NCBI GenBank assembly: GCA_040754335.1
Contig: JBFMCV010000001.1
Span: 1 to 64,000, forward strand
Direction: 5' to 3'
DNA from: Thermodesulfobacteriota bacterium
GTDB taxonomy: Bacteria; Desulfobacterota_D; UBA1144; Nemesobacterales; UBA2774
DNA: 64,000 nt
A model generated the notes under the pieces. The model searched no databases. It was not told the DNA's origin and saw nothing but the letters and a program-made list of their open reading frames with translations. A program made the translations under genes and the position numbers. Within the stretch, counting starts at the first letter, position 1, and every line of letters begins with the position of its first letter. Positions 1 to 64,000 of this stretch are shown here, piece by piece.

Positions 1-129
1 CCTGGGGACAATATTAATATGGACGTAGAGCTGATAGCGCCTGTGGCGTTAGAGGATCAGTTGAGGTTCGCGATAAGGGAAGGGGGAAGGACAGTAGGCG
101 CTGGCGTTGTTACTAAAATCGTGGAGTAG
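1..129 (+). CDS. tuf: Elongation factor Tu, C-terminal end (partial)
   Basis: Only the last 42 codons lie in the window, read in frame from base 1 to a TAG stop. They carry the hallmark end of EF-Tu domain III, including [16 protein letters not shown] and [19 protein letters not shown]-Tu is the GTPase that delivers aminoacyl-tRNA to the ribosome. Its place just upstream of rpmG, tRNA-Trp, secE and nusG is the common bacterial order. The start and the GTPase domain are outside the window, so copy number and completeness cannot be judged. Confidence 0.97.
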
Positions 130-138
130 TGGAGAGCT

Positions 139-297
139 ATGGGTGACAATATTCTAGTCGTTGCACTTGCGTGCGTTGAATGCAAGAGAAGGAATTATTC
201 GACAACCAAAAACAAGCAGACTAACAAGGAAAAGATTGAGCTTAAGAAATACTGCAAATGGTGTAAGCGGCATAACGTTCATAAAGAGACGAAGTAG
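139..297 (+). CDS. rpmG: Ribosomal protein L33, zinc-binding form
   Basis: This 52-residue protein starts at ATG 139, nine bases after the tuf stop, with GGAG just upstream. It has the L33 pattern: a short N-terminal strand, CVEC (residues 12-15), the [10 protein letters not shown] segment and CKWC near residues 38-41. The four cysteines in two CxxC pairs identify the zinc-binding (C+) form, as opposed to the cysteine-free form used in zinc limitation. L33 sits near the E site of the 50S subunit. It is evidently cotranscribed with tuf and the following tRNA and secE. Confidence 0.96.
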
Positions 298-317
298 GTC
301 TATATAAAATTCTGAAT

Positions 318-391
318 AGGGCAGTAGCTCAATTAGGGAGAGCACTGGACTCCAAATCCAGCGGTTGGGGGTTCGATTCCCTCCTGCCCTG
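318..391 (+). tRNA. trnW: tRNA-Trp (anticodon CCA)
   Basis: A complete cloverleaf folds by eye. The acceptor stem AGGGCAG pairs with CTGCCCT at 384-390. The D arm contains AGCTCAATTAGGGAGAGC, and the anticodon stem CTGGA/TCCAG encloses CTCCAAA with anticodon CCA at 352-354. The T arm carries GGTTCGATTCC and the discriminator base is G. The 3-prime CCA is not encoded. Its position between rpmG and secE is the usual place for this tRNA, so it is probably excised from the tuf-secE transcript. Confidence 0.97.
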
Positions 392-406
392 AATTAGGAA
401 ACGTTA

Positions 407-610
407 ATGGACAGATTAAAAAACCTGAGCACGGATGCATCCCAGTTCGCAAAGGACATCGAGAGCGAGGCGAAGCGCATAACCTGGCCGTCAAGGCAGG
501 AAACTGTGAAATCCACTCTGGCTGTCGTTGTGATTTCGGCTGTATTCGCCTCTTTTTTAGGGGTTGTGGATTATTTATTCTCGTGGGTTATCAGGCTCAT
601 ACTCAGTTAA
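407..610 (+). CDS. secE: Preprotein translocase subunit SecE
   Basis: This 67-residue protein is the short, single-span type of SecE. The family signature lies around residues 20-35 (ESEAKRITWPSRQETVKST), followed by one transmembrane helix (about 38-62). SecE clamps the two halves of SecY in the inner membrane and is essential for Sec export. An AGGAA element lies upstream of ATG 407. The gene lies 15 bases after tRNA-Trp and 26 bases before nusG, matching the universal secE-nusG pairing. Confidence 0.97.
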   Translation: MDRLKNLSTDASQFAKDIESEAKRITWPSRQETVKSTLAVVVISAVFASFLGVVDYLFSWVIRLILS

Positions 611-636
611 GAGATCGACGGAGATAATGGTTTTCT

Positions 637-1194
637 ATGGCTAAGAGATGGTACGTGGTTCATACCAATACGGGATTCGAAGACAGAGTTAAATCCTATA
701 TTGAAGACAGGGCAAAAATGGAAGGCGTCGAAGACCTGGTTTTTGAGGTCCTGGTTCCTACCGAAACCATAGTAGAGCCGGTCAAAGGCGGGAGGAAAAA
801 GACCTCGGTCAGGAAATTCTTCCCAGGATATATTTTGATAAAAATGGAGCTCAACGACAAAAGCTGGCATTTTATCAGGAATATTCCTAAAGTTATCGGT
901 TTCGTGGGCGGCAAGCTGAAGGACGGAAGGATCGACCCCGACTCGGTGCCTGACATAGCCGAGCAGGAAGTGCTCAAGATAAAGCAGCAGATAGAGGAAG
1001 GCACGTTAAAGCCCAAGCCAAAGGTCTCGTTCGATAAAGGGGAGACGGTCAAGGTGATAGAAGGGCCATTCGCCAATTTCTCGGGCGTGATCGAGGAAGT
1101 GAGACCTGATAAGGCCAAGGTACAGGTGCTTGTGACGATATTCGGAAGGACGACGCCGATAGAACTCGATTTCAATCAAGTGGAGAAGATTTAA
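637..1194 (+). CDS. nusG: Transcription termination/antitermination factor NusG
   Basis: This 185-residue protein begins [20 protein letters not shown], the NGN domain that binds the RNA polymerase clamp. The central part has [10 protein letters not shown]. The C-terminal KOW domain (about 130-185) has [22 protein letters not shown]. NusG increases processivity, couples transcription to ribosomal protein S10 and recruits Rho. Length and domain order are normal for bacteria, with no insertion. The stop is only one base from the rplK start, so the two genes are probably translationally coupled. Confidence 0.98.
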
Positions 1195-1195
1195 C

Positions 1196-1612
1196 ATGAA
1201 AAAAATAGACGGATACGTGAAACTCCTTGTCGAAGCCGGCAAGGCTACACCGTCCCCTCCGGTAGGGCCGGCTCTCGGTCAGAGGGGAGTTAATATCATG
1301 GAATTTTGCAAGGCGTTCAATGCACAGACGCAGAAGGCGGAAGGGGTTCTTCCCGTCGTAGTAACGGTTTACTCGGATAAATCTTTCTCTTTCGAGGTTA
1401 AAACGCCGCCTGTTTCGTACCTTCTCAAGAAGGCCGCGAAGATAGAAAAGGGATCGGGTGAGGCTCTGAAGAAAAAGGTTGCGAAATTGACCAGGTCGCA
1501 GGTCGAGGAAATAGCGAGGCTCAAGATGCCGGATCTGAATACAAATGACCTGGAAGCGGCCGTAAAGATAGTATCGGGCACCGCGAGGAGCATGGGGATA
1601 GAGGTAGGATAG
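1196..1612 (+). CDS. rplK: Ribosomal protein L11
   Basis: This 138-residue protein has the L11 N-terminal signature, including [20 protein letters not shown] around residues 19-38, and the rRNA-binding C-terminal domain ending in [12 protein letters not shown]11 binds the GTPase-associated region of 23S rRNA and is needed for RelA sensing of uncharged tRNA. It starts one base after the nusG stop. Slightly short compared with the usual 141-142 residues, but without an obvious missing motif. It is followed by a 93-base gap that contains a GC-rich hairpin before rplA. Confidence 0.98.
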
Positions 1613-1615
1613 GCC

Positions 1616-1647
1616 GGCGCCGTAAGGCCTGAGGCGCCTCTCATTTT
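1616..1647 (+). terminator. Terminator-like hairpin between rplK and rplA
   Basis: The self-complementary hexamer GGCGCC occurs at 1616-1621 and 1633-1638, giving a six-pair all-GC stem with an 11-base loop. TCTCATTTT follows. The T tract is interrupted, so this is more likely a partial attenuator or an RNA structure affecting rplK/rplA balance than a full stop. No experimental support; seen by eye only. Confidence 0.35.
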
Positions 1648-1705
1648 CCGGGGCGTGGCCGTGGTCGGCTGTGTATTTTGAGATTTGGCAGCGAGGAGAT
1701 TAGAG

Positions 1706-2431
1706 ATGGTAAAGAAAGGGAAAAAATATACGGAAGTCAGGAAGGCAGTCGACGCCAAGGTTAATTATGGAGTTGATGACGCCATCAGGCTTATCGAAGA
1801 GACGAAGACGGCCAAGTTCGACGAAACCGTCGAAGTGGCGGTTACGCTCGGGATCGATCCGAGACAGGCGAACCAGCAGATCAGGGCCGGTATGGTGCTG
1901 CCTCACGGCATAGGAAAGGACATAAGGGTGGTCGTTTTCGCCAAAGACGACAAGCAGAGGGAAGCAAGGGAAGCGGGTGCAGACTATGCGGGCCTCGAGG
2001 ACCTCATAGAAAAGATCTCGGGCGAGAACTGGCTCGAATTCGACGTGTCGATAGCAACTCCCGACGTGATGAACATAGTCGCCAAGCTCGGTAAGGTACT
2101 GGGACCGAGAGGCCTCATGCCCAGTCCCAAAGTGGGCACCGTGACGTTCGATGTTGCCCAGGCGGTCAAGGAAGCCAAGGCAGGCAGGATAGAGGTCAAG
2201 AACGACAAGGGCGGTGTGGTGCATGCCCCTATAGGGAAGGTTTCTTTCGGGACGGGAAAACTGAAGGACAATTTCCTCGTGTTCATGGACACGCTCCTCA
2301 AGATGAAGCCGCCTTCGTCGAAAGGCGTGTTCGTGAGAAAGATTACGCTGTCCAATACCATGGGGCCCGGGATAAAGGTAGATATTTTAAAAGTAAGAGA
2401 TGAATTAAAGAGCGCGCAGATCGCGGCATAA
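1706..2431 (+). CDS. rplA: Ribosomal protein L1
   Basis: The product is 241 residues from ATG 1706 and has the L1 core, including the segment [17 protein letters not shown] and the C-terminal GPGIKVDI. L1 forms the mobile L1 stalk near the E site and in many bacteria also represses its own operon. The frame stays open upstream to a TTG at 1685, but ATG 1706 is preferred: AGGAG lies at 1694-1698 with a 7-base spacing, and MVKKGKKY is the usual L1 N terminus. rplJ follows 74 bases downstream. Confidence 0.97.
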
Positions 2432-2505
2432 GCCGGGGATCGGGAATAATGCGGGAGTTTACATGCAAGACTTGTCGAAATCGTTATTGATTAAGGAGCA
2501 GAGAA

Positions 2506-3036
2506 ATGCTGAGTAAAGCGGCTAAGAACGAGCTGGTTCGGGAATTTAACGATGTTTTCAAAGCCAACCCGTCGGTTATGGTGGTTGAGTACAAGGGGCT
2601 CACTGTAAAGGAACTGGAATCCCTGCGGGCGAGTCTCAGGAAGGCGGACGCAGAGCTCAAGGTCGTTAAGAATACCCTTCTCAGGATAGCCGCCAAAGAC
2701 ACGCAAATTGAACAAATCAACGATTTGTTCGAGGGGCCTACGGCAGTCGCAATATGCGAGAAGGACGCTACGGCCGTAGCCAAGGTGTTCGTGGAATCGT
2801 TGAAGAAGTTGCCTCTCCTGAAGATAAAGGGCGGCATAGTGGAGGGAAGCGTCATAGGCGAGGGCCAGATTTCAGACCTTTCGAAGCTCCCTTCGAGGCA
2901 GGAGCTTATCTCCCAGTTCCTCGGACTCCTGAAGAGCCCGGTTTCCAACTTCCTCGGGACCCTCAACCAGCTCCAGTCCAAACTGATATATGCGCTCAAC
3001 GCTGTTAAGGACTCTAAGGAAAAAGAAAATAATTAG
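2506..3036 (+). CDS. rplJ: Ribosomal protein L10
   Basis: This 176-residue protein has the L10 features: an N-terminal rRNA-binding domain with SVMVVEYKGLTVKELESLR and LKVVKNTLLRIA, then a C-terminal helix that carries L7/L12 dimers. L10 is the base of the ribosomal stalk. Start ATG 2506 has AGGAG about 8 bases upstream. The 74-base leader before it is where L10 autoregulation usually acts, but I could not recognise the conserved kink-turn. rplL follows 56 bases later. Confidence 0.97.
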   Translation: MLSKAAKNELVREFNDVFKANPSVMVVEYKGLTVKELESLRASLRKADAELKVVKNTLLRIAAKDTQIEQINDLFEGPTAVAICEKDATAVAKVFVESLKKLPLLKIKGGIVEGSVIGEGQISDLSKLPSRQELISQFLGLLKSPVSNFLGTLNQLQSKLIYALNAVKDSKEKENN

Positions 3037-3092
3037 AAAAGGACAGTAAAGTAAAGAACATTTTTATTTCATTCAAGGAGGTTTTTTGAATC

Positions 3093-3488
3093 ATGGCTGA
3101 CATCACGAGGACAGACGTTCTTACGTATCTCGAAAAGGCAAGCATGCTTGAAATTTCGGAGTTGATCAAGGAGATCGAAGTTAAATTCGATGTCAAGGCG
3201 GCGGCTCCGCAGATAGCGGTAGCTGCAGTACCCGGCGCCGGAGCAGGCGGCGAAGCCCAGGCGGAGCAGGCTGAACAAACCGAGTTTACAGTGGTTCTTA
3301 AAGCGGCAGGCGGGAACAAGATCCAGGTTATTAAAGCTGTAAGGGAAGTTACGTCGCTCGGTCTTAAGGAAGCAAAAGACCTGGTCGAGGGAGCCCCCAA
3401 GCCTGTAAAAGAAGGCGTGGATAAACAGGAAGCGGAAAATATTAAGAAAAAGCTTGAAGAAGCGGGCGCTCAAGTAGAAGTAAATTAA
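3093..3488 (+). CDS. rplL: Ribosomal protein L7/L12
   Basis: This 131-residue protein has an N-terminal dimerisation domain (about 1-35), an Ala/Gly/Glu-rich hinge (about 38-62) and the globular C-terminal domain with [20 protein letters not shown] and [14 protein letters not shown]7/L12 recruits translation factors to the stalk. The start is ATG 3093, with AGGAGG 11 bases upstream, a rather long spacing that is tolerable for such a strong site. The 246-base gap that follows contains two RNA structures before rpoB. Confidence 0.98.
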
Positions 3489-3498
3489 GCGTTTGGCC

Positions 3499-3551
3499 AA
3501 AAGTCAGGTATAATATTATATTTACATTGCGGATATGTATATCTGACTTTT
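3499..3551 (+). promoter_or_regulatory. Long stem-loop in the rplL-rpoB leader
   Basis: AAAAGTCAGGTATA at 3499-3512 pairs with TATATCTGACTTTT at 3538-3551, giving 14 pairs (one G-U) around a 25-base AT-rich loop. A TATAAT hexamer lies in the 5-prime arm (3509-3514). Its only -35 candidate, TTAAGC at 3485-3490, is weak. The structure sits where other bacteria have an RNase III processing site or an attenuator separating the rplJL and rpoBC transcripts. Function is inferred from position. Confidence 0.45.
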
Positions 3552-3663
3552 GAAGCCTTTTTCCGATCTTGTTTCTATCTCATAATATATGTCTTTTTTT
3601 TCGGATAGAAAGCCGAGTCTCTATAGCGGAAAGCTTGATTAGGAATTAGACAGAGGTGGTATG

Positions 3664-3688
3664 TCCGCCGACAGGCGGATTTTTGTTT
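3664..3688 (+). terminator. Intrinsic terminator/attenuator upstream of rpoB
   Basis: TCCGCC (3664-3669), loop GACA and GGCGGA (3674-3679) form a perfect six-pair GC-rich tetraloop hairpin, followed at once by TTTTTGTTT. This is a textbook factor-independent terminator shape, only 47 bases before the rpoB start. Because rpoBC must be transcribed through it, or from a promoter after it, partial attenuation is the likely role, tuning polymerase to ribosomal protein output. Confidence 0.7.
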
Positions 3689-3734
3689 AATTGTTTGCTT
3701 GAGATTTACATAACATAACGGGGGGTAAGACACA

Positions 3735-6700
3735 TTGAGTCTTGATGGTCTAGAAACGTATCAATTAAGAAAAAGCTTTTCCAAATTACCATCTGTTCTC
3801 GAAATACCTCACCTGCTCGAAGTCCAAATCAAATCCTACCACGAATTTCTCCAAGCCGACGTGAAGCCGGAGGACCTTAAGGACATAGGTCTTCACAATG
3901 CGTTCAAGACGGTGTTTCCGATAGAGGATTACAACGAGAAAGCCTCTCTCGAATATATAGGGTACAGGTTCGACAGGCCCAAATACGAGGCCCAGGAATG
4001 CAGGCTGAAGGGGTACACCTATGTGGCGCCCCTCTACGTGACGTTCCGTCTTGTAATCTGGGATACCGAATCGGGCGCCGAGCGCACAATCAGGGACGTT
4101 AAAGAACAGGAAGTTTACTTCGGCGAAATACCTCTCATGACACCTAACGGCTCGTTTATTGTGAACGGGACCGAGAGGGTGATCGTCAACCAGCTCCACC
4201 GTTCCCCGGGAGTGTTCTTCGACCAGGTAAGAAACAAGGACAGCGGCGTCGGCAGGTCTTCCTTTTCTGCCAGGATCGTACCGCACGACGGCAGGTGGAT
4301 AGATTTCGAGTTCGACTCGAAGGATATCCTCCACGTGAGGATAGACAGGAAGAAGAAGTTCCTCGTGACCGTGCTGCTGAAAGCCCTCGGATATGACGAA
4401 AGAGAGATAATGCACTATTTCTACCCTGTCGAGACCATTCATATAGAGCCCAAGGGTATGAGCAAAAATGTGAATCACGAAGTCCTCCCCTATCAGAGGT
4501 CGAGCGCCGACATCATAGACCCGGCCACGAAAGAGGTTGTGGTGAAGAAAGGCAGGAGGTTCGTAAGGAATATTATCGAGAAGCTCAAGCGGGCGAACAT
4601 AGAGAGGATACCGATCGATCCCTCCGAGCTGACCGACAAATTTGCGGCGGACGATATAGTGGACAGGAAGTCGGGCGAGGTGATTGTCAATTTTAACGAG
4701 CTTATCACCGAGCAGAAGCTCGAGCAGATCAAGAAAGCGGACATTACGGAATTCAGGATATTTTACATAGACAACGTGTCCGTCGTAGCCTCTCTCAGGA
4801 ACACCATACTCGCGGACAAGATCAAGACACGCGAAGACTCTATAACGGAGATCTACAAGAAATTCAGACCGACCGACCCGCCTACGCTAAGCGTGGCGGA
4901 GTCTTTCTTCGACAACATGTTTTTCAATCCGGATACCTACAGGCTCTCACAGGTCGGGCGGCTCAAAATAAACTACAAATTGAACCACGGCATCCCGGAC
5001 GACGTATCTACGCTCACCAGGGAAGACATAATGGAGACGGTGAGATACCTCTTGGCGCTTAGAGGCGGCAGGGGGACTACCGACGACATCGACCACCTGG
5101 GGAACAGGAGGGTGCGTACCGTCGGGGAGCTTATCGAAGACAGGTTCTATCACGGGCTCGAAAGGCTCGCGCGCTCCGTAAAGGAGAAGATGGGCTACCA
5201 GGCCGTCGAGAACCTCATGCCGAGCGAGCTGCTCATACCGAAGACCGTGATAGCAGTCGTAAAGGAATTCTTCGCGACGGGACAGCTCTCGCAGTTCATG
5301 GACCAGACCAACCCCCTTTCTGAAATCACGCACAAGAGGAGGCTGAGCGCTCTCGGGCCGGGAGGTCTCACTAGGGAGAGGGCGGGGTTCGAGGTCAGGG
5401 ACGTGCATTCTTCCCACTACGGAAGGATATGCCCGATCGAAACCCCGGAGGGGCCGAACATCGGTCTCATTTCGAGTCTCAGCACGTACGGGAAGATCAA
5501 CGAATTCGGATTCATTCAAACTCCTTACAGGGTCGTAAAGAACGCGAGGGTTACTGACGAGATCGTATACATGAACGCCCTTGCCGAAGAGAAATACATT
5601 ATCGCACAGGCCAACGCCCCACTCGATAAGGACGGCAATTTCACGTCGGAATTCATTTCGGCGAGACACAGCGGAGAGTTCCTCATGGTCGAGCGTGAAA
5701 AGGTGGAGCTCATGGACGTTTCCCCTTCTCAGCTCGTTTCGGTTTCCGCTTCGCTCATACCGTTTCTCGAGCACGACGACGCGAACAGAGCCCTTATGGG
5801 ATCGAACATGCAGCGCCAGGCGGTCCCCCTCATACGCACGAACTCCCCTATAGTCGGCACCGGTTTCGAAAGCACGGTGGCCAAGGATTCGGGAGTGACC
5901 GTAATCGCGAAGAGGGACGGCATCGTCGAATACGTAGATTCGGCGAGGGTGGTCGTGAGCTCTACTGGAGACGCGTCCGAATCGGAAGCCGGCGTCGATA
6001 TGTACAACCTGTTGAAATTTCAGAAATCCAACCAGAGCACCTGCTGGAACCAGAAGCCCATAGTCTCGAAGGGCCAGGGCATAAAGGCGGGCCAGGTAAT
6101 CGCCGACGGGCCTTCCACGGACTTCGGCGAGCTCGCTTTAGGGCAGAACGTGCTAGTGGCTTTCATGCCGTGGGGCGGATACAACTTTGAAGACGCAATC
6201 CTAATGAGCGAGAGGCTAGCCAAGGAAGACAGGTTCACCTCCATACACATAGAGGAGGTCGAGTGTATCGCCCGCGAAACGAAGCTCGGAAGGGAAGAGA
6301 TAACGAGGGACATACCGAACGTCAGCGAAGACGCTCTCAGGAACCTCGACGAGAGCGGAATAATCAGGATAGGCGCCGAAGTGAAGCCCGGGGACATAAT
6401 CGTCGGCAAGATCTCTCCCAAGGGCGAGACTCAGCTCTCTCCCGAGGAGCGCCTGCTCAGGGCTATATTCGGAGACAAGGCCGGGGACGTAAAGGACACT
6501 TCTCTCAGGGCCTCGCCCGGCATTTACGGCACGGTAATAGACGTGAAGATGCTCATATCGAGGGTCGTCGATAAAGACGAGAGGGCTAAGAGCATCGAGG
6601 ATTTCGAGGTAACCCGTCTCAAGCAGGACAGGGACGACGAAATCAAGATATTGAAAGACGACGCTTTCGAGCGTATCAAGTCGCTTGTTATCGGCAAGAC

Positions 6701-7847
6701 GTCTTCCGCCAAGCTCACGGTTTCGAGGAAGACCGTCCTTAAGAAAGGGGACAAGATAACGGAAGAGGTGTTAAAGACTATCCCCTTCGAGAAGTTTGCC
6801 GATATAACTATCGAAAGGGGAGACGAGGCGGAGGCGGAGATAAAGCGTATTATCGAAAGGACGCTCGAACAGATAGACCTCACTAACGTAGTCTACGATC
6901 AGAGGATCTCCAAGCTGACCAAGCCCGACGAGCTCCCGCCCGGCGTCCTCAAGGTGGTAAAGGTGAATATCGCCGTAAAGAGGAAGCTCCAGGTCGGAGA
7001 TAAAATGGCCGGAAGGCACGGGAACAAGGGTGTAATCTCCAAGATTCTTGCCGAGGAGGATATGCCCTATCTGCCTGACGGAACGCCCGTCGACATGATA
7101 CTCAATCCTTTGGGCGTGCCCTCCAGGATGAACGTCGGCCAGGTATTGGAGACTCACCTGGGCTGGGCCGCAAAGGAGCTCGGCAACCAGATAAACGAGA
7201 TAATGGAAAGGGAATTCAGTCCCCAGGCATTGAAGGCGAAGCTGAAAGAGATATATAAATCCACCGGCACGGAAAAGCTGATCGACAAGATGGATGACGA
7301 CGACGTTCTTTCCGTGGCCAGGAGGCTCCGGAGCGGCATACCGGTCAAGTCCCCGGTATTCGACGGGGCGTCGGAAGAAGAGATCAAGCACATGCTGGCC
7401 GCGACGGGCCTGCCGGACGACGGCAAGACCATACTCTTCGACGGACAGACGGGTGAGCCGTTCGACCAGAAAGTAACGGTTGGCGTTATGTACATGCTGA
7501 AGCTCCATCACCTCGTGGAGGAGAAGATCCACGCTAGGGCGATCGGACCGTACTCGCTCGTCACGCAGCAGCCGCTCGGCGGAAAGGCACATTTCGGAGG
7601 CCAGCGCCTCGGGGAAATGGAGGTCTGGGCGCTCGAAGCGTACGGGGCTTCGTACACTCTGCAGGAATTTCTGACAGTAAAATCGGACGACGTGATAGGC
7701 AGAACCAGGATTTTTGATTCGATCGTCAAGGGCGATATGAATTTCGAGCCGGGCCTGCCGGAGTCGTTCAAGGTCCTTCAAAAGGAGCTCCAGGCGCTCG
7801 CTCTGGACGTCGACCTTCTCGAGGAAGAAGAACAGGGCAGGAATTGA
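3735..7847 (+). CDS. rpoB: RNA polymerase beta subunit
   Basis: This 1370-residue protein is the beta subunit of RNA polymerase. The rifampicin pocket (about residues 519-545) reads [18 protein letters not shown] followed by LSALGPGG, with the positions equivalent to E. coli D516, H526 and S531 all wild type. The catalytic-region motif [15 protein letters not shown] lies near residue 1088, and the C terminus has the switch/clamp motif [13 protein letters not shown]. The start is taken as TTG 3735, because no early ATG or GTG is in frame and GGGGGT precedes it at suitable distance. rpoC follows after about 25 bases. Confidence 0.98.
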
Positions 7848-7872
7848 AAAAAAGATTAGGGAGGGAGTGAAC

Positions 7873-10800
7873 GTGGACGTAGATACCCTTTTTGAAAAAC
7901 CTAAGAATCCATCTGAGTACTCGGCGGTAAAGATATCTATAGCTTCTCCTGAGAAGATCAAGGAATGGTCGCACGGAGAAGTAAGAAAGCCGGAGACAAT
8001 CAATTACAGGACATTCAAGCCGGAAAGGAGCGGCCTTTTTTGCGCAAAGATATTCGGGCCGGTCAAGGATTACGAATGCACTTGCGGAAAATACAAGAGA
8101 CTCAAGCACAGGGGCATAACCTGCGAAAAATGCGGGGTCGAGGTAATCTCGTCCAAGGTCAGAAGGGAGCGTATGGCCCACATCGAGCTGTCGTCCCCGG
8201 TAGCGCACATATGGTTTCTGAGGAGCATACCTTCGAGAATAGGAATGCTGCTCGATATGACGCTCAAGGACCTGGAAAAGGCCCTTTACTACGAATCGTA
8301 CGTAGTGCTCGATCCGGGAGGCACGAACCTCAAGTTCGGGGAAGTCCTGAGCGAGGATAAATACAGGAAGGCCGTCGAGGAGTACGGCCACAGCTTCAAG
8401 GTCGGAATGGGGGCGGAGACGATAAGGGAGATGCTCAAGAAGATCGACCTCGTCGAGCTCTCGGACCAGCTGAGGCACGAAATGAAGAACACGTCCTCCC
8501 CTATAAAAAGGGCGAGGATAGCGAAGAGGCTCCGTATATGCGAGGCGTTCAGGAAATCGAAGAACCGCCCCGAGTGGATGATCCTTACGAGGATACCCGT
8601 TCTGCCGCCGGATCTCAGGCCGCTTGTTCCGCTCGACGGAGGCAGGTTCGCGACGTCCGACCTCAACGACCTCTACAGGCGCGTAATAAACAGGAATAAC
8701 AGGCTCAAGAAATTACTCGAGCTCGGAGCGCCCGATATAATCGTAAGAAACGAGAAGAGGATGCTCCAGGAGTCGGTGGACGCGCTGCTTGAGAACGGGC
8801 GCAGGGGAAGGCCGGTGCTCGGTCACAACCACAGGCCGCTCAAGAGCCTCTCCGATATAATCAAGGGCAAGCAGGGAAGGTTCAGGCAGAACCTCCTAGG
8901 AAAGCGGGTCGACTACTCCGGCCGTTCGGTCATCACGGTCGGCCCCGAGCTCAAGCTCCACCAGTGCGGAATACCCAAGCAGATGGGTCTCGAGCTTTTC
9001 AGGCCCTTCATATACCAGAAGCTCGAAAAGTGGGGAGCCGCCGCGACGATAAAAATCGCAAAGAAACTCGTAGAACAGGAGGCCCCGATAGTCTGGGACG
9101 CGCTCGACGAGGTGATCAAGGAGCACCCCGTGCTGCTCAACCGCGCTCCTACGCTCCACCGCCTGAGCATTCAGGCGTTCGAGCCCATACTCATCGAGGA
9201 TAAGGCCATTCAGATTCACCCGCTCGTATGCCCCGCCTATAACGCGGACTTCGACGGCGACCAGATGGCCGTGCACGTACCGCTTTCGGTCGAGGCACAG
9301 ACGGAGTGCAGGGCGCTCGTGATGTCAACTAACAACATTCTCTCCCCCGCCCACGGGAAGCCGATAATTCTACCTACCCAGGACATAGTCCTCGGCATCT
9401 ACTACATGACGAGAGACATGGCCTACGACAAGGGGGACGGCAAGATTTTCTCGAGCATAGACGAGGTCCAGATGGCCTACGATTCCGGGGAGATCGGCAT
9501 ACACGCAAAGATAAAGGTGCGCGTGAAAGGCAAGCTTTACGAGACCACGGCCGGACGCGTGCTCCTCTACGATATCATGCCCAAGGACATACCCTTCGAG
9601 CTCGTAAACAGGGTCATGACCAAGAGGGCCATTGAAGAGCTCGTCGATACCTGTTTCAGGATGGCGGGCGGAAAGAACACCGTGATTCTGGCCGACAGGA
9701 TGAGGACGCTCGGGTTCAAGTATTCGACGAGAGCCGGAATATCCATCTCGATCGACGACATGAGCATCCCGGAGAAGAAGAGGGACCTGCTCCAGAAAGC
9801 GCAGGACGAGGTGGTCAAGGTACAGAACCAGTACTCCCAGGGTCTCATCACGGACGGCGAGAGGTACAACAAGGTTATAGACATCTGGGCGCGTACGAGC
9901 GACGAAGTCGCCCAGGAAATGATGAGGGATATCTCGTACGAAGAGGTCATCGACAAGGAAGGAAACGTAAGGAGAGGGACGAGCTCAAACCCCATATACA
10001 TGATGATAGATTCAGGCGCGAGGGGCAGCCAGACCCAGGTCAGGCAGCTCGCCGGTATGAGGGGACTCATGGCGAAGCCTTCGGGGGAAATCATAGAGAC
10101 GCCCATTACGTCCAACTTCCGCGAAGGGCTGACGGTTCTTCAGTACTTCATTTCGACGCACGGCGCGAGGAAGGGTCTCGCCGACACCGCGCTCAAGACC
10201 GCGAACGCCGGTTATCTGACGAGGAGGCTCATCGACGTCGCTCAGGACGTGATGATAAAAGAATTCGACTGCGGTACGGTCGAGGGCATCACGGTCAGCG
10301 ACCTCGTCGAGGGCGGTGAGATCATAGAAAGGGTGGGCGAAAGGGTGCTCGGAAGGGTTACCGTCGACGATATAATCGACCCGGTAAGCGGAGAGGTGAT
10401 AGTCGCTGCCAACGAGGAAATCGACGAGCAGGCTGCGTCCAAAATAGACGAAGCCGGCAGCATCACTGAAGTAAAAATAAGGTCTGTATTGACGTGCGAG
10501 ACGCGGATAGGCGTGTGCGTGCTCTGTTACGGCAGGAACCTCGCGACGGGTAAGCTAGTCAACATAGGGGAGGCGGTCGGTATCATAGCCGCCCAGTCGA
10601 TCGGCGAGCCTGGGACGCAGCTCACCATGAGAACGTTCCACATCGGAGGCGCCGCGAGTCAGAGGGCTGCCGAAAGCACGCTCGAGTCGACCCACGAAGG
10701 CACGGTTAAATTCAGCACGGTGAGGACCGTAAAGAGCAAGGACGGGAGCCTCGTCGTCATTAACCGCACCGGCACGCTGATCATAGTCGACGATAAGGGC

Positions 10801-11958
10801 TACGAGAGGGAGCGTTATCCGCTCGCGCTCGGAGCCAGGCTGAAAATAAACGAAGGCGAGAGGGTCAAGGAAGGTCAGCTCCTGGCGGAGTGGGACCCTT
10901 ACACGACCCCGTTCATTTCCGAATTCGACGGAAAGGTCGGGTTCGTAGACCTCGAGCAGGGTATAACTCTTAAGGAACAGGTAGACGAAGTAACGGGTAT
11001 TTATAAAAAGGTTGTAATCGAATCCAAGAACCTCGACCTCCACCCGGGTCTCGTTATCACGACCGAGGACGGAAGGAGCATACAGTACTCCCTTCCGATA
11101 GGGGCGATCATCGAGGTGAACGAAGGCGACGAGGTGAGCGCGGGCGGAATAGTCGCTAAGATCGCGAGAGCGACCGCGAAAACGAAAGACATCACTGGAG
11201 GTCTCCCCAGGGTAGCCGAGCTCTTCGAGGCGAGGATGCCCAAAGACCCTGCGGTCGTTACGGAGATCGACGGTATAGTCAGCTACGGAAAGGACCTCAA
11301 GGGTAAGAGGCGGGTGGTCGTAACGCCCGAGATCGGCGAGCCCAAGGAATACCTGGTACCGAGAGGAAAGCACGTGCTCGTCAGGGAAGGCGAGCAGGTG
11401 GCTTCAGGGGACCAGCTCGTCGACGGCTCCGTCAACCCGCACGACATACTCAGGATTCGGGGCGAAAGGGCGCTTACGAGGTACCTAGTAGACGAGATAC
11501 AGGAGGTCTACAGGCTCCAGGGCGTCAAGATTAACGACAAGCACATCGAGGCCATAGTGAGGCAGATGCTGAAGAGGGTAAGGATAAAAGACCCGGGCGA
11601 CACCATAATGCTCGTCGGAGAGGCGATCGAAAAGCACATCTTCTTCGAGGAGAACGAGAGGGTTGTCGCGCAGGGCGGAAGACCCGCGTCTGCGGAGCCG
11701 CTCCTCCTCGGCATAACCAGGGCGTCGCTCAGCACGGACAGCTGGCTCTCGGCCGCATCGTTCCAGGAGACCACGAGGGTTCTCACCGAGGCAGCCTGCG
11801 AAGGCAAGGAAGACGGTCTCAGGGGCCTCAAGGAAAACGTGATCATGGGAAGGCTGATACCTGCAGGTACGGGACTCCCGATTTACAGGAACATAGACGT
11901 CGAAGTGCCCGTTCTCGAAGTGCCCGTGCCCGCGGCCGCTTCAGCGGACGAAGAATAA
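7873..11958 (+). CDS. rpoC: RNA polymerase beta-prime subunit
   Basis: The product is about 1361 residues. It shows the N-terminal zinc site with [13 protein letters not shown] and CEKCGVEV (about 68-90), and the absolutely conserved Mg-binding loop [12 protein letters not shown] near residue 457. A second zinc cluster with [14 protein letters not shown] lies near 876, and the trigger-loop region has [20 protein letters not shown] 7873 is preferred to the in-frame GTG 7867, because AGGGAGGGA at 7858-7866 leaves about 8 bases to 7873 but none to 7867. No large lineage insert was noticed. Confidence 0.97.
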
Positions 11959-11973
11959 CAATTGCGAATAAAC

Positions 11974-12005
11974 CGGGTCGGGGAGCCTCACCGCTCCCGG
12001 GCCCG
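11974..12005 (+). terminator. Strong GC-rich hairpin after rpoC
   Basis: Thirteen bases at 11974-11986 pair with 11993-12005 around CTCACC, with one G-G mismatch and one G-T pair. The core is GGGAGC/GCTCCC. The following ATATCTCTATTCTTTC is pyrimidine-rich but not a clean T run. Its place 16 bases after the rpoC stop suggests it ends or weakens the rpoBC message before valS. Confidence 0.55.
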
Positions 12006-12036
12006 ATATCTCTATTCTTTCAATCATTAAGCCGAT

Positions 12037-14748
12037 ATGCCTGACGAAAATAAAACCCAAATGGATAAGGTCTATGATCCGAAGAAGGTTGAAGAGAAGT
12101 GGTACGCCGACTGGATCGAAAAGGGTTACTATAAGTCGTCGACGTCGTCGGGTCAAAAACCCCCTTATTCCATCGTAATCCCTCCTCCGAACGTGACGGG
12201 GTCCCTCCACATCGGACACGCTCTCAACAACACGCTCCAGGACATCCTCATACGCTGGAAGAGGATGAAGGGGTCGGACGCCCTATGGGTTCCCGGCACA
12301 GACCACGCCGGTATAGCGACGCAGATGATGGTGGAGCGCGAGCTCGAGAAGGAAGGCACGTCCAGGGTGAAGATGGGCAGGGGCGCCTTCGTCGAGCGGG
12401 TCTGGAAGTGGAAGGAGGAGTCGGGCGATACGATCACGCGCCAGTTAAGGCGCCTGGGCGCTCTCCCGGATTGGGAAATGGAGCGGTTCACCATGGACGA
12501 AGGGCTTTCTCACGCGGTGAGGAAGGTATTCGTCGACCTCTACAATGAGAAGCTCATATACAAGGACAAGAGGCTCGTCAACTGGGACCCGAAGCTCTGC
12601 ACGGCGATCTCCGATCTCGAGGTCGACCAGCGCGAGGTATCGGGGCATTTCTGGCATTTCAAATATCCTATCGAGGGCAGAAAGAACGAATTCATAACGG
12701 TCGCAACAACGAGGCCCGAGACGATGCTCGGCGACACCGCCGTCGCTGTGCATCCGGACGATGCGCGTTACAAGCACCTCGTCGGGAAGAACGCGGTTCT
12801 CCCGCTTGCCGAGAGGCCCATACCGATAATCGCGGACGAATACAGCGACCCCGAGAAGGGGACGGGGGCGGTGAAGATCACCCCGGCCCACGACTTCAAC
12901 GACTTCGAGGTCGGGCGTCGGCACGGCCTCCCGATGATAAACATATTCGACGAGACCGCCCGCCTTAACGACAACGCCCCCGCTAAATACAGGGGGCTCG
13001 ACAGGTTCGAGGCGAGGAAGCGCGTGATTGAGGACATGGAGGCTCTCGGCTTACTCGACAAGGTGGAAGATACCCGGCACACGGTCCCATACGGAGACAG
13101 GTCGGGCGCGGTGGTCGAGCCCTGGCTCACGGACCAGTGGTACGTTGACGCGGCGACCCTCGCTGTGCCCGCGATAAAGGCCGTGGAGGAAGGGAGGATA
13201 AGGTTCGTCCCTAAATACTGGGAGAGCACTTATTTCGAGTGGCTTAAGAAAATAGAGCCCTGGTGCATATCCCGCCAGCTCTGGTGGGGTCATCAGATAC
13301 CGGCCTGGTACGCGCCCGATGGGGAGATATTCGTCGCTCTTACGGAAGAAGAGGCGCAGAAGGCTGCGAAAGAGCATTACGGAAAGGAAACGGAATTGAA
13401 GAGGGACCCTGACGTCCTCGATACGTGGTTCTCGTCCGGGCTCTGGCCGTTCTCGACGCTCGGGTGGCCCGAAGAAACACCCGAGCTCAAGAGATACTAT
13501 CCGACGAGCGTACTCGTCACGGGGTTCGACATAATCTTCTTCTGGGTCGCGCGCATGATCATGCAGGGACTCCACTTTATGGGTGAGGTGCCGTTCAGGG
13601 AAGTCTACATACACGGGCTCATTAGGGACGAAAAAGGGCACAAGATGAGCAAGACCCGCGGGAACGTCATAGACCCCCTCGACGTGATAGAAGAAAACGG
13701 GGCCGACGCCTTGAGGTTCAGCCTGACCGCTCTCGCCACTCAGGGGAGGGACATAAAGCTCTCCATGCCAGTCATTCAGGGCTACAGGAACTTCATAAAC
13801 AAGATATGGAACGCCTCCCGCTTCCTCATAATGAACCTCGGGGAATACGACGACAGCGTAAAAATTCCAGACGACGAGCTTTCCACGTACGATAAGTGGA
13901 TACTCATGAAGCTGAACGAAACTGTAAAAGAGGTGGGCGACTCGTTCGAGGGCTATGAATTCGACAAGGCGGCGGGTGCCATATACAAGTTCTTCTGGTC
14001 GGAATACTGCGACTGGTATATAGAGTCTGTAAAGCCTGTGCTATACGGGGACGACCCACAAGGGAAGCAAAGGACGAAGGGCGTCCTCGTGCGTGTGCTC
14101 AAGACCGCATTACAATTGCTTCACCCGATTGCCCCCTTCATATCGGAAGAGCTCTACCAGAGGCTCCGCGTGTTCGGGGTTGAACTTAACGCCGTCGACG
14201 GCGGCGCTGCGGAGAGCATAGTGGTAAGCTCGTTCCCCGAATGTAACGAAACCCAGATCTTCCGCGACGAGCACGACGAGGTCGAGCTTATGAAGGAGAT
14301 CGTCGTCGGGATAAGGAACCTCCGGGCAGTGATCGGGCTCCACCCGTCCGAGAAGGTGAGCGTCGTGCTTCTTCCCGAGAGCGCGAAGGCGCGTAAGCAG
14401 ATAGAGGCCAACAGGGGCTTCATACTCAGCCTTGCGTCACTCTCCGGGTTCGAGATCGCGAAGAAAGACAAGCCTAAAAAGGCAATCGCCCAAGTCATAC
14501 CGGGCGTCGAGATATTCCTCCCAGTCGAAGGGCTCATCGATGTCGGGAAAGAGACCGAGAGGATAAAGAAAGAGATAGGCAAGATTTCCAAAGACCTTGA
14601 ACGAACCGAAAAGAAGCTCTCCAACCCCGAATTCCTCGAACGCGCCCCCGAAGAGGTCGTCCAGAAAGAGCGCGCAATCTTCGAGGAGCTATCCTTTCAG
14701 ATAAAGAAGATGGAAGACGTGCTCAACAAGCTGAGCGAGATAGGTTAG
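12037..14748 (+). CDS. valS: Valine-tRNA ligase
   Basis: This 903-residue class I aminoacyl-tRNA synthetase charges tRNA-Val. Visible features are PPPNVTGSLHIGHALNN with HIGH at residues 58-61, the CP1 editing domain with TTRPETMLGDTAVAVHP, WCISRQLWWGHQIPAW, and KMSKT at 536-540 in place of KMSKS. A C-terminal coiled coil (last about 70 residues, charged heptads) is typical of ValRS. ATG 12037 lacks an evident ribosome-binding site; ATG 12061 is an alternative. It directly follows rpoC, instead of the rpsL-rpsG genes commonly found there. Confidence 0.96.
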   Translation: MPDENKTQMDKVYDPKKVEEKWYADWIEKGYYKSSTSSGQKPPYSIVIPPPNVTGSLHIGHALNNTLQDILIRWKRMKGSDALWVPGTDHAGIATQMMVERELEKEGTSRVKMGRGAFVERVWKWKEESGDTITRQLRRLGALPDWEMERFTMDEGLSHAVRKVFVDLYNEKLIYKDKRLVNWDPKLCTAISDLEVDQREVSGHFWHFKYPIEGRKNEFITVATTRPETMLGDTAVAVHPDDARYKHLVGKNAVLPLAERPIPIIADEYSDPEKGTGAVKITPAHDFNDFEVGRRHGLPMINIFDETARLNDNAPAKYRGLDRFEARKRVIEDMEALGLLDKVEDTRHTVPYGDRSGAVVEPWLTDQWYVDAATLAVPAIKAVEEGRIRFVPKYWESTYFEWLKKIEPWCISRQLWWGHQIPAWYAPDGEIFVALTEEEAQKAAKEHYGKETELKRDPDVLDTWFSSGLWPFSTLGWPEETPELKRYYPTSVLVTGFDIIFFWVARMIMQGLHFMGEVPFREVYIHGLIRDEKGHKMSKTRGNVIDPLDVIEENGADALRFSLTALATQGRDIKLSMPVIQGYRNFINKIWNASRFLIMNLGEYDDSVKIPDDELSTYDKWILMKLNETVKEVGDSFEGYEFDKAAGAIYKFFWSEYCDWYIESVKPVLYGDDPQGKQRTKGVLVRVLKTALQLLHPIAPFISEELYQRLRVFGVELNAVDGGAAESIVVSSFPECNETQIFRDEHDEVELMKEIVVGIRNLRAVIGLHPSEKVSVVLLPESAKARKQIEANRGFILSLASLSGFEIAKKDKPKKAIAQVIPGVEIFLPVEGLIDVGKETERIKKEIGKISKDLERTEKKLSNPEFLERAPEEVVQKERAIFEELSFQIKKMEDVLNKLSEIG

Positions 14749-14800
14749 ATTATAAATCACTCAAATCTGTCTTGGATTTTCTCGCTACCCGCAAAAGCCA

Positions 14801-14932
14801 TTAGCGCCTTTCAAGCTCCCGCTCCATCGCGTCGAGCACAATCTTGCTCATAGCGCAGTTGTGCTTTTTTGCCCTCATTTTGAGGCGCTTGTGCAAGGCG
14901 TCGGGGGTGTTTTTAATTTGAAGGTTTGCCAT
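14801..14932 (-). CDS. Small ribbon-helix-helix antitoxin-like protein (orphan)
   Basis: A 43-residue frame on the minus strand starts MANLQIKNTPDALHKRLKMR and ends with IVLDAMERELERR. The N-terminal strand, ANLQIKN-P--LH-RL-RA, followed by a helix-turn-helix with S-IV-DA, is the pattern of FitA/VapB-type ribbon-helix-helix antitoxins. These bind operator DNA as dimers and neutralise PIN-domain toxins. No toxin follows: its TAA overlaps an ATG (TAATG), but that second frame ends after 14 codons and shows no PIN motif. The gene is convergent with valS, 52 bases away. Family assignment is from pattern only. It may be a remnant or a solitary regulator. Confidence 0.72.
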   Translation of the reverse strand: MANLQIKNTPDALHKRLKMRAKKHNCAMSKIVLDAMERELERR

Positions 14933-15055
14933 ATCATGACGATAGCGCTTTATTATAATGACGACAACATGCTAAAGAAAGAGGGTCAAATAGATAATCT
15001 ATTCAGAGAGTAGAAACCTGTGCTGGTAAGATAATATGAGTATTTTTCAGCTGTG

Positions 15056-16474
15056 TCACTCCCCGAAAAGGCCCAACTGTTTTTGTTTGGTCTTCTTGAG
15101 GTCGGTTAGCTCGACGGGGTATCTGCCGGAGAAGCAGGCGTTGCAGAAGCTCTCTGTGCCGTTCATCTTCTTGGTGTCGTCGACCGCCTTCATTACGCCT
15201 TCGAGGCTTAAATAACCCAGTGAATCGGATGTTATGTACTTTCTTATCTCGTCAATATCCAAAGAATTGGCGATCAACTCTTCCTTGAGCGGCGTGTCTA
15301 TGCCGTAATAGCACGAGAACTTCGTCGGGGGCGAGCTTATTCTCATATGTACTTCCTTCGCTCCGGCCGCGCGCACCATCTTCACTATCTTCCTCGACGT
15401 TGTCCCCCTCACTATAGAGTCGTCCACTATCACGACCCTTTTGCCTTCGAGCACTTCCTTTATCGCGTTCAGCTTGAGCCTAACGCCGAAGTTCCTTATC
15501 GACTGCTGGGGCTCTATGAACGTCCTCCCTACGTAGTGGCTCCTAAGTAGCCCCAATTCGAGCGGGAGCCCGGATTCCTCGGAGAACCCCATGGCCGCGG
15601 GCACACCGGAATCAGGGACAGCGACGATTATATCCGCGTCGGCTGGCTGCTCTATTGCGAGCTGCTTTCCTAGTGCCCTCCTCACCTGGTACACGTTCCT
15701 TCCCGTCTGGAAGCTGTCGGGCCTCGCGAAATAGATGTATTCGAATACGCAGTATGCGTGCCTGGCCTCCGGGAAGGGCTTGAACGACTCGGTGCCGTTT
15801 TCATTCACTACGACTATCTCGCCCGGCTCTATCTCCCTGACAAACTCGGCCTCTATGAGATCGAAAGCGCAGGTCTCGGACGCGAACACGACCGAGTCCC
15901 CGAGCTTGCCCATGACGAGAGGCCTGAACCCGTAGGGGTCCCTCACTGCTATCATGGCTTCGGGCGTGAGGAAGAGGAGCGAATAGGCCCCCTTGCACTT
16001 GGCAAGGGCTTCTACGATCCTCTGGAGGAGGGTCTCTTCTTTCGATTTCGCGATTAAATGTACGATGACTTCTGTGTCCGTCGTGGACTGGAATATCGCG
16101 CCTTCGGCTTCGAGCTCTTCTCTCAATGTCCTCGCGTTAGTCAGGTTGCCGTTATGCGCAATGGCGAGGGCCCCGCGGAAATAGTTGATGACGATGGGCT
16201 GCATGTTCTTCGCCTGGCTCGAGCCCGTGGTCGAGTAGCGCACGTGCCCGATCGCGTTCTGCCCCGTGAGGTGCGATAGTATGTCTTCCGTGAAAATGTC
16301 GGAGACGAGACCCATGGCGCGGTGGTTGTGGAGGTTTACGCCGTCAGAGGTTACGATGCCGGCGCTTTCCTGTCCCCTGTGCTGGAGCGCATGAAGCCCC
16401 AGGTATGTGAGGTTTGAAGCCTCGACATGACCGTAGATGCCGAATACGCCGCACTCTTCTTTAAGCTTTGGCAT
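15056..16474 (-). CDS. purF: Amidophosphoribosyltransferase
   Basis: This 472-residue protein catalyses the first committed step of purine synthesis, PRPP plus glutamine to phosphoribosylamine. The Ntn-type glutaminase has a short propeptide (MPKLKEE) before Cys8, the presumed nucleophile after cleavage, then GVFGIYGH and [13 protein letters not shown]-like RYSTTGSS. The PRPP loop reads [14 protein letters not shown]. Cysteines in [14 protein letters not shown] and [10 protein letters not shown] suggest the Bacillus-type iron-sulfur enzyme. The start overlaps the end of purL by 14 bases, so both are in one operon. Confidence 0.97.
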
Positions 16475-18671
16475 AGCTTTTAAGGTTGTTCTCGAAACCC
16501 CCCGCCCAGGCTCTCCGGGCTTCCGATACCGGAATATCTATCAATCCCTTTATTAAAAACCCCTGCCCTCCGACCGTTCCAATTACGCTCATGGGTACAT
16601 TATTTGATTCCGAAATTTTTCTAAGGATTCCTAAGTCTTTTTCGTCGAGTGAAACGACCGCTCTCGCCTGGGATTCCGAAAATAAGAGTGCATCCCTTCT
16701 GATTGAGCCTGACAGTTCGACCTCAATGCCTAAAGTGTATTCCGGGGTGAAACAGGATTCTGCGAGCGAAAGAGCTATCCCTCCCTCGGAAAGATCGTGC
16801 GCCGACTTAATTATACCCCTATCCGCCGCTTCTAGCAAAGCCCGGACAAGGTTCGATTCCGCCTCGAGATCGAGTACCGGAGGCTCCCCCGCAACTATGC
16901 CGCGGACCTGCTTCAAATACTCGCTCCCTCCCAGCTCTTCCTTCGTTTCTCCTAAAAGGACTATCGTATCCCCTTCGTCCTTAAACCACTGTGTTATATG
17001 CTTTTCGACATCGGCAATGAGGCCTACCATTCCGATCGCGGGCGTCGGGTATATGGCTTTACGGCCCGTCTGGTTGTAGAAGCTCACGTTCCCGCTCACG
17101 ACAGGGGTGTTGAGGCTGAGCGCCGCCTCGGATATGCCCTCTATCGCCCGTTTGAACTGCCACATCACTCCGGGCTCCTCCGGGCTCCCGAAATTTAGGC
17201 AGTCGGTGATAGCTAGCGGTATCGCCCCCGAGCAGGCAAGGTTCCTGGCGCTCTCGGCGACCGCGATTGCTCCCCCCGTGTAAGGGTCGAGGTAACAGTA
17301 TGTGGAGTTGCAGTTGACCGTCATCGCGAGGGCTTTCTTAGTGCCTTTTATCCTTACGACCGCAGCGTCCGAGCCCGGGAGCACGACCGTGTTCGTCCTG
17401 ACCATGTAATCGTACTGCTCCCATACGGAGCGCTTCTCCGCAAGCGTGGGCGAGGAGAGGAGCTTCAAAAGCACAATGTTGAGGTCCTTCGGGACAGGTA
17501 TGGAGGATAGATCCAGATTCCTCGTTTCTTTTATATACGCGGGCTCGCTGAAGGGCCTGTCGTAAACAGGCGCCTCTTCCGAGATGAGGCTTATCGGTAT
17601 CTCTGCGACGGTCTTTCCCTCTTCCGCGATGACGAGCCTGCCCGAGTCCGTCACCTCTCCGATGACGCTGAAGTCGAGCCCCCATTTCCTGAATATTTTT
17701 TCAGCTATTTCCTCTTTCCCTTTTTCGAGCACGATGAGCATGCGCTCCTGCGATTCGGAGAGCATTACCTCGTAGGGCGTCATGGACTCTTCCCTCCTCG
17801 GCACCTTCTCGATGTCGATCCTTATGCCCGTGCCTGCCCTCTCGGCCATCTCCGTGGAAGAAGACGTGAGCCCTGCCGCCCCCATATCCTGTATGCCCAC
17901 TACGACGCCCGTCTTGAATAATTCGAGGCAGGCTTCGAGGAGGAGCTTTTCGGTAAACGGGTCGCCCACCTGAACGGCGGGCCTTTTCTCCTCGGCTTCC
18001 TTGGTGAATGTCTCTGATGCCATTACGGCGCCGTGTATGCCGTCCCTTCCCGTCTTAGAGCCGACATAGATTACAGGGTTCCCCAGTCCCTTTGCGTAGC
18101 CCCTGAATATTTCGTCCTTATTCGTGATCCCGAGGGCGAATACGTTGACGAGGGGGTTGCCGTTGTAGCATTCGTCGAAGTAAACCTCCCCGCCCACGGT
18201 CGGTATCCCTATGCAGTTCCCGTAACCCGCTATGCCCGATACGACCCCGCCCACGAGGTATTTTGTCTTGGGCAGGGATGGGTCGCCGAACCTGAGTGAA
18301 TCCAGTACCGCGATAGGCCTCGCCCCCATCGTGAATATGTCCCGCAATATGCCTCCAACTCCCGTGGCTGCGCCCTGGTAAGGCTCGATGAACGACGGGT
18401 GGTTATGGCTCTCCATCTTGAAAACGGCGCATTGCCCGTCGCCGATATCTATAATGCCGGCGTTCTCCCCGGGGCCCTGTATGACCACTTCGCCCGACGT
18501 GGGGAATTTTCTCAGGTGGACTCTCGAGCTTTTGTAGGAGCAGTGTTCGGACCACATGGCGGCTAGGATGCCGAGCTCGGTGATATTGGGCTCCCTGCCG
18601 AGTGTATCCACTATCTTTTTGTATTCTTCTTCGGTCAGCCCGTGGTCAAGAGCGGTTTTCAGGTCGGACAT
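16461..18671 (-). CDS. purL: Phosphoribosylformylglycinamidine synthase subunit PurL (short form)
   Basis: At 736 residues this is the small PurL, which needs separate PurS and PurQ partners to make FGAM from FGAR, ATP and glutamine. Motifs include [20 protein letters not shown] near the N terminus, the ATP-site [33 protein letters not shown], and [15 protein letters not shown]. The C-terminal half repeats the AIR-synthetase fold ([14 protein letters not shown]). purF follows with a 14-base overlap. Neither purS nor purQ is nearby, so they must be elsewhere on the chromosome. Confidence 0.96.
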
Positions 18672-18797
18672 TTAGTCTCTATCACTCTCTATAAGTTAAT
18701 ATACCAGTTATTAGGGGTCTAATCACCGGATGTGCTTCGAACTACCTATATCTGCGGGATAATTTAATTTGACATCATTTTCGCCGTTGTCAAAATC

Positions 18798-18821
18798 GAT
18801 GGATCACATCCATCCGTTTTT
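18798..18821 (+). terminator. Hairpin with T tract upstream of the PrsW-like gene
   Basis: GATGGAT (18798-18804), loop CAC, ATCCATC (18808-18814), then CGTTTTT. The stem is seven pairs with a three-base loop. No + strand gene ends nearby, so it could attenuate a leader or be incidental. A TTGACA at 18769-18774 lies upstream, but without a convincing -10 at the right spacing. Confidence 0.3.
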
Positions 18822-18896
18822 GTTAAGATATTGCATTACGGCGCACCGGGAGTCCTTGCAATCACGGTTATTAGACACTAATATGATTATCAATTT

Positions 18897-19889
18897 ATGG
18901 ACCACGCGATCATTTTCGTTTCATTGATAGTGGCTGTCGCCCCCATGGTGGCGCTGCTCTTTTTCATCTGGTGGGTCGACCAGTACGACAGGGAGCCGCT
19001 CAAATACGTGTTCGCGTCTTTCCTCTGGGGCGGTCTCGGGGCGATTGCCTTTTCCATACTCGGTACTGAAGCCGGAATAAGGATGCTGGGGGGCTTCGTG
19101 AACAGTACCGGGTTCGATTTTCCGGCCGTGGTCCTGGCCCCTTTCATAGAGGAATTCATGAAGGGTCTCATAGTTTTCTTCCTCCTCAGGTACAGGCATT
19201 TCGATAACGTAACAGACGGTCTCGTTTACGGCGCCGCCTCCGGTCTCGGGTTCGGCATGACGGAGAATTTCATGTACTTCACCCAGTTCGCCGGTAATTC
19301 GCCCGGCTACGAGTGGCTGAACCTCCTCTTCGTGAGGAGCATGATGACGGCGAACATGCACTGCGCGGCGAGCGCCACGTTCGGCGCCGGAATAAGCAAA
19401 CTGAAGGACGGAGGGAAAAACGCCTGGCTGTCCGTGGGCGGATTTTATCTACTGGCCGTGTTCCTACACGCCACGTGGAACTTCCTCGTCACGTCGAGGG
19501 TTGAGGCCTACTGGGGACTTGCGGTTATCATCCTTTTCGTTTATATCGTTTTCATATTCGTGATTTTCGTGAAGGGGATTCTCGGAGAGAGGAAGCAGCG
19601 GGAAGTGGTCCTCGTAGAGGAGTTCGACCTGGGTGTCCTGCCCGCCGATCATAGAAAGATATTGATGTCCTACAGGGCGATGAGGAAGGGGGGCTGGTTC
19701 CCCGAGTATCTGAATAAGGACAAATACCTCTCGCTCGTAAGCAGGCTCGCCTTACGCAAAACATCTTATTACAAATCTGAGGGCAGCCGGCAGGCCGCCC
19801 TCCAGAAGGAGATAGTCGAGCTCAGGGTGGAGCTCAAGAGGTTCGCCGACCTATTGCAGCAATTACAACAGGAAAAGGCCGCGACTTAG
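18897..19889 (+). CDS. PrsW-family intramembrane protease
   Basis: This 330-residue protein has about seven hydrophobic segments up to residue 225, then a charged cytoplasmic tail with a coiled-coil end (about 295-328). The PrsW/CPBP-type motifs are visible: EExxK at E85, E86 and K89 (APFIEEFMKG), EN at 123-124 (GMTENFMYF), H155 (TANMHCAA) and H191-N195 (LHATWNFL). In Bacillus, PrsW clips an anti-sigma factor during envelope stress. The substrate here is unknown. The gene stands alone, divergent from purL and 165 bases before rlmN. The cytoplasmic tail of about 100 residues is longer than in the minimal family member. Confidence 0.82.
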   Translation: MDHAIIFVSLIVAVAPMVALLFFIWWVDQYDREPLKYVFASFLWGGLGAIAFSILGTEAGIRMLGGFVNSTGFDFPAVVLAPFIEEFMKGLIVFFLLRYRHFDNVTDGLVYGAASGLGFGMTENFMYFTQFAGNSPGYEWLNLLFVRSMMTANMHCAASATFGAGISKLKDGGKNAWLSVGGFYLLAVFLHATWNFLVTSRVEAYWGLAVIILFVYIVFIFVIFVKGILGERKQREVVLVEEFDLGVLPADHRKILMSYRAMRKGGWFPEYLNKDKYLSLVSRLALRKTSYYKSEGSRQAALQKEIVELRVELKRFADLLQQLQQEKAAT

Positions 19890-20054
19890 TTACGTTTTTT
19901 TTTCGATTTGCCGGTTTCCCCCCCTGAAATCGTATTGCTCCGTCATGCCGTTTTTAAGGGTTCCGCCTATTGTATAAATTTTATGCCCCCTGTATCCTTA
20001 CTTGGATAATAAAATCACGGGTTTAACGATATAAAGAAGAGATAGAAAGAAGAA

Positions 20055-21116
20055 ATGAACATCAAGGATTTGAGTCCGGTGGAATTAGAAAAATTCATTA
20101 CGGATAATGGATTAGAGCCGTTCCGCGCCCGCCAGATCGGCAAATGGCTTTACAGAAAGGGTGCCCTGTCGTTCGACGAAATGACGGATCTCTCCAAGGG
20201 CACTAGAGAGCTGCTCAAGAGCACATTCTCAGCGGGAGATTCGATGGAGATAGCGGAAGAGCAGGTATCGGCCGACGGCACGAGGAAGTTCCTTTTCAGA
20301 CTCCTCGACGGCAAGCAGATAGAGAGTGTTCTGATTCCCGACAAGGGGAGGCACACGCTCTGCATATCTTCACAGGTCGGATGCGCGCTGGGGTGCACGT
20401 TCTGCCTCACCGGCACGATCGGGAAAATAAGGAACCTGACTCCTTCCGAAATTATAGATCAATACATGCTCGTCAACCGCCTGACGGGCGGCTCTGTCAC
20501 CAATATCGTATTTATGGGAATGGGGGAGCCGCTGGACAACCTTGAGAACCTCGTGAGGGCGCTCAAGACCATGACGGACGAGAATTTCCTCGGTCTCTCG
20601 CCCAGGAGGATAACGGTTTCTACTTCGGGCATCGTTCCGAAAATAAAAGAGCTTGGCGAGCAGGTCTCCGTCAACCTGGCCGTGTCGCTCAACGCGCCGC
20701 GGGACGAATTGAGGGACGTCATTATGCCTATAAATAAAAGGTATCCGATAAAGGAGCTCATCAAGGCGAGCGTGAAATTCCCCGTGCCCCCGAGGAAAGC
20801 GCTCATGTTCGAGTATGTCCTTTTGAGCAAGGTCAACGATTCCGACAGGGACGCTTACGACCTGGGACACCTGCTATCCGGTATAAATTGCAAAGTGAAC
20901 CTCATTCCCTTCAACGAGGCTGGTCCTCTGCCTTACCGCTCGCCGACTCGTGAGAGGGTGCTCCGTTTCCAGGAGATACTGGTGTCGTTCGGGTTGAACG
21001 TCAGGATAAGGAAGAGCAGGGGGCGGGATATCCTGGGGGCATGCGGTCAGCTTGCCGCCGAATACCCGGTCAGGAAAATAAAGAACATTAAAGTCTCGGC
21101 TCAGGCGGTTTTATAA
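20055..21116 (+). CDS. rlmN: Dual-specificity 23S rRNA/tRNA adenine C2-methyltransferase RlmN
   Basis: This 353-residue radical SAM enzyme methylates A2503 of 23S rRNA and A37 of some tRNAs. The cluster motif CALGCTFC lies at residues 110-117 (Cys110, 114, 117). It is preceded by QVG and followed by LTGTIGKIRNL, as in RlmN. The methyl-carrying C-terminal Cys lies in GACGQLAAEYP (Cys330). FMGMGEPLDN is the SAM-contact motif. Start ATG 20055 lies in a purine-rich leader (AGAAGAGATAGAAAGAAGAA). alaS follows 30 bases later. Confidence 0.96.
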   Translation: MNIKDLSPVELEKFITDNGLEPFRARQIGKWLYRKGALSFDEMTDLSKGTRELLKSTFSAGDSMEIAEEQVSADGTRKFLFRLLDGKQIESVLIPDKGRHTLCISSQVGCALGCTFCLTGTIGKIRNLTPSEIIDQYMLVNRLTGGSVTNIVFMGMGEPLDNLENLVRALKTMTDENFLGLSPRRITVSTSGIVPKIKELGEQVSVNLAVSLNAPRDELRDVIMPINKRYPIKELIKASVKFPVPPRKALMFEYVLLSKVNDSDRDAYDLGHLLSGINCKVNLIPFNEAGPLPYRSPTRERVLRFQEILVSFGLNVRIRKSRGRDILGACGQLAAEYPVRKIKNIKVSAQAVL

Positions 21117-21146
21117 GGTTAAAACAAACACGGGAATCTCGGTCAT

Positions 21147-23780
21147 ATGACAGGTTCGGAAATAAGAAACAGGTTTCTCGAGTATTTTGTGGGCAAGGGC
21201 CATACGGTCGTGAAGAGCTCTTCGCTTATTCCCAAGAACGACCCGACGCTCCTTTTCACTAACGCAGGTATGGTCCAGTTCAAAGACGTGTTCCTCGGGC
21301 TCGACAAGAGGGATTACAAGAGGGCCGCGTCCTCCCAGAAATGCGTCAGGGCCGGCGGGAAGCATAACGACTTGGAGAACGTCGGCTACACGTCGAGGCA
21401 TCATACGTTTTTCGAGATGCTCGGCAATTTCTCGTTCGGGGATTATTTCAAGAAGGAGGCCATAGAGTTCGCCTGGGAGCTTATCACCGTTGTCTTCAGG
21501 CTCCCCGAGGACAGGCTATGGGTGACGGTATTCACGGAGGACGACGAGGCAGCTGAGCTGTGGCGGAAAGTCGTCGGGCTTCCTGCCGATAGAATCGTCA
21601 GGCTGGGTGAGAAAGATAATTTCTGGGCGATGGGGGAGACAGGCCCCTGCGGCCCGTGCTCCGAGATAATAATAGACCAGGGAGACGGTTTCGGCTGCGG
21701 GAAGCCGGACTGCGCGGTAGGGTGCGACTGCGACAGGTTCCTCGAGCTATGGAACCTCGTATTTATGCAGTACGACAGGGACAAGTCGGGCAGGCTCAAT
21801 CCGCTGCCAAACCCGAGCATAGACACGGGCATGGGGCTCGAGAGGATCACGGCCGTGCTCCAGGGCGTGAAGAGCAACTACGATACAGACCTCTTGAGGG
21901 GGATAATTTCAAGCGTGGAAGAAATAGCCGGGAAGCGGTACGGGGGAGATCCGTCGACCGACGTATCCATGAGGGTTATGGCCGACCACGCGCGCGCGGT
22001 CACGTTCCTCATATCGGACGGCGTATTCCCGTCCAATGAGGGCAGGGGCTACGTGCTGAGGAGGATACTCAGACGCGCCGTCCGGCATGCAAAGAAGCTC
22101 GGTATAGAGGAGCCTTGTCTTTACAGGGTTACGGGCAAGGTCAGGGATATAATGCGGGACGCTTATCCGGAGCTCGACGAGAGGATCGGCTTCGTTGCCG
22201 AGGTCGTCAGGAACGAAGAAGAGCGTTTCTTCGAAACTATAGACAGGGGCCTCGAGCTGCTCAACGCGGAGATCGAAAAGAGGGAGGCGGAGAATGTCCT
22301 TCCCGGAGAGGTGGTCTTCAAGTTATACGACACGTTCGGATTCCCTGTAGACCTCACGCAGGACATCGCGCGGGAGCGCGGGCTCACGCTCGATTACGAG
22401 GGGTTCGACAGGGAGATGGAGAGGCAGAGGGAGAAGTCGAGGAAGGCATGGAAAGGGGCAGGCGAAGAGGGCCTCGAGCCTCACTATAAAGATTTCGTCT
22501 CGGGCGGGCTCACCGTTACGTTCACAGGATACAGTAAGACCCGCGATACGGGAAGAATAACCGCGATAGTCAAAGATGGCGTATTGGTCGATAGCGCGGC
22601 CCAGGGTGATAAAGTCGACATCATAACGGACAAGACGCCATTCTACGGAGAGTCGGGAGGACAGGTCGGCGACAAGGGGATAATGGAGGGCGAGAGCGGC
22701 ACGGCCGAAGTCGTCGACACGAAGAAGCCTCTCCCCAATATAATCGTTCATCACGCGGTGATAAAGAAAGGCTCTCTATGGGTCGGGGACGAAGTCTCGC
22801 TCAGGGTGAACGAGAAGCTCAGGCACGGGGCGGAGACACACCATTCGACTACGCACATCCTGCACGCAGTGCTCAGGGAAGTGCTCGGAAAGCACGTGGG
22901 CCAGGCGGGCTCGCTCGTTGCGCCCGGGAGGCTCAGGTTCGATTTCACTCACCATTCATCCGTAGACGAGAAGGAGCTGAGGAAGATCGAAGACATCATC
23001 AACGAAAGGATAAGGTGGGACGACAGGGTCGTCACGGAGCCTGACGTCCCCTACGACGAGGCAATGAAAAGGGGCGCGATGGCGTTCTTCCAGGAGAAGT
23101 ACGGGGACAGGGTGAGGGTCGTGAGCATAGGGGATTACAGCAAGGAGCTCTGCGGCGGGACTCACCTCGAATCGGCCGGAGAGGCCGGGCTGTTCAAGAT
23201 AGTTTCCGAGACCGCATCGGCCGCGGGCGTGAGACGCATAGAGGCCGTATCGGGCGAGTCCGCATGGAACTTCGTGAGGGGCATTGAGGAAAAGCTCGCC
23301 GAGGCCTCCCGCATACTGAGGGTCCCGGAATCTGACGTAATACCCAGGATAGGGAAGCTCGTCGAGGAGAACGAGGCGATCAGGAAAGAGCTCGAGACCG
23401 TCAAGAGCAGGATGCTCAGCGAGAGGACAGGGGACATCATGGAGAGCGTAAAGAACGTGAACGGGCTCAACGTGCTGTCGGTAGAGATACCGGACGCCGA
23501 CCCCGACCAGTTGAGGAAGGTCTGGGACGATGTGAGGTCGAAGCTCAGCTCGGGGATCGCCGTGCTGGGCACCAGGGACGACGGCAAGGCGTATCTGCTC
23601 GTCGGCGTTACGAGCGACCTCCACAAGAAATACCACTCGGGCAATATCGTGAAGGAGCTTGCGCCCGTGATAGGCGGGAAGGGCGGGGGCAGGCCCGACA
23701 TGGCTCAGGCGGGCGGGAACAACCCCGAGAAGCTCCCCGAGGCGCTGGAGAAGGTCTTCGAGATCCTGGCCGCGGCCTGA
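21147..23780 (+). CDS. alaS: Alanine-tRNA ligase
   Basis: This 877-residue class II synthetase charges tRNA-Ala. The N terminus has the usual MTGSEIRNRFLEYF and LLFTNAGMVQFKDVFLG. Motif 2 and the active site include the RHHTFFEMLGNFSFGDYFK region. The editing domain holds zinc ligands in HHSTTHILH and LCGGTHLESAGE. A coiled-coil and DHHA1 C-terminal domain ends in GKGGGRPDMAQAGG. An extra Cys-rich segment (GCGKPDCAVGCDCDRF, around residue 190) is the common insertion in bacterial AlaRS. It ends 13 bases from the convergent rpoH. Confidence 0.97.
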   Translation: MTGSEIRNRFLEYFVGKGHTVVKSSSLIPKNDPTLLFTNAGMVQFKDVFLGLDKRDYKRAASSQKCVRAGGKHNDLENVGYTSRHHTFFEMLGNFSFGDYFKKEAIEFAWELITVVFRLPEDRLWVTVFTEDDEAAELWRKVVGLPADRIVRLGEKDNFWAMGETGPCGPCSEIIIDQGDGFGCGKPDCAVGCDCDRFLELWNLVFMQYDRDKSGRLNPLPNPSIDTGMGLERITAVLQGVKSNYDTDLLRGIISSVEEIAGKRYGGDPSTDVSMRVMADHARAVTFLISDGVFPSNEGRGYVLRRILRRAVRHAKKLGIEEPCLYRVTGKVRDIMRDAYPELDERIGFVAEVVRNEEERFFETIDRGLELLNAEIEKREAENVLPGEVVFKLYDTFGFPVDLTQDIARERGLTLDYEGFDREMERQREKSRKAWKGAGEEGLEPHYKDFVSGGLTVTFTGYSKTRDTGRITAIVKDGVLVDSAAQGDKVDIITDKTPFYGESGGQVGDKGIMEGESGTAEVVDTKKPLPNIIVHHAVIKKGSLWVGDEVSLRVNEKLRHGAETHHSTTHILHAVLREVLGKHVGQAGSLVAPGRLRFDFTHHSSVDEKELRKIEDIINERIRWDDRVVTEPDVPYDEAMKRGAMAFFQEKYGDRVRVVSIGDYSKELCGGTHLESAGEAGLFKIVSETASAAGVRRIEAVSGESAWNFVRGIEEKLAEASRILRVPESDVIPRIGKLVEENEAIRKELETVKSRMLSERTGDIMESVKNVNGLNVLSVEIPDADPDQLRKVWDDVRSKLSSGIAVLGTRDDGKAYLLVGVTSDLHKKYHSGNIVKELAPVIGGKGGGRPDMAQAGGNNPEKLPEALEKVFEILAAA

Positions 23781-23793
23781 TCCGCGAATCCGC

Positions 23794-24690
23794 TTACTTA
23801 CTTATTCCCCTCTCAGCGAGTACGTCCTTTATCTTCTTAAGCGCCGCGCTCTCTATCTGTCTGACTCGCTCTCTCGATATATTGAATTTGCTGCCGAGCT
23901 CTTCGAGCGTGAGAGGCTTATCGGCGAGCACCCGCTTCTCTATGATGTACCTTTCCCTCTCCTTAAGCGTTTTGAGGGCGACGGCCATTCCGCTCCTCAC
24001 CCTCTCTTCCTCTTGGGCCTTCGTCAGCAGCTCTTCCTGTGTGGCTTCCCCTCCAGTGAGGAAGTCGAGGTGCGAGGCGTCCCGCTCGTCCGTAAGCCCC
24101 ACGTCAAGCGACAGGTCCTTGCCGCCCATCCTCTGCTCCATCTCGATCACCGCTTCGTCCGGCACGTTGAGCCTTTCGGCGAGCTCCCTGTAGTCTTCTG
24201 AGCTCAGCGCCTCGCCGCCCATCTCGAGCTCTTTTTTCGTCGAGCGGAGCTTGTAGAAGAGCTTCCGCTGGGCTTGCGTCGTGCCTACCTTGACGAGGCT
24301 CCAGCTCTTTATTATGTAGTTCTGTATGTACGCCCTGATCCACCAGACGGCGTAGGAGATCAGGCGGTAGCCCTTGGTCGGGTCGAACCCCTTTACCGCG
24401 TGCATGAGCCCGACGTTCCCCTCCTGTATGATGTCCATAGTGCTGAACCCGTAGTTCTTGTATTCGTTCGCCACCCTGACGACGAATTTCAGGTTGGACG
24501 TGACGAGCTTGCGGGCGGCGTCGAGGTCGCCCTCGTCCCTGTACTTTTTGGCGAGCTTGTACTCTTCCTCCCGGCTGAGGACGGGGTAATTGCTTATCTC
24601 CGCGATGTATCTGTGGAGGGACGTAGTAGGGGCTGGGAGGAGTGTGGTCGCGTGCTTCTTTTCTTTCTTTTTTTCTTGATCCTGAGACAT
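23794..24690 (-). CDS. rpoH: RNA polymerase sigma-32 factor, heat-shock type
   Basis: This 298-residue group 3 sigma factor has region 2 (NLKFVVRVANEYKNYGFSTMDIIQEGNVGL and KGYRLISYAVWWIRAYIQ, shown in part), an RpoH-box-like QRKLFYKLR, and region 4 with the helix-turn-helix TLEELGSKFNISRERVRQIE. The RpoH box separates RpoH from RpoD and RpoS and marks the site where DnaK/FtsH control acts in Escherichia. The N-terminal 20 residues are Lys-rich. A strong housekeeping-type promoter lies just upstream. Alternative: an RpoH paralogue in a lineage with several copies. Confidence 0.92.
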   Translation of the reverse strand: MSQDQEKKKEKKHATTLLPAPTTSLHRYIAEISNYPVLSREEEYKLAKKYRDEGDLDAARKLVTSNLKFVVRVANEYKNYGFSTMDIIQEGNVGLMHAVKGFDPTKGYRLISYAVWWIRAYIQNYIIKSWSLVKVGTTQAQRKLFYKLRSTKKELEMGGEALSSEDYRELAERLNVPDEAVIEMEQRMGGKDLSLDVGLTDERDASHLDFLTGGEATQEELLTKAQEEERVRSGMAVALKTLKERERYIIEKRVLADKPLTLEELGSKFNISRERVRQIESAALKKIKDVLAERGISK

Positions 24691-24723
24691 TTGGCCAGCT
24701 TATCTATCGAGAAGTATTAATTT

Positions 24724-24752
24724 AGTATACGTTTGCGGGCAGTGCTTATCAA
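24724..24752 (-). promoter_or_regulatory. Sigma-70 type promoter for rpoH
   Basis: On the minus strand TTGATA (24752-24747) and TATACT (24729-24724) are separated by exactly 17 bases, 5/6 matches to each consensus hexamer. The -10 ends about 33 bases before the rpoH ATG. No heat-shock or ECF-type element was noticed beside it. Confidence 0.7.
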
Positions 24753-24817
24753 TAAACGATTTAGTCAGCTGTGTAACGCGCCGTGATCGTTATACATATG
24801 AAATTAACGGGAATCCC

Positions 24818-24846
24818 TTGACTCGAATACTCCTAATGGATAAATT
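24818..24846 (+). promoter_or_regulatory. Promoter for tRNA-Asn
   Basis: TTGACT (24818-24823), a 17-base spacer and TAAATT (24841-24846) make a good sigma-70 promoter. Transcription would begin near 24853, leaving a short leader of about 28 bases before the mature tRNA at 24881. Confidence 0.65.
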
Positions 24847-24880
24847 ATTCTCCCTTGGCTCAGAACTCATAAAAATCGGT

Positions 24881-24956
24881 TCCGGCGTAGCTCAGCTGGC
24901 AGAGCGGGTGGCTGTTAACCACCATGTCGGGAGTTCGAATCTCTCCGCCGGAGCCA
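24881..24956 (+). tRNA. trnN: tRNA-Asn (anticodon GTT), CCA encoded
   Basis: The acceptor stem TCCGGCG pairs with CGCCGGA at 24946-24952. The D arm is AGCTCAGCTGGCAGAGC, and the anticodon stem GGTGG/CCACC encloses CTGTTAA with GTT at 24914-24916. The T arm has GAGTTCGAATCTC, and discriminator G is followed by an encoded CCA. The genome thus mixes CCA-encoded and non-encoded tRNAs, since tRNA-Trp lacks it. It is a lone tRNA with its own promoter between rpoH and a small conserved gene. Confidence 0.97.
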
Positions 24957-25064
24957 ATTTTCTTCAATAAAAAATCGGCATCCCCTTGAATTTTACTTAC
25001 GGCTGCTATATTCCCGTATTCATAACTACTATGATCACCGGTGAAAGGAAGTACACTCCAACAT

Positions 25065-25301
25065 CTACTCACCGTACGCCAGTCTGTCCATCATTTCGGC
25101 GAAGGAGGTCCATGGTATGCGTTTCCGTTTTTGACGGTTCCTGCCGTACCAGAAGAGCGATCCCCGGCCTATAATTAATTCCCCCAGCTTCTGCTTGCTT
25201 GCGAATATTTCCAGGTTGAGTGAGCTCCCCGCCTTGCTCAGCACGGGAACATGGAATGATGCTTTCACGGTATGTTTTTTTATCGCTTTCTTTTTTGCCA
25301 T
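25065..25301 (-). CDS. Conserved small basic protein of unknown function
   Basis: This 78-residue, Lys/Arg-rich protein has the central text GELIIGRGSLFWYGRNRQKR and ends WTSFAEMMDRLAYGE. The start is well supported: AGGAGG lies four bases before ATG. I have no family name. The pattern (basic N terminus, one beta-rich core with GRGSLFWYGRNR, a final helix) suggests a small nucleic-acid or protein-binding domain, but that is conjecture. No signal peptide or membrane segment. It is monocistronic, between tRNA-Asn and a small lipoprotein gene. Confidence 0.75.
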   Translation of the reverse strand: MAKKKAIKKHTVKASFHVPVLSKAGSSLNLEIFASKQKLGELIIGRGSLFWYGRNRQKRKRIPWTSFAEMMDRLAYGE

Positions 25302-25531
25302 GTTTCCTCCTATACTAATCGATTATGGATTCATACTACCGGATTCGCTGCGCAATTTAATAAAATTGTCAATAAATTATACTACATGTCATCGAGCGAT
25401 GTAAAATAGCCGTTCGCATTCCGGCTGAAATCCCGGATGCGCCATTCCGATTCCGCGTGTAATATAATGAAGCGTTCCGGACCGGATCATACGGACTGAT
25501 AAATAAAGAAGAGGTGTCTCTAGGGGATTGT

Positions 25532-25756
25532 ATGAAGCGGATAATCATTCTGGGTTTGGCTTTATTTCTCTCTAGCTGTTACGGGATATCCGAGCAGGAC
25601 AGGTCTGTGGAGTACGAGCTGCGTTATCAGAAGAGGCTCGACTGCACTCAGACGAAGAATACGAGCGAGACCGCCAATATCACCCAGTGTCCGAAAATAA
25701 AGCCCGATACGGTTGACACTTCCAAGCTAAGCAATTCCGCAAACCAATCGGAATGA
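25532..25756 (+). CDS. Small putative lipoprotein
   Basis: Translated from ATG 25532 this is 74 residues: MKRIIILGLALFLSSC is a short lipoprotein signal peptide with lipobox LSSC (Cys16 to be lipidated), followed by a polar, Thr/Asn/Ser-rich chain with two more Cys. AGGGG five bases upstream supports this start over the in-frame GTG at 25514. No known domain is recognised. It converges on the DUF72 gene, with only five bases between stops. Likely periplasm-facing, role unknown. Confidence 0.65.
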   Translation: MKRIIILGLALFLSSCYGISEQDRSVEYELRYQKRLDCTQTKNTSETANITQCPKIKPDTVDTSKLSNSANQSE

Positions 25757-25761
25757 TGCTA

Positions 25762-26493
25762 TTACGCCACCATCTCCTGTAACCTCATCGCGTCCTGAGG
25801 CGCATAACCCGCTTCGTCGTTGTCGAAATAGCAGAATACCTCCATGCCTTGTTTCGCCCACCCCGAAAACGCGCCTGCCCAACCTTCAAGCACGTGGTCC
25901 GAATATTTTCCCCTGTACGGCCCGTCGGGCCCGTGAAGTCTTACGTAGACTATGTCCGCAGTGACGATCCTCGGGGATAGAACTCTGCCTATTTCGTATA
26001 TGCAGAATGCCATGTTGTGTCTTTCGAGGATCTCGTAAACGCGTTTGTCGAACCAGGATGTGTCCCTGAACTCGAACGCATAGCTGCGGTTGCGGGGCAG
26101 CGATCTGACAAACGATTCCAGTCTCTCGGCATCGACGTGCCATCTTGGCGGGAGCTGGAATAAAATCGGCCCGAGCTTATTCTCGAATAGCGAAACCGTA
26201 TTTACGAGAAAGGATACAGCTTCCAGGGGCTCCTTTAATTTTTTCATGTGCGTGATATAGCGGCTGGCTTTGACCGAGAATATGAATTTCTCGGGCACAG
26301 TGTCGCGCCATTCCCGGACGGTTTCCTTGTCAGGCATTCTGTAAAAGGAGCTGTTGATCTCCACCGTGTGGAAGAACTTCGAATAATATTCGAGGTACCT
26401 ATCGCTTTTGATATGGTCTGGATAAAACGGGCCTTCCCAGTGCCCGTAATGCCAGCCCGACGTCCCGATGTGGATGTGCCTATCCTTAGCCAT
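25762..26493 (-). CDS. DUF72 family protein (YecE-like)
   Basis: This 243-residue protein matches DUF72: IHIGTSGWHYGHWEGPFYP at the N terminus, VEINSSFYRMP, FSVKASRYITHMKKLK, GPILFQLPPRW, and the C-terminal YFDNDEAGYAPQDAMRL. The family forms a TIM barrel related to sugar isomerases and endonuclease IV. Its reaction is not established. The conserved Glu in VEINSSFY and Asp/Asn in YFDND may form the active site. No signal peptide. It sits just downstream of the GH63-type gene on the same strand (35-base gap) and may be cotranscribed with it. Confidence 0.88.
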   Translation of the reverse strand: MAKDRHIHIGTSGWHYGHWEGPFYPDHIKSDRYLEYYSKFFHTVEINSSFYRMPDKETVREWRDTVPEKFIFSVKASRYITHMKKLKEPLEAVSFLVNTVSLFENKLGPILFQLPPRWHVDAERLESFVRSLPRNRSYAFEFRDTSWFDKRVYEILERHNMAFCIYEIGRVLSPRIVTADIVYVRLHGPDGPYRGKYSDHVLEGWAGAFSGWAKQGMEVFCYFDNDEAGYAPQDAMRLQEMVA

Positions 26494-26528
26494 TAAGGGG
26501 CCTTGCTATTGATAATACGGCTGAAATG

Positions 26529-29243
26529 CTATTTCTTCTTCTTATACACCTCTGCGCCGCCGCGGGGGACTTCGAGAATGAGCTCACTCGTTACGTATCC
26601 GTACATCTGTATGAGCTTGGCTACGAGCCCCGTCCAGCCAGTCTGGTGACTCGCGCCAATGCCCGCGCCGTTGTCGCCGTGAAAATACTCGTAAAATAAT
26701 ATGTAGTCCCTGAAGTTCGGGTCGGACTGGAATTTCCCGGCCGCTCCGTAAACCGGCCTCCTTCCTTTTTCGTCTCTGGTAAATATGCTCTTCAGCCGCC
26801 TGGATATTTCATCGGCAGCTTCGTAAAGGGTCATGAATTTCCCGGAGCCGGTCGGGCACTCTACCTTGAACTCGTCGCCGTAATATTTATAGAGGTGGAG
26901 GAGCGCCCTGATTATCAGTATGTTTATCGGGAACCATATCGGGCCCCGCCAGTTGGAGTTCCCCCCGAAGAGCCCGGAGCTGGATTCGGCGGGCATATAC
27001 TCGACCTTATACTCCTCGCCATGCACTTTGAATATATATGGATGCTCCCTGTGGTAGCGGGAGATGGAGCGTATGCCGTAGTCGCTCAGGAACTCGTTTT
27101 CGTCGAGCATGCTCGATAGCACGCGCCTCAGCTTGTCCTCATTGAGTATGGAAAGCAGGTACCTGTTCGCGTAACCGGTTTTTGCGATCGGATGTATGTT
27201 CGCGAGAAGGTCGGGCATCCTGTCGAGTCGTTTTTTCAACCGCTCCTTGAATTTCGGGAAGCGCTCTACCGTCTCATAATCGTAAACTGTCGATGCGCAG
27301 AGGGGAAGGAGGCCTACGAGCGACCTTACCTTCAGGCGCTCGGCGCTCCCGTCGGGGAACCTCAGTATGTCGTAGAAAAAACCGTCCTCCTCGTCCCACA
27401 TCTCGTCGTGGCTCTCGCCCGTGCGGTCCATAGCGGATGCGATCCAGAGGAAATGCTCGGCGAACTTCAAGGCCATTTCCTCGTACGTCTGGTCGAACTT
27501 CGCGAGCTCGAAGGCTATCTCCAGCATGTTCTGGCAGAACATCGCCATCCACGCGGTGCCGTCCGCCTGCTCCAGGAACCCTCCTGTAGGCAGCGGCGAG
27601 CTGCGGTCGAATACCCCGATATTGTCGAGGCCGAGGAATCCGCCTTCGAAGATATTCTTCCCGTGACGGTCCTTCCTGTTCACCCACCATGTGAAGTTGA
27701 GCACGAGCTTGTCGAATACGTGCTTCAGGAACTCGACGCTCCCCTTTCCGTAGAGCTGCTTCTGGGTATTGTAGAGGAAGAGACAGGCGAAGGCGTGCAC
27801 GGGCGGGTTCACGTCGCTGAAGTTCCATTCATACGCCGGTATCTGTCCGTTCGGGTGTAGATAGACCTCGCGGAGCATGAGCTCGAGCTGATACCTTGAG
27901 AAATCGGGGTCTACCATGTCGAGCGCGATAGTATGAAAGCCGAGGTCCCAGGCTGCGTACCAGGGGTATTCCCACTTGTCGGGCATCGATATCACGTCGT
28001 CGTTTATCATGTGGAACCATTCCCTGTTCCTCACGCTCTTCCCGGATCTCATGGTCATGATGTCTGCGCCGTGCTCTCGCAGCCACTTGTCGAGATCGAA
28101 ATAATAGTATTGCTTTGTCCATAGCATCCCCGCCAGGGCCTGACGCATCACGTTCTTTGAATCCTTATCGATGGATGGAGGGGTAATGGAATCGTAGAAC
28201 TCGTCAGCTTCCATCTTTCGCACGGCCGTTGTCTTGTCGAAATCCCTGAACGGGTTTCTACCCGCGGGCTCGGGGGATTTGTCGGATAAGACGAGGCGCA
28301 CGGTCTTTTCCTCTCCGGCCGCGATCGTGAGGCTATAATGAGCCGAGACCTTGGTGCCTGTCTTGCGCGGATTGACTGCTTCTTTCCTCCCACTCACTAT
28401 ATAATCGTTGATCCCGTCCTTGACATAGGGGCTCGGGTTGGGCGTTCCGAAAATCCGCTCCGTGTTCGTTTCGTTCTCGGTAAATAAAAGGTCCGCTTTG
28501 CCCTCGTAGTATAGAAACCGTTGCCCGAGAATCTCGTGGGAAGCCTCGGCTGCAGTGAATTCTTTTCCTGTTTTTATCTGCCTGATCGAAGGCTTGGGAG
28601 TGGGTTCGGACCACGACCAGGTGTTCCTGAACCATAGCGTGGGAAGGACATGTAGCTCCGCGGTCTCTTTCCCGCGGTTGACGGCAGTGATGCTTATCAG
28701 AATTTCTTCCGGTGAATCCTTAGCATATTCTACGAAAACGTCGAAATACCTGTCGTCGTCGAATACGCCCGTATTTATCAGCTCGTATTCGAGCTGGTTT
28801 CTCGTTGCCTCTCTGTTCTTCCGCACCAGGTCTCGGTAAGGGTAAGCGGCATGAGGATATTTATAAAGGTATTTCATGTACGAATGGGTCGGCGTGCTGT
28901 CTATATAGAAGTAATATTCTTTCACGTCCTCTCCGTGGTTCCCCTCGCTGTTCGTAAGGCCGAAGAGGCGTTCCTTGATTATGGGGTCGTTGCCGTTCCA
29001 GAGAGCAATGGCAAAGCACAGAGTCTGCTTGTCGTCCGAGATGCCGGCGAGCCCGTCCTCGCCCCACCTGTAGGCGCGTGAGCGCGCGTGGTCGTGTGGG
29101 AAGTAGTCCCACGCGGTGCCCGTATCGCTGTAGTCTTCCCTCACCGTCCCCCACTGCCTTTCACTCAGATAAGGCCCCCACTTCTTCCACGGGGTTATCT
29201 TCTCCCTCGAATCGTCGAGGCGTTTCTTCTCTGCGTTGTCCAC
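26529..29243 (-). CDS. GH63-type glucosidase (MGH1-like), copy 1
   Basis: This 904-residue protein has the layout of bacterial GH63-related hydrolases: an N-terminal beta-sandwich beginning [18 protein letters not shown] and a C-terminal (alpha/alpha)6 barrel with [50 protein letters not shown] and [14 protein letters not shown]. Family members remove glucose or mannose from glucosylglycerate, mannosylglycerate or oligosaccharides. The substrate here cannot be read from sequence. No signal peptide, so cytoplasmic. Start is GTG 29243 with GGAG seven bases upstream. A close paralogue lies at 48761-51457. Confidence 0.88.
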   Translation of the reverse strand: MDNAEKKRLDDSREKITPWKKWGPYLSERQWGTVREDYSDTGTAWDYFPHDHARSRAYRWGEDGLAGISDDKQTLCFAIALWNGNDPIIKERLFGLTNSEGNHGEDVKEYYFYIDSTPTHSYMKYLYKYPHAAYPYRDLVRKNREATRNQLEYELINTGVFDDDRYFDVFVEYAKDSPEEILISITAVNRGKETAELHVLPTLWFRNTWSWSEPTPKPSIRQIKTGKEFTAAEASHEILGQRFLYYEGKADLLFTENETNTERIFGTPNPSPYVKDGINDYIVSGRKEAVNPRKTGTKVSAHYSLTIAAGEEKTVRLVLSDKSPEPAGRNPFRDFDKTTAVRKMEADEFYDSITPPSIDKDSKNVMRQALAGMLWTKQYYYFDLDKWLREHGADIMTMRSGKSVRNREWFHMINDDVISMPDKWEYPWYAAWDLGFHTIALDMVDPDFSRYQLELMLREVYLHPNGQIPAYEWNFSDVNPPVHAFACLFLYNTQKQLYGKGSVEFLKHVFDKLVLNFTWWVNRKDRHGKNIFEGGFLGLDNIGVFDRSSPLPTGGFLEQADGTAWMAMFCQNMLEIAFELAKFDQTYEEMALKFAEHFLWIASAMDRTGESHDEMWDEEDGFFYDILRFPDGSAERLKVRSLVGLLPLCASTVYDYETVERFPKFKERLKKRLDRMPDLLANIHPIAKTGYANRYLLSILNEDKLRRVLSSMLDENEFLSDYGIRSISRYHREHPYIFKVHGEEYKVEYMPAESSSGLFGGNSNWRGPIWFPINILIIRALLHLYKYYGDEFKVECPTGSGKFMTLYEAADEISRRLKSIFTRDEKGRRPVYGAAGKFQSDPNFRDYILFYEYFHGDNGAGIGASHQTGWTGLVAKLIQMYGYVTSELILEVPRGGAEVYKKKK

Positions 29244-29866
29244 CTTAAACTCCTTTTGTATAACCTGTCGGCACCGGTCGGACTGTGTTCGTACTATTAT
29301 AAATTTTTTGCCCGATTATTATTAATGCCTGACATCGTTCTCTTTATTATGGCTGGAAATAATACTATTTACCGGCGGGATTTACCACTAAAGGGAAAAG
29401 AACAGTTCCGGGTTTAAGCGAAGCCTGATTTTCCGCTTCAGTGCATCAAAATAAGTAACCATAAATGGCGGTTAAGGATAGATACCGCCGTATGTGCAAA
29501 TATTTTATTTACAAATAACATTTTTATTCCATTTGAGCATCAGACGTGCTAGAATCGGAGTGTATTGCTTCTAAAGAGCAGGGGATACGTAGCGGGATTC
29601 CGTAGTCTGTTTGCTGTAACTGACCGAATGCTAGGGGGGTGATCGGGTTAATCCGGGCAAACAATAATTAAAGGGTGCTGCCTGCCGGGACGGGGTCTCT
29701 CACAAGATACGCGTTCTCATGACCTATTCGGATATTCTTTTCCGATCCGGGATTTTCCGAATCGGTAATTCCAGTACAATTTCCTGTTCCCTTTCCGATT
29801 CCGGCGTAACAGACAAGAATATTTCGATGGCGTTGAAAAAATCATATTAAATGCGGAGGGGTAGTC
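29244..29866. other. Long intergenic region, no convincing gene
   Basis: These 623 bases separate a minus-strand glucosidase gene from a plus-strand exported-protein gene, so two promoters are expected. I see a six-pair hairpin GGCGGT/ACCGCC at 29467-29489, an inverted repeat ATTCGGA (29726-29732) / TCCGAAT (29756-29762), and an AT-rich stretch at 29490-29530. Open frames here are short, lack ribosome-binding sites and resemble nothing known. I could not assign a riboswitch or sRNA. Confidence 0.5.
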
Positions 29867-30307
29867 ATGCGTAGATCGAGTGTGTTTCAATTTCTTTTGT
29901 TGTTATCGGTGGCCTGTATCGGAGCCGTCTCCTTCCCTTCGGGAGCCTCTTCGGAAGAAACAGTAGCGGAAGCCGTAGAAAGGGAGATGCCCGTGCTCAA
30001 GGGAGACCAGTGGCTGACCATGGATGAGAATGCGAAGGTCGCGTTCATATGGGGCGCCGGTCACGTCGTTATTATCGAAGAGGTGTTAATGGAAAGATAT
30101 CCCGACCAGAAGCGGGATACGTTCGTGACGAAGGTCGTGGAGGCGTCCGCGAATTCTCCCATGACGATGAGTCAGGTCGCGGCCATGGTCGATAAGTTCT
30201 ATCAGGACAATCCCGACAAGACGGATACGCCTGTTATGGCCGTGATTTGGGAGACTATGGTAAAACCCAATATTAAGACGGGTATTGCCGGGAAGCCTTT
30301 GAAATAA
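29867..30307 (+). CDS. Exported protein of unknown function (Rap1a/Tai-like by pattern)
   Basis: This 146-residue protein has a signal peptide (about 1-28: basic start, FQFLLLLSVACIGAVSF, then PSGASSEE). The mature part is mostly helical: WLTMDENAKVAFIWGAGHVVIIEE, then MTMSQVAAMVDKFYQDNPDKT and a last helix with VIWETMVKP. The order resembles the Rap1a/Tai-type periplasmic domain, but the family cysteines are absent from the mature chain, so the link is weak. GGAGGGG precedes ATG 29867. It is followed 32 bases later by a glycine-zipper lipoprotein and probably cotranscribed with it. Confidence 0.7.
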   Translation: MRRSSVFQFLLLLSVACIGAVSFPSGASSEETVAEAVEREMPVLKGDQWLTMDENAKVAFIWGAGHVVIIEEVLMERYPDQKRDTFVTKVVEASANSPMTMSQVAAMVDKFYQDNPDKTDTPVMAVIWETMVKPNIKTGIAGKPLK

Positions 30308-30339
30308 GCTGACAGGACTTCAAAAAAAGGAGATCAAAA

Positions 30340-30558
30340 ATGAAAAAAATCAAATATCTGATTCTGGCAGCTTCTCTAATCCTACCCGTCGCGGGGTGCA
30401 CAAATATGTCGAAGACTCAGCAGGCCACACTTAGCGGAGGCGCGATAGGCGCGGGCGCCGGGCTCGGCATCGCCGCTCTCTCTGGCGGGAACCTCTGGGT
30501 GGGGACGGCAGTTGGCGCTGGCGCCGGGGCTCTCACCGGATATATGATCAGCAAATGA
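30340..30558 (+). CDS. Glycine-zipper lipoprotein
   Basis: This 72-residue protein has the signal MKKIKYLILAASLILPVAGC with lipobox VAGC (Cys20), then a Gly-rich zipper region with GGAIGAGAGLGIAAL and GTAVGAGAGALTGYMI. Glycine-zipper lipoproteins of the YMGG/OmpA-like type associate with the outer membrane, and small ones such as Lpp- or OsmB-like proteins are induced by stress. A ribosome site (AAAGGAG) is present. Role inferred only at the level of a small envelope protein. Confidence 0.85.
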   Translation: MKKIKYLILAASLILPVAGCTNMSKTQQATLSGGAIGAGAGLGIAALSGGNLWVGTAVGAGAGALTGYMISK

Positions 30559-30658
30559 GACCCGGATCGGCAAAGAGACTGTCTCCGTTTGATTTGACCA
30601 GGGCGGCGGTAAGCGAGGTGTATTGAGACAGTCGGTGACGTAACAGTATCCAGATTAG

Positions 30659-31300
<642 letters not shown>

Positions 31301-31500
31301 TCAAAGCAAGTTCAGATACCTCGGCTGCTGGAAGATAGACAAGGTTCTCAAGAGAGTCACTTCGTTTATTCGAGGTTTCAACGGGACTTCAAAAGTGCGG
31401 CCTGATTGGCTCTCAAGCTATCAACATGTCTATCCCGGGGGTTCGAGAGTCTCTTGCGGGTGAAATTCTTGAGTTATAAACTTATACGTGAAAGGGTCTT

Positions 31501-33069
31501 ATGTGCCGGGTCAGATTACCGATAGCATTATTTCTCATCTTGCTGGTGCTCGCTGCAATTTCGCTGATGGCCTGTAAGGGGAAGGAGGAGTCTCAACCGC
31601 CGGCGAATAAAATGGACAAGACTGCGCCAACCGAGGTTTCCGCGGATTCGGAAGAGGACGATTTTGGCTTTCAGGAAGCGCAGGACGATGAGTCGAACCC
31701 TATCTTCAGGAGCTTCCGTCCGGACAGGCAGCGGTTCGGCGACTTCGGCATGATGAAAAAAGAGCGTATAATCCGCGCTCTCGTACCTTACAGCCTGACA
31801 TTCTATTTCGTGGATAAAGGAGTCCAGCATGGGGCTTCCTATGAATACCTCAAGGCCTTCGAGGAAAAAATAAATAAAGACCTGAAAACGGGCAACCTGA
31901 AAATCCACGTCATTATCATCCCCACATCCCGTGACCAGATGATACCCAGGCTCGTCAACGGTTACGGCGACCTTGCTCTCGGGAATTACACGATAACTGA
32001 AGGCAGGCTCAAGAAGGTGGATTTCTCGGCCCCTCTTTTCACAGGGGTGAGGGAAATAGTTGTGACCGGACCCGATTCCCCCGAGATAAAGACGCTCGAC
32101 GACTTGTCCGGGCAGGAGGTCTGGGTGAGGATGTCGAGCAGCTACGACGAGAGCCTTGAGACGCTGAACGAGAGTTTGAAAAAGGCGGGGAAGAAGCCGG
32201 TCATCATCAAGGCCGCAGACGAGAACCTCGAGGACGAGGACATACTGGAGATGGTGAACGCCGGACTAATAGAGTTTACGGTTGTCGACAGTCACATATC
32301 GGAATTCTGGTCTCAGATTTTTGAGGAATTGGAATTACATCCCGACCTCGCCCTCAGGACGGACGGCAGTATCGCATGGATGATGAGAAAAGACAGCCCC
32401 GAGCTCAAAAAAGTAGTCGACGGCTTCATCGAAGAGCATAAGATGGGGACGCTTTTCGGGAATACGATTTTCAAAAGATACCTGCGGAGCACGGATTGGG
32501 TGGACGACTCGCTCGAAGGGGAAGACCGCGAAAGGTTCGATTCCATGGTCGAGTTGTTCAAGAAATATGCGGGGCGGTACGATTTCGACTGGCTGATGAT
32601 CGCCGCGCAGGGTTATCAGGAATCGCAGCTCGATCAGAGTAAGCGGAGCCCGGCCGGAGCCGTCGGCGTAATGCAGATCCTTCCGTCTACGGCAAAGGAC
32701 CCTAATGTCGGCATTCCGGACATTGATAAACTTGATAACAACATACACGCCGGGACCAAATACCTCCGCTTCATGACAGACCGGTATTTCGACGAGCCCG
32801 ATATGAAACCCCCCGACCGCATGCTTTTCGCCTTTGCTTCTTATAATGCGGGGCCGAGGAAGATCGCTCAGATGAGGGAGCTTGCGGAGAAAAGGGGGCT
32901 CGACCCGGACATCTGGTTCAGGAACGTGGACATAGTGGTTTCCGACAAGATAGGGAGGGAGACCGTCACTTATGTCGGCAATATATATAAATATTACATC
33001 GCCTACCAGATGGCTCTCGAGCGGAATAAAAAGAAGGAAGCCGTCAGGCAGGCCCAAGGGTTGGAATGA
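31501..33069 (+). CDS. mltF: MltF-like membrane-bound lytic transglycosylase
   Basis: This 522-residue lipoprotein has a signal with lipobox LMAC (Cys25). An acidic linker follows (about 45-75), then a bacterial solute-binding (SBP_bac_3) domain (about 95-330) with VNGYGDLALGNYTITEGR, and an SLT lysozyme-like domain (about 360-505). Glu374 in GYQESQLDQ is the presumed catalytic acid, followed by SPAGAVGVMQILPSTA and FASYNAGPRKI. MltF cleaves peptidoglycan at the outer membrane inner face, and its SBP-like domain senses muropeptides in Pseudomonas. Domain order and length fit MltF. The gene is apparently monocistronic. Confidence 0.9.
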   Translation: MCRVRLPIALFLILLVLAAISLMACKGKEESQPPANKMDKTAPTEVSADSEEDDFGFQEAQDDESNPIFRSFRPDRQRFGDFGMMKKERIIRALVPYSLTFYFVDKGVQHGASYEYLKAFEEKINKDLKTGNLKIHVIIIPTSRDQMIPRLVNGYGDLALGNYTITEGRLKKVDFSAPLFTGVREIVVTGPDSPEIKTLDDLSGQEVWVRMSSSYDESLETLNESLKKAGKKPVIIKAADENLEDEDILEMVNAGLIEFTVVDSHISEFWSQIFEELELHPDLALRTDGSIAWMMRKDSPELKKVVDGFIEEHKMGTLFGNTIFKRYLRSTDWVDDSLEGEDRERFDSMVELFKKYAGRYDFDWLMIAAQGYQESQLDQSKRSPAGAVGVMQILPSTAKDPNVGIPDIDKLDNNIHAGTKYLRFMTDRYFDEPDMKPPDRMLFAFASYNAGPRKIAQMRELAEKRGLDPDIWFRNVDIVVSDKIGRETVTYVGNIYKYYIAYQMALERNKKKEAVRQAQGLE

Positions 33070-33150
33070 TTTCCGATTCGTGCACCAGCCTGCGCTGCCG
33101 ATGCGTGTAGAGGTTGTCAGTATTAGCTTAGTGTTTTTTTTGATCAAAAG

Positions 33151-33168
33151 TTTGTTAGAATTAACAAA
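33151..33168. promoter_or_regulatory. Palindrome before the DUF2092 gene
   Basis: TTTGTTA-GAAT-TAACAAA is a perfect inverted repeat of seven bases per arm, ending 12 bases before the ATG at 33180 and beside GGGGG. It could be an operator or a hairpin affecting translation start. No partner copy was found in the window. Confidence 0.4.
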
Positions 33169-33179
33169 GGGGGTGTGTT

Positions 33180-33998
33180 ATGAAGAGACAGGCTTTCAGG
33201 GTATGTACCTGTTTTACCATTCTTTTTTTCTTCTTCGTTTTACCCGCATATCCACAGACGGAGCAGGGCGTCGAGGTCAAAGACGCGCCCAGGATCGATC
33301 CCGAATCCATGTCTGATCTTTTGGAATCGCTCGAATTCCTCTCCAAGGCGGGGAGATTCAGCTTCACCGCGGAAACGGAATACGACGCACTTCAGGGGAA
33401 CGGGCAGAAGATAGAGTTCGGAGGTGTCCATAAGCTGACGGTTGTCCGTCCCGACAAGGTGCGCTCGGATATAGTTTCAAGGGACGGGACGAAGAAGGTG
33501 TTCGTGTTCGACGGGAAGGACATCTATTTCTCCGACCTTGAGCAGAACGTCTACGCGAGCGTGCCGAGGCCGGGGGATATCAACCAGGCCATAGACTACT
33601 TCACCGAAGACCTCCAGATGCCGCTCCCGCTCGGACAGATCATCTCGACCGACGTGTCCGAGATGGTGAAGAAGGAGATTTACGCGGGAGGGTTCGTCGA
33701 CCAGGCGACGATAAACGGGGTACTTTGCGACCACCTGGCGTTCAGGACGGAGAACATAGACTTTCAGGTCTGGATCGCAGCCGAGGGCGACCCGCTACAG
33801 ATGAGGCTCGTCATCGACTACAAAAACGCTCCGGGAGAGCCGCAGTTCAGGGCGATGTTCAAGGACTGGAACTTCAAGCCCGAAGTATCCGGTTCGCTCT
33901 TCGTGTTCGTACCGGCGGAGAATATGCAGAAGATCGCTTTCGCGCCGGTCCTGCGCGCGGAGATAAAAACCGAGGAAAATGAGGGAGAGAAGAAATGA
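33180..33998 (+). CDS. DUF2092-type periplasmic protein
   Basis: This 272-residue protein has a signal peptide (about 1-25, very Phe-rich, cleavage after PAYPQ or nearby). The mature chain begins RIDPESMSDLLESLEFLSKAG, then RFSFTAETEYDALQGNGQKIEFGG and VRPDKVRSDIVSRDGTKKVFVFDGK, a pattern typical of DUF2092. The fold is likely a LolA/LppX-like half barrel that could carry a lipid, inferred from the repeating strand pattern. The stop overlaps the next start (ATGA), so the two proteins are coupled. Confidence 0.8.
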   Translation: MKRQAFRVCTCFTILFFFFVLPAYPQTEQGVEVKDAPRIDPESMSDLLESLEFLSKAGRFSFTAETEYDALQGNGQKIEFGGVHKLTVVRPDKVRSDIVSRDGTKKVFVFDGKDIYFSDLEQNVYASVPRPGDINQAIDYFTEDLQMPLPLGQIISTDVSEMVKKEIYAGGFVDQATINGVLCDHLAFRTENIDFQVWIAAEGDPLQMRLVIDYKNAPGEPQFRAMFKDWNFKPEVSGSLFVFVPAENMQKIAFAPVLRAEIKTEENEGEKK

Positions 33999-34642
33999 GA
34001 ACCGACAAAACATTGCTGATGAAGATATTTATTTTCATGATGATTTTCATGTTTCTTGGAAGCATAGCTTTAGAGACCTATGCGAGGGGCAGAGGTTCAG
34101 GCAGAGGGGCGCACAGGAGTGCTAACAGGAACATTAGCAGGCAGGGACCGGCGAGGACGGGCTCGATGAGGTCGAGCGATTTCAGCCGGCAATCGAGCCG
34201 CTCGAGCTCCAGGCAAGTGCAGAGGAGCAGCCAGGCGGACAGACAGGCGAAGGTGAAGGATTATAGAGACACGCATGGAGACGGAGACAGAGATTTTCAG
34301 AAGGACAGGCAGGAATACCAGACTGAGCGAAGGGAAGACTGGCAGGACTATGGGGATAAAGCGCGGGAGGACCGTCAGGAGTATGCAGAGCGCTACGATT
34401 ACAACGAATACAACGACGACTGGGAGTGGGGCGATGATATTGAGTACCCTTACGCAGCGGCGACCGTTATTGCGGTAGGCACTGCGCTGACAATCTCCGC
34501 ATTCAACTCGCTCACGTGCACTCCGACGATCGTCTCTGTCGGCGGAGTGACTTATTACCAATGCGGCTCGAACTGGTATAACCAGGCTTATCAAGACGGG
34601 GACGTGGTGTATGTATCCGTCGGTGCTCCTCCGGGTTACTGA
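33995..34642 (+). CDS. Exported Arg/Ser-rich protein with C-terminal Cys pair
   Basis: This 215-residue protein has an N-terminal hydrophobic segment (about 8-30), then a very basic, Arg/Ser/Gln-rich region (about 30-80) and a highly charged DYRDTHGDGDRDFQKDRQEY-type stretch. After a transmembrane-like segment (about 150-170) comes a short compact end with TCTPTIVSVGGVTYYQCGSNWYNQAY and VGAPPGY (two Cys). This end domain commonly accompanies DUF2092 proteins in my memory of similar operons. Function unknown. The start overlaps the upstream stop by four bases. ATG at residue 9 is an alternative start. Confidence 0.72.
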   Translation: MRTDKTLLMKIFIFMMIFMFLGSIALETYARGRGSGRGAHRSANRNISRQGPARTGSMRSSDFSRQSSRSSSRQVQRSSQADRQAKVKDYRDTHGDGDRDFQKDRQEYQTERREDWQDYGDKAREDRQEYAERYDYNEYNDDWEWGDDIEYPYAAATVIAVGTALTISAFNSLTCTPTIVSVGGVTYYQCGSNWYNQAYQDGDVVYVSVGAPPGY

Positions 34643-34711
34643 CGATCACACCGCCGGGCCACTGGTATTGCAGAACTGCTCCGAATCTGAAGCTGGAAGC
34701 GGCATAGGTCG

Positions 34712-35146
34712 ATGATTAAGTTCATGCGTATTAAGAGCTGTATCTGCTATATACCGGTAATACTGCTCATATCGGTCGCGCTGATTCAAATACTACTTGC
34801 CCATGCATACGGACTCGCCCCCTGGTCGGGCGGCGGTTTCGGGATGTTTTCAACCCAGGACGCGGCGCAGAGCAGGCACATACACGCCTACGCTCTCAGT
34901 CCCGGCGTAAGGAGAGAGCTGGTTATACCGGAGAGGCTGCGGGAGAGGGCTCTTAAGGTTGCGGCTTTCCCATCCGATTCCAGACTCAAAGGCCTGGCGC
35001 TTGAGCTTGCGGAAATTCCGACCCCTGACTCAGGGCCGCTCGAATCGATAGTCATACAAGTTTGGAAAACCGACTACGACAAGTCAACTCTGAGTCCGTC
35101 CGGAGAAATTGTGAAGTCTCTGGAGGTCAGGTTTGACGGGCGTTGA
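34712..35146 (+). CDS. Unrecognised membrane-anchored protein
   Basis: This 144-residue protein has one strong hydrophobic N-terminal segment (about 12-33) and a soluble, probably periplasmic rest containing WSGGGFGMFSTQDAAQSRHI. I do not recognise a family. The charged end (VWKTDYDKSTLSP) suggests a short beta-rich domain. The stop lies 14 bases inside the next gene, which has GGAGG before its TTG start. The two products are evidently made together and may form a complex with the polytopic partner. Confidence 0.68.
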   Translation: MIKFMRIKSCICYIPVILLISVALIQILLAHAYGLAPWSGGGFGMFSTQDAAQSRHIHAYALSPGVRRELVIPERLRERALKVAAFPSDSRLKGLALELAEIPTPDSGPLESIVIQVWKTDYDKSTLSPSGEIVKSLEVRFDGR

Positions 35147-36020
35147 TTCGAGTATCGATAAGCCGTTCAGACGGTACATTTCGGAAATAGCCGGGACGGG
35201 CGCCGTCGACCTCTCACTAAGGCTCACACTCCTCGACCTTCTGCTGCGGCCGGTCGGAGGCTGGACGGTGCGCCCTTTCACTCTGGCGCTCGCAGCCGCC
35301 GGGCTCCTGATGCCGGGACTTCTGCGAAGCCCGTTCGTCTGGTTTTCCCTTGCATATTTTACGGGTGCCAGGGTGCTCCTCGACTGGCCTCTCGCGGACA
35401 ACCACGCGTTTCTACTCTTTTACTGGTGCCTTGCCGTCTCGATCGCAACCGTATCGCGCGATGCCGGACGGTGCCTCTCGTTAAACGGCAAAATGATGAT
35501 CGGTCTCGCTTTCGCGTTTTCGGTCCTATGGAAAGTGTTCCTGTCCGGGGATTTTATGGACGGACGGTTCTTCAGGATAGCCATGCTTACGGATTACCGT
35601 TTCGAGTGGTTCGCATATGTGGTCGGCGGGCTGACTGCCGGGGAGCTCGAGAGCTTGAAGCAGTTCGTCAGTCAGCACGTAGACGGTCAAATGCCGTTTT
35701 CCGTGAGTGAAACTCCGGTTCAGCCGGCGCGTTTCATAATGGTTTCACAAATTCTCACTTATTGGACGGTATTTATCGAGAGCGCCGTCGCATTACTTTT
35801 TCTTATACCTGAAAAGACCGGAATTTCGCGGTTTCGGGACTTGCTCCTCGTTGTATTCTGCGTGACGACGTATTCCGTCGCTACCGTGGACGGGTTCGGG
35901 TGGCTCCTCATCGCGATGGGCGTGTCTCAATGCGGCGAGGGAAGGAGGGCTGTCAGGTTCCTCTATGTTGCGGCGTTCTTCCTCATTATCTTTTACGGAT
36001 ACCTGGCAAAGATGCGGTAG
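35133..36020 (+). CDS. Polytopic membrane protein of unknown function
   Basis: This 295-residue protein has six to eight hydrophobic spans. The start is TTG 35133, six bases after GGAGG. Regions LFYWCLAVSIATVSRDAGRC and FSVLWKVFLSGDFMDGRFF faintly recall the HTTM (vitamin K carboxylase-like) family, without the active-site lysine being recognisable. No close family is claimed. It overlaps the upstream membrane-anchored gene by 14 bases and ends 48 bases before the convergent antiporter gene. Possible oxidoreductase or channel subunit; undecided. Confidence 0.66.
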   Translation: MTGVDSSIDKPFRRYISEIAGTGAVDLSLRLTLLDLLLRPVGGWTVRPFTLALAAAGLLMPGLLRSPFVWFSLAYFTGARVLLDWPLADNHAFLLFYWCLAVSIATVSRDAGRCLSLNGKMMIGLAFAFSVLWKVFLSGDFMDGRFFRIAMLTDYRFEWFAYVVGGLTAGELESLKQFVSQHVDGQMPFSVSETPVQPARFIMVSQILTYWTVFIESAVALLFLIPEKTGISRFRDLLLVVFCVTTYSVATVDGFGWLLIAMGVSQCGEGRRAVRFLYVAAFFLIIFYGYLAKMR

Positions 36021-36068
36021 GACAATCGGAATGCCCTTTACGGTTCCGCCGCGTTCGTTTCTGTTGGG

Positions 36069-37778
36069 CTAAGCCGGCTGGGTCTCGACGGACGAGCTCT
36101 TCACGAGCGCTAGGAATTCCGTATAACTTTTTGTCTTTAACACCCGTTCAGTCATTCCGTATCCGCGGAAAAGCTTCGCCAGCTCGGCCGTGATTTCGAG
36201 CTGCGTATCCGGGTCGTTGACGGGGGTGAGGATGAGGAATATCACGTGCGCGAGCTTGTCGTCGGGCGCGTCGAAATCGATACCCGTGTCGGAGACGCCG
36301 ACCGCCACTATGGGCTTGCTGATGCCGTCGATTCGGGCGTGGGGGAGCGCGACCCCGTTGCCGATCCCCGTGGGAAGCGTCTCCTCCCTTTCCCAGACGG
36401 CCGCTTCCACTTCGCTCGTGTTCAGGCCCGACGCTTCGCAAGCCATCGACGTAAGCTCGTGTATAGCCATGCGGCTCGAGAAGGCTTGCAGCTCGCGTGT
36501 AAAGAGCCTTGAGGAGATGGCATCCTGGAACGTCCTTTTCTTGCCGAGACGGAGTATCAGCTTCATAGCCGGGCCGCTCATCATCGAAGTGACGATGGCC
36601 ATGATTACAAGTGCAACGAACAGGCGCGGTCGTATAATGCCCGCCTGCAGGGCGAGGAGGCCCAGGATTATTTCCATCGCGCCCCTGGCGTTCATCGCGA
36701 ACCCGACCGCCCAGGCGTCGCGCTTAGGCATATTACCCCACCTTGCGCCGAGTATTCCGCCCGCGAGCTTGCAGACGCACGCGATCAGCAATACGGTCAA
36801 TACGGGCGTGAGATCGAATTGTTTGACGAAATTTACATTCAATCCTATGCTTGCGAAAAATACCGGTGCGAAAATAAAGGAAACGAACTCGTCGATAATT
36901 ACCCTTGTACGCTCGCGCAAGTGCGAGGAATCCCCTACCGCCACTCCTACTATGAAAGCGCCGAATATGGCGTGGATCCCGATCCATTCGGTAAACGCAG
37001 CTCCGAGAAGCGCCAGGATGAGAGCGAAACTCACCACTCCGCCGGGCCACCGTGTATAAGCCTGTAAAAAAGGGAGGGATCTATGAATGAGCGAGCGTCC
37101 TACTGTGAGCATGAATCCTGCGAACGTCAGAGTAAGCGCGATCGTCAAAAGAATGTTGTTAGAATGTCCTGCCTCGACGCCTATGAGACCTAGGATAATA
37201 GCGAAGATTATCCACCCTATAAGGTCGTTCAATATAGCGGCGCTTATGACCACCATTCCGAAATCGCTCCTGTATAGATCGAGGTCCATAAGCGTCTTGG
37301 CGATAACGGGGAGCGCCGTAATTGATAAAGCTGTAGCGAAAAAAAGACTGAATACGACAGGGTCGGCGTCTACGTCGCGGCCGAGAGCCAGCGGAGCGAT
37401 TAATGCTACAATTAATCCAAGGAAAAACGGGATTACCATACCCGCGGTGCCGACTTTGAGCCCTATCCTGCCCTGCCTCCAAATGGTAGAGAGGTCGACC
37501 TCCATGCCGGCAACGAGCATCAAAAGTGTAACTGAAAGCGTTGTGATTGCGTTGAGAGCGACAGAGCTTGGACCGTCCTGCGGAAATAAATAAGCGCTTG
37601 TATCGGGCGAAATGCTTCCGAGGACTGTCGGACCGAGTATCACGCCCGCGAGGAGCTCGCCGAGTACGGCCGGCTGATGGAGCTTCTGGGCGAGCTCCCC
37701 CAGCACACGCGCCACCCCGAGCAATAAGCCGAGCGACAGGAAGAAGATTACAATATTGTCAGGTGTAAGGCTCTGCAT
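36069..37778 (-). CDS. CPA2-type Na+(K+)/H+ antiporter fused to PTS EIIA domain
   Basis: This 569-residue protein has an N-terminal monovalent cation/proton antiporter domain (about 1-390, 12-13 spans, with QPAVLGELLAGVILGPTVLG and FVSFIFAPVFFASIGLNVNF). A C-terminal PTS IIA type-2 (fructose/nitrogen class) domain follows (about 415-560). The phosphorylatable His480 is present in GVALPHARIDG. The fusion implies that ion/proton exchange may respond to phosphotransfer or nitrogen status, an inference. No other PTS genes are in the window. It is monocistronic, convergent with the preceding membrane gene. Confidence 0.92.
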   Translation of the reverse strand: MQSLTPDNIVIFFLSLGLLLGVARVLGELAQKLHQPAVLGELLAGVILGPTVLGSISPDTSAYLFPQDGPSSVALNAITTLSVTLLMLVAGMEVDLSTIWRQGRIGLKVGTAGMVIPFFLGLIVALIAPLALGRDVDADPVVFSLFFATALSITALPVIAKTLMDLDLYRSDFGMVVISAAILNDLIGWIIFAIILGLIGVEAGHSNNILLTIALTLTFAGFMLTVGRSLIHRSLPFLQAYTRWPGGVVSFALILALLGAAFTEWIGIHAIFGAFIVGVAVGDSSHLRERTRVIIDEFVSFIFAPVFFASIGLNVNFVKQFDLTPVLTVLLIACVCKLAGGILGARWGNMPKRDAWAVGFAMNARGAMEIILGLLALQAGIIRPRLFVALVIMAIVTSMMSGPAMKLILRLGKKRTFQDAISSRLFTRELQAFSSRMAIHELTSMACEASGLNTSEVEAAVWEREETLPTGIGNGVALPHARIDGISKPIVAVGVSDTGIDFDAPDDKLAHVIFLILTPVNDPDTQLEITAELAKLFRGYGMTERVLKTKSYTEFLALVKSSSVETQPA

Positions 37779-37998
37779 AGCTGTTATTCCGAAAAAATGA
37801 AACCACCGCCCTGCATAGGCAGGATTAGCGTCTGTAATATTTTTTCATACCGGACCCGGTTTTATTTCTGTGTATTGGTTATGGGAGATAACCCATAAGG
37901 ACGGGGACCCGTTTGCCCGTCTGAGTAATTTTGCCGGGTAATTAATGGTAAATCAATCAGGAATTGCGCATGCGCGCACTTTAGATTTTTTATGTCGG

Positions 37999-40650
37999 TT
38001 AGCTAGCTTGGAGGCGTGTGTTATGTGTTCCCTCCATCTCCTTCATATCGGAGAGCCATCGAGATAGGGTGGTCTCGTATAGCTCGTTCTTTTCCCGATC
38101 GCCTCTTGCCGGCTCGATCGGGTCCATGACGGTGAGTGTCACTGTCGGGAACCTCAAACCGGGGTTAAGTGGTGAGAGCGTTTTTAAAGCACCTTCGATA
38201 TATACAGGCACTATAGGGACTCCGTTCTCGACACTCAACAGTCCGGCGCCTGCCCTTGGCTTCATCACTTTACCCGTGCTCGTGCGCTCGCCTTCGGGGA
38301 ATATGCATACGGACATGCCCCGTTTAAGTCCTTCGGACGCGAGCCTCAGAGACTCCCCGTACGTCCTCGCGGTGCCCGTGAGTATTATCCTGAACGGACG
38401 GACTAACCAGGAAAGCGGAGGCCTGGCGAAGTACTCTCCGAATCCCGTGAACAGGAGCCGGTCGAGCATCCTGCCGGGAAGGAGCGCGAATACCAGTATG
38501 GGGTCGATCATGCTCTGGTGGTTGGGGCATATCAGCAGAGGGGTATCTGCAGGTATTTTGTCTGTATTCCTGATTTTTGCCCTGAACGCCAAAAGCACTA
38601 TCAATCTGACTATTAACTGGACGGCTCTCATGGCCGTTCTCTTCAATACGCCCCTTCTTAAATTAAATATCTCGTCGAGAGATTCGCCTTCCCTCTCTTC
38701 ACGCGGCGTTTTTTCTTCGCCCGCCGTTTGAGGACGCTGTCCCGGTAATTTCCTGAGTATGTCTCCGATTGTGCGGAGCTTCGGGATTTCGCTTTCGGGT
38801 ATAAATACACTATACTCCTTTTCAAGGAGATCCATAATCTGGACGAGCATGAGGGAATCGAGTCCGAGGTCGAGCGTGAGGTCGTCGTCCGGGTGAAAGG
38901 GCCCGTCGAGATCGGTCATCTCGGAGAACCGATTTAGAAACGACGCCGATTGCGGCATCTTTAGTAATTCTGCGTCTTCTGCGTCCGTCATTTTTCGCAA
39001 AGGTTCTTCTCCACTCTTCAGCTCCTCTGCTATCTTTTCGATCTCGTTTCTTTTGAATTTGCCGAGCCTTGTTTTGGGCAGTTCTTCGTTGTATACGATC
39101 ACGTCCGATATCTGCATGTATGACGGAAGGCTCGAGCCCTTCATGGAGATTATGGAACGGATCCTTTCGCTCACTCCGAAGATACCCCTTTCCTGTATCT
39201 CCTTCATCTCGGGCACCACTACCATACGGAGCCCGACGAGGCTGCCGGAAGGGGATTTTAACGGTATCACGCACATCTCCCTTATGAGGGGGCTCTCTTT
39301 ATACAGGTTCTCCACGTCTTCGGGGTAGATGTTCTTTCCCGTCGGAAGCACTATGACCTCTTTCGCCCTGCCCGTGATGTATAGGTAGCCCTCCCGGTCG
39401 AGCGACCCCAGGTCCCCCGAGTAAAGCCAGCCCTCTCTCAGGAGCTCGCGCGTGGCGGCCTCGTTCTTGTAATAACCGACCGTGATGTTCGGACCCTTTA
39501 TGCAGATCTCTCCCGTACCGGCAGCGTCCGGGTTGTCTATTCTGACCTCGACGCCAGGAAGAGGTTTCCCCGCGCTTCCCGGCGCAGGCTTATATGGAGA
39601 AGTCAGCGTGGATATAGCGGTAGTCTCCGTGAGTCCATACCCCTCGGCCATGCGGAACCCCAGGGAGAGGAAACCGCGGAATACTCTCGGGTCGAGCCTT
39701 GCCCCGCCCGATGTGAAAAATCTGAGCTGCCCGCCGAAAGGCTCGTGAATTTGTCCGAAGAATATCCTGCCCAGTCTCAAGCCGAGTATCTTCCATCCGA
39801 GCTCCGAGATTTTAAAGAGACTTCTGAACATAAGCCTTTGCGTGAGGGGCAGGCGAGCGACCCTTTTCTCGATATCGTTATAAATTAGCTCGAACAGCCT
39901 GGGAACCCCCGGGAAAATCGTGACCGTGGTCTCCCTGACCGCAGCCAGAAGGTCTCCGCTTTTAAGCGATTCCGAAAACGTTACGGAAGCCCCCGCAAAT
40001 AGCGGGGACAGGAGCGCGACGATCGACGAATAGCCGTGGTGAAGCGGGAGAATATTCAGGATATTGTCGTCAGGCGATACGTCGACCGACTGCAATATCG
40101 CTTTCACGGTGCTGAGCACGTTGTCGTTTGTCAGCTGGACGCCTTTCGGTGTGCCAGTGGTGCCTGACGTAAATAATATAGCCATTACGTCATCGGGCTC
40201 CGGTATACTGGGCTCGATAGATAAGTCTTCAGGGAGTCCGCTGATTGCGTCATCCATAACGATAACGTTTATTCCGGGGCTCTTTCCGGTCAGCTCTGCT
40301 CTGAGTTTATCGGCGCGGGAGGGGTCTGTTAACACCGCTTTCGATTCCGAGAAATCGAGGAAGTTGATAATTTCACGCGCGCCGAATAATGAGTCGAGCG
40401 GTACGACGGTCGCCCCTAGAAAGTGGATCGAGAAATAGGAGATAACCCAGGAGATCGAGTTCTCTCCGTAAAGGGCTATGCGGTCTCCCGCCTTTAATCC
40501 CATCCCGGCGAGATTAGATTCCGCTGCGAGGCAGCTTCTGTATAAATCCCGGAAGCTCACCCGGGAGTACGCCCCTTCTTTATTTCTATACGCGAGGGCG
40601 GTCCTTTCGGGTTCTTTCTCGGCCCATTGCCTGAGTCGCGGCGCAAACAT
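37999..40650 (-). CDS. Fused acyl-AMP ligase, acyl carrier domain and PlsC acyltransferase
   Basis: This 883-residue protein combines three activities. Residues about 1-540 are an AMP-dependent acid ligase with AILFTSGTTGTPKGVQLT, EGYGLTETTAIST and GYLYITGRAKEVIVLPTGKN. About 575-640 is a carrier domain with the phosphopantetheine Ser in LDLGLDSLMLVQ. About 690-870 is a lysophospholipid-type acyltransferase with NHQSMIDP (Asn710) and FPEGERTSTG. It could activate a fatty acid, load it on its own carrier and transfer it to a lysolipid, similar in logic to Aas but with the opposite domain order. Substrates are unknown. The long - strand gene appears monocistronic. Confidence 0.92.
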   Translation of the reverse strand: MFAPRLRQWAEKEPERTALAYRNKEGAYSRVSFRDLYRSCLAAESNLAGMGLKAGDRIALYGENSISWVISYFSIHFLGATVVPLDSLFGAREIINFLDFSESKAVLTDPSRADKLRAELTGKSPGINVIVMDDAISGLPEDLSIEPSIPEPDDVMAILFTSGTTGTPKGVQLTNDNVLSTVKAILQSVDVSPDDNILNILPLHHGYSSIVALLSPLFAGASVTFSESLKSGDLLAAVRETTVTIFPGVPRLFELIYNDIEKRVARLPLTQRLMFRSLFKISELGWKILGLRLGRIFFGQIHEPFGGQLRFFTSGGARLDPRVFRGFLSLGFRMAEGYGLTETTAISTLTSPYKPAPGSAGKPLPGVEVRIDNPDAAGTGEICIKGPNITVGYYKNEAATRELLREGWLYSGDLGSLDREGYLYITGRAKEVIVLPTGKNIYPEDVENLYKESPLIREMCVIPLKSPSGSLVGLRMVVVPEMKEIQERGIFGVSERIRSIISMKGSSLPSYMQISDVIVYNEELPKTRLGKFKRNEIEKIAEELKSGEEPLRKMTDAEDAELLKMPQSASFLNRFSEMTDLDGPFHPDDDLTLDLGLDSLMLVQIMDLLEKEYSVFIPESEIPKLRTIGDILRKLPGQRPQTAGEEKTPREEREGESLDEIFNLRRGVLKRTAMRAVQLIVRLIVLLAFRAKIRNTDKIPADTPLLICPNHQSMIDPILVFALLPGRMLDRLLFTGFGEYFARPPLSWLVRPFRIILTGTARTYGESLRLASEGLKRGMSVCIFPEGERTSTGKVMKPRAGAGLLSVENGVPIVPVYIEGALKTLSPLNPGLRFPTVTLTVMDPIEPARGDREKNELYETTLSRWLSDMKEMEGTHNTRLQAS

Positions 40651-40760
40651 CAGTCAGCTCCTAAAACCATACCTAATAATTTAATTTAGACAGCGTAAGT
40701 ATTCCATCGGATAGGTGATTGTAATCTGCTTTGACAGGGTGAAGGATTCGTTCCGGCATA

Positions 40761-40807
40761 TATGCCTGTTAAACGGTGGGCCCGCATAAGCCCTGTATGC
40801 AGGCATA
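40761..40807. repeat. Inverted repeat downstream of gnd-like gene
   Basis: TATGCCTG (40761-40768) and CAGGCATA (40800-40807) are perfect reverse complements separated by 31 bases. Together with the repeat at 40864-40896 the 273-base gap between the acyl ligase fusion and gnd is rich in hairpins. No T tract supports a simple terminator. Confidence 0.35.
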
Positions 40808-40863
40808 ACCGAACGGACGATATAAGACACGCAGACCCGATATACGCGGATACCCGGTATTCA

Positions 40864-40896
40864 GGATGCCCGCTCGGCAGTGAATAGGGGGCATCC
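40864..40896 (-). terminator. Hairpin after gnd-like gene
   Basis: GGATGCCC (40864-40871) pairs with GGGCATCC (40889-40896) around 17 bases. It begins 28 bases beyond the minus-strand stop of the 6-phosphogluconate dehydrogenase gene, so it can end or stabilise that message. The lack of a T tract lowers confidence. Confidence 0.4.
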
Positions 40897-40923
40897 GTAG
40901 GGGTCGTATCAGTGATAAGAGTT

Positions 40924-41940
<1,017 letters not shown>

Positions 41941-41978
41941 AATTGCCTCCTTTATGAGATGTGAGAATTATCACTTCA

Positions 41979-41995
41979 GCACTAGAGTTTAGTGC
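41979..41995. promoter_or_regulatory. Palindrome upstream of gnd
   Basis: GCACTA-GAGTT-TAGTGC is a perfect six-base inverted repeat, 39 bases upstream of the gnd start codon. Such spacing fits an operator or a leader hairpin. No regulator can be named. Confidence 0.35.
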
Positions 41996-42223
41996 ACGAC
42001 TCGGTTTATGACAACCGGTATCGTTTCGGGTCTTCCACATCAGTTCTTTGACATTGAAGGTTCATCTCGGGATTCGATGCAGCGCCGGAGCCGGTAAGAT
42101 TTACACGCACCTGCTGATCACACAGTCGGATCATCCAGCCTTATTGTATAAATCCATGCTTAAATTTGTAGCGGCAATCTTGTAAAACGAGTGATGTAAT
42201 CGGTGAAGAAATGGATTGTGGGG

Positions 42224-42248
42224 GAGGGGAGATTTCAAATCTCCCCTC
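42224..42248. terminator. Perfect hairpin after the exported-protein gene, bidirectional shape
   Basis: GAGGGGAGATTT, one central C, and AAATCTCCCCTC form a perfect 12-base inverted repeat (in practice 9-10 pairs plus a small loop). It lies 20 bases past the minus-strand stop at 42268, the natural place to end the ECF sigma module message. On the plus side TTGTTTCT follows; on the minus side the tail is C-rich, so efficiency is uncertain. Confidence 0.6.
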
Positions 42249-42267
42249 TTGTTTCTAGGTCTATAAA

Positions 42268-42630
42268 TTAATCTACCCAGAGAATCCAGCCCTGGTTGTT
42301 ACCCTCTATCTTCCCGGCGATGGTCACATTTTCTCTCTGGGGCATCAAGGAGACTTTCATCAACCCGTCCTGGAGACCCTGCAGGGTGTAGACGGTCCCT
42401 TCCTTCGTCATAATGACGTGCTGATGGGGCGGCAGGGTATTGCAAGGCCCCGTGGCTATAACGGGTGTAACGGTGCCTTTCTTGTAATCGGGTATCAGGC
42501 ATATTACGGTACCCGTTACGCTGCCTGGCGTAGCCTTCATCGGTTCCTGAGCAAAAGATCCGACCGTGAAAAGACCGGAAAAAAGGACTGCTACTACTAA
42601 TGTAAATGCAAGTACTCTTAACCTATACAT
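42268..42630 (-). CDS. Small exported protein linked to the ECF sigma module
   Basis: This 120-residue protein has a signal peptide (about 1-28, ending VGSFAQ). The mature chain carries GSVTGTVICLIPDYKKG, PPHQHVIMTKEGTVYTLQGL and NVTIAGKIEGNNQGWILWVD, which looks like a small OB-like or beta-barrel domain. I do not recognise a family. It follows the anti-sigma gene by 115 bases. It has GGGAGG before its ATG and a promoter candidate just upstream, so it may be the direct target of the sigma factor. Function unknown. Confidence 0.72.
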   Translation of the reverse strand: MYRLRVLAFTLVVAVLFSGLFTVGSFAQEPMKATPGSVTGTVICLIPDYKKGTVTPVIATGPCNTLPPHQHVIMTKEGTVYTLQGLQDGLMKVSLMPQRENVTIAGKIEGNNQGWILWVD

Positions 42631-42670
42631 TTTTAATACCTCCCTATATTGATTTTTTCTACTACTGCTT

Positions 42671-42699
42671 ATTATACAATTATACGCAGCGAATAAGAA
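42671..42699 (-). promoter_or_regulatory. Candidate promoter for the small exported protein
   Basis: On the minus strand TTCTTA (42699-42694), 17 bases and TATAAT (42676-42671) precede the 42630 start. A second TATAAT overlaps the spacer (42684-42679). The -35 match is weak (3/6), so an ECF-type element could be the true determinant. Confidence 0.45.
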
Positions 42700-42745
42700 T
42701 ACAGATCCATTTTTTAATTTCTTGGAATACCGAGAAACGCCTTAT

Positions 42746-42961
42746 TCATTTTTTGAGGAGAAATCTCTTTGTAAGTTCAATTGTTTTTTTATATGTGTTC
42801 AGGAAGGCTACGCAGTCCGGGCATATTTGCAGGTGCTTTTCGAACTCCGAACCGGTCTCCGGGCTGAGCTCCCCGCTCAGAAATTCGAGGATCAGACTGG
42901 TGGCATCTTTGCAAGTATCTACCGTTTGTATTTTGTTTCTCGAGTTGGATCGTCCGGCCAT
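42746..42961 (-). CDS. Zinc-finger anti-sigma factor, short soluble form
   Basis: This 71-residue protein has the zinc-binding anti-sigma (ZAS/zf-HC2) pattern: TCKDATSLILEFLSGELSP followed by FEKHLQICPDC with Cys17, His43, Cys47 and Cys50. There is no transmembrane segment, so the protein stays cytoplasmic and may sense redox or zinc directly, releasing the ECF sigma factor encoded just upstream. The gap to the sigma gene is 139 bases. Role inferred from family and linkage. Confidence 0.85.
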   Translation of the reverse strand: MAGRSNSRNKIQTVDTCKDATSLILEFLSGELSPETGSEFEKHLQICPDCVAFLNTYKKTIELTKRFLLKK

Positions 42962-43100
42962 TTTTTTCCTTTTTATACGGTTAGACGTATCGAGGATAAA
43001 ATGGGATCCGAAAAATTATGGGAATTTTTATTACCTTGAAATTTTACCTCGTTTCTGCCGCGGTGCCGGTATATGTTCTCCCGTAAATGATATTTATAGA

Positions 43101-43766
43101 CTATGCCGCCGAATACCCCAGCTGGACCGCCAGCTTGGCGCGGAGGAAGAGTCTCGCCCTGTGGAGCCTCCCTTTCACCGCCAGGACGCTCAGGCCGAGG
43201 ACCTTCCCGATCTCGGGATTGGTCAGCTCCTCTATTTCACTGAGCACCACCACGGTCCTGTCCATAGGTGAAAGCTGCTGCATTGCCTTTTCGATAATCG
43301 CCTGTATCTCCTTCTCCGCAACTTGTTTTTCGACCTCCTGAGACCAGTCCACTACCGGCCGCTCGGCATGGTGTCCGTCGTCCTCGAACCTCGGCATATA
43401 ATCGTCGAGCGAAACGGTCCTGTCCCTTTTTATTTTCCTCAACCTGGATATAGCTTCGTTCGTAACGAGGCGGTACAGCCAGGTTGAGAACTTGGAATCG
43501 GTGCGGAAGGTTTGCGCTTTTCTAAATATCGTCAGCGATACCTCCTGGACCACGTCCTCGGCGTCGCTGTGATTGCTGGTCACTTTCAGGGCCGTGCGGT
43601 AGATCCTCTCCCTGTAGCGGTTCAGTATTTCGTTGAGGGCTTCTTCGCTGCCGTATTCCGCGATCAGGTGAACGAGGCTCTCGTCCGACCTCTTCGATAT
43701 GTCCGTCAATGTCGTTTGTACCATCTTTACCCTGTCTTCAGTTTTTTTGGTCCTTACCATACTCAT
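43101..43766 (-). CDS. ECF sigma factor (sigma-70 family, RpoE-like)
   Basis: This 221-residue sigma factor has region 2 (about 50-125: RYRERIYRTALKVTSNHSDAEDVVQEV, in part, and FSTWLYRLVTNEAISRLRK) and region 4 (about 155-210: QLSPMDRTVVVLSEIEELTN then EIGKVLGLSVLAVKGRLHRA). The N terminus carries about 25 additional residues. It is flanked by a STAS protein upstream and a zinc-finger anti-sigma downstream, so its activity is probably controlled by partner switching or redox. The recognised promoters cannot be told from sequence. Confidence 0.92.
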   Translation of the reverse strand: MSMVRTKKTEDRVKMVQTTLTDISKRSDESLVHLIAEYGSEEALNEILNRYRERIYRTALKVTSNHSDAEDVVQEVSLTIFRKAQTFRTDSKFSTWLYRLVTNEAISRLRKIKRDRTVSLDDYMPRFEDDGHHAERPVVDWSQEVEKQVAEKEIQAIIEKAMQQLSPMDRTVVVLSEIEELTNPEIGKVLGLSVLAVKGRLHRARLFLRAKLAVQLGYSAA

Positions 43767-43804
43767 GATGCTGATTCTCCCTCGAGTCTTTTTTTTGTAT
43801 GTCC

Positions 43805-44074
43805 TTAATCCGCGAGATCGCTAAGCAATGTCCTGATGAAAGGAGAGCATTTGACTATCCTCAGACGTCCGTCCTTTAACTTCGAAAGCGCTTCGAGACC
43901 GCCCTCGTCTATAAATGTCACACCCGAGAGATCGAGTGTGATGGTTTTTGCCGCACCGTCGAGGTGACATTTACAGGCTTCCTCCAGTTCATGCAGATAC
44001 ATTCCCTCGATCTTACCGTCCAGTTTCAAGGTAATGCTTTTTTCGTCGTGCTTAATTTTCGATATCATCAGCAT
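43805..44074 (-). CDS. STAS-domain protein (anti-sigma factor antagonist-like)
   Basis: From ATG 44074 the product is 89 residues, one STAS domain: SKIKHDEKSITLKLDGKIEG, then KTITLDLSGVTFIDEGGLEAL with the switch helix. The residue at the usual phosphorylation site (Ser/Thr after the Asp-rich loop) is Glu/Gly here (FIDEGGLEAL), so phospho-control may be absent. The start is chosen because GAGGAAGAA precedes it; the frame extends 29 residues further upstream without domain-like sequence. It lies 38 bases before the ECF sigma gene and may be cotranscribed. Confidence 0.78.
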   Translation of the reverse strand: MLMISKIKHDEKSITLKLDGKIEGMYLHELEEACKCHLDGAAKTITLDLSGVTFIDEGGLEALSKLKDGRLRIVKCSPFIRTLLSDLAD

Positions 44075-44322
44075 TTCTCGGTTCTTCCTCGTATTCACAA
44101 TTTTCTTATACAAATTCGACGCTGTTCGATTCCCCGGACTCGTCATCCATGTTTCTGTCAATCGTCGTTTCCATATGTTTTATTCAAATGCAACGACCGT
44201 GCCAAACCTGGATAAATTCGGTTAAAAGACTCCAACTGCTCTATATTATTGGTTATTATGGATTCGGCGACGAATCCGGCTGCGGCGAGTGACCCGTTAT
44301 CATCCATGAAATATGGTGGCTC

Positions 44323-44338
44323 CCACGAAATATCGTGG
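44323..44338. promoter_or_regulatory. Palindromic operator candidate
   Basis: CCACGA-AATA-TCGTGG is a perfect six-base inverted repeat. It lies about 50 bases upstream of the -35 of the regulator promoter. Half-site GGTGG is seen again 9 bases upstream. It could bind the Fis-type regulator itself or control both divergent units. Confidence 0.45.
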
Positions 44339-44386
44339 CGGCGCGATAGGGATTATGATAGGGTAATATCGGATGCAGTGTTTGTA

Positions 44387-44415
44387 TTGACATTGACCGG
44401 ACCTGGAAAAATACT
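44387..44415 (+). promoter_or_regulatory. Promoter of the Fis-type regulator gene
   Basis: TTGACA (44387-44392), exact consensus, a 17-base spacer and AATACT (44410-44415, 4/6 match). The start codon is 28 bases after the -10, leaving a short leader. Confidence 0.6.
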
Positions 44416-44443
44416 TTAATGAACCGGAAATGCGTAGATACAT

Positions 44444-46678
44444 ATGAGCGAAAACAAGCACTTGGACGAACTGAATAAGGTTTCGATTCAGATTTCTCCG
44501 AATCCTCGCGAGTTGAAGCGTTCGGAGGGAGCAATATCCGCGCCCGGGGCCGAATACGGAGTCGACGAGAATAACGAGGCGTATCCTGAGGGCGGAAACG
44601 GAATCAACGAGCTTGAGATACTCAACCACCTCGCCCAGGGCACGGCTTCGGTCGTAGGCGCTAATTTTTTTAATTCTCTCGTTCAGCACCTGGCCTCGGC
44701 AATGAAAGTCCGCTACGCGTTCATAGCGCAGTGTACCGACAGCACTATGACCAGGGTCCGCACGCTGTCGTTCTGGCTCGATGACCGCTTCGGCGAGAAC
44801 ATAGAGTTCGAGCTGAGGGGCACTCCGTGCGAAAACGTGATCGCGGGCAGCGTGTGCGTGTACCCCGAAAGGCTCCAGTCGCTCTTCCCCGAGGACGCGG
44901 GTCTCGTCGACATGAACGCTCAGAGCTATCTCGGAATACCCATACGTGACACCTGGGAAAACGTGCTCGGTCATATAGCCGTGATAGACGATAAACCCAT
45001 GACTCAGGAGCCATTGGGAATAAACGTGCTCCAGATATTCGCCTCCCGCGCGGGTGCGGAGATAGAGCGCAAACGAGCCGAGGATTCGCTCAGGGAAAAT
45101 TATATGGTTCTCGCGAAGAAGAACCGGTACGAAACCATTATCGGCAACGTTACGAGGCTCGTGCACCAATCGCTCAAGCCTGAAGAGGTATTCGAAAACG
45201 CGGTCGAGGCGCTAAGCAAAAATATAGAGATGGTGAACTGTGCCGGGATATACCTGATCGAAGGGGACGAGGCTGTGCTTAAGGCACAGAGGGGTTATCC
45301 CGTCAAGTATCTCGAGTTCACGAGCAGGATACCGCGTCCCAAAGGGTTTACATGGGAGACCATACAAAAAGGGGAGCCCAGCTATTGTCCTGACATCGAC
45401 GCTGTCGAAGCCGCAAGCGTCGCCAGACGGGCTGGGGTCAAGAGCTTTCTTTGCGTGCCGATAAGGAGCAGGGGAGAAGTTATAGGTACTCTCGACATCA
45501 CGTCCTTCCATAAGGACGCGTTCGACGAGGACGAGCTCAAGCTGCTCGAAATCGTATCGAGACAGATAGAGACTGCGGTCAACAACGCCAGGCAGGCGGA
45601 CGAGCTCAAGGAGTCGCAGATATCGCTCCGGAAAGCGCTCGCTGAGGTAGAAGAGCTCAAGAACAGGCTCCAGATCGAGAACGTCTATCTGCGCGAAGAA
45701 ATAAATACGGAAAACAACTTCGAAGAGATAGTCGGAAGGTCGGATGAGATAAAGAGGGTCTTGAGGAGCGTCGAACAGGTCGCCCGCACAGGTACGACCG
45801 TGTTGATTCACGGGGAGACGGGCACCGGCAAGGAGCTCGTCGCGCGCGCGATCCATAACCTCAGTGACAGGAGGCAGAGGACGCTCGTGAAAGTCAACTG
45901 CGGCGCAATATCTGCGGGTCTCGTGGAGAGCGAGCTGTTCGGACACGAGAAGGGGGCGTTCACAGGCGCGCTTCAAAAGAGGGTCGGAAGGTTCGAGCTC
46001 GCGGACGGGGGAACCGTATTCCTCGATGAAGTAGGGGAGCTCCCGGCGGACGTCCAGGTTAAGCTGCTGAGGGTTCTACAGGAGGGCGAATTCGAGAGGG
46101 TAGGGAGCAGCGAGACGATCAAGGTCGACGTTAGGGTGATCGCGGCCACAAACAGGGACCTCGAGGAAGCGGTAAGGGATAAATCGTTCAGGTCGGACCT
46201 TTTTTACAGGCTCAATATTTTCCCGATAAACGTGCCGCCTTTACGCGAGAGGAAATCCGATATTCCGCTCCTCGCCAATTTCTTCCTGACCAAATTCTCG
46301 AAGAAGCTGGGGCGGGACTTCACGGGCTTCTCAAAAGGCACAATAGACAGTCTTCTGGATTATAGCTGGCCCGGAAACATCAGGGAGCTTCAAAACATCG
46401 TCGAGAGGGCAGTCGTGATTTCCAATTCGCCCGAGATCGATATCGACGACTCCATTCTTGGCGGAGGTAGCGTCTCTCAGGATTATCCTTCGGATGAGAA
46501 TAAAAGTCTCGAGGATGTCGAGCGCAGCCATATTTTAAATGTACTTGAGGAGTCGGGCTGGGTGATAGACGGGAAGAAGGGGGCTGCGGCTGTTCTCAAC
46601 ATCAACCCCAACACCCTGAGATCCCGCATGAAGAAGCTCGGCATCAAAAAACCGGAGAGAGCGGCCCGCGGTCTGTGA
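44444..46678 (+). CDS. Sigma-54 dependent regulator with two GAF domains
   Basis: This 744-residue protein is an FhlA/NorR-class enhancer-binding protein. Two GAF sensory domains are predicted (about 60-205 with VRYAFIAQCTDSTM; about 235-380 with SFLCVPIRSRGEVIGTLDIT). A coiled linker (about 385-420) precedes an AAA+ domain with GETGTGKE at residue 457, the sigma-54 contact loop GAFTGA at 504, and VFLDEVGELP. A Fis-type HTH follows near the C terminus (AAAVLNINPNTLRSRMKKL). The signal sensed by the GAF domains is unknown. A sigma-70 promoter and a palindrome precede it. Confidence 0.94.
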   Translation: MSENKHLDELNKVSIQISPNPRELKRSEGAISAPGAEYGVDENNEAYPEGGNGINELEILNHLAQGTASVVGANFFNSLVQHLASAMKVRYAFIAQCTDSTMTRVRTLSFWLDDRFGENIEFELRGTPCENVIAGSVCVYPERLQSLFPEDAGLVDMNAQSYLGIPIRDTWENVLGHIAVIDDKPMTQEPLGINVLQIFASRAGAEIERKRAEDSLRENYMVLAKKNRYETIIGNVTRLVHQSLKPEEVFENAVEALSKNIEMVNCAGIYLIEGDEAVLKAQRGYPVKYLEFTSRIPRPKGFTWETIQKGEPSYCPDIDAVEAASVARRAGVKSFLCVPIRSRGEVIGTLDITSFHKDAFDEDELKLLEIVSRQIETAVNNARQADELKESQISLRKALAEVEELKNRLQIENVYLREEINTENNFEEIVGRSDEIKRVLRSVEQVARTGTTVLIHGETGTGKELVARAIHNLSDRRQRTLVKVNCGAISAGLVESELFGHEKGAFTGALQKRVGRFELADGGTVFLDEVGELPADVQVKLLRVLQEGEFERVGSSETIKVDVRVIAATNRDLEEAVRDKSFRSDLFYRLNIFPINVPPLRERKSDIPLLANFFLTKFSKKLGRDFTGFSKGTIDSLLDYSWPGNIRELQNIVERAVVISNSPEIDIDDSILGGGSVSQDYPSDENKSLEDVERSHILNVLEESGWVIDGKKGAAAVLNINPNTLRSRMKKLGIKKPERAARGL

Positions 46679-46698
46679 CGCCGCTTTCGAGAGTTTAT

Positions 46699-48702
46699 CT
46701 ACTTAGATTTCTTTCCGCCTTTTCTTTCTATTTCCGTCGATGCCCGAATGAGCTCTGCTACAGTCCAGGCCTGGGCGATGCATCCTCTCGGCGTCATCGG
46801 TGCGTCGCCGTCGAATATCTCGCTCAGGCTACCCACGCCGTGAGAGCGGATCTGGGCGAACATCGGGATCAAAAATCCTCTGGCTTTATCCGTATCCCCG
46901 TAGACCCTCAAGTGAGCGAGGGCGAAATGTCCGAGTAGGAAGCCCCATACGGTACCCTGGTGGTAAGCCCCGTCCCTCGACGCAGGGCCTCCGCCGTAAT
47001 GCCCCTTGTAGTCCGGGTGATCGGGCGAAAGACTTTTGAGACCGTGTGACGTAAGGAGACTGAGCGCGCAGGCCTCGACAACCTTCTTCTGCTTCTCCGT
47101 AGCGAGTGGGCTCTCCGGAAGAGAGACGGCGAAGAGCTGGTTCGGTCTTAAAGACGGGTCGCTACCGGCAGGGCCGTCGATGACGTCATAGCAGCAGCCG
47201 GATTCATAGTTCCAGAAGCGCGAGAATCCCTTTAATGCAGCAGCTGCGGAGGATTCATATTTTATGTACGGCTTTTTCAGAAGCCTGGCGAATTTCGTCA
47301 TGGAAAGAAGGGCGTTGTACCAGAGCGCATTTACTTCCACAGGCTTTCCGATCCGCGGAGTGACGACCCAGTCCCCGACCTTCGCGTCCATCCACGTGAG
47401 CTGGACTCCTTCCTGACCCGCGTGAAGGAGGCCGTCCTTTGGATCGACCTTGATATTGTAACGTGTGCCTTTGATATGCCAGTCTATGATACTCTCGAGA
47501 ACGGGATAGAGCTCTTCCAGGAAAGCGGCGTCTTTTGTTTCTTCGACGTAGGAGCGTATGGCTTCGAAGTACCAGAGCGTCGCATCGACGGTATTGTATT
47601 CGGGCTTTTCCCCCGCGTCGGGGAAGCGGTTCGGGAGCATACCCTGATCGACATATGCAGAAAATGTCTTGATAATCGACCTCGCGATCTCGGGGCGTCC
47701 CGTTGCTATGGTGAGACCGGGGATGCTTATCATCGTGTCCCTGCCCCAGTCCCCGAACCAGTGATAGCCGGCTATCACGCTCTTGCCGTCTTTATCCTGC
47801 TCCGAAGGCCTGCTCACGATGAACTGGTCCGCCGCAAGCACGAGCTGCTTCATATCCGGATTTATTTCCTTACCGTTTTTCTTGAATGTGCTTCTGAATC
47901 TTTGATCGATCTGATCCTCGTATCCTTTCCTCGCCCCGAGCGTCCTCGATCCGTCCAATTCGGGAGATTCCGATGTGCTTAGGGTGATTGTGAATGATTC
48001 GCCTTCCCGTAGAGTGCAGCTCAGGTTCGCCGCATGGAGGTGGTCTTCTACATGGTCGAGCCCCCTGTATTCTTCGAGCACCAGGCTGAAGCCGTAATAC
48101 CAGTCGCCGGCGGGCTCCGCCTCCGCTTTATCCGAAAGTATATAGAACGTCTGGGCGCCGTCGTAGGCCGTTACACGTATTCCGTTTCCGGCCTTTTCGA
48201 CCTTCATCTTCCAGCCTCCCGCGTGCGTCGAGCCGTGATAGTCCCTGTAGTTCACGAACGCTTTCATGCTCAATACGAGGGGACGGGAGGCCCTCTTCAG
48301 CTCGTATCTGATATACGTGGTGTTGCTCCCCTGCGCCATCCATATACGTTTCTCGATCAGTGCGTCGGCGCAGGCGAAATCCCAGGTCGGGATTCCTCCG
48401 TCGAGATAAAACCTTTCGATGTTTATATATCCCGCTGGATCGACTGTGCCGTCTGCCCATCTGTTAGAGCTCAGGGGATAGTTTTTATCTTCGTATATGG
48501 CCGTCTCGTCGAGCTTCGTCACGAGAAGGTTTCTCCCGAGAGGAGGGTTAAGGGCCGCGATCAGGAGCCCATGGTACCTCCGGGTAAGCAATCCCGCGAT
48601 CGTGCCCGACGCGAAGCCGCCTATTCCGTTCGTAACGAGCCATTCTCTTTTCTCGGCGGATTCGAGCTCGCAGCAGATTTCCCGTCCGAATTCTATTGTC
48701 AT
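46699..48702 (-). CDS. Glycogen debranching enzyme (amylo-1,6-glucosidase, GH133 type)
   Basis: This 667-residue protein has an N-terminal bacterial/archaeal GDE domain (about 1-200: EWLVTNGIGGFASGTIAGLL then RRYHGLLIAA). A C-terminal GH133-like (alpha/alpha)6 catalytic domain follows (about 270-660) with YHWFGDWGRDTMISIPG, MLPNRFPDAGEKPEYNTVDA and LTWMDAKVGDWVVTPR. It removes alpha-1,6 branches from glycogen or related glucans in the cytoplasm. It is 58 bases downstream of the second GH63-type gene and probably in one operon, so the two likely work on one carbohydrate. Confidence 0.93.
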   Translation of the reverse strand: MTIEFGREICCELESAEKREWLVTNGIGGFASGTIAGLLTRRYHGLLIAALNPPLGRNLLVTKLDETAIYEDKNYPLSSNRWADGTVDPAGYINIERFYLDGGIPTWDFACADALIEKRIWMAQGSNTTYIRYELKRASRPLVLSMKAFVNYRDYHGSTHAGGWKMKVEKAGNGIRVTAYDGAQTFYILSDKAEAEPAGDWYYGFSLVLEEYRGLDHVEDHLHAANLSCTLREGESFTITLSTSESPELDGSRTLGARKGYEDQIDQRFRSTFKKNGKEINPDMKQLVLAADQFIVSRPSEQDKDGKSVIAGYHWFGDWGRDTMISIPGLTIATGRPEIARSIIKTFSAYVDQGMLPNRFPDAGEKPEYNTVDATLWYFEAIRSYVEETKDAAFLEELYPVLESIIDWHIKGTRYNIKVDPKDGLLHAGQEGVQLTWMDAKVGDWVVTPRIGKPVEVNALWYNALLSMTKFARLLKKPYIKYESSAAAALKGFSRFWNYESGCCYDVIDGPAGSDPSLRPNQLFAVSLPESPLATEKQKKVVEACALSLLTSHGLKSLSPDHPDYKGHYGGGPASRDGAYHQGTVWGFLLGHFALAHLRVYGDTDKARGFLIPMFAQIRSHGVGSLSEIFDGDAPMTPRGCIAQAWTVAELIRASTEIERKGGKKSK

Positions 48703-48760
48703 ATCAGGGTCATCCTCTCGTACAGGTCAGTTTATATTATGTATGGCGGTTATAGTCAAG

Positions 48761-51457
48761 TTACGTGTGGTCCCAGCGCCTGGCTCTCTTCTTTTTTTCA
48801 GGTTCCGGTAGCGCCGAGTATTCCGCTGTCTGCTGGATGAGCTTGGCGACGAGTCCGGTCCATCCGGTCTGGTGGCTCGCCCCCACTCCCGCGCCGTTGT
48901 CGCCGTGAAAATACTCGTGGAACGGTAGGAAGCCGCTCCATTCGGGGTCCGACTGAAACTTCTCCGTGCCGCCGAAGACTGGCCTCCTGCCTCTATCGTC
49001 TTTAAGGAAGATGGTAATGAGCCTTCGGGATATCTCGGAAGCCGCCTCCCAGAGAGTCATATACTTTCCGGAGCCCGTCGGGCACTCGACCTTAAAGTCG
49101 TCCCCGAGGTAGTAGTGGAATTTCTGTAGAGCTTCTATTATCAGGTAGTTGACTGGGAACCAGATCGGGCCGCGCCAGTTGGAGTTCCCTCCGAAGAGTC
49201 CGCTCGTGGATTCCGCGGGCTCGTAATCGACCCTGTACTCGTGCCCGTTCACGTGGAAAACGTAGGGGTTGTCTTTATGATATCTCGACAAGGCGCGTAT
49301 GCCGTAGGGACTGAGAAACTCGGATTCGTCGAACATCTTTCCGAGCACCTTCCTAAGCTTTTCCTTGTCCACGATTGAGAGGAGCCTCCTTTCACTCGTA
49401 CCCGCTGTTTTCATGCAGGCTACGTTTTCCCTGAGGTCCGGGCGGTTTTCTATAAACCATGCGAGCCTCCCGCCGAATCCTTTCAGGCTCTCGACAATTT
49501 CGGGCTCGAGCGTCTGGATCGCGAATAACGGGATCAGACCGACCATGGAGCGTACCTTCATCGGAAGGTGCCTGCCGTCGGGGAGGTGGAGAACGTCGTA
49601 GTAAAAGCCGTCCTCTTCGTCCCAGAGCCCCTTCCTGTCCATCCCTATCATGTTCATTGCCTTCGCTATGTACAGGAAGTGCTCGTAGAACTTGCTCGCT
49701 ATATCTTCGTAGCTGGGGTTCTCCTTCGCGAGCTCGAGCGCGATAGCGAGCATGTTGAGGCAGTACATGCCCATCCAGCTCGTGCCGTCAGCCTGCTCGA
49801 TATGACCGCCCGTAGGCAGCTGGGCGCTCCTGTCGAAGACGCCTATGTTGTCGAGTCCGAGGAACCCGCCTTCGAAGACGTTCCTCCCCTCCCTGTCCTT
49901 TCTGTTGACCCACCATGTAAAGTTAAGCAGGAGCTTCTGGAAGACGCTTTCGAGGAAGCGCATGTCCTTCCTGCCGTACATTTTCTTCTCTATATTGTAG
50001 ATCCTCCACGTTGCCCAGGCGTGCACGGGCGGGTTCACGTCGCCGAACGCCCACTCGTAGGCGGGTATCTGACCGTTCGGATGCATGTACCACTCCCTCG
50101 TGAGTAGTGTCAGCTGGCGCTTGGCGAATTCGGGGTCGACGATCGCAAGGGGTATCGTGTGGAACGCGAGGTCCCAGGCCGCGAACCACGGGTACTCCCA
50201 TTTGTCGGGCATCGAGAGAATGTCGTCGTTATAGAGGTGCGCCCATTCCCGGTTCCTTCCTCCCTTCCGTTCAGGCGGAGGGGAAGGGTTGTTGGGGTCT
50301 CCCTTGAGCCAGTCCTCAATGACATAGTAATAGAACTGCTTCGTCCAGAGCAGTCCAGCGAACGCCTGTCTCTGCACGTCTTTCAGCTCTTTACTGGCGT
50401 CGAAAGGGTTAATACGCTCGTAGAATTCGTCGGCTTCCCGCTTACGGTCTTCGAATACCTTTTCGAACTCCGGGCCGAAGGGCGACGTGAGCCTGTCCGA
50501 ATCGGTCAGGCGCAGCCTGATTGTTTTTGCCCTGCCGCCCGGAATCTGTACAACGTAATGAGCGGACATCTTCGTGCCTGTACCGGCGGGATTGACCGCT
50601 TCGCTCTTCCCGTGCACGATGTAGTCGTTTATACCGTCCTTTACATAAGGTGAAGAGTTTTTGATTCCAAACAGCTTCTCCGAATTGGTCTCGTTCTCGG
50701 AGAAAAGGAGCTCATCCGGGTTCTCTGAATATAGAAACCTCTTCCCCAGTGTCGGATGATCGGCCTCTACGCGGCTTTGATCCTTCACATTCCCCGCCTT
50801 GCTCAAGGAAGGCTTAGCCCCCCCGTTCCATGACCATGTATTCCTGAACCAGAGGGTCGGCAGAAGATGGAGAGTCGCGGTTTTTTGCCCCCTGTTATGA
50901 GCTGTTATCTTGATCAGCACATCGTCGCTCGAAGCCTTCGAATATTCAACGAAAACATCGAAATAGCGGTTATCGTCGAATACTCCGGTGTCGATAAGCT
51001 CATATTCGAGGTCGTGTTTACCCCTCTTCCTATTTTCCTCGACGAGCTTTGAGTAGGGGTATGCTTCCTGGGGGTACTTATACAAATATTTCATATACGA
51101 ATGAGTAGGCGTGTTATCCACATAATAGTAGTACTCCTTTACATCCTCCCCGTGGTTCCCCTCGCCGCCCGTGAGTCCGAATATTCTCTCCTTCAGGATG
51201 TTATCTTTGCCGTTCCAGAGGGCGAGAGCGAAGCATAGCCTCTGGTGGTTGTCGGAGATGCCTCCGATCCCGTCTTCTCCCCACCTGTATGCCCTCGAGC
51301 GAGCGTGCTCGTGCGGGAAGTAATCCCATGCCGTCCCGTAGGGACTGTAATCCTCCCTCACGGTCCCCCACTGTCTCTCGCTCAGGTAGGGACCCCACCG
51401 TCTCCAGTGCTTTTTTTTGTTTCTGTCCTCTTCCAGCCTCGTTTCTTCTTTTGTCAT
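48761..51457 (-). CDS. GH63-type glucosidase (MGH1-like), copy 2
   Basis: This 898-residue protein is a clear paralogue of the 26529-29243 gene: the same opening [69 protein letters not shown] and [15 protein letters not shown]. It is cytoplasmic. Activity on glucosylglycerate, mannosylglycerate or small alpha-glucosides is suggested by the family, not proved. ATG has GGAGTG upstream. It lies between a thiamine-binding-like gene and the debranching enzyme, which supports a storage-sugar or compatible-solute role. Confidence 0.88.
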
Positions 51458-51502
51458 AATATCACTCCAGTCTTGTAATATTCTTAAGCCGCGTATTTTC
51501 TT

Positions 51503-51850
51503 TTATCCGATCATATCGAGGACCGTTTCCTCGAGTGACCTGTCTTGCCTGTCCTCCGGCCGCCTACATATCGAGGACTCTCTGCCTTTGCGCCCTCTGA
51601 TTACATCCTCCCCGGGGAAGGACACTATCATAACGACCTTATCCGTTAGCCCGGCGAAGGTCTCGTTCTTAAGACGTTTCAGGAATTGAAGAAGATCCGA
51701 TTCGTTCCCCTCGACTGCAGCGCCCGACGAGTTGAGTCTGTAATCGAGTCCCGTCTCTTCGGCAAGAATGGCAATCGACATCACGCAGTCGTTGAGACTG
51801 AAGGGCGTTTCAAAGTCTACCGGATAGAGTGTGATTTTAAGAGTGCTCAT
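51503..51850 (-). CDS. Thiamine-binding-like protein (MTH1187/YkoF type)
   Basis: From ATG 51850 the protein is 115 residues. A ferredoxin-like core is suggested by STLKITLYPVDFETPF, AILAEETGLDYRLNSSGAAVEGN and TFAGLTDKVVMIVSFPGEDV. The pattern (N-terminal strand, TGLDY, then GAAVEG) resembles the MTH1187/YqgV thiamine-binding family. Residues past 85 (Arg-rich) are unlike the family. The longer frame from 51898 adds 16 residues (RGPKVRIGVNNTDDT) with no domain support. It precedes the second glucosidase gene by 45 bases. Confidence 0.6.
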   Translation of the reverse strand: MSTLKITLYPVDFETPFSLNDCVMSIAILAEETGLDYRLNSSGAAVEGNESDLLQFLKRLKNETFAGLTDKVVMIVSFPGEDVIRGRKGRESSICRRPEDRQDRSLEETVLDMIG

Positions 51851-51929
51851 GGTATCGTCCGTATTATTGACTCCGATTCGGACTTTTGGTCCGCGCATAA
51901 ATTATCGTCGTCCGGCGCGTCCGGCCGGT

Positions 51930-52109
51930 TTAACCTGCGGGTCTCATCTCCACATTGCCGCAGCCGGGACATGTGAATATATCCTCCATAACGCCTCCGA
52001 AAACCGGGTCGGGTTCATAGCCGCCCGCAGCTTCCTCATAACTTATTTTCTCCGCATGGTTATTCATCTCGGCCCCGCACTTGGGGCAATTTAATTTTTT
52101 CTTCGTCAT
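51930..52109 (-). CDS. Small zinc-ribbon protein
   Basis: A 59-residue minus-strand frame has CPKC at residues 8-11 and CPGC at 47-50, a two-knuckle zinc ribbon with an acidic linker containing YEEAAGGYEPDPVFGG. AGGAGG lies seven bases before ATG 52109 (strong ribosome site). Probably a cytosolic zinc-binding or nucleic acid/protein-binding adaptor. It is too short to place in a family. It sits between the FMN reductase and thiamine-binding-like genes, co-directional with both. Confidence 0.75.
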   Translation of the reverse strand: MTKKKLNCPKCGAEMNNHAEKISYEEAAGGYEPDPVFGGVMEDIFTCPGCGNVEMRPAG

Positions 52110-52149
52110 GCGACCTCCTGCCTTCGTATATCGTTATACGGCGGAATTC

Positions 52150-52716
52150 TCATATTTCTACGTTCTCGCGTCCGTATCTCAGCACCGTTGCCATCCACAC
52201 GAGCTCTTTTATGAATTTTTCGGCGCGCTTCACGTACGCCTCGTCGAGGAGTTTCCCGGTCCCGTCAAAGGCGTTCTGCACGACCGAGAAATTGACGTCC
52301 CAGAAAATGGCGACTAGTCCGAGCTCTCTCACCACCGGGAGGAGGTTCTCGATCACCCTCGTGCCGCCGAAAGGACCCGCCGAGACGCCGCAGATGCCGA
52401 CTGCTTTATGTATATACTCCTTGAGGTTGGTATCGAGAGCGTGTTTTAAAATTCCCGGATAACCGTGGTTGTATTCGGGCGCAACGATGACGAAAGCATC
52501 CGCTTTCATCGCGGTCTCTGAGAAGCCCGCGTCCTTGATCCGCTCGCCCGCGTCGTCTGTAGGGAAGGGGATATTCCGTATATCGACTACCTCGGTCTTG
52601 ACGTTCTCCTGCTTCATGATCTCGCGCGCCATAAAATTCGCCACGTGCTCGCTCATTCGTCCCTTTCTCGTCGTCCCCAGAATCACCGGGATGAATAGAG
52701 GTCTCTCGGATTCCAT
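52150..52716 (-). CDS. NAD(P)H-dependent FMN reductase
   Basis: This 188-residue flavodoxin-like protein begins PVILGTTRKGRMSEHVANF (phosphate-binding loop), with VVDIRNIPFP, ADAFVIVAPEYNHGYPGILKHALD and GVSAGPFGGTRVIENLL, the pattern of NADPH-dependent FMN reductases (SsuE/ArsH/azoreductase group). It would reduce FMN, quinones or azo/nitro compounds in the cytoplasm. It belongs to the same - strand run as the GMC oxidoreductase and VOC genes, suggesting redox detoxification. Exact substrate cannot be inferred. Confidence 0.9.
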   Translation of the reverse strand: MESERPLFIPVILGTTRKGRMSEHVANFMAREIMKQENVKTEVVDIRNIPFPTDDAGERIKDAGFSETAMKADAFVIVAPEYNHGYPGILKHALDTNLKEYIHKAVGICGVSAGPFGGTRVIENLLPVVRELGLVAIFWDVNFSVVQNAFDGTGKLLDEAYVKRAEKFIKELVWMATVLRYGRENVEI

Positions 52717-52737
52717 CTTCTGCTCCTTGTACCGTGA

Positions 52738-53835
52738 TTATTTTTCTATGACCCGCATTACGTGTCCGTCGGGGTCCCTGACGAGAAAGCCCCTTTTAAA
52801 ACCGAGCTCTCCGTCCGTTACATCGACGGATCTCGCCGATATTATCGAGTATCCCTTATTTCTCAATGTCTCTGCAAGTCCGCCGGCATCTTCTGTTTCG
52901 AGAGTCGTCTGCCAGTGCAGAATGTCATTTGCTTTTTCGTCAGCCGGGGCGGGTCGTCCATCCCCTGGCGCCAGGTATTCGAGTAATTCTACTCCGGGCC
53001 CTTCCGCGGACTTTAACGACGTTATGCGCAGCACCGCGCCGAAGACGTTATTCAGGTGCTCCTGCTCCGTGCCGTAATTTACGCTCTCGCCCGCGACATT
53101 CATGCCAAGCTCGTCCCTGTAGAATTCGAGGCTCTCCTCCGTATCTTCCACGACTATCGCCGTGTGATCTATACCTAAAAATAGTTTATCATCATTAGTC
53201 CGCCATTTGGGATTGCCTTTCCCCTCGGGGAAATAAATTATCTCCAGAAAATGGCCGTCCGGGTCCCTGAAGTAAAATGCCCTTATGCCTCCGGCTGCCT
53301 TGTTCCATTCGGGGATCGTTTGGGGCGCTGATGAGGCGTACCTGACTTTATTACTCCGGAGGTGCTCGAACGCCTTATCCATATCGCTTACGACGATCGC
53401 TATGTGCTGGAACCAGAGGTCGTTGCTTCTCGTGTCCGTCGGGAAAGGCCTTCCTTTCGGTGTCAGGTACTCGGTCAGCTCTATGGTCTCGTTGCCGAGC
53501 TGCAAGCGCACGACCCTCATCCTCAGGCCGAATATCCCCTGCAGGCGCTCGTAATCGTCACCGAGCACTTCTACGTCGGATATCTTTCTGAAGCCCAGCA
53601 CGTTAGAGTAGAAATCCACCGAAGCGTCCATATCGGAGACAGTCATTCCCACTGCTTCTACCGAGAATATCGGGGATTTGCTTTCGGCCTGCCCCACTCC
53701 CCCGCTTGCAAGGGCTGCTGCGAGGATAATAAGTAAGACCAGGCAGTATCTGTATAATCTGACGCTCATCGGCTTCATATTATTCTCGGTCACGTATTGC
53801 GGCGTTTCATATAGATTGTTATTCGGTGCATTCAT
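52738..53835 (-). CDS. Exported protein with two VOC (glyoxalase-like) domains
   Basis: From ATG 53835 the protein is 365 residues. A signal peptide is centred on YCLVLLIILAAALASGGVG. Two VOC domains follow: one starting GMTVSDMDASVDFYSNVLGF, with HIAIVVSDMDKAFEHL and FRDPDGHFLEIIYFPEG, then one starting DHTAIVVEDTEESLEFYRDELG and ending VRDPDGHVMRVIEK. Metal ligands H, E and DPDGH are visible. VOC proteins include glyoxalases and dioxygenases. The start overlaps the GMC stop (ATGA). A later Met (53778) also makes a good signal-peptide start. Confidence 0.82.
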   Translation of the reverse strand: MNAPNNNLYETPQYVTENNMKPMSVRLYRYCLVLLIILAAALASGGVGQAESKSPIFSVEAVGMTVSDMDASVDFYSNVLGFRKISDVEVLGDDYERLQGIFGLRMRVVRLQLGNETIELTEYLTPKGRPFPTDTRSNDLWFQHIAIVVSDMDKAFEHLRSNKVRYASSAPQTIPEWNKAAGGIRAFYFRDPDGHFLEIIYFPEGKGNPKWRTNDDKLFLGIDHTAIVVEDTEESLEFYRDELGMNVAGESVNYGTEQEHLNNVFGAVLRITSLKSAEGPGVELLEYLAPGDGRPAPADEKANDILHWQTTLETEDAGGLAETLRNKGYSIISARSVDVTDGELGFKRGFLVRDPDGHVMRVIEK

Positions 53836-55382
53836 CCGAGCCTTTCGAGTATCCGGTCTCCAACGCGGAGCGCGTTCGCCATTATGGTGAGTGCGGGGTT
53901 GACCGCGCCGCACGAGGGAAAGAAGCTCGCGTCCACGACGTAGAGGTTATCGAGGTCGTGCGCCCTGCAGGTCTCGTCGAGAGCCGATGAAGCCGGGTCA
54001 TTGCCGAACCGTATCGTTCCGTTCTGATGGGCGACACCCGCGAGTGGTATCTGCTGGCCTATGAAGAGGTTCCGCGGTATCAGGTGCTCTTCGTGACATC
54101 CGATCGTGTTCATGAGACCCTTGAGCTTGGAGATGAGCCGTTTGTGTGATTCCTGGTTGTTGGGTTTATACGAGAGGACTATATTCCCTTTCGAGTCGAG
54201 GGTCACCCTGTTGTCGGGGTCGGGCAGGTCCTCGGACGTGATCCAGAAGTCGAGCGAGTGCTTCGCCATAATATCGAGAGTCATCCCCGGGACGATCGCT
54301 GGCGCTCCGGCCGACAGCGTCGCCGCATCGAGCTTGCCTACGAACGAGATGTGTCCCATTGGGAATTCGTAATCTACCGCGCCGAAATAATAGTCGTTGA
54401 GAGCGAGCGTTTTCTGAAAAACAGTCGGATTCGGCTTCTTCGAAAGCGCCATAAGTATCGAGTTCACGTGTCCCATGTAGTGCCTCCCGACGACGCCCGA
54501 GCTGTTGGCAAGCCCGTTAGGGTGCCTGTCGTTCGCCGATCTGAGGAGGAGCGCAGCCGAGTTAATAGCGCCGCACGATGAGACAACGATATCGGCGCTG
54601 AATTCTTCACTGCGACCGTTCCTCTCGACTATCACTTTAGTAACCTCGCGTCCCGAGGGGCTCGTTTCGAGACGCGCTACGTATGAATTCGTGAGGAGCG
54701 TCACGTTTTCGTGCTCGAGCGCAGGGTCGACACATAGCACCTGTGCGTCTGATTTCGCATTTACGAGACACGGGTGGCCGTCGCATGTGCTGCACCTTAT
54801 GCACGGGCTCTTTCTCGGGTTATTTTCGTCGAGCCTTATCCCTATCGGGACGTGGAACGGCTTGAGGCCGCTCTTTTCAAGGTCGTCGTGAAGCTCCTGC
54901 ATCCTGGGTTCGTGGGACACGGGAGGATGGGGGTATGGTGCGCTCGCGGGAGGCTCTGTCGGATCTTCTCCGCGTTTACCGTGCACATGGTATAGTTCTT
55001 CGGCCTTCGTGTAGTAAGGCTCGAGCTCCTCGTACGTTACGGGCCACTCGGGAGAGATTCCATCCTTGTGCCTGAGCTCGCCGAAATCCTCTTTCCTTAA
55101 ACGAAAGAGCGCAGCCCCGTAGAACTTCGTGTTCCCTCCCACGTAGTAGTTTGTGTGGGGATGGAGAGGCTTTCCTTCCTTGTCGCGCCAGATTTCCTTT
55201 GTCTGGTATTTGCCCTGGACGTTTACGGCGCGCGTGTCCCAGTTGTCCTTCTCGCGCGGCACATAATCCCCGCGCTCGAGGAGCAGTATTTTCTTGCCCG
55301 AGGGGGCGAGGGCATGAGCCAGAGTGCCGCCGCCAGCGCCAGTCCCTATTATGATTACGTCGTAGTGGTTGCCTGATGACAT
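53832..55382 (-). CDS. GMC-family FAD-dependent oxidoreductase
   Basis: This 516-residue protein has the FAD motif YDVIIIGTGAGGGTLAHALA (residues 7-26), LLLERGDYVP, GGNTKFYGAALFR, and the C-terminal VVDASFFPSCGAVNPALTIM typical of GMC enzymes (sugar and alcohol dehydrogenases or oxidases). A four-Cys cluster, Cys194, 197, 200 and 205 (CIRCSTCDGHPC), may bind an iron-sulfur centre like that of FAD-glucose dehydrogenases, which is inference. No signal peptide; export by another route or cytosolic. It overlaps the VOC gene by four bases. DM13 lies 13 bases upstream. Confidence 0.92.
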   Translation of the reverse strand: MSSGNHYDVIIIGTGAGGGTLAHALAPSGKKILLLERGDYVPREKDNWDTRAVNVQGKYQTKEIWRDKEGKPLHPHTNYYVGGNTKFYGAALFRLRKEDFGELRHKDGISPEWPVTYEELEPYYTKAEELYHVHGKRGEDPTEPPASAPYPHPPVSHEPRMQELHDDLEKSGLKPFHVPIGIRLDENNPRKSPCIRCSTCDGHPCLVNAKSDAQVLCVDPALEHENVTLLTNSYVARLETSPSGREVTKVIVERNGRSEEFSADIVVSSCGAINSAALLLRSANDRHPNGLANSSGVVGRHYMGHVNSILMALSKKPNPTVFQKTLALNDYYFGAVDYEFPMGHISFVGKLDAATLSAGAPAIVPGMTLDIMAKHSLDFWITSEDLPDPDNRVTLDSKGNIVLSYKPNNQESHKRLISKLKGLMNTIGCHEEHLIPRNLFIGQQIPLAGVAHQNGTIRFGNDPASSALDETCRAHDLDNLYVVDASFFPSCGAVNPALTIMANALRVGDRILERLG

Positions 55383-55395
55383 TGCCGTAGCCTCT

Positions 55396-55878
55396 TTAGT
55401 TGGACGCGATGAGCGGTGCGGTGCCGAAGTTCACACCGAAACGCTTGCACCAGATAGTAACCGAGTGGTAGTCCGCGAGGGTTACATCTGCCGGTATTTC
55501 GTAGTTCTGATCGCCGATATTGCCTTTAAGCGCTCCCAGCTCTATGTATCCAGCGTTTGTCACGGTGTCGTTATCGTTTGCGTCCTGAGCCGCGCCCAAA
55601 AATACACGGACGTCGGGGCCGTTCGACGTCTCGAAACCGGTCAGACGCAGCACCCGCTTTCCGTCGGGGAGCTCGTATATAGAAGCCGTACCCTTTGTCT
55701 CGTGCGCGACGCCGTGAAAAATCCCTTCCGTAATCAGCCTGGGTGAATCGCTCTGCCCTGACGAAGCGGTCACAAGACCCTCGTTCACGTTCTCGTTTAT
55801 AAACAGCTTTTCAGGTCTGAACAGATACCAGGCAATTACTATCACTACTAGCCCCAATGCTATAATCAACTTTCTCAT
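55396..55878 (-). CDS. DM13-domain protein, membrane anchored
   Basis: This 160-residue protein has one N-terminal hydrophobic anchor (about 4-18) and one DM13 domain: GIFHGVAHETKGTASIYELP, RLTGFETSNGPDVRVFLGAA, YIELGALKGNIGDQNYEIP, ADYHSVTIWCKRFGVNFGTA. The conserved Cys in WCKR is the proposed cofactor or redox residue of DM13 domains, which have been linked to cytochrome-like electron transfer in oxidising enzymes. The 13-base gap to GMC oxidoreductase supports a redox partnership. ACGGAGG precedes ATG. Confidence 0.9.
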   Translation of the reverse strand: MRKLIIALGLVVIVIAWYLFRPEKLFINENVNEGLVTASSGQSDSPRLITEGIFHGVAHETKGTASIYELPDGKRVLRLTGFETSNGPDVRVFLGAAQDANDNDTVTNAGYIELGALKGNIGDQNYEIPADVTLADYHSVTIWCKRFGVNFGTAPLIASN

Positions 55879-55904
55879 TTCGGTAATGCCTCCGTTTGAT
55901 GAAT

Positions 55905-55981
55905 TGAACGAGGGATAAGCAGGTCTGCTGATGTCCTCGTTCGGTTTTGGTATGTTAGACGTGCGAACCTGAACGAGGGAT
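55905..55981. repeat. Three copies of a GAACGAGG element before the DM13 gene
   Basis: TGAACGAGGGAT occurs directly at 55905-55916 and 55970-55981, and the reverse-complement core TCCTCGTTCG at 55934-55943. The first and inverted copies plus AGCAG/CTGCT between them form a long hairpin about 30 bases upstream of the DM13 start. It could be an operator array or a transcript structure between the SMP-30 gene and DM13. Confidence 0.55.
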
Positions 55982-56048
55982 TTATGTGTAGTTTTGAAGT
56001 GGTATCAGAAAATGAGCTGCCCGGGTCTTGCTCTTTTGTGGGAGAACG

Positions 56049-57110
56049 TTAGTAACCGGGCCCGGTCGTGCTGAGCTTGATCCTGTATACAGCCGTGCTT
56101 GCGGTTATGTAGAGGGAGGAGCCGTCATCGCCCCAATTCACGTTCGAAGTCGGCACGCCCGTCCTTATGGTGCCGAGGTGCGTCGCGTCGGGAGAGAATA
56201 TATATACGCCGCCCGGTCCCGCACCGAACACATTGCCGTGCTTATCCGTTTTCATTCCGTCAGGCGCGCCTTTATTCGTTCTTGCGAATTCCGCAGCATC
56301 GTGGAATACCCTTCCGTTCGAGATCGTACCGTCGTCGTTGACGTCATACGCGAGCCATGCTGGCCTCTCCGGGCTTACGTCCGTGATATACAGGGTTTTT
56401 TCGTCCGGAGAGAACGCGATGCCGTTAGGCGCTTTGATCCCGGAAGTGATTAAAGTAACACGCCCGTCTGCGGAGACCCTGTACACGCCCTGGAAGGGGA
56501 GCTCTTTTGCCGGGTCGTCGAACGTTCCGGGGAGGCCGAAGGGCGGGTCTGTGAAATATAGGTCGCCGTTTGATTTCAATACGAGGTCGTTAGGGCTGTT
56601 GAGCCTTTTCCCCTCGTACTTATCTATCACCACTGTTTTTGTTCCGTCTTCCTGCAGTTTGGTGATCCGTCTGTCTCCGTGCTCTGCGAGGAGGAGCATT
56701 CCCGCTCCATCCATAGCGAGGCCGTTCGAGCCGGGCTCTTTTCCATTAAACGGCTCTTTTCCAGTATAACCGCTCGGTTTGAGAAAGAGGGAGACACCCT
56801 TCCCATCTTCCCACTTGAATACCGCGTTATTCGGGATATCCGAGAAGAGGAGGAATCCGCCTTCCTTATTCCAGACGGGCCCTTCGACCCACGCGAAGCC
56901 GTCGGCGATTTTCTCGAGCGTCGCGTCTTTGGGGATAATGGCATTGATCCGCGGGTCGAGTCTTTGAATTTTGGTTACGGTGGGCGGCGGCTCGTCAGCA
57001 CCGAAGGAAGGTTCTGTGAATAAGGATAAAAAAGCCGCTGCATATAACATGAGGGTTATATGCAGCAGCCTTAAAGTGGTTTTCAGTCCGTACCTCTTCG
57101 AGTGAGGCAT
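56049..57110 (-). CDS. SMP-30/gluconolactonase family protein 1
   Basis: From ATG 57110 the protein is 353 residues. A signal peptide lies around residues 8-38 (TTLRLLHITLMLYAAAFLSL then PSFGA). The six-bladed propeller shows ADGFAWVEGPVWNKEGGFLLF, RLNSPNDLVLKSNGDLYFTDPP and KAPNGIAFSPDEKTLYITD; Glu in EGP, Asn in SPND and Asp are metal ligands of calcium or zinc lactonases. It probably hydrolyses sugar lactones in the periplasm. Its start lies two bases after the msrB stop. A longer frame starts at 57200 without support. Confidence 0.9.
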   Translation of the reverse strand: MPHSKRYGLKTTLRLLHITLMLYAAAFLSLFTEPSFGADEPPPTVTKIQRLDPRINAIIPKDATLEKIADGFAWVEGPVWNKEGGFLLFSDIPNNAVFKWEDGKGVSLFLKPSGYTGKEPFNGKEPGSNGLAMDGAGMLLLAEHGDRRITKLQEDGTKTVVIDKYEGKRLNSPNDLVLKSNGDLYFTDPPFGLPGTFDDPAKELPFQGVYRVSADGRVTLITSGIKAPNGIAFSPDEKTLYITDVSPERPAWLAYDVNDDGTISNGRVFHDAAEFARTNKGAPDGMKTDKHGNVFGAGPGGVYIFSPDATHLGTIRTGVPTSNVNWGDDGSSLYITASTAVYRIKLSTTGPGY

Positions 57111-57112
57111 AA

Positions 57113-57748
57113 TTATTCGAATATCACGATATATTCTTCGTACCCTTCCTTTTTCAGGTCCTCTTTGGGTATGAATCGGAGCGATGCAGAGTTGATGCAA
57201 TACCTAAGTCCTGTCGGGGCGGGGCCGTCGTCGAACACGTGTCCTAGGTGCGAGTCGGCTTCCTTGCTCCTCACTTCTATCCTTCTCACGAGCATGCTGT
57301 TGTCCGTCACCTCGACTATATTCTCTGCCGCGAGAGGCTTCGAGAAGCTCGGCCATCCAGTGCCCGAGTCGTACTTGTCTTTCGAGCTGAATAGGGGCTC
57401 TCCTGATACTATGTCCACGTATATTCCTTCCTTGTGGTTGTCCCAGTATTCGTTATTGAACGGCCTTTCCGTCCCGCTTTCCTGGGTGACCTGATACTGG
57501 AGCGGGGTGAGCTTCTTCTTTAACTCCTCTTTGGAAGGCTTTACAAAACCGCCATTCGTATCTGCCGGTTTACTCGCTTTATCCCCGCTATCGCTGTTAT
57601 TCGTTGATGCATCGCTCACGGTCTGATCGGAGCTGTCCTCGGCGCGCATAATCCTGTCGATATCCAGCCAGTTCAAAGCTGCGAAGATCGCGACGATTAC
57701 CGCCACTGCTAATACTGTCGTTTTAATCATCTTAAGTACCCTCTCCAT
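57113..57748 (-). CDS. msrB: Membrane-anchored methionine (R)-sulfoxide reductase
   Basis: This 211-residue protein has an N-terminal transmembrane anchor (about 9-27), a Ser/Asp linker and an MsrB domain: [56 protein letters not shown] and [11 protein letters not shown] with catalytic Cys184. The CxxC zinc pairs common in MsrB are absent (the position reads [11 protein letters not shown]). It would repair oxidised periplasmic proteins. It lies two bases upstream of the SMP-30 gene, so oxidised-protein repair may accompany periplasmic oxidase activity. Resolving Cys is not obvious. Confidence 0.93.
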
Positions 57749-57842
57749 ATTGGTTTATAAATCTTAACCTATCTATACGGAAGCCGGGCGTATTTGGATT
57801 TCTGCCTTACTGTTAATTTCCCGGGTTCTGCGATCAATTGTC

Positions 57843-58481
57843 TTATCTGGATGCGGCTTGCGGAGACAGCTTCCCCGTGAGAGTATAAAACGGAAGAAGT
57901 AGAGCATAGACAATGAGGAGTATCTCGACGCTCCAGAAACAGACGAGCATCGCTATAGTCGCGATTACGGGGATTATGAGGAATCTGAAACGGACGGAGT
58001 CCGCATATTCGCGGGTTACGAAGTCCGCCATAAGGTCGGGCTTCGAGCTCGCATAGACCCACTGGAAATAGAGCGTCCATCCTATGAGGGTGAGGTTGGC
58101 CCCGAAGAACAGCGGTGCTATCTGGGTCTGACCGAACGAGTTAATAAGGCTCGTCGAGAAAGGGAGAAGCGAAACGAACATGAAGAAAAGTATATTCAGC
58201 CAGAGGAGCGTACGGTCAGAGTGTCTTATCGAATGATACATGTAGTGATGCGCCACCCAGTAAATTCCGAGGCCGATGAAGCTTACGACGTAAGAGAGGA
58301 ACATGGGCCACATCTCGAAGAGCGCGGGAGCGAGCTGGATATTGGAGGCGTGCCGGGGAAGGTCGGAGGTCTTGAGCTCGAATACGAGGAGCGTCATGAC
58401 GATTGCGAATATACCGTCGCTGAGCGCTTCGATCCTGTTCTTCCCTAATTCAAATGGTTTTGCTTGTATATTCATTGACAT
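57843..58481 (-). CDS. TMEM175-family (DUF1211) membrane protein
   Basis: This 212-residue protein starts with the family motif NRIEALSDGIFAIVMTLLVFEL (about 15-36, shown partly as SDGIFAI), then five more hydrophobic spans. The TMEM175 family forms potassium-selective leak channels; bacterial members form tetramers with six spans. HHYMYHSIRHSD and WAHH-like residues lie in the first loops. It lies 52 bases downstream of the YkgB-like gene and 94 bases upstream of msrB. Physiological role here unknown. Confidence 0.88.
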   Translation of the reverse strand: MSMNIQAKPFELGKNRIEALSDGIFAIVMTLLVFELKTSDLPRHASNIQLAPALFEMWPMFLSYVVSFIGLGIYWVAHHYMYHSIRHSDRTLLWLNILFFMFVSLLPFSTSLINSFGQTQIAPLFFGANLTLIGWTLYFQWVYASSKPDLMADFVTREYADSVRFRFLIIPVIATIAMLVCFWSVEILLIVYALLLPFYTLTGKLSPQAASR

Positions 58482-58533
58482 AATTCCCCGTTGGTAAGTT
58501 CTCTTTTGCCGGACGGCGGACTGTCGTCCGCGG

Positions 58534-59037
58534 TCATCTTGTTTCCTTCAGCGATTCGCCTAAAGACCATACCGAAGCCCCCAGGAAAAGGAGGTCTTTT
58601 ATTAACGACCCGCCGGCCGGAGAAAGAGCGGGGAAGCCGCCGAGGGCGGGCTCCCAACCGGGCAGCGTGAAGATAAACGATAAGGTTGTGAGGAACGTGC
58701 AGGCGGCGAGTGCGCTGCCCAAAGTGCAAATCCTCGGACTAACAGGCCTCATCGCAATCATAAGGGCTATGACGATCTCGAACGTTCCCAGCAGATTCGA
58801 TACGGTCCTGACGCTAAGTATTCCGTACATCCAGCTCATAACCGGATTAGACGCTATGAGCGGCTGAATGGTTTCGGCTTCGTAAGCAGTGAACTTCATC
58901 GCTCCGATCCAGATCAGGATGAGCACGACACTATACCGGAGCATAATCTCGCCCGACCTCTGGATCATTAATCCCGACGGCTGAAATTTATTAAATGTGT
59001 AGGAGTCTTCTCTCAACTGCAACTGATTTTCCTGCAA
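58534..59037 (-). CDS. YkgB/DUF417 family membrane protein (RclC-like)
   Basis: This 167-residue protein has four hydrophobic spans. The family signature lies around residues 33-75: LRYSVVLILIWIGAMKFTAYEAE and SNPVMSWMYGILSVRTVSNLLG. In E. coli RclC (YkgB) is induced by reactive chlorine and protects the envelope. About 30 polar residues precede the first span. It lies 16 bases after the nucleotidyltransferase gene and probably in its operon. Function by homology only, but the neighbouring MsrB supports an oxidative-stress theme. Confidence 0.88.
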   Translation of the reverse strand: MQENQLQLREDSYTFNKFQPSGLMIQRSGEIMLRYSVVLILIWIGAMKFTAYEAETIQPLIASNPVMSWMYGILSVRTVSNLLGTFEIVIALMIAMRPVSPRICTLGSALAACTFLTTLSFIFTLPGWEPALGGFPALSPAGGSLIKDLLFLGASVWSLGESLKETR

Positions 59038-59053
59038 TTGATTAATAGTCCGG

Positions 59054-60052
59054 TTACGCTATCTTACGGGTGAGGTTCCCTTTCTTGTGGCTCCATTCGG
59101 TCATGATGCCGATGTTCTCGAGTGTCGAAAGGACGCGTCCGGGCTCGCCCAGGTCGCTCCACTCGACGTCTTTTACTGCTAGGGTCAGGAGGTCCTCAGT
59201 CGATACCTCGAGTACTCTATGCGAGAAATTCGCAGGGGTTAGTCTTTCATAGATGTAATCTATTGCGTCGCTCTCCTCGGGGGTGCCTATCGTGTCGGAA
59301 ACTCTCAGGAAGTCGCGATAAAGAGCCGGGACCGACCTCCCGATCATTTCCAGGAAAGAGGACACTTTTCCTGTCATGACGAAGCTGTTCCAGAGGCAGC
59401 CTTTGTCGAACAGCTCTGCCGCTCTGGATTTATCGGGCTTTTCCCAGAACCGCTTGACCCGCTTGAGCGGGCTTTGCATTTTCTCGGCGGACAGCTGACA
59501 GGGCTCGATCCAGCCGTATTCCGTTTCAGCCGAGCTCGGCGTGATCCCCAGGAGGACGATCATTCCAGGCTGCCGTTCAATGCCTTCGAAGGCGGTCTCT
59601 ACCTGTTTCATGAAAATACAGTCGTCGGACAGGTAATGGTCGGAGGGAAAGAACGTGACCGAGGCATCGGGATCTACCTTCGCGATCCGGAGAAGGCTGT
59701 ACAGGATCGCGGGCGCGGTGCCGAGGTTGGCAGGCTGGTCAACGAACCGGCTCCTCTCGAATTTATCGAAGAGGTAGCCGTAAAACTTTTCGTGCGTCCG
59801 TGTGACTGAGAGGAGTATGTTGCTCCGCGGAATCCCGCTCTCGACGCGCCTCACGGTCCTTTCGAGTAGCGACTCGTCTCCCAGTATATGGCAGAATTGC
59901 TTCGGCCTTTCATCTCCCGAAATTATTCTCGTCAGCGAGCGGAGCCTCGTGCCGTCGCCTCCTGCTAAAATAATGCCCCATCTATGGCCTTCGGAAGTGA
60001 CTTTGCCGCTGCGATGATTGGATTTATGAGGTGCATTGAAGCGTGCTTTCAT
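59054..60052 (-). CDS. Mannose-1-phosphate guanylyltransferase-like nucleotidyltransferase
   Basis: This 332-residue protein has the nucleotide-binding start WGIILAGGDGTRLRSLTRII, then RPKQFCHILGDESLLERTVRR, SVTFFPSDHYLSD, GWIEP, KRFWEKPDKSRAAELF and CLWNSFV, as in GMP (ManC without the isomerase domain) and related NDP-sugar enzymes. It would make GDP-mannose or a similar donor in the cytoplasm. It lies 36 bases after the second SMP-30 gene. N terminus has about 25 extra basic residues. Substrate sugar is not settled by sequence. Confidence 0.87.
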   Translation of the reverse strand: MKARFNAPHKSNHRSGKVTSEGHRWGIILAGGDGTRLRSLTRIISGDERPKQFCHILGDESLLERTVRRVESGIPRSNILLSVTRTHEKFYGYLFDKFERSRFVDQPANLGTAPAILYSLLRIAKVDPDASVTFFPSDHYLSDDCIFMKQVETAFEGIERQPGMIVLLGITPSSAETEYGWIEPCQLSAEKMQSPLKRVKRFWEKPDKSRAAELFDKGCLWNSFVMTGKVSSFLEMIGRSVPALYRDFLRVSDTIGTPEESDAIDYIYERLTPANFSHRVLEVSTEDLLTLAVKDVEWSDLGEPGRVLSTLENIGIMTEWSHKKGNLTRKIA

Positions 60053-60088
60053 GTGGGTGTCCTTGAGATTTAAATACTTAAATTTTTT

Positions 60089-61729
60089 CTAATTATAATG
60101 CGCTTTTGCTCCCTGTATACCGAGACGCATCATGTAGAGCCCGCTCTGGGCGCATAAAAACAGGGTCTTTCCGTCCTCCCCTCCCCAGGCCACGTTGTGT
60201 ATGTGTTGTGGAGCGATGATAGTTCCTAAATGCTTCCCCTCGCTTGAAATCACCCAGAGTCCGCCAGGGCCAGATACATACAGGTTCCCGTTGGAATCGA
60301 CTTTAATCCCGTCTATCGCGTCCTCTCCGGGCGCGCCGGTCATATCGAAGAAGCGCTCACCATCGGAGAGCGTGCCGTCCTCCATGGCTTCGTACCGCAT
60401 TACGACCTTGTTCTCCGGATCCCAGTTCCCTACGTAAAGATATTTTTCATCGGGAGAGAAGGCAATACCGTTAGGCCCTTTGAGATCCTTATTGAGTAAG
60501 GTTATCTCGCCATCCGGTGAAATCCGGTATACGCCGCTCCATGGAATTTCTTTTCTCGGGTCGTTCTCGAACATGGGCAGACCGAACGGAGGGTCCGTGA
60601 AATATACCGAGCCGTCGGACTTGTAAACGAGATCGTTCGGGCTGTTTAATCTCTTGCCCTCGAAGCTCTCGGCAAGGACTGTGACGGTCCCGTCTTTCTC
60701 TATTCTCGAAACCCTGTGGTTTCCGTGCTCGTCTACGGTAAGCCTGCCTTCATTGTCGAGTGCGAGCCCGTTCGAGCCGGGCTGAGTGTATTCTCCGATG
60801 TCGGAGCCCGAATAGCCGCTCGGCTTCCTGAATTCGGTAAGCTCACCGTCTTTCGAGTATTTATAGATAATATTGCTGTTGGGGTCGCTGAAGAGGAGGT
60901 ATTCGCCGTCCTTTACCCAGACAGGGCCCTCTGTGAATTTGAAGCCTTCGGCGAGCTTGAATATCTTCGGATTGGGCCCTGCGATAGCGTCCATGGCCGG
61001 GTCCAGTCTTATTACTTCCACGTTCACTTCAGACGGTTTTAACGCTACGGGGGATTCGGTGCCCGGATAGAATTCGAGCTTCGCATCTCTCATCCATATA
61101 AAATTGGTAGGCGGGTTCGATATAGGGCCGTTCATACCGAATACGGCGATCTGGATGGTATCGCCGGTCTTCACGCCGCGTCCGATGACGAGCCTGTTGG
61201 GTGCGTTCCATCCGGCAACGACTGAGCCGCCCTCCTGGCCGAGGTGACGCGCGAGCTCGCCGTTTACCCAGACCTCGGCGTAGTCGTCTATTGCGGTCTC
61301 GAACACGACAGTCGAGCCTGCGGTAGCGTACCCGTCTACGCTTTCGGGGATCGTTACCCTGATCCTGTACCAGTTAAAGCATATCCTTCCGGTCGAGCGG
61401 CGCTTGTTGAGCGTCCCGGGTGCGATCTTGTCCCATTTCGAGTCGTCATAGTCCGCTCCGCCCGCTTTAGGGGTGTAGTCGTATGTCTTGACTGCCTCTC
61501 CCGTGGGCTGACCGTCTGCGCCAGGGCCTTTGAACTCGACTTCAGTTATCTCGACATCGCTGTAGAGCCATTGTCCTTTTACGAGCTCCACTCCCGCCGA
61601 AGTCGTGAGGTCTATCACAGCGGAAGGTTTTCCCGTCGGCACGTCGGCTGACGTCGTGCCGTGAGCAGCGAGGGCGGAAATGATCGACAGGAGGAATGCG
61701 GCGGTATATATGATCGATTCGAGTCTCAT
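60089..61729 (-). CDS. SMP-30/gluconolactonase with extra N-terminal domain
   Basis: This 546-residue protein has a signal peptide (about 1-26). About 35-225 is a jelly-roll-like domain with ICFNWYRIRVTIPESVDGYA, FETAIDDYAEVWVNGELARH and APNRLVIGRGVKTGD, similar to sugar-binding domains of GH2 enzymes. A SMP-30 propeller follows (about 240-535) with FTEGPVWVKDGEYLLFSD, SPNDLVYKSDGSVYFTDPPFG and GPNGIAFSPDEKYLYVGN. It likely binds a polysaccharide and hydrolyses a lactone in the periplasm. The start overlaps the HbpS-like stop by four bases (ATGA). Confidence 0.9.
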   Translation of the reverse strand: MRLESIIYTAAFLLSIISALAAHGTTSADVPTGKPSAVIDLTTSAGVELVKGQWLYSDVEITEVEFKGPGADGQPTGEAVKTYDYTPKAGGADYDDSKWDKIAPGTLNKRRSTGRICFNWYRIRVTIPESVDGYATAGSTVVFETAIDDYAEVWVNGELARHLGQEGGSVVAGWNAPNRLVIGRGVKTGDTIQIAVFGMNGPISNPPTNFIWMRDAKLEFYPGTESPVALKPSEVNVEVIRLDPAMDAIAGPNPKIFKLAEGFKFTEGPVWVKDGEYLLFSDPNSNIIYKYSKDGELTEFRKPSGYSGSDIGEYTQPGSNGLALDNEGRLTVDEHGNHRVSRIEKDGTVTVLAESFEGKRLNSPNDLVYKSDGSVYFTDPPFGLPMFENDPRKEIPWSGVYRISPDGEITLLNKDLKGPNGIAFSPDEKYLYVGNWDPENKVVMRYEAMEDGTLSDGERFFDMTGAPGEDAIDGIKVDSNGNLYVSGPGGLWVISSEGKHLGTIIAPQHIHNVAWGGEDGKTLFLCAQSGLYMMRLGIQGAKAHYN

Positions 61730-62229
61730 TGTATTTCTCCGGAAACCGTTTTATCGCTGACTGCCGAGGCGCCCACGAGAGCGATCTCCTCGTCTTCCTG
61801 GGGGGTGTTCCCGCTTACGCCGATCGCGCCTACGACCTTTCCTTCAATTATTATCGGTATGCCTCCCTGGAGAGGTGTTGCGCCTGGAAGCGCGAGCGCC
61901 GCAACGCGTCCGTCCCGTATTTGGTCTTCGAAGACCTTGCTCGGCCTCCTGAATATCGCGGCTGTGCGGGCCTTTCCTATACCCACTTCGACGCTCGCGA
62001 CCTGTGTATCGTCGAGGCGCTCGAGGAGTATTAACTGCCCGCCGTCGTCGACGACTGCGATCACCACGGTCGCGCCCCTTTTTGCCGCTTCCATCTCCGC
62101 TGCCTCAACTGCCTTCTTCGCGGCGCTGAGTGTGAGGACAGGCTTGGTAGGGGTTTCAGCCTGTGCCGAGAGTGCTGCAGGAAGTAGAAATATTAAGAGC
62201 ATAGTTATTAGTTTCGTTCTCATTTGCAT
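61726..62229 (-). CDS. Exported HbpS/GlcG-family protein
   Basis: This 167-residue protein has a signal peptide (about 1-24) and a GlcG/HbpS domain: LTLSAAKKAVEAAEMEAAKRG, VVIAVVDDGGQLILLERLDD, FRRPSKVFEDQIRDG, ATPLQGGIPIIIEGKVVGAIGVSG. HbpS of Streptomyces binds haem and protects against haem and peroxide stress. Other GlcG proteins occur with glycolate or sugar oxidation genes. It overlaps the second SMP-30 gene by four bases and lies 13 bases after the HbpS-cupin gene. Function inferred from family. Confidence 0.9.
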   Translation of the reverse strand: MQMRTKLITMLLIFLLPAALSAQAETPTKPVLTLSAAKKAVEAAEMEAAKRGATVVIAVVDDGGQLILLERLDDTQVASVEVGIGKARTAAIFRRPSKVFEDQIRDGRVAALALPGATPLQGGIPIIIEGKVVGAIGVSGNTPQEDEEIALVGASAVSDKTVSGEIQ

Positions 62230-62242
62230 TTTCTCCCCGGAA

Positions 62243-63103
62243 TTAACCGACCTTGACGACGTAATAGAGTACGGGCCCTTTCACGTCCTTAAACCAGTGC
62301 GGGACTCCTGCGGGCACTATAATAACGTCGCCAGGATTGATGTCGCGAGTTTCGCCGCCGGATATCTCCTTCCCGCGTATCTCGTCGGGCGCTGTCGTCT
62401 TTCCTTCGACCACTGTCCCGCCGGTTACGAGCGTTGCAGACCCTTCTAGGACGTAGATGATGTCCGTATCTTTAGTATGGATCTCGGCGACGCCCGGCTC
62501 TGTCCTCCGGCTCGCGTGTACTTTATAACCCGCGACTTCCGTGAGCGGCACGCCCTTGGCGAATGCCGCCGAGACCTTGCTGTTGTCGAAGTACGTGACG
62601 GGACCTGGATTCGCCGCACCTGTCTCCATCGTCATTAAAGCATTTGCCCCGGCTATCGCGAGCTCTTCGTCCTGCTGGGCGCTCGCAGCACCGCTCACTC
62701 CGACGGCACCAACTATCTCCCCGTCGATGGTTATCGGCACCCCGCCCTGGAGAGGGGTGAAATCCTGCAAGGCGACCATGCTGGTGCGTCCGTTCTTTAT
62801 CACGTCCTCAAAGAATTTCGTCGGCTTTTTAAAGAGCGCAGCCGTCTTCGCCTTGCCGATCGATATATTCGCTCCGGCCGCGAATGTGCCGTCCAGCCGC
62901 TCAAGTGCCACGAGGTTCCCCCCGTCGTCCACTACTGCTATAACCCCGCCCGGGGCGTTTAATCTCTCGGCTTCGGCCTTTGCAGCCGCGATCACGGTGT
63001 TCGCGCCTTCGAGAGTGATCGATTTCTTCCCGGTGACCTGCGCGCCGGCAGATACAGCCGACGTTATGAACAGTACCGCTAATACCAGTTCCAGTATTCT
63101 CAT
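62243..63103 (-). CDS. Exported HbpS/GlcG domain fused to a cupin
   Basis: From ATG 63103 the protein is 286 residues with GGAGG eight bases upstream. After a signal (about 1-20) come an HbpS/GlcG domain (about 25-165: GGVIAVVDDGGNLVALERLD and DFTPLQGGVPITIDGEIVGAVG), a linker with TYFDNSKVSAAFAKGVPL, and a cupin barrel (about 175-286) with HTKDTDIIYVLEGSATLVTGG and VPAGVPHWFKDVKGP. Cupin metal ligands H and E are partly visible. A chain with both modules suggests metal or haem handling plus small-molecule sensing. It lies in an HbpS-HbpS tandem. Confidence 0.85.
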   Translation of the reverse strand: MRILELVLAVLFITSAVSAGAQVTGKKSITLEGANTVIAAAKAEAERLNAPGGVIAVVDDGGNLVALERLDGTFAAGANISIGKAKTAALFKKPTKFFEDVIKNGRTSMVALQDFTPLQGGVPITIDGEIVGAVGVSGAASAQQDEELAIAGANALMTMETGAANPGPVTYFDNSKVSAAFAKGVPLTEVAGYKVHASRRTEPGVAEIHTKDTDIIYVLEGSATLVTGGTVVEGKTTAPDEIRGKEISGGETRDINPGDVIIVPAGVPHWFKDVKGPVLYYVVKVG

Positions 63104-63199
63104 TTTCGATGCCTCCGATATCGTATTCCTCTTTCCCATTGTCGGACCGGAGGGACTCCGCTCCGGGAGCCCCGCCGATCGGTCTCGCTTTTTTTTACC

Positions 63200-63613
63200 C
63201 TAGTTCACGTGCTGAGCGAACGGTGCTTCCCCGAGCAGCGACTCCGCGTAAGCGCACCAGATCTGGACTTTCGCAACGTCCGGGACGTACGAAGGTACGG
63301 TGATCGACGTATTGATCTTGTCGCCCTTTATGGGCAGGCGCTGGAGAAGATAGACGTTCCCCTTCGAGTCGACTACCTGCCAGTGCGGGTCCGGAGTCTG
63401 GGGCACTACAAAATCGTCGGACAGCGTAAGGACTGTTTTGCCTCCCTCTTTGGTAAGGGTTACGGTCCCGCCGTTCACCTTTACGCCTGAGAAGGGCTGG
63501 GAAATCATCGAATCGGCTGCATAGCTGACCGCTGCTCCGGTCACCAGCATGAGAACCATAATCACCGAGACGACGCGTGACTTGAGACCTGCCGAATTTA
63601 AGATTCTGAGCAT
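63200..63613 (-). CDS. Exported DM13-like protein
   Basis: This 137-residue protein has a signal peptide (about 1-32, VVSVIMVLMLVTGAAVSYAA). The mature part has FSGVKVNGGTVTLTKEGGKTV, SDDFVVPQTPDPHWQVVDSK, SITVPSYVPDVAKVQIWCAYA and ESLLGEAPF. The last part aligns by eye with the DM13 protein at 55396 (SVTIWCKRFGVNFGTAP), with the Cys kept, so it is probably DM13-related. It lies 34 bases downstream of the aquaporin gene and about 97 bases before HbpS-cupin, in one - strand run. Function inferred as redox-related. Confidence 0.72.
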   Translation of the reverse strand: MLRILNSAGLKSRVVSVIMVLMLVTGAAVSYAADSMISQPFSGVKVNGGTVTLTKEGGKTVLTLSDDFVVPQTPDPHWQVVDSKGNVYLLQRLPIKGDKINTSITVPSYVPDVAKVQIWCAYAESLLGEAPFAQHVN

Positions 63614-63647
63614 TGTACTTCCTCCTGTGTAATTGGTTTTTATTCTC

Positions 63648-64000
63648 CTAAAGGAAACTCCTTGCTTTTTCAGTCATAAAATCCGTATTTTCGGACTTAA
63701 CTTCCCCCGGATATCCGCAGTGTATGCAGCGCTTGTCGTTCTGGTGATGGAGCTTGGCGCAGGCAACCGCGGCAGACCCTTTGATGAGCACATACGCTTC
63801 AGCGGCGAGCAGCATCCCGAGTACAGGCGCCGTAAAGTAGATCCATAGCCCGGCGTGGCTGTCGGCGAAGAGGCTCGATCCGAGGGAGCGCGCCGGGTTC
63901 ATGCTCATCCCGGAGATAGGGGCTTCGAATGTTATGTAGGCTGCTACGAGGAGCCCCGCGAATATTCCCGTGTATCTCGCTATTCTCGGGGTGTTTGAAA
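63648..64000 (-). CDS. Aquaporin-family (MIP) channel, partial, N terminus beyond window
   Basis: About 117 codons of the C-terminal part are visible, in frame to 63998. They contain hydrophobic spans with IFAGLLVAAYITFEAP and the second NPA box SGMSMNPARSLGSSLFAD with the usual Arg (NPAR). A last helix (WIYFTAPVLGMLLAAEAYVLI) is followed by a tail with CIHCGYPGE (CxxC). The N-terminal half and start are off the window. It should pass water or small solutes. It is the first gene visible of the - strand run (DM13-like, HbpS, SMP-30). Confidence 0.85.
   Translation of the reverse strand, partial: SNTPRIARYTGIFAGLLVAAYITFEAPISGMSMNPARSLGSSLFADSHAGLWIYFTAPVLGMLLAAEAYVLIKGSAAVACAKLHHQNDKRCIHCGYPGEVKSENTDFMTEKARSFL

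Follow-up and report, generated by a model that had tools for sequence, protein, structure and literature searches.

A minus-strand frame between valS and purF is probably what remains, after decay, of a type II toxin-antitoxin locus (FitAB/VapBC kind). We interpret it as a degenerating orphan antitoxin, retained for some time as a DNA-binding protein that had no toxin. The frame lies in the window, by which we mean the whole stretch of DNA analysed (64,000 nucleotides from a Thermodesulfobacteriota bacterium). The argument draws on the RHH (ribbon-helix-helix) domain of the frame, on related genomes that carry an intact module or a longer antitoxin at the same site, and on the pattern of substitutions between the window and its congener G002.

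An RHH frame beside valS

The coordinates of the locus are given in Table 1. The frame encodes 43 amino acids (MANLQIKNTPDALHKRLKMRAKKHNCAMSKIVLDAMERELERR). In a Pfam profile search it matched PF22513 (FitA-like_RHH) with an E-value of 4e-7 and 30.3 bits, against a curated cut-off of 27; in a six-frame search of the genome the same frame scored 28.8 bits. Its score places the frame among the FitA-like RHH domains, and the FitA/VapB-like antitoxin first recognised by a sequence-only reading is borne out by the profile search that the same reading proposed. So is the position claimed for it, as valS adjoins the frame. The neighbours are presumably valS and purF; we recognised both genes from their sequences, without a family search.

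Table 1. Features of the antitoxin locus and its neighbours in the window.
Feature	Position	Strand	Basis or remark
valS, convergent neighbour	12037..14748	+	Name by sequence recognition; stop 1 bp away from the stub
Second TAA, closing the 60-codon frame common with G002; 3' junction where tail and PIN gene are missing	14750..14752	-	
16 in-frame codons behind the stop, WLLRVARKSKTDLSDL, stub of the toxin-binding tail	14753..14800	-	13 of 16 identical to the G002 tail
TAA at antitoxin codon 44, ending the antitoxin within the old gene	14801..14803	-	Codon-by-codon comparison with G002
Antitoxin frame, predicted N-terminal DNA-binding half of a FitA/VapB-type antitoxin	14801..14932	-	PF22513; same-site identity with G002; stop included
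Promoter/operator remnant	14933..14968	-	Matrix from 25 PIN-paired relatives
Sole retained CATG box of three 11-bp-phased boxes	14935..14938	-	
-10-like TATCGT	14939..14944	-	Start codon 6 bp beyond
-35-like TTGTCG	14962..14967	-	17-bp spacer to the -10-like element
purF, upstream neighbour, same strand as the antitoxin frame	15056..16474	-	Name by sequence recognition

The RHH core residues are retained (Q5, K7, N8, P10, L13, R16, A21, S29, A35 and E39). At the same site in G002 there is a frame with which 28 of the 43 residues (65%) are identical, and the conservation among relatives that had been called for is thus present. On an RHH profile of the family, built from 27 relatives that themselves score 75.6-98.1 bits, the 43-mer scored 75.1 bits and the RHH domain of G002 82.3 bits. 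The fairer control is to leave profile members out before scoring them. Four of the 27 were treated in this way and scored 73.6 (the PIN-paired antitoxin of G005), 77.0, 86.1 and 91.6 bits. Since the G005 antitoxin then falls below the 43-mer, the RHH domain of the window is not visibly worn.

Other searches added little. An NCBIfam search gave matches only far below the cut-off, and a Pfam HicB match was also below cut-off. PADLOC had no family for the 43-aa frame, the G002 frame, the G005 antitoxin or the G005 toxin. No antitoxin paralogue was found in the window's genome, G000 (3.26 Mb), where the PF22513 match is the sole one of its kind. A 50-aa frame on the plus strand (14861-15013) lies antisense over the antitoxin start; it is a mechanical open reading frame and probably a chance one.

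The toxin and the toxin-binding tail are missing

No PIN match was found downstream of the 43-aa frame, where the stub is followed after 1 bp by the valS stop, and the window locus therefore lacks the PIN toxin of a FitAB/VapBC module. PF01850 had one match in G000, within a 353-aa frame; G001-G003 have counterparts to this frame, 342-352 aa long. In G000, an assembly of 20 contigs that is 98% complete and so leaves a small gap, no PIN gene of VapC size was detected. The frame is thus an orphan antitoxin, that is, an antitoxin-type gene without a cognate toxin in its genome.

The tail is reduced too. Of the toxin-wrapping tail, which has the motif DLG..AA.LL.EER..R in this family, 16 codons are left, behind the stop. 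The antitoxin has 43 residues, against 76-109 in 25 PIN-paired relatives (76-82 in 22 of them). In FitAB, according to PMC3920265, the operator is bound through the RHH part; the toxin stabilises the complex without contacting the DNA. PMC3384007 describes the Shigella VapBC antitoxin, which has an AbrB-type rather than an RHH N-terminus; its tail wraps the toxin from residue 46, with an arginine reaching the active site. The paper describes an arginine contact of this sort for FitAB as well. By this comparison the predicted 43-mer keeps nothing known to bind toxin and, if expressed, would most likely act as a DNA-binding protein only.

These observations bear on a possible anti-addiction role, in which the antitoxin would neutralise related VapC toxins from mobile elements. 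Such a role is discussed for orphan antitoxins in general in PMC7354431, but here we judge it very improbable. The toxin-wrapping tail is shortened in the 60-aa form of G002 and gone from the 43-aa form. Moreover, no relative was found in 72,556 plasmid records at E 1e-4 (query, G005 antitoxin) or in 50,697 phage records at E 0.01 (query, window frame).

A stop codon within the old antitoxin gene

Codon 44 is TAA in the window and a glutamate codon in G002. The antitoxin of G002 has 60 codons, with the C-terminal end ...EWLGRVSKKSKTDLSDL, and the 60-codon frame of the window aligns with it to the same final TAA with zero indels. Likewise, a genome search with the 60-mer reports one TAA within the 60-aa match at the window locus.

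In the sequence TAATG, the TAA at codon 44 overlaps an ATG that opens a frame of 14 codons. Both features are present as the sequence-only reading described them. The interpretation of TAATG as the coupling point of an old toxin gene has to be given up. Behind the TAA, the phase of the antitoxin itself has 13 of 16 residues in common with G002; the corresponding figure for the out-of-phase frame is 9 of 14. The antitoxin frame continues past the TAA and hence TAATG, which lies within the old antitoxin gene, is not the old coupling point. The antitoxins of the PIN-paired relatives extend at least 33 codons further (22 of 25 measure 76-82 aa), and it is at their ends that the toxin genes begin; in G005 the start of the toxin gene overlaps the antitoxin end by 4 bases. 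Most likely the conserved antitoxin frame, being free of indels, gives rise to the 14-codon frame as a by-product, although the stretch is too short to settle the point. Against this, G002 also has an out-of-phase frame of 14 codons that begins with ATG, though there it overlaps no stop.

The same site in related genomes

Comparison of the valS/purF site among relatives, which had been suggested as a check, places a PIN toxin gene there in G005 and none in the window or G002. G005, a member of the same family (locus L041, matching Candidatus Dadabacteria bacterium SJ427), has a complete module of a 78-aa antitoxin and a 132-aa PIN toxin. The congener G002 (locus L032, matching Candidatus Dadabacteria sp. 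RBC041 at 100% identity) has the 60-aa antitoxin alone, without toxin and without the toxin-binding tail. In G002, purF and valS are on separate contigs and the site is visible from the valS side only. Another congener, G003, gave no antitoxin match at its purF-valS site.

Matches to the 43-mer at E <= 0.01 occur in 6 of 60 genomes, the window's own included, and 4 of 43 genomes of the order match the 60-mer at E <= 1e-6. The purF C-terminus was found in 21 of 23 genomes searched and in 13 of 15 within the window's family; in G001 and G009 neither the end of purF nor that of valS was found. The 13 same-family genomes comprise one with the full module (G005), two with a truncated antitoxin and no toxin (the window and G002) and ten with no antitoxin match. 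In other families, none of eight genomes had an antitoxin match within the stretch fetched, which in G017 did not include a recognisable valS.

The purF-valS gap carries other open frames in several relatives (L012:414-1329, L014:1795-3222, L016:748-1500, L019:1795-2599 and L002:1630-2284) and so seems to tolerate insertion. By eye, the frames of G003 and G006 are alike, as are those of G008 and G010. The gap frames of G002 and G003, the two examined, had no Pfam match at E 0.01.

Both G002 and the window lack the family tail (DLGVSAASLLEEER... in G005) from the identical point, just before valS, which points to one shared deletion. The valS genes of G002 and G003 are 89.8% identical in bases; identity to the window is 84.7% for G002 and 83.2% for G003. 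By this measure the window is the most distant of the three, and loss of the stub in G003 seems to be a later event. On the simplest reading, which rests on the one genome of G005, the genus of the window and that of G005 both descend from an ancestor with the module. Separate insertions at the same site are a possible alternative.

The wider family

A scan of named genomes gave 36 loci. Three (L065-L067) were set aside before counting; their tail differs, as does their downstream frame, which is also PIN-like by eye. A PIN profile, built from 24 of the downstream frames so counted, matched within about 1.1 kb in 25 of the 33 remaining loci, among which L035 and L036 are near-duplicates. Eight loci had no PIN match (L032, L038, L039, L050, L054, L057, L061 and L064). 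This is an upper count of toxin-less loci because the contig of L039 ends 474 bases on, a PIN fragment matches weakly in L064 (E 0.15) and a frame in L057 resembles, by eye, a PIN of another type.

Two of the eight deserve description. In the Caldilineaceae locus L050 (3001-3234), a 42-aa RHH-only frame ends in a stop at the RHH boundary, without a PIN match, in an independent parallel to the window; the antitoxin frame behind that stop is undecayed. In L038 (3001-3273), the antitoxin tail runs directly into the apparent last residues of a PIN toxin (...SGVVVQNVR). Here, an internal deletion apparently took the toxin and left all three of the CATG boxes described below.

The promoter and a putative operator

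Upstream of the antitoxin, the PIN-paired loci have the consensus gTtgngngCATGCcnnnagCATGCTAntaTCATGCc, followed by ATG. The consensus looks like a -35/-10 promoter with its start point near the ATG itself, and would thus be leaderless. Three CATG boxes, at -6, -17 and -28 from the start codon, occur in 19 of the 25 loci and one or two in the remaining six; shuffled upstream DNA has 0.01 CATG box on average. The boxes overlap the promoter, and the last of them stands directly before the ATG. They are a putative operator. The three-box layout is found across Dadabacteria, Chloroflexi, Acidobacteria, Acidimicrobiia and Deltaproteobacteria (L033-L063, for example L041, L049, L052 and L060). A putative operator common to such distant lineages offers a sharp DNA target for testing.

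With a matrix trained on the 25 PIN-paired relatives, whose own scores are 22.7-44.0 bits, the promoter place in the window scored 13.0 bits, the best of 127,800 36-base places in the window. The place of the putative autoregulatory operator is therefore kept, but with one of three boxes retained; the other two box places read AGCG (14946-14949) and CATT (14957-14960). Judged by eye, the upstream stretch of G002 is some 2 bp shorter; it has no CATG box in register.

We scanned 31 genomes for the three-box pattern with its ATG, allowing at most one mismatch. There was no match in G000 or G002, one in G003 and the known one in G005. The G003 match (L081) is on the minus strand of contig C117 at 7777-7807, with its single mismatch at the ATG. 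The pattern misses the two-box module of G029 and its reach is thus limited. The result for G000 speaks against a regulon of the intact three-box site.

Selection on the truncated frame

Over the 43 codons, the window and G002 differ at 32 bases, of which 10, 3 and 19 are at codon positions 1, 2 and 3. When equally many changes were placed at random in 10,000 simulations, 0.9% of the runs changed no more residues than observed, and 0.05% had at least as many third-position changes. Because 38% stayed stop-free, openness of the frame alone says little. We can practically discount a chance open frame. The frame is short and one among many mechanical open reading frames, but its profile match is above cut-off, it has same-site homologues in G002 and G005, and its substitutions follow the codon.

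A pairwise codon model for the 43 codons gave an omega of 0.123 (LRT 16.4, p 5e-5), at a high dS of 1.2 (NG86); the control, valS, gave 0.05. For the 16 codons behind the stop omega was 0.28 and not significant (p 0.13). The frame is identical at 142 of 183 bases between the two genomes, without indels. Their upstream non-coding DNA gave no clear alignment (10 of 200 shuffles reached its score). By the codon model, the truncated frame shows purifying selection between the window and G002, and this selection would postdate the truncation if the truncation is common to both.

A branch model with three taxa was used to divide the estimate. With free branch lengths omega = 1 was rejected on neither branch (LRT 0.21 and 0.53). 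As these values are uninformative, lengths were fixed from 417 purF codons. Omega was then 0.33 on the window branch (p 3e-5 against 1) and 0.04 on the G002 branch (p 6e-10). With the purF lengths halved or reduced to 0.3-fold, the window branch became compatible with omega = 1 (p 0.15 and 0.68), whereas the G002 branch still rejected it (p 3e-5 and 0.004). Selection would thus have kept the toxin-less protein at least in the G002 lineage, firmly on that branch if the truncation is shared. Constraint in the lineage of the window itself appears weaker and is uncertain. The truncated form is known from these two genomes only.

For the window, a plain pseudogene is a serious possibility, though short of an even chance. 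The frame would be functionless here, and the constraint would belong to the G002 lineage or to the time before the stop. A stop lies within the old gene, one of three operator boxes is left, and the family profile gives the window RHH 75.1 bits against 82.3 for G002. Omega on the window branch is eight times that of G002, and omega = 1 is not rejected there with free or halved lengths. Conversely, the left-out, PIN-paired G005 antitoxin scores lower still (73.6 bits), the full purF lengths reject omega = 1 on the window branch (p 3e-5), and the RHH core residues are retained.

The frame may instead be a retained solitary regulator, although we regard this as rather unlikely. An expressed RHH dimer would repress one or a few promoters, and loss of the tail would be a paring-down rather than decay. 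Such a role fits the purifying selection, provided that a shared truncation puts this selection after the loss of the toxin. It also fits weak matches to ORF56, a small RHH protein of 55 aa (2k9i), and to the 44-residue chain of an antitoxin (7e4j), which is perhaps only a construct. L050 provides a second RHH-only form, in an unrelated genome, with a stop at the same boundary and no PIN, but its undecayed frame behind the stop fits recent loss equally well. The regulator's own operator is eroded, moreover, and no intact operator was found elsewhere in G000. Of the two outcomes first proposed for the locus, toxin loss appears to have happened, given the PIN gene at the same site in G005; survival as a regulator is possible, given an omega below 1.

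Proposed history of the locus

Decay of a FitAB/VapBC-kind locus, our preferred explanation, covers both a dead remnant and a working regulator in the window genome. We propose that one deletion, in the common ancestor of the window and G002, took out both the toxin and the tail that neutralises it. What was left of the antitoxin may then have persisted as a small DNA-binding dimer on CATG-type sites, first those of its own promoter. Such a dimer is about the size of the CopG/Arc-type repressors. In the window, a stop further cuts the 60-codon frame to the bare 43-residue RHH domain. The operator and the constraint would be weakening in this lineage and the gene heading for loss, which seems already complete in the congener G003.

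A more speculative version, which we think unlikely, is that the toxin-less antitoxin of the genus ancestor was taken over as a free-standing mini-repressor under strong selection (omega about 0.04 on the G002 branch). The window stop would have pared it to a minimal domain, by a route that may recur, as in the 42-aa Caldilineaceae form.

Comparison with known systems

The locus resembles FitAB and RHH-type VapBC modules in its RHH antitoxin domain, its operator-like promoter boxes and its same-site relative with an overlapping PIN gene. It differs in that the window lacks toxin gene and tail, has one box, and has an antitoxin that ends at the RHH boundary. CopG and Arc are stand-alone small RHH proteins. 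The window protein is likewise very small, with one RHH domain, and a four-sequence profile matched ORF56 (2k9i, 55 aa) at E 0.0018; unlike those proteins it is derived from an antitoxin, and its DNA binding and target are putative.

The closest likeness is to orphan antitoxins, antitoxin-like genes without a toxin. According to PMC7354431, these are reported from Klebsiella, M. tuberculosis, Acinetobacter and a Bartonella plasmid, and a high percentage of those in a Klebsiella survey cited there look degraded from intact modules. In the same review, orphan antitoxins are read as remnants, as regulators of other pairs or as serving anti-addiction. Orphan antitoxins are hence already well known, and their presence alone hardly tells debris from a working gene. 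A limited literature search found no paper that joins orphan antitoxins, purifying selection and toxin-antitoxin, though such papers may exist. The present case differs in its same-site intact module and seemingly shared truncation. Because the intact module, the truncated form and absence all occur at one chromosomal site, the locus allows an estimate of selection following the loss of the toxin. This estimate, from two genomes only and with one shared truncation assumed, favours a period of function without the toxin. What is less ordinary here is the apparent selection on a toxin-less antitoxin that has no neutralising tail.
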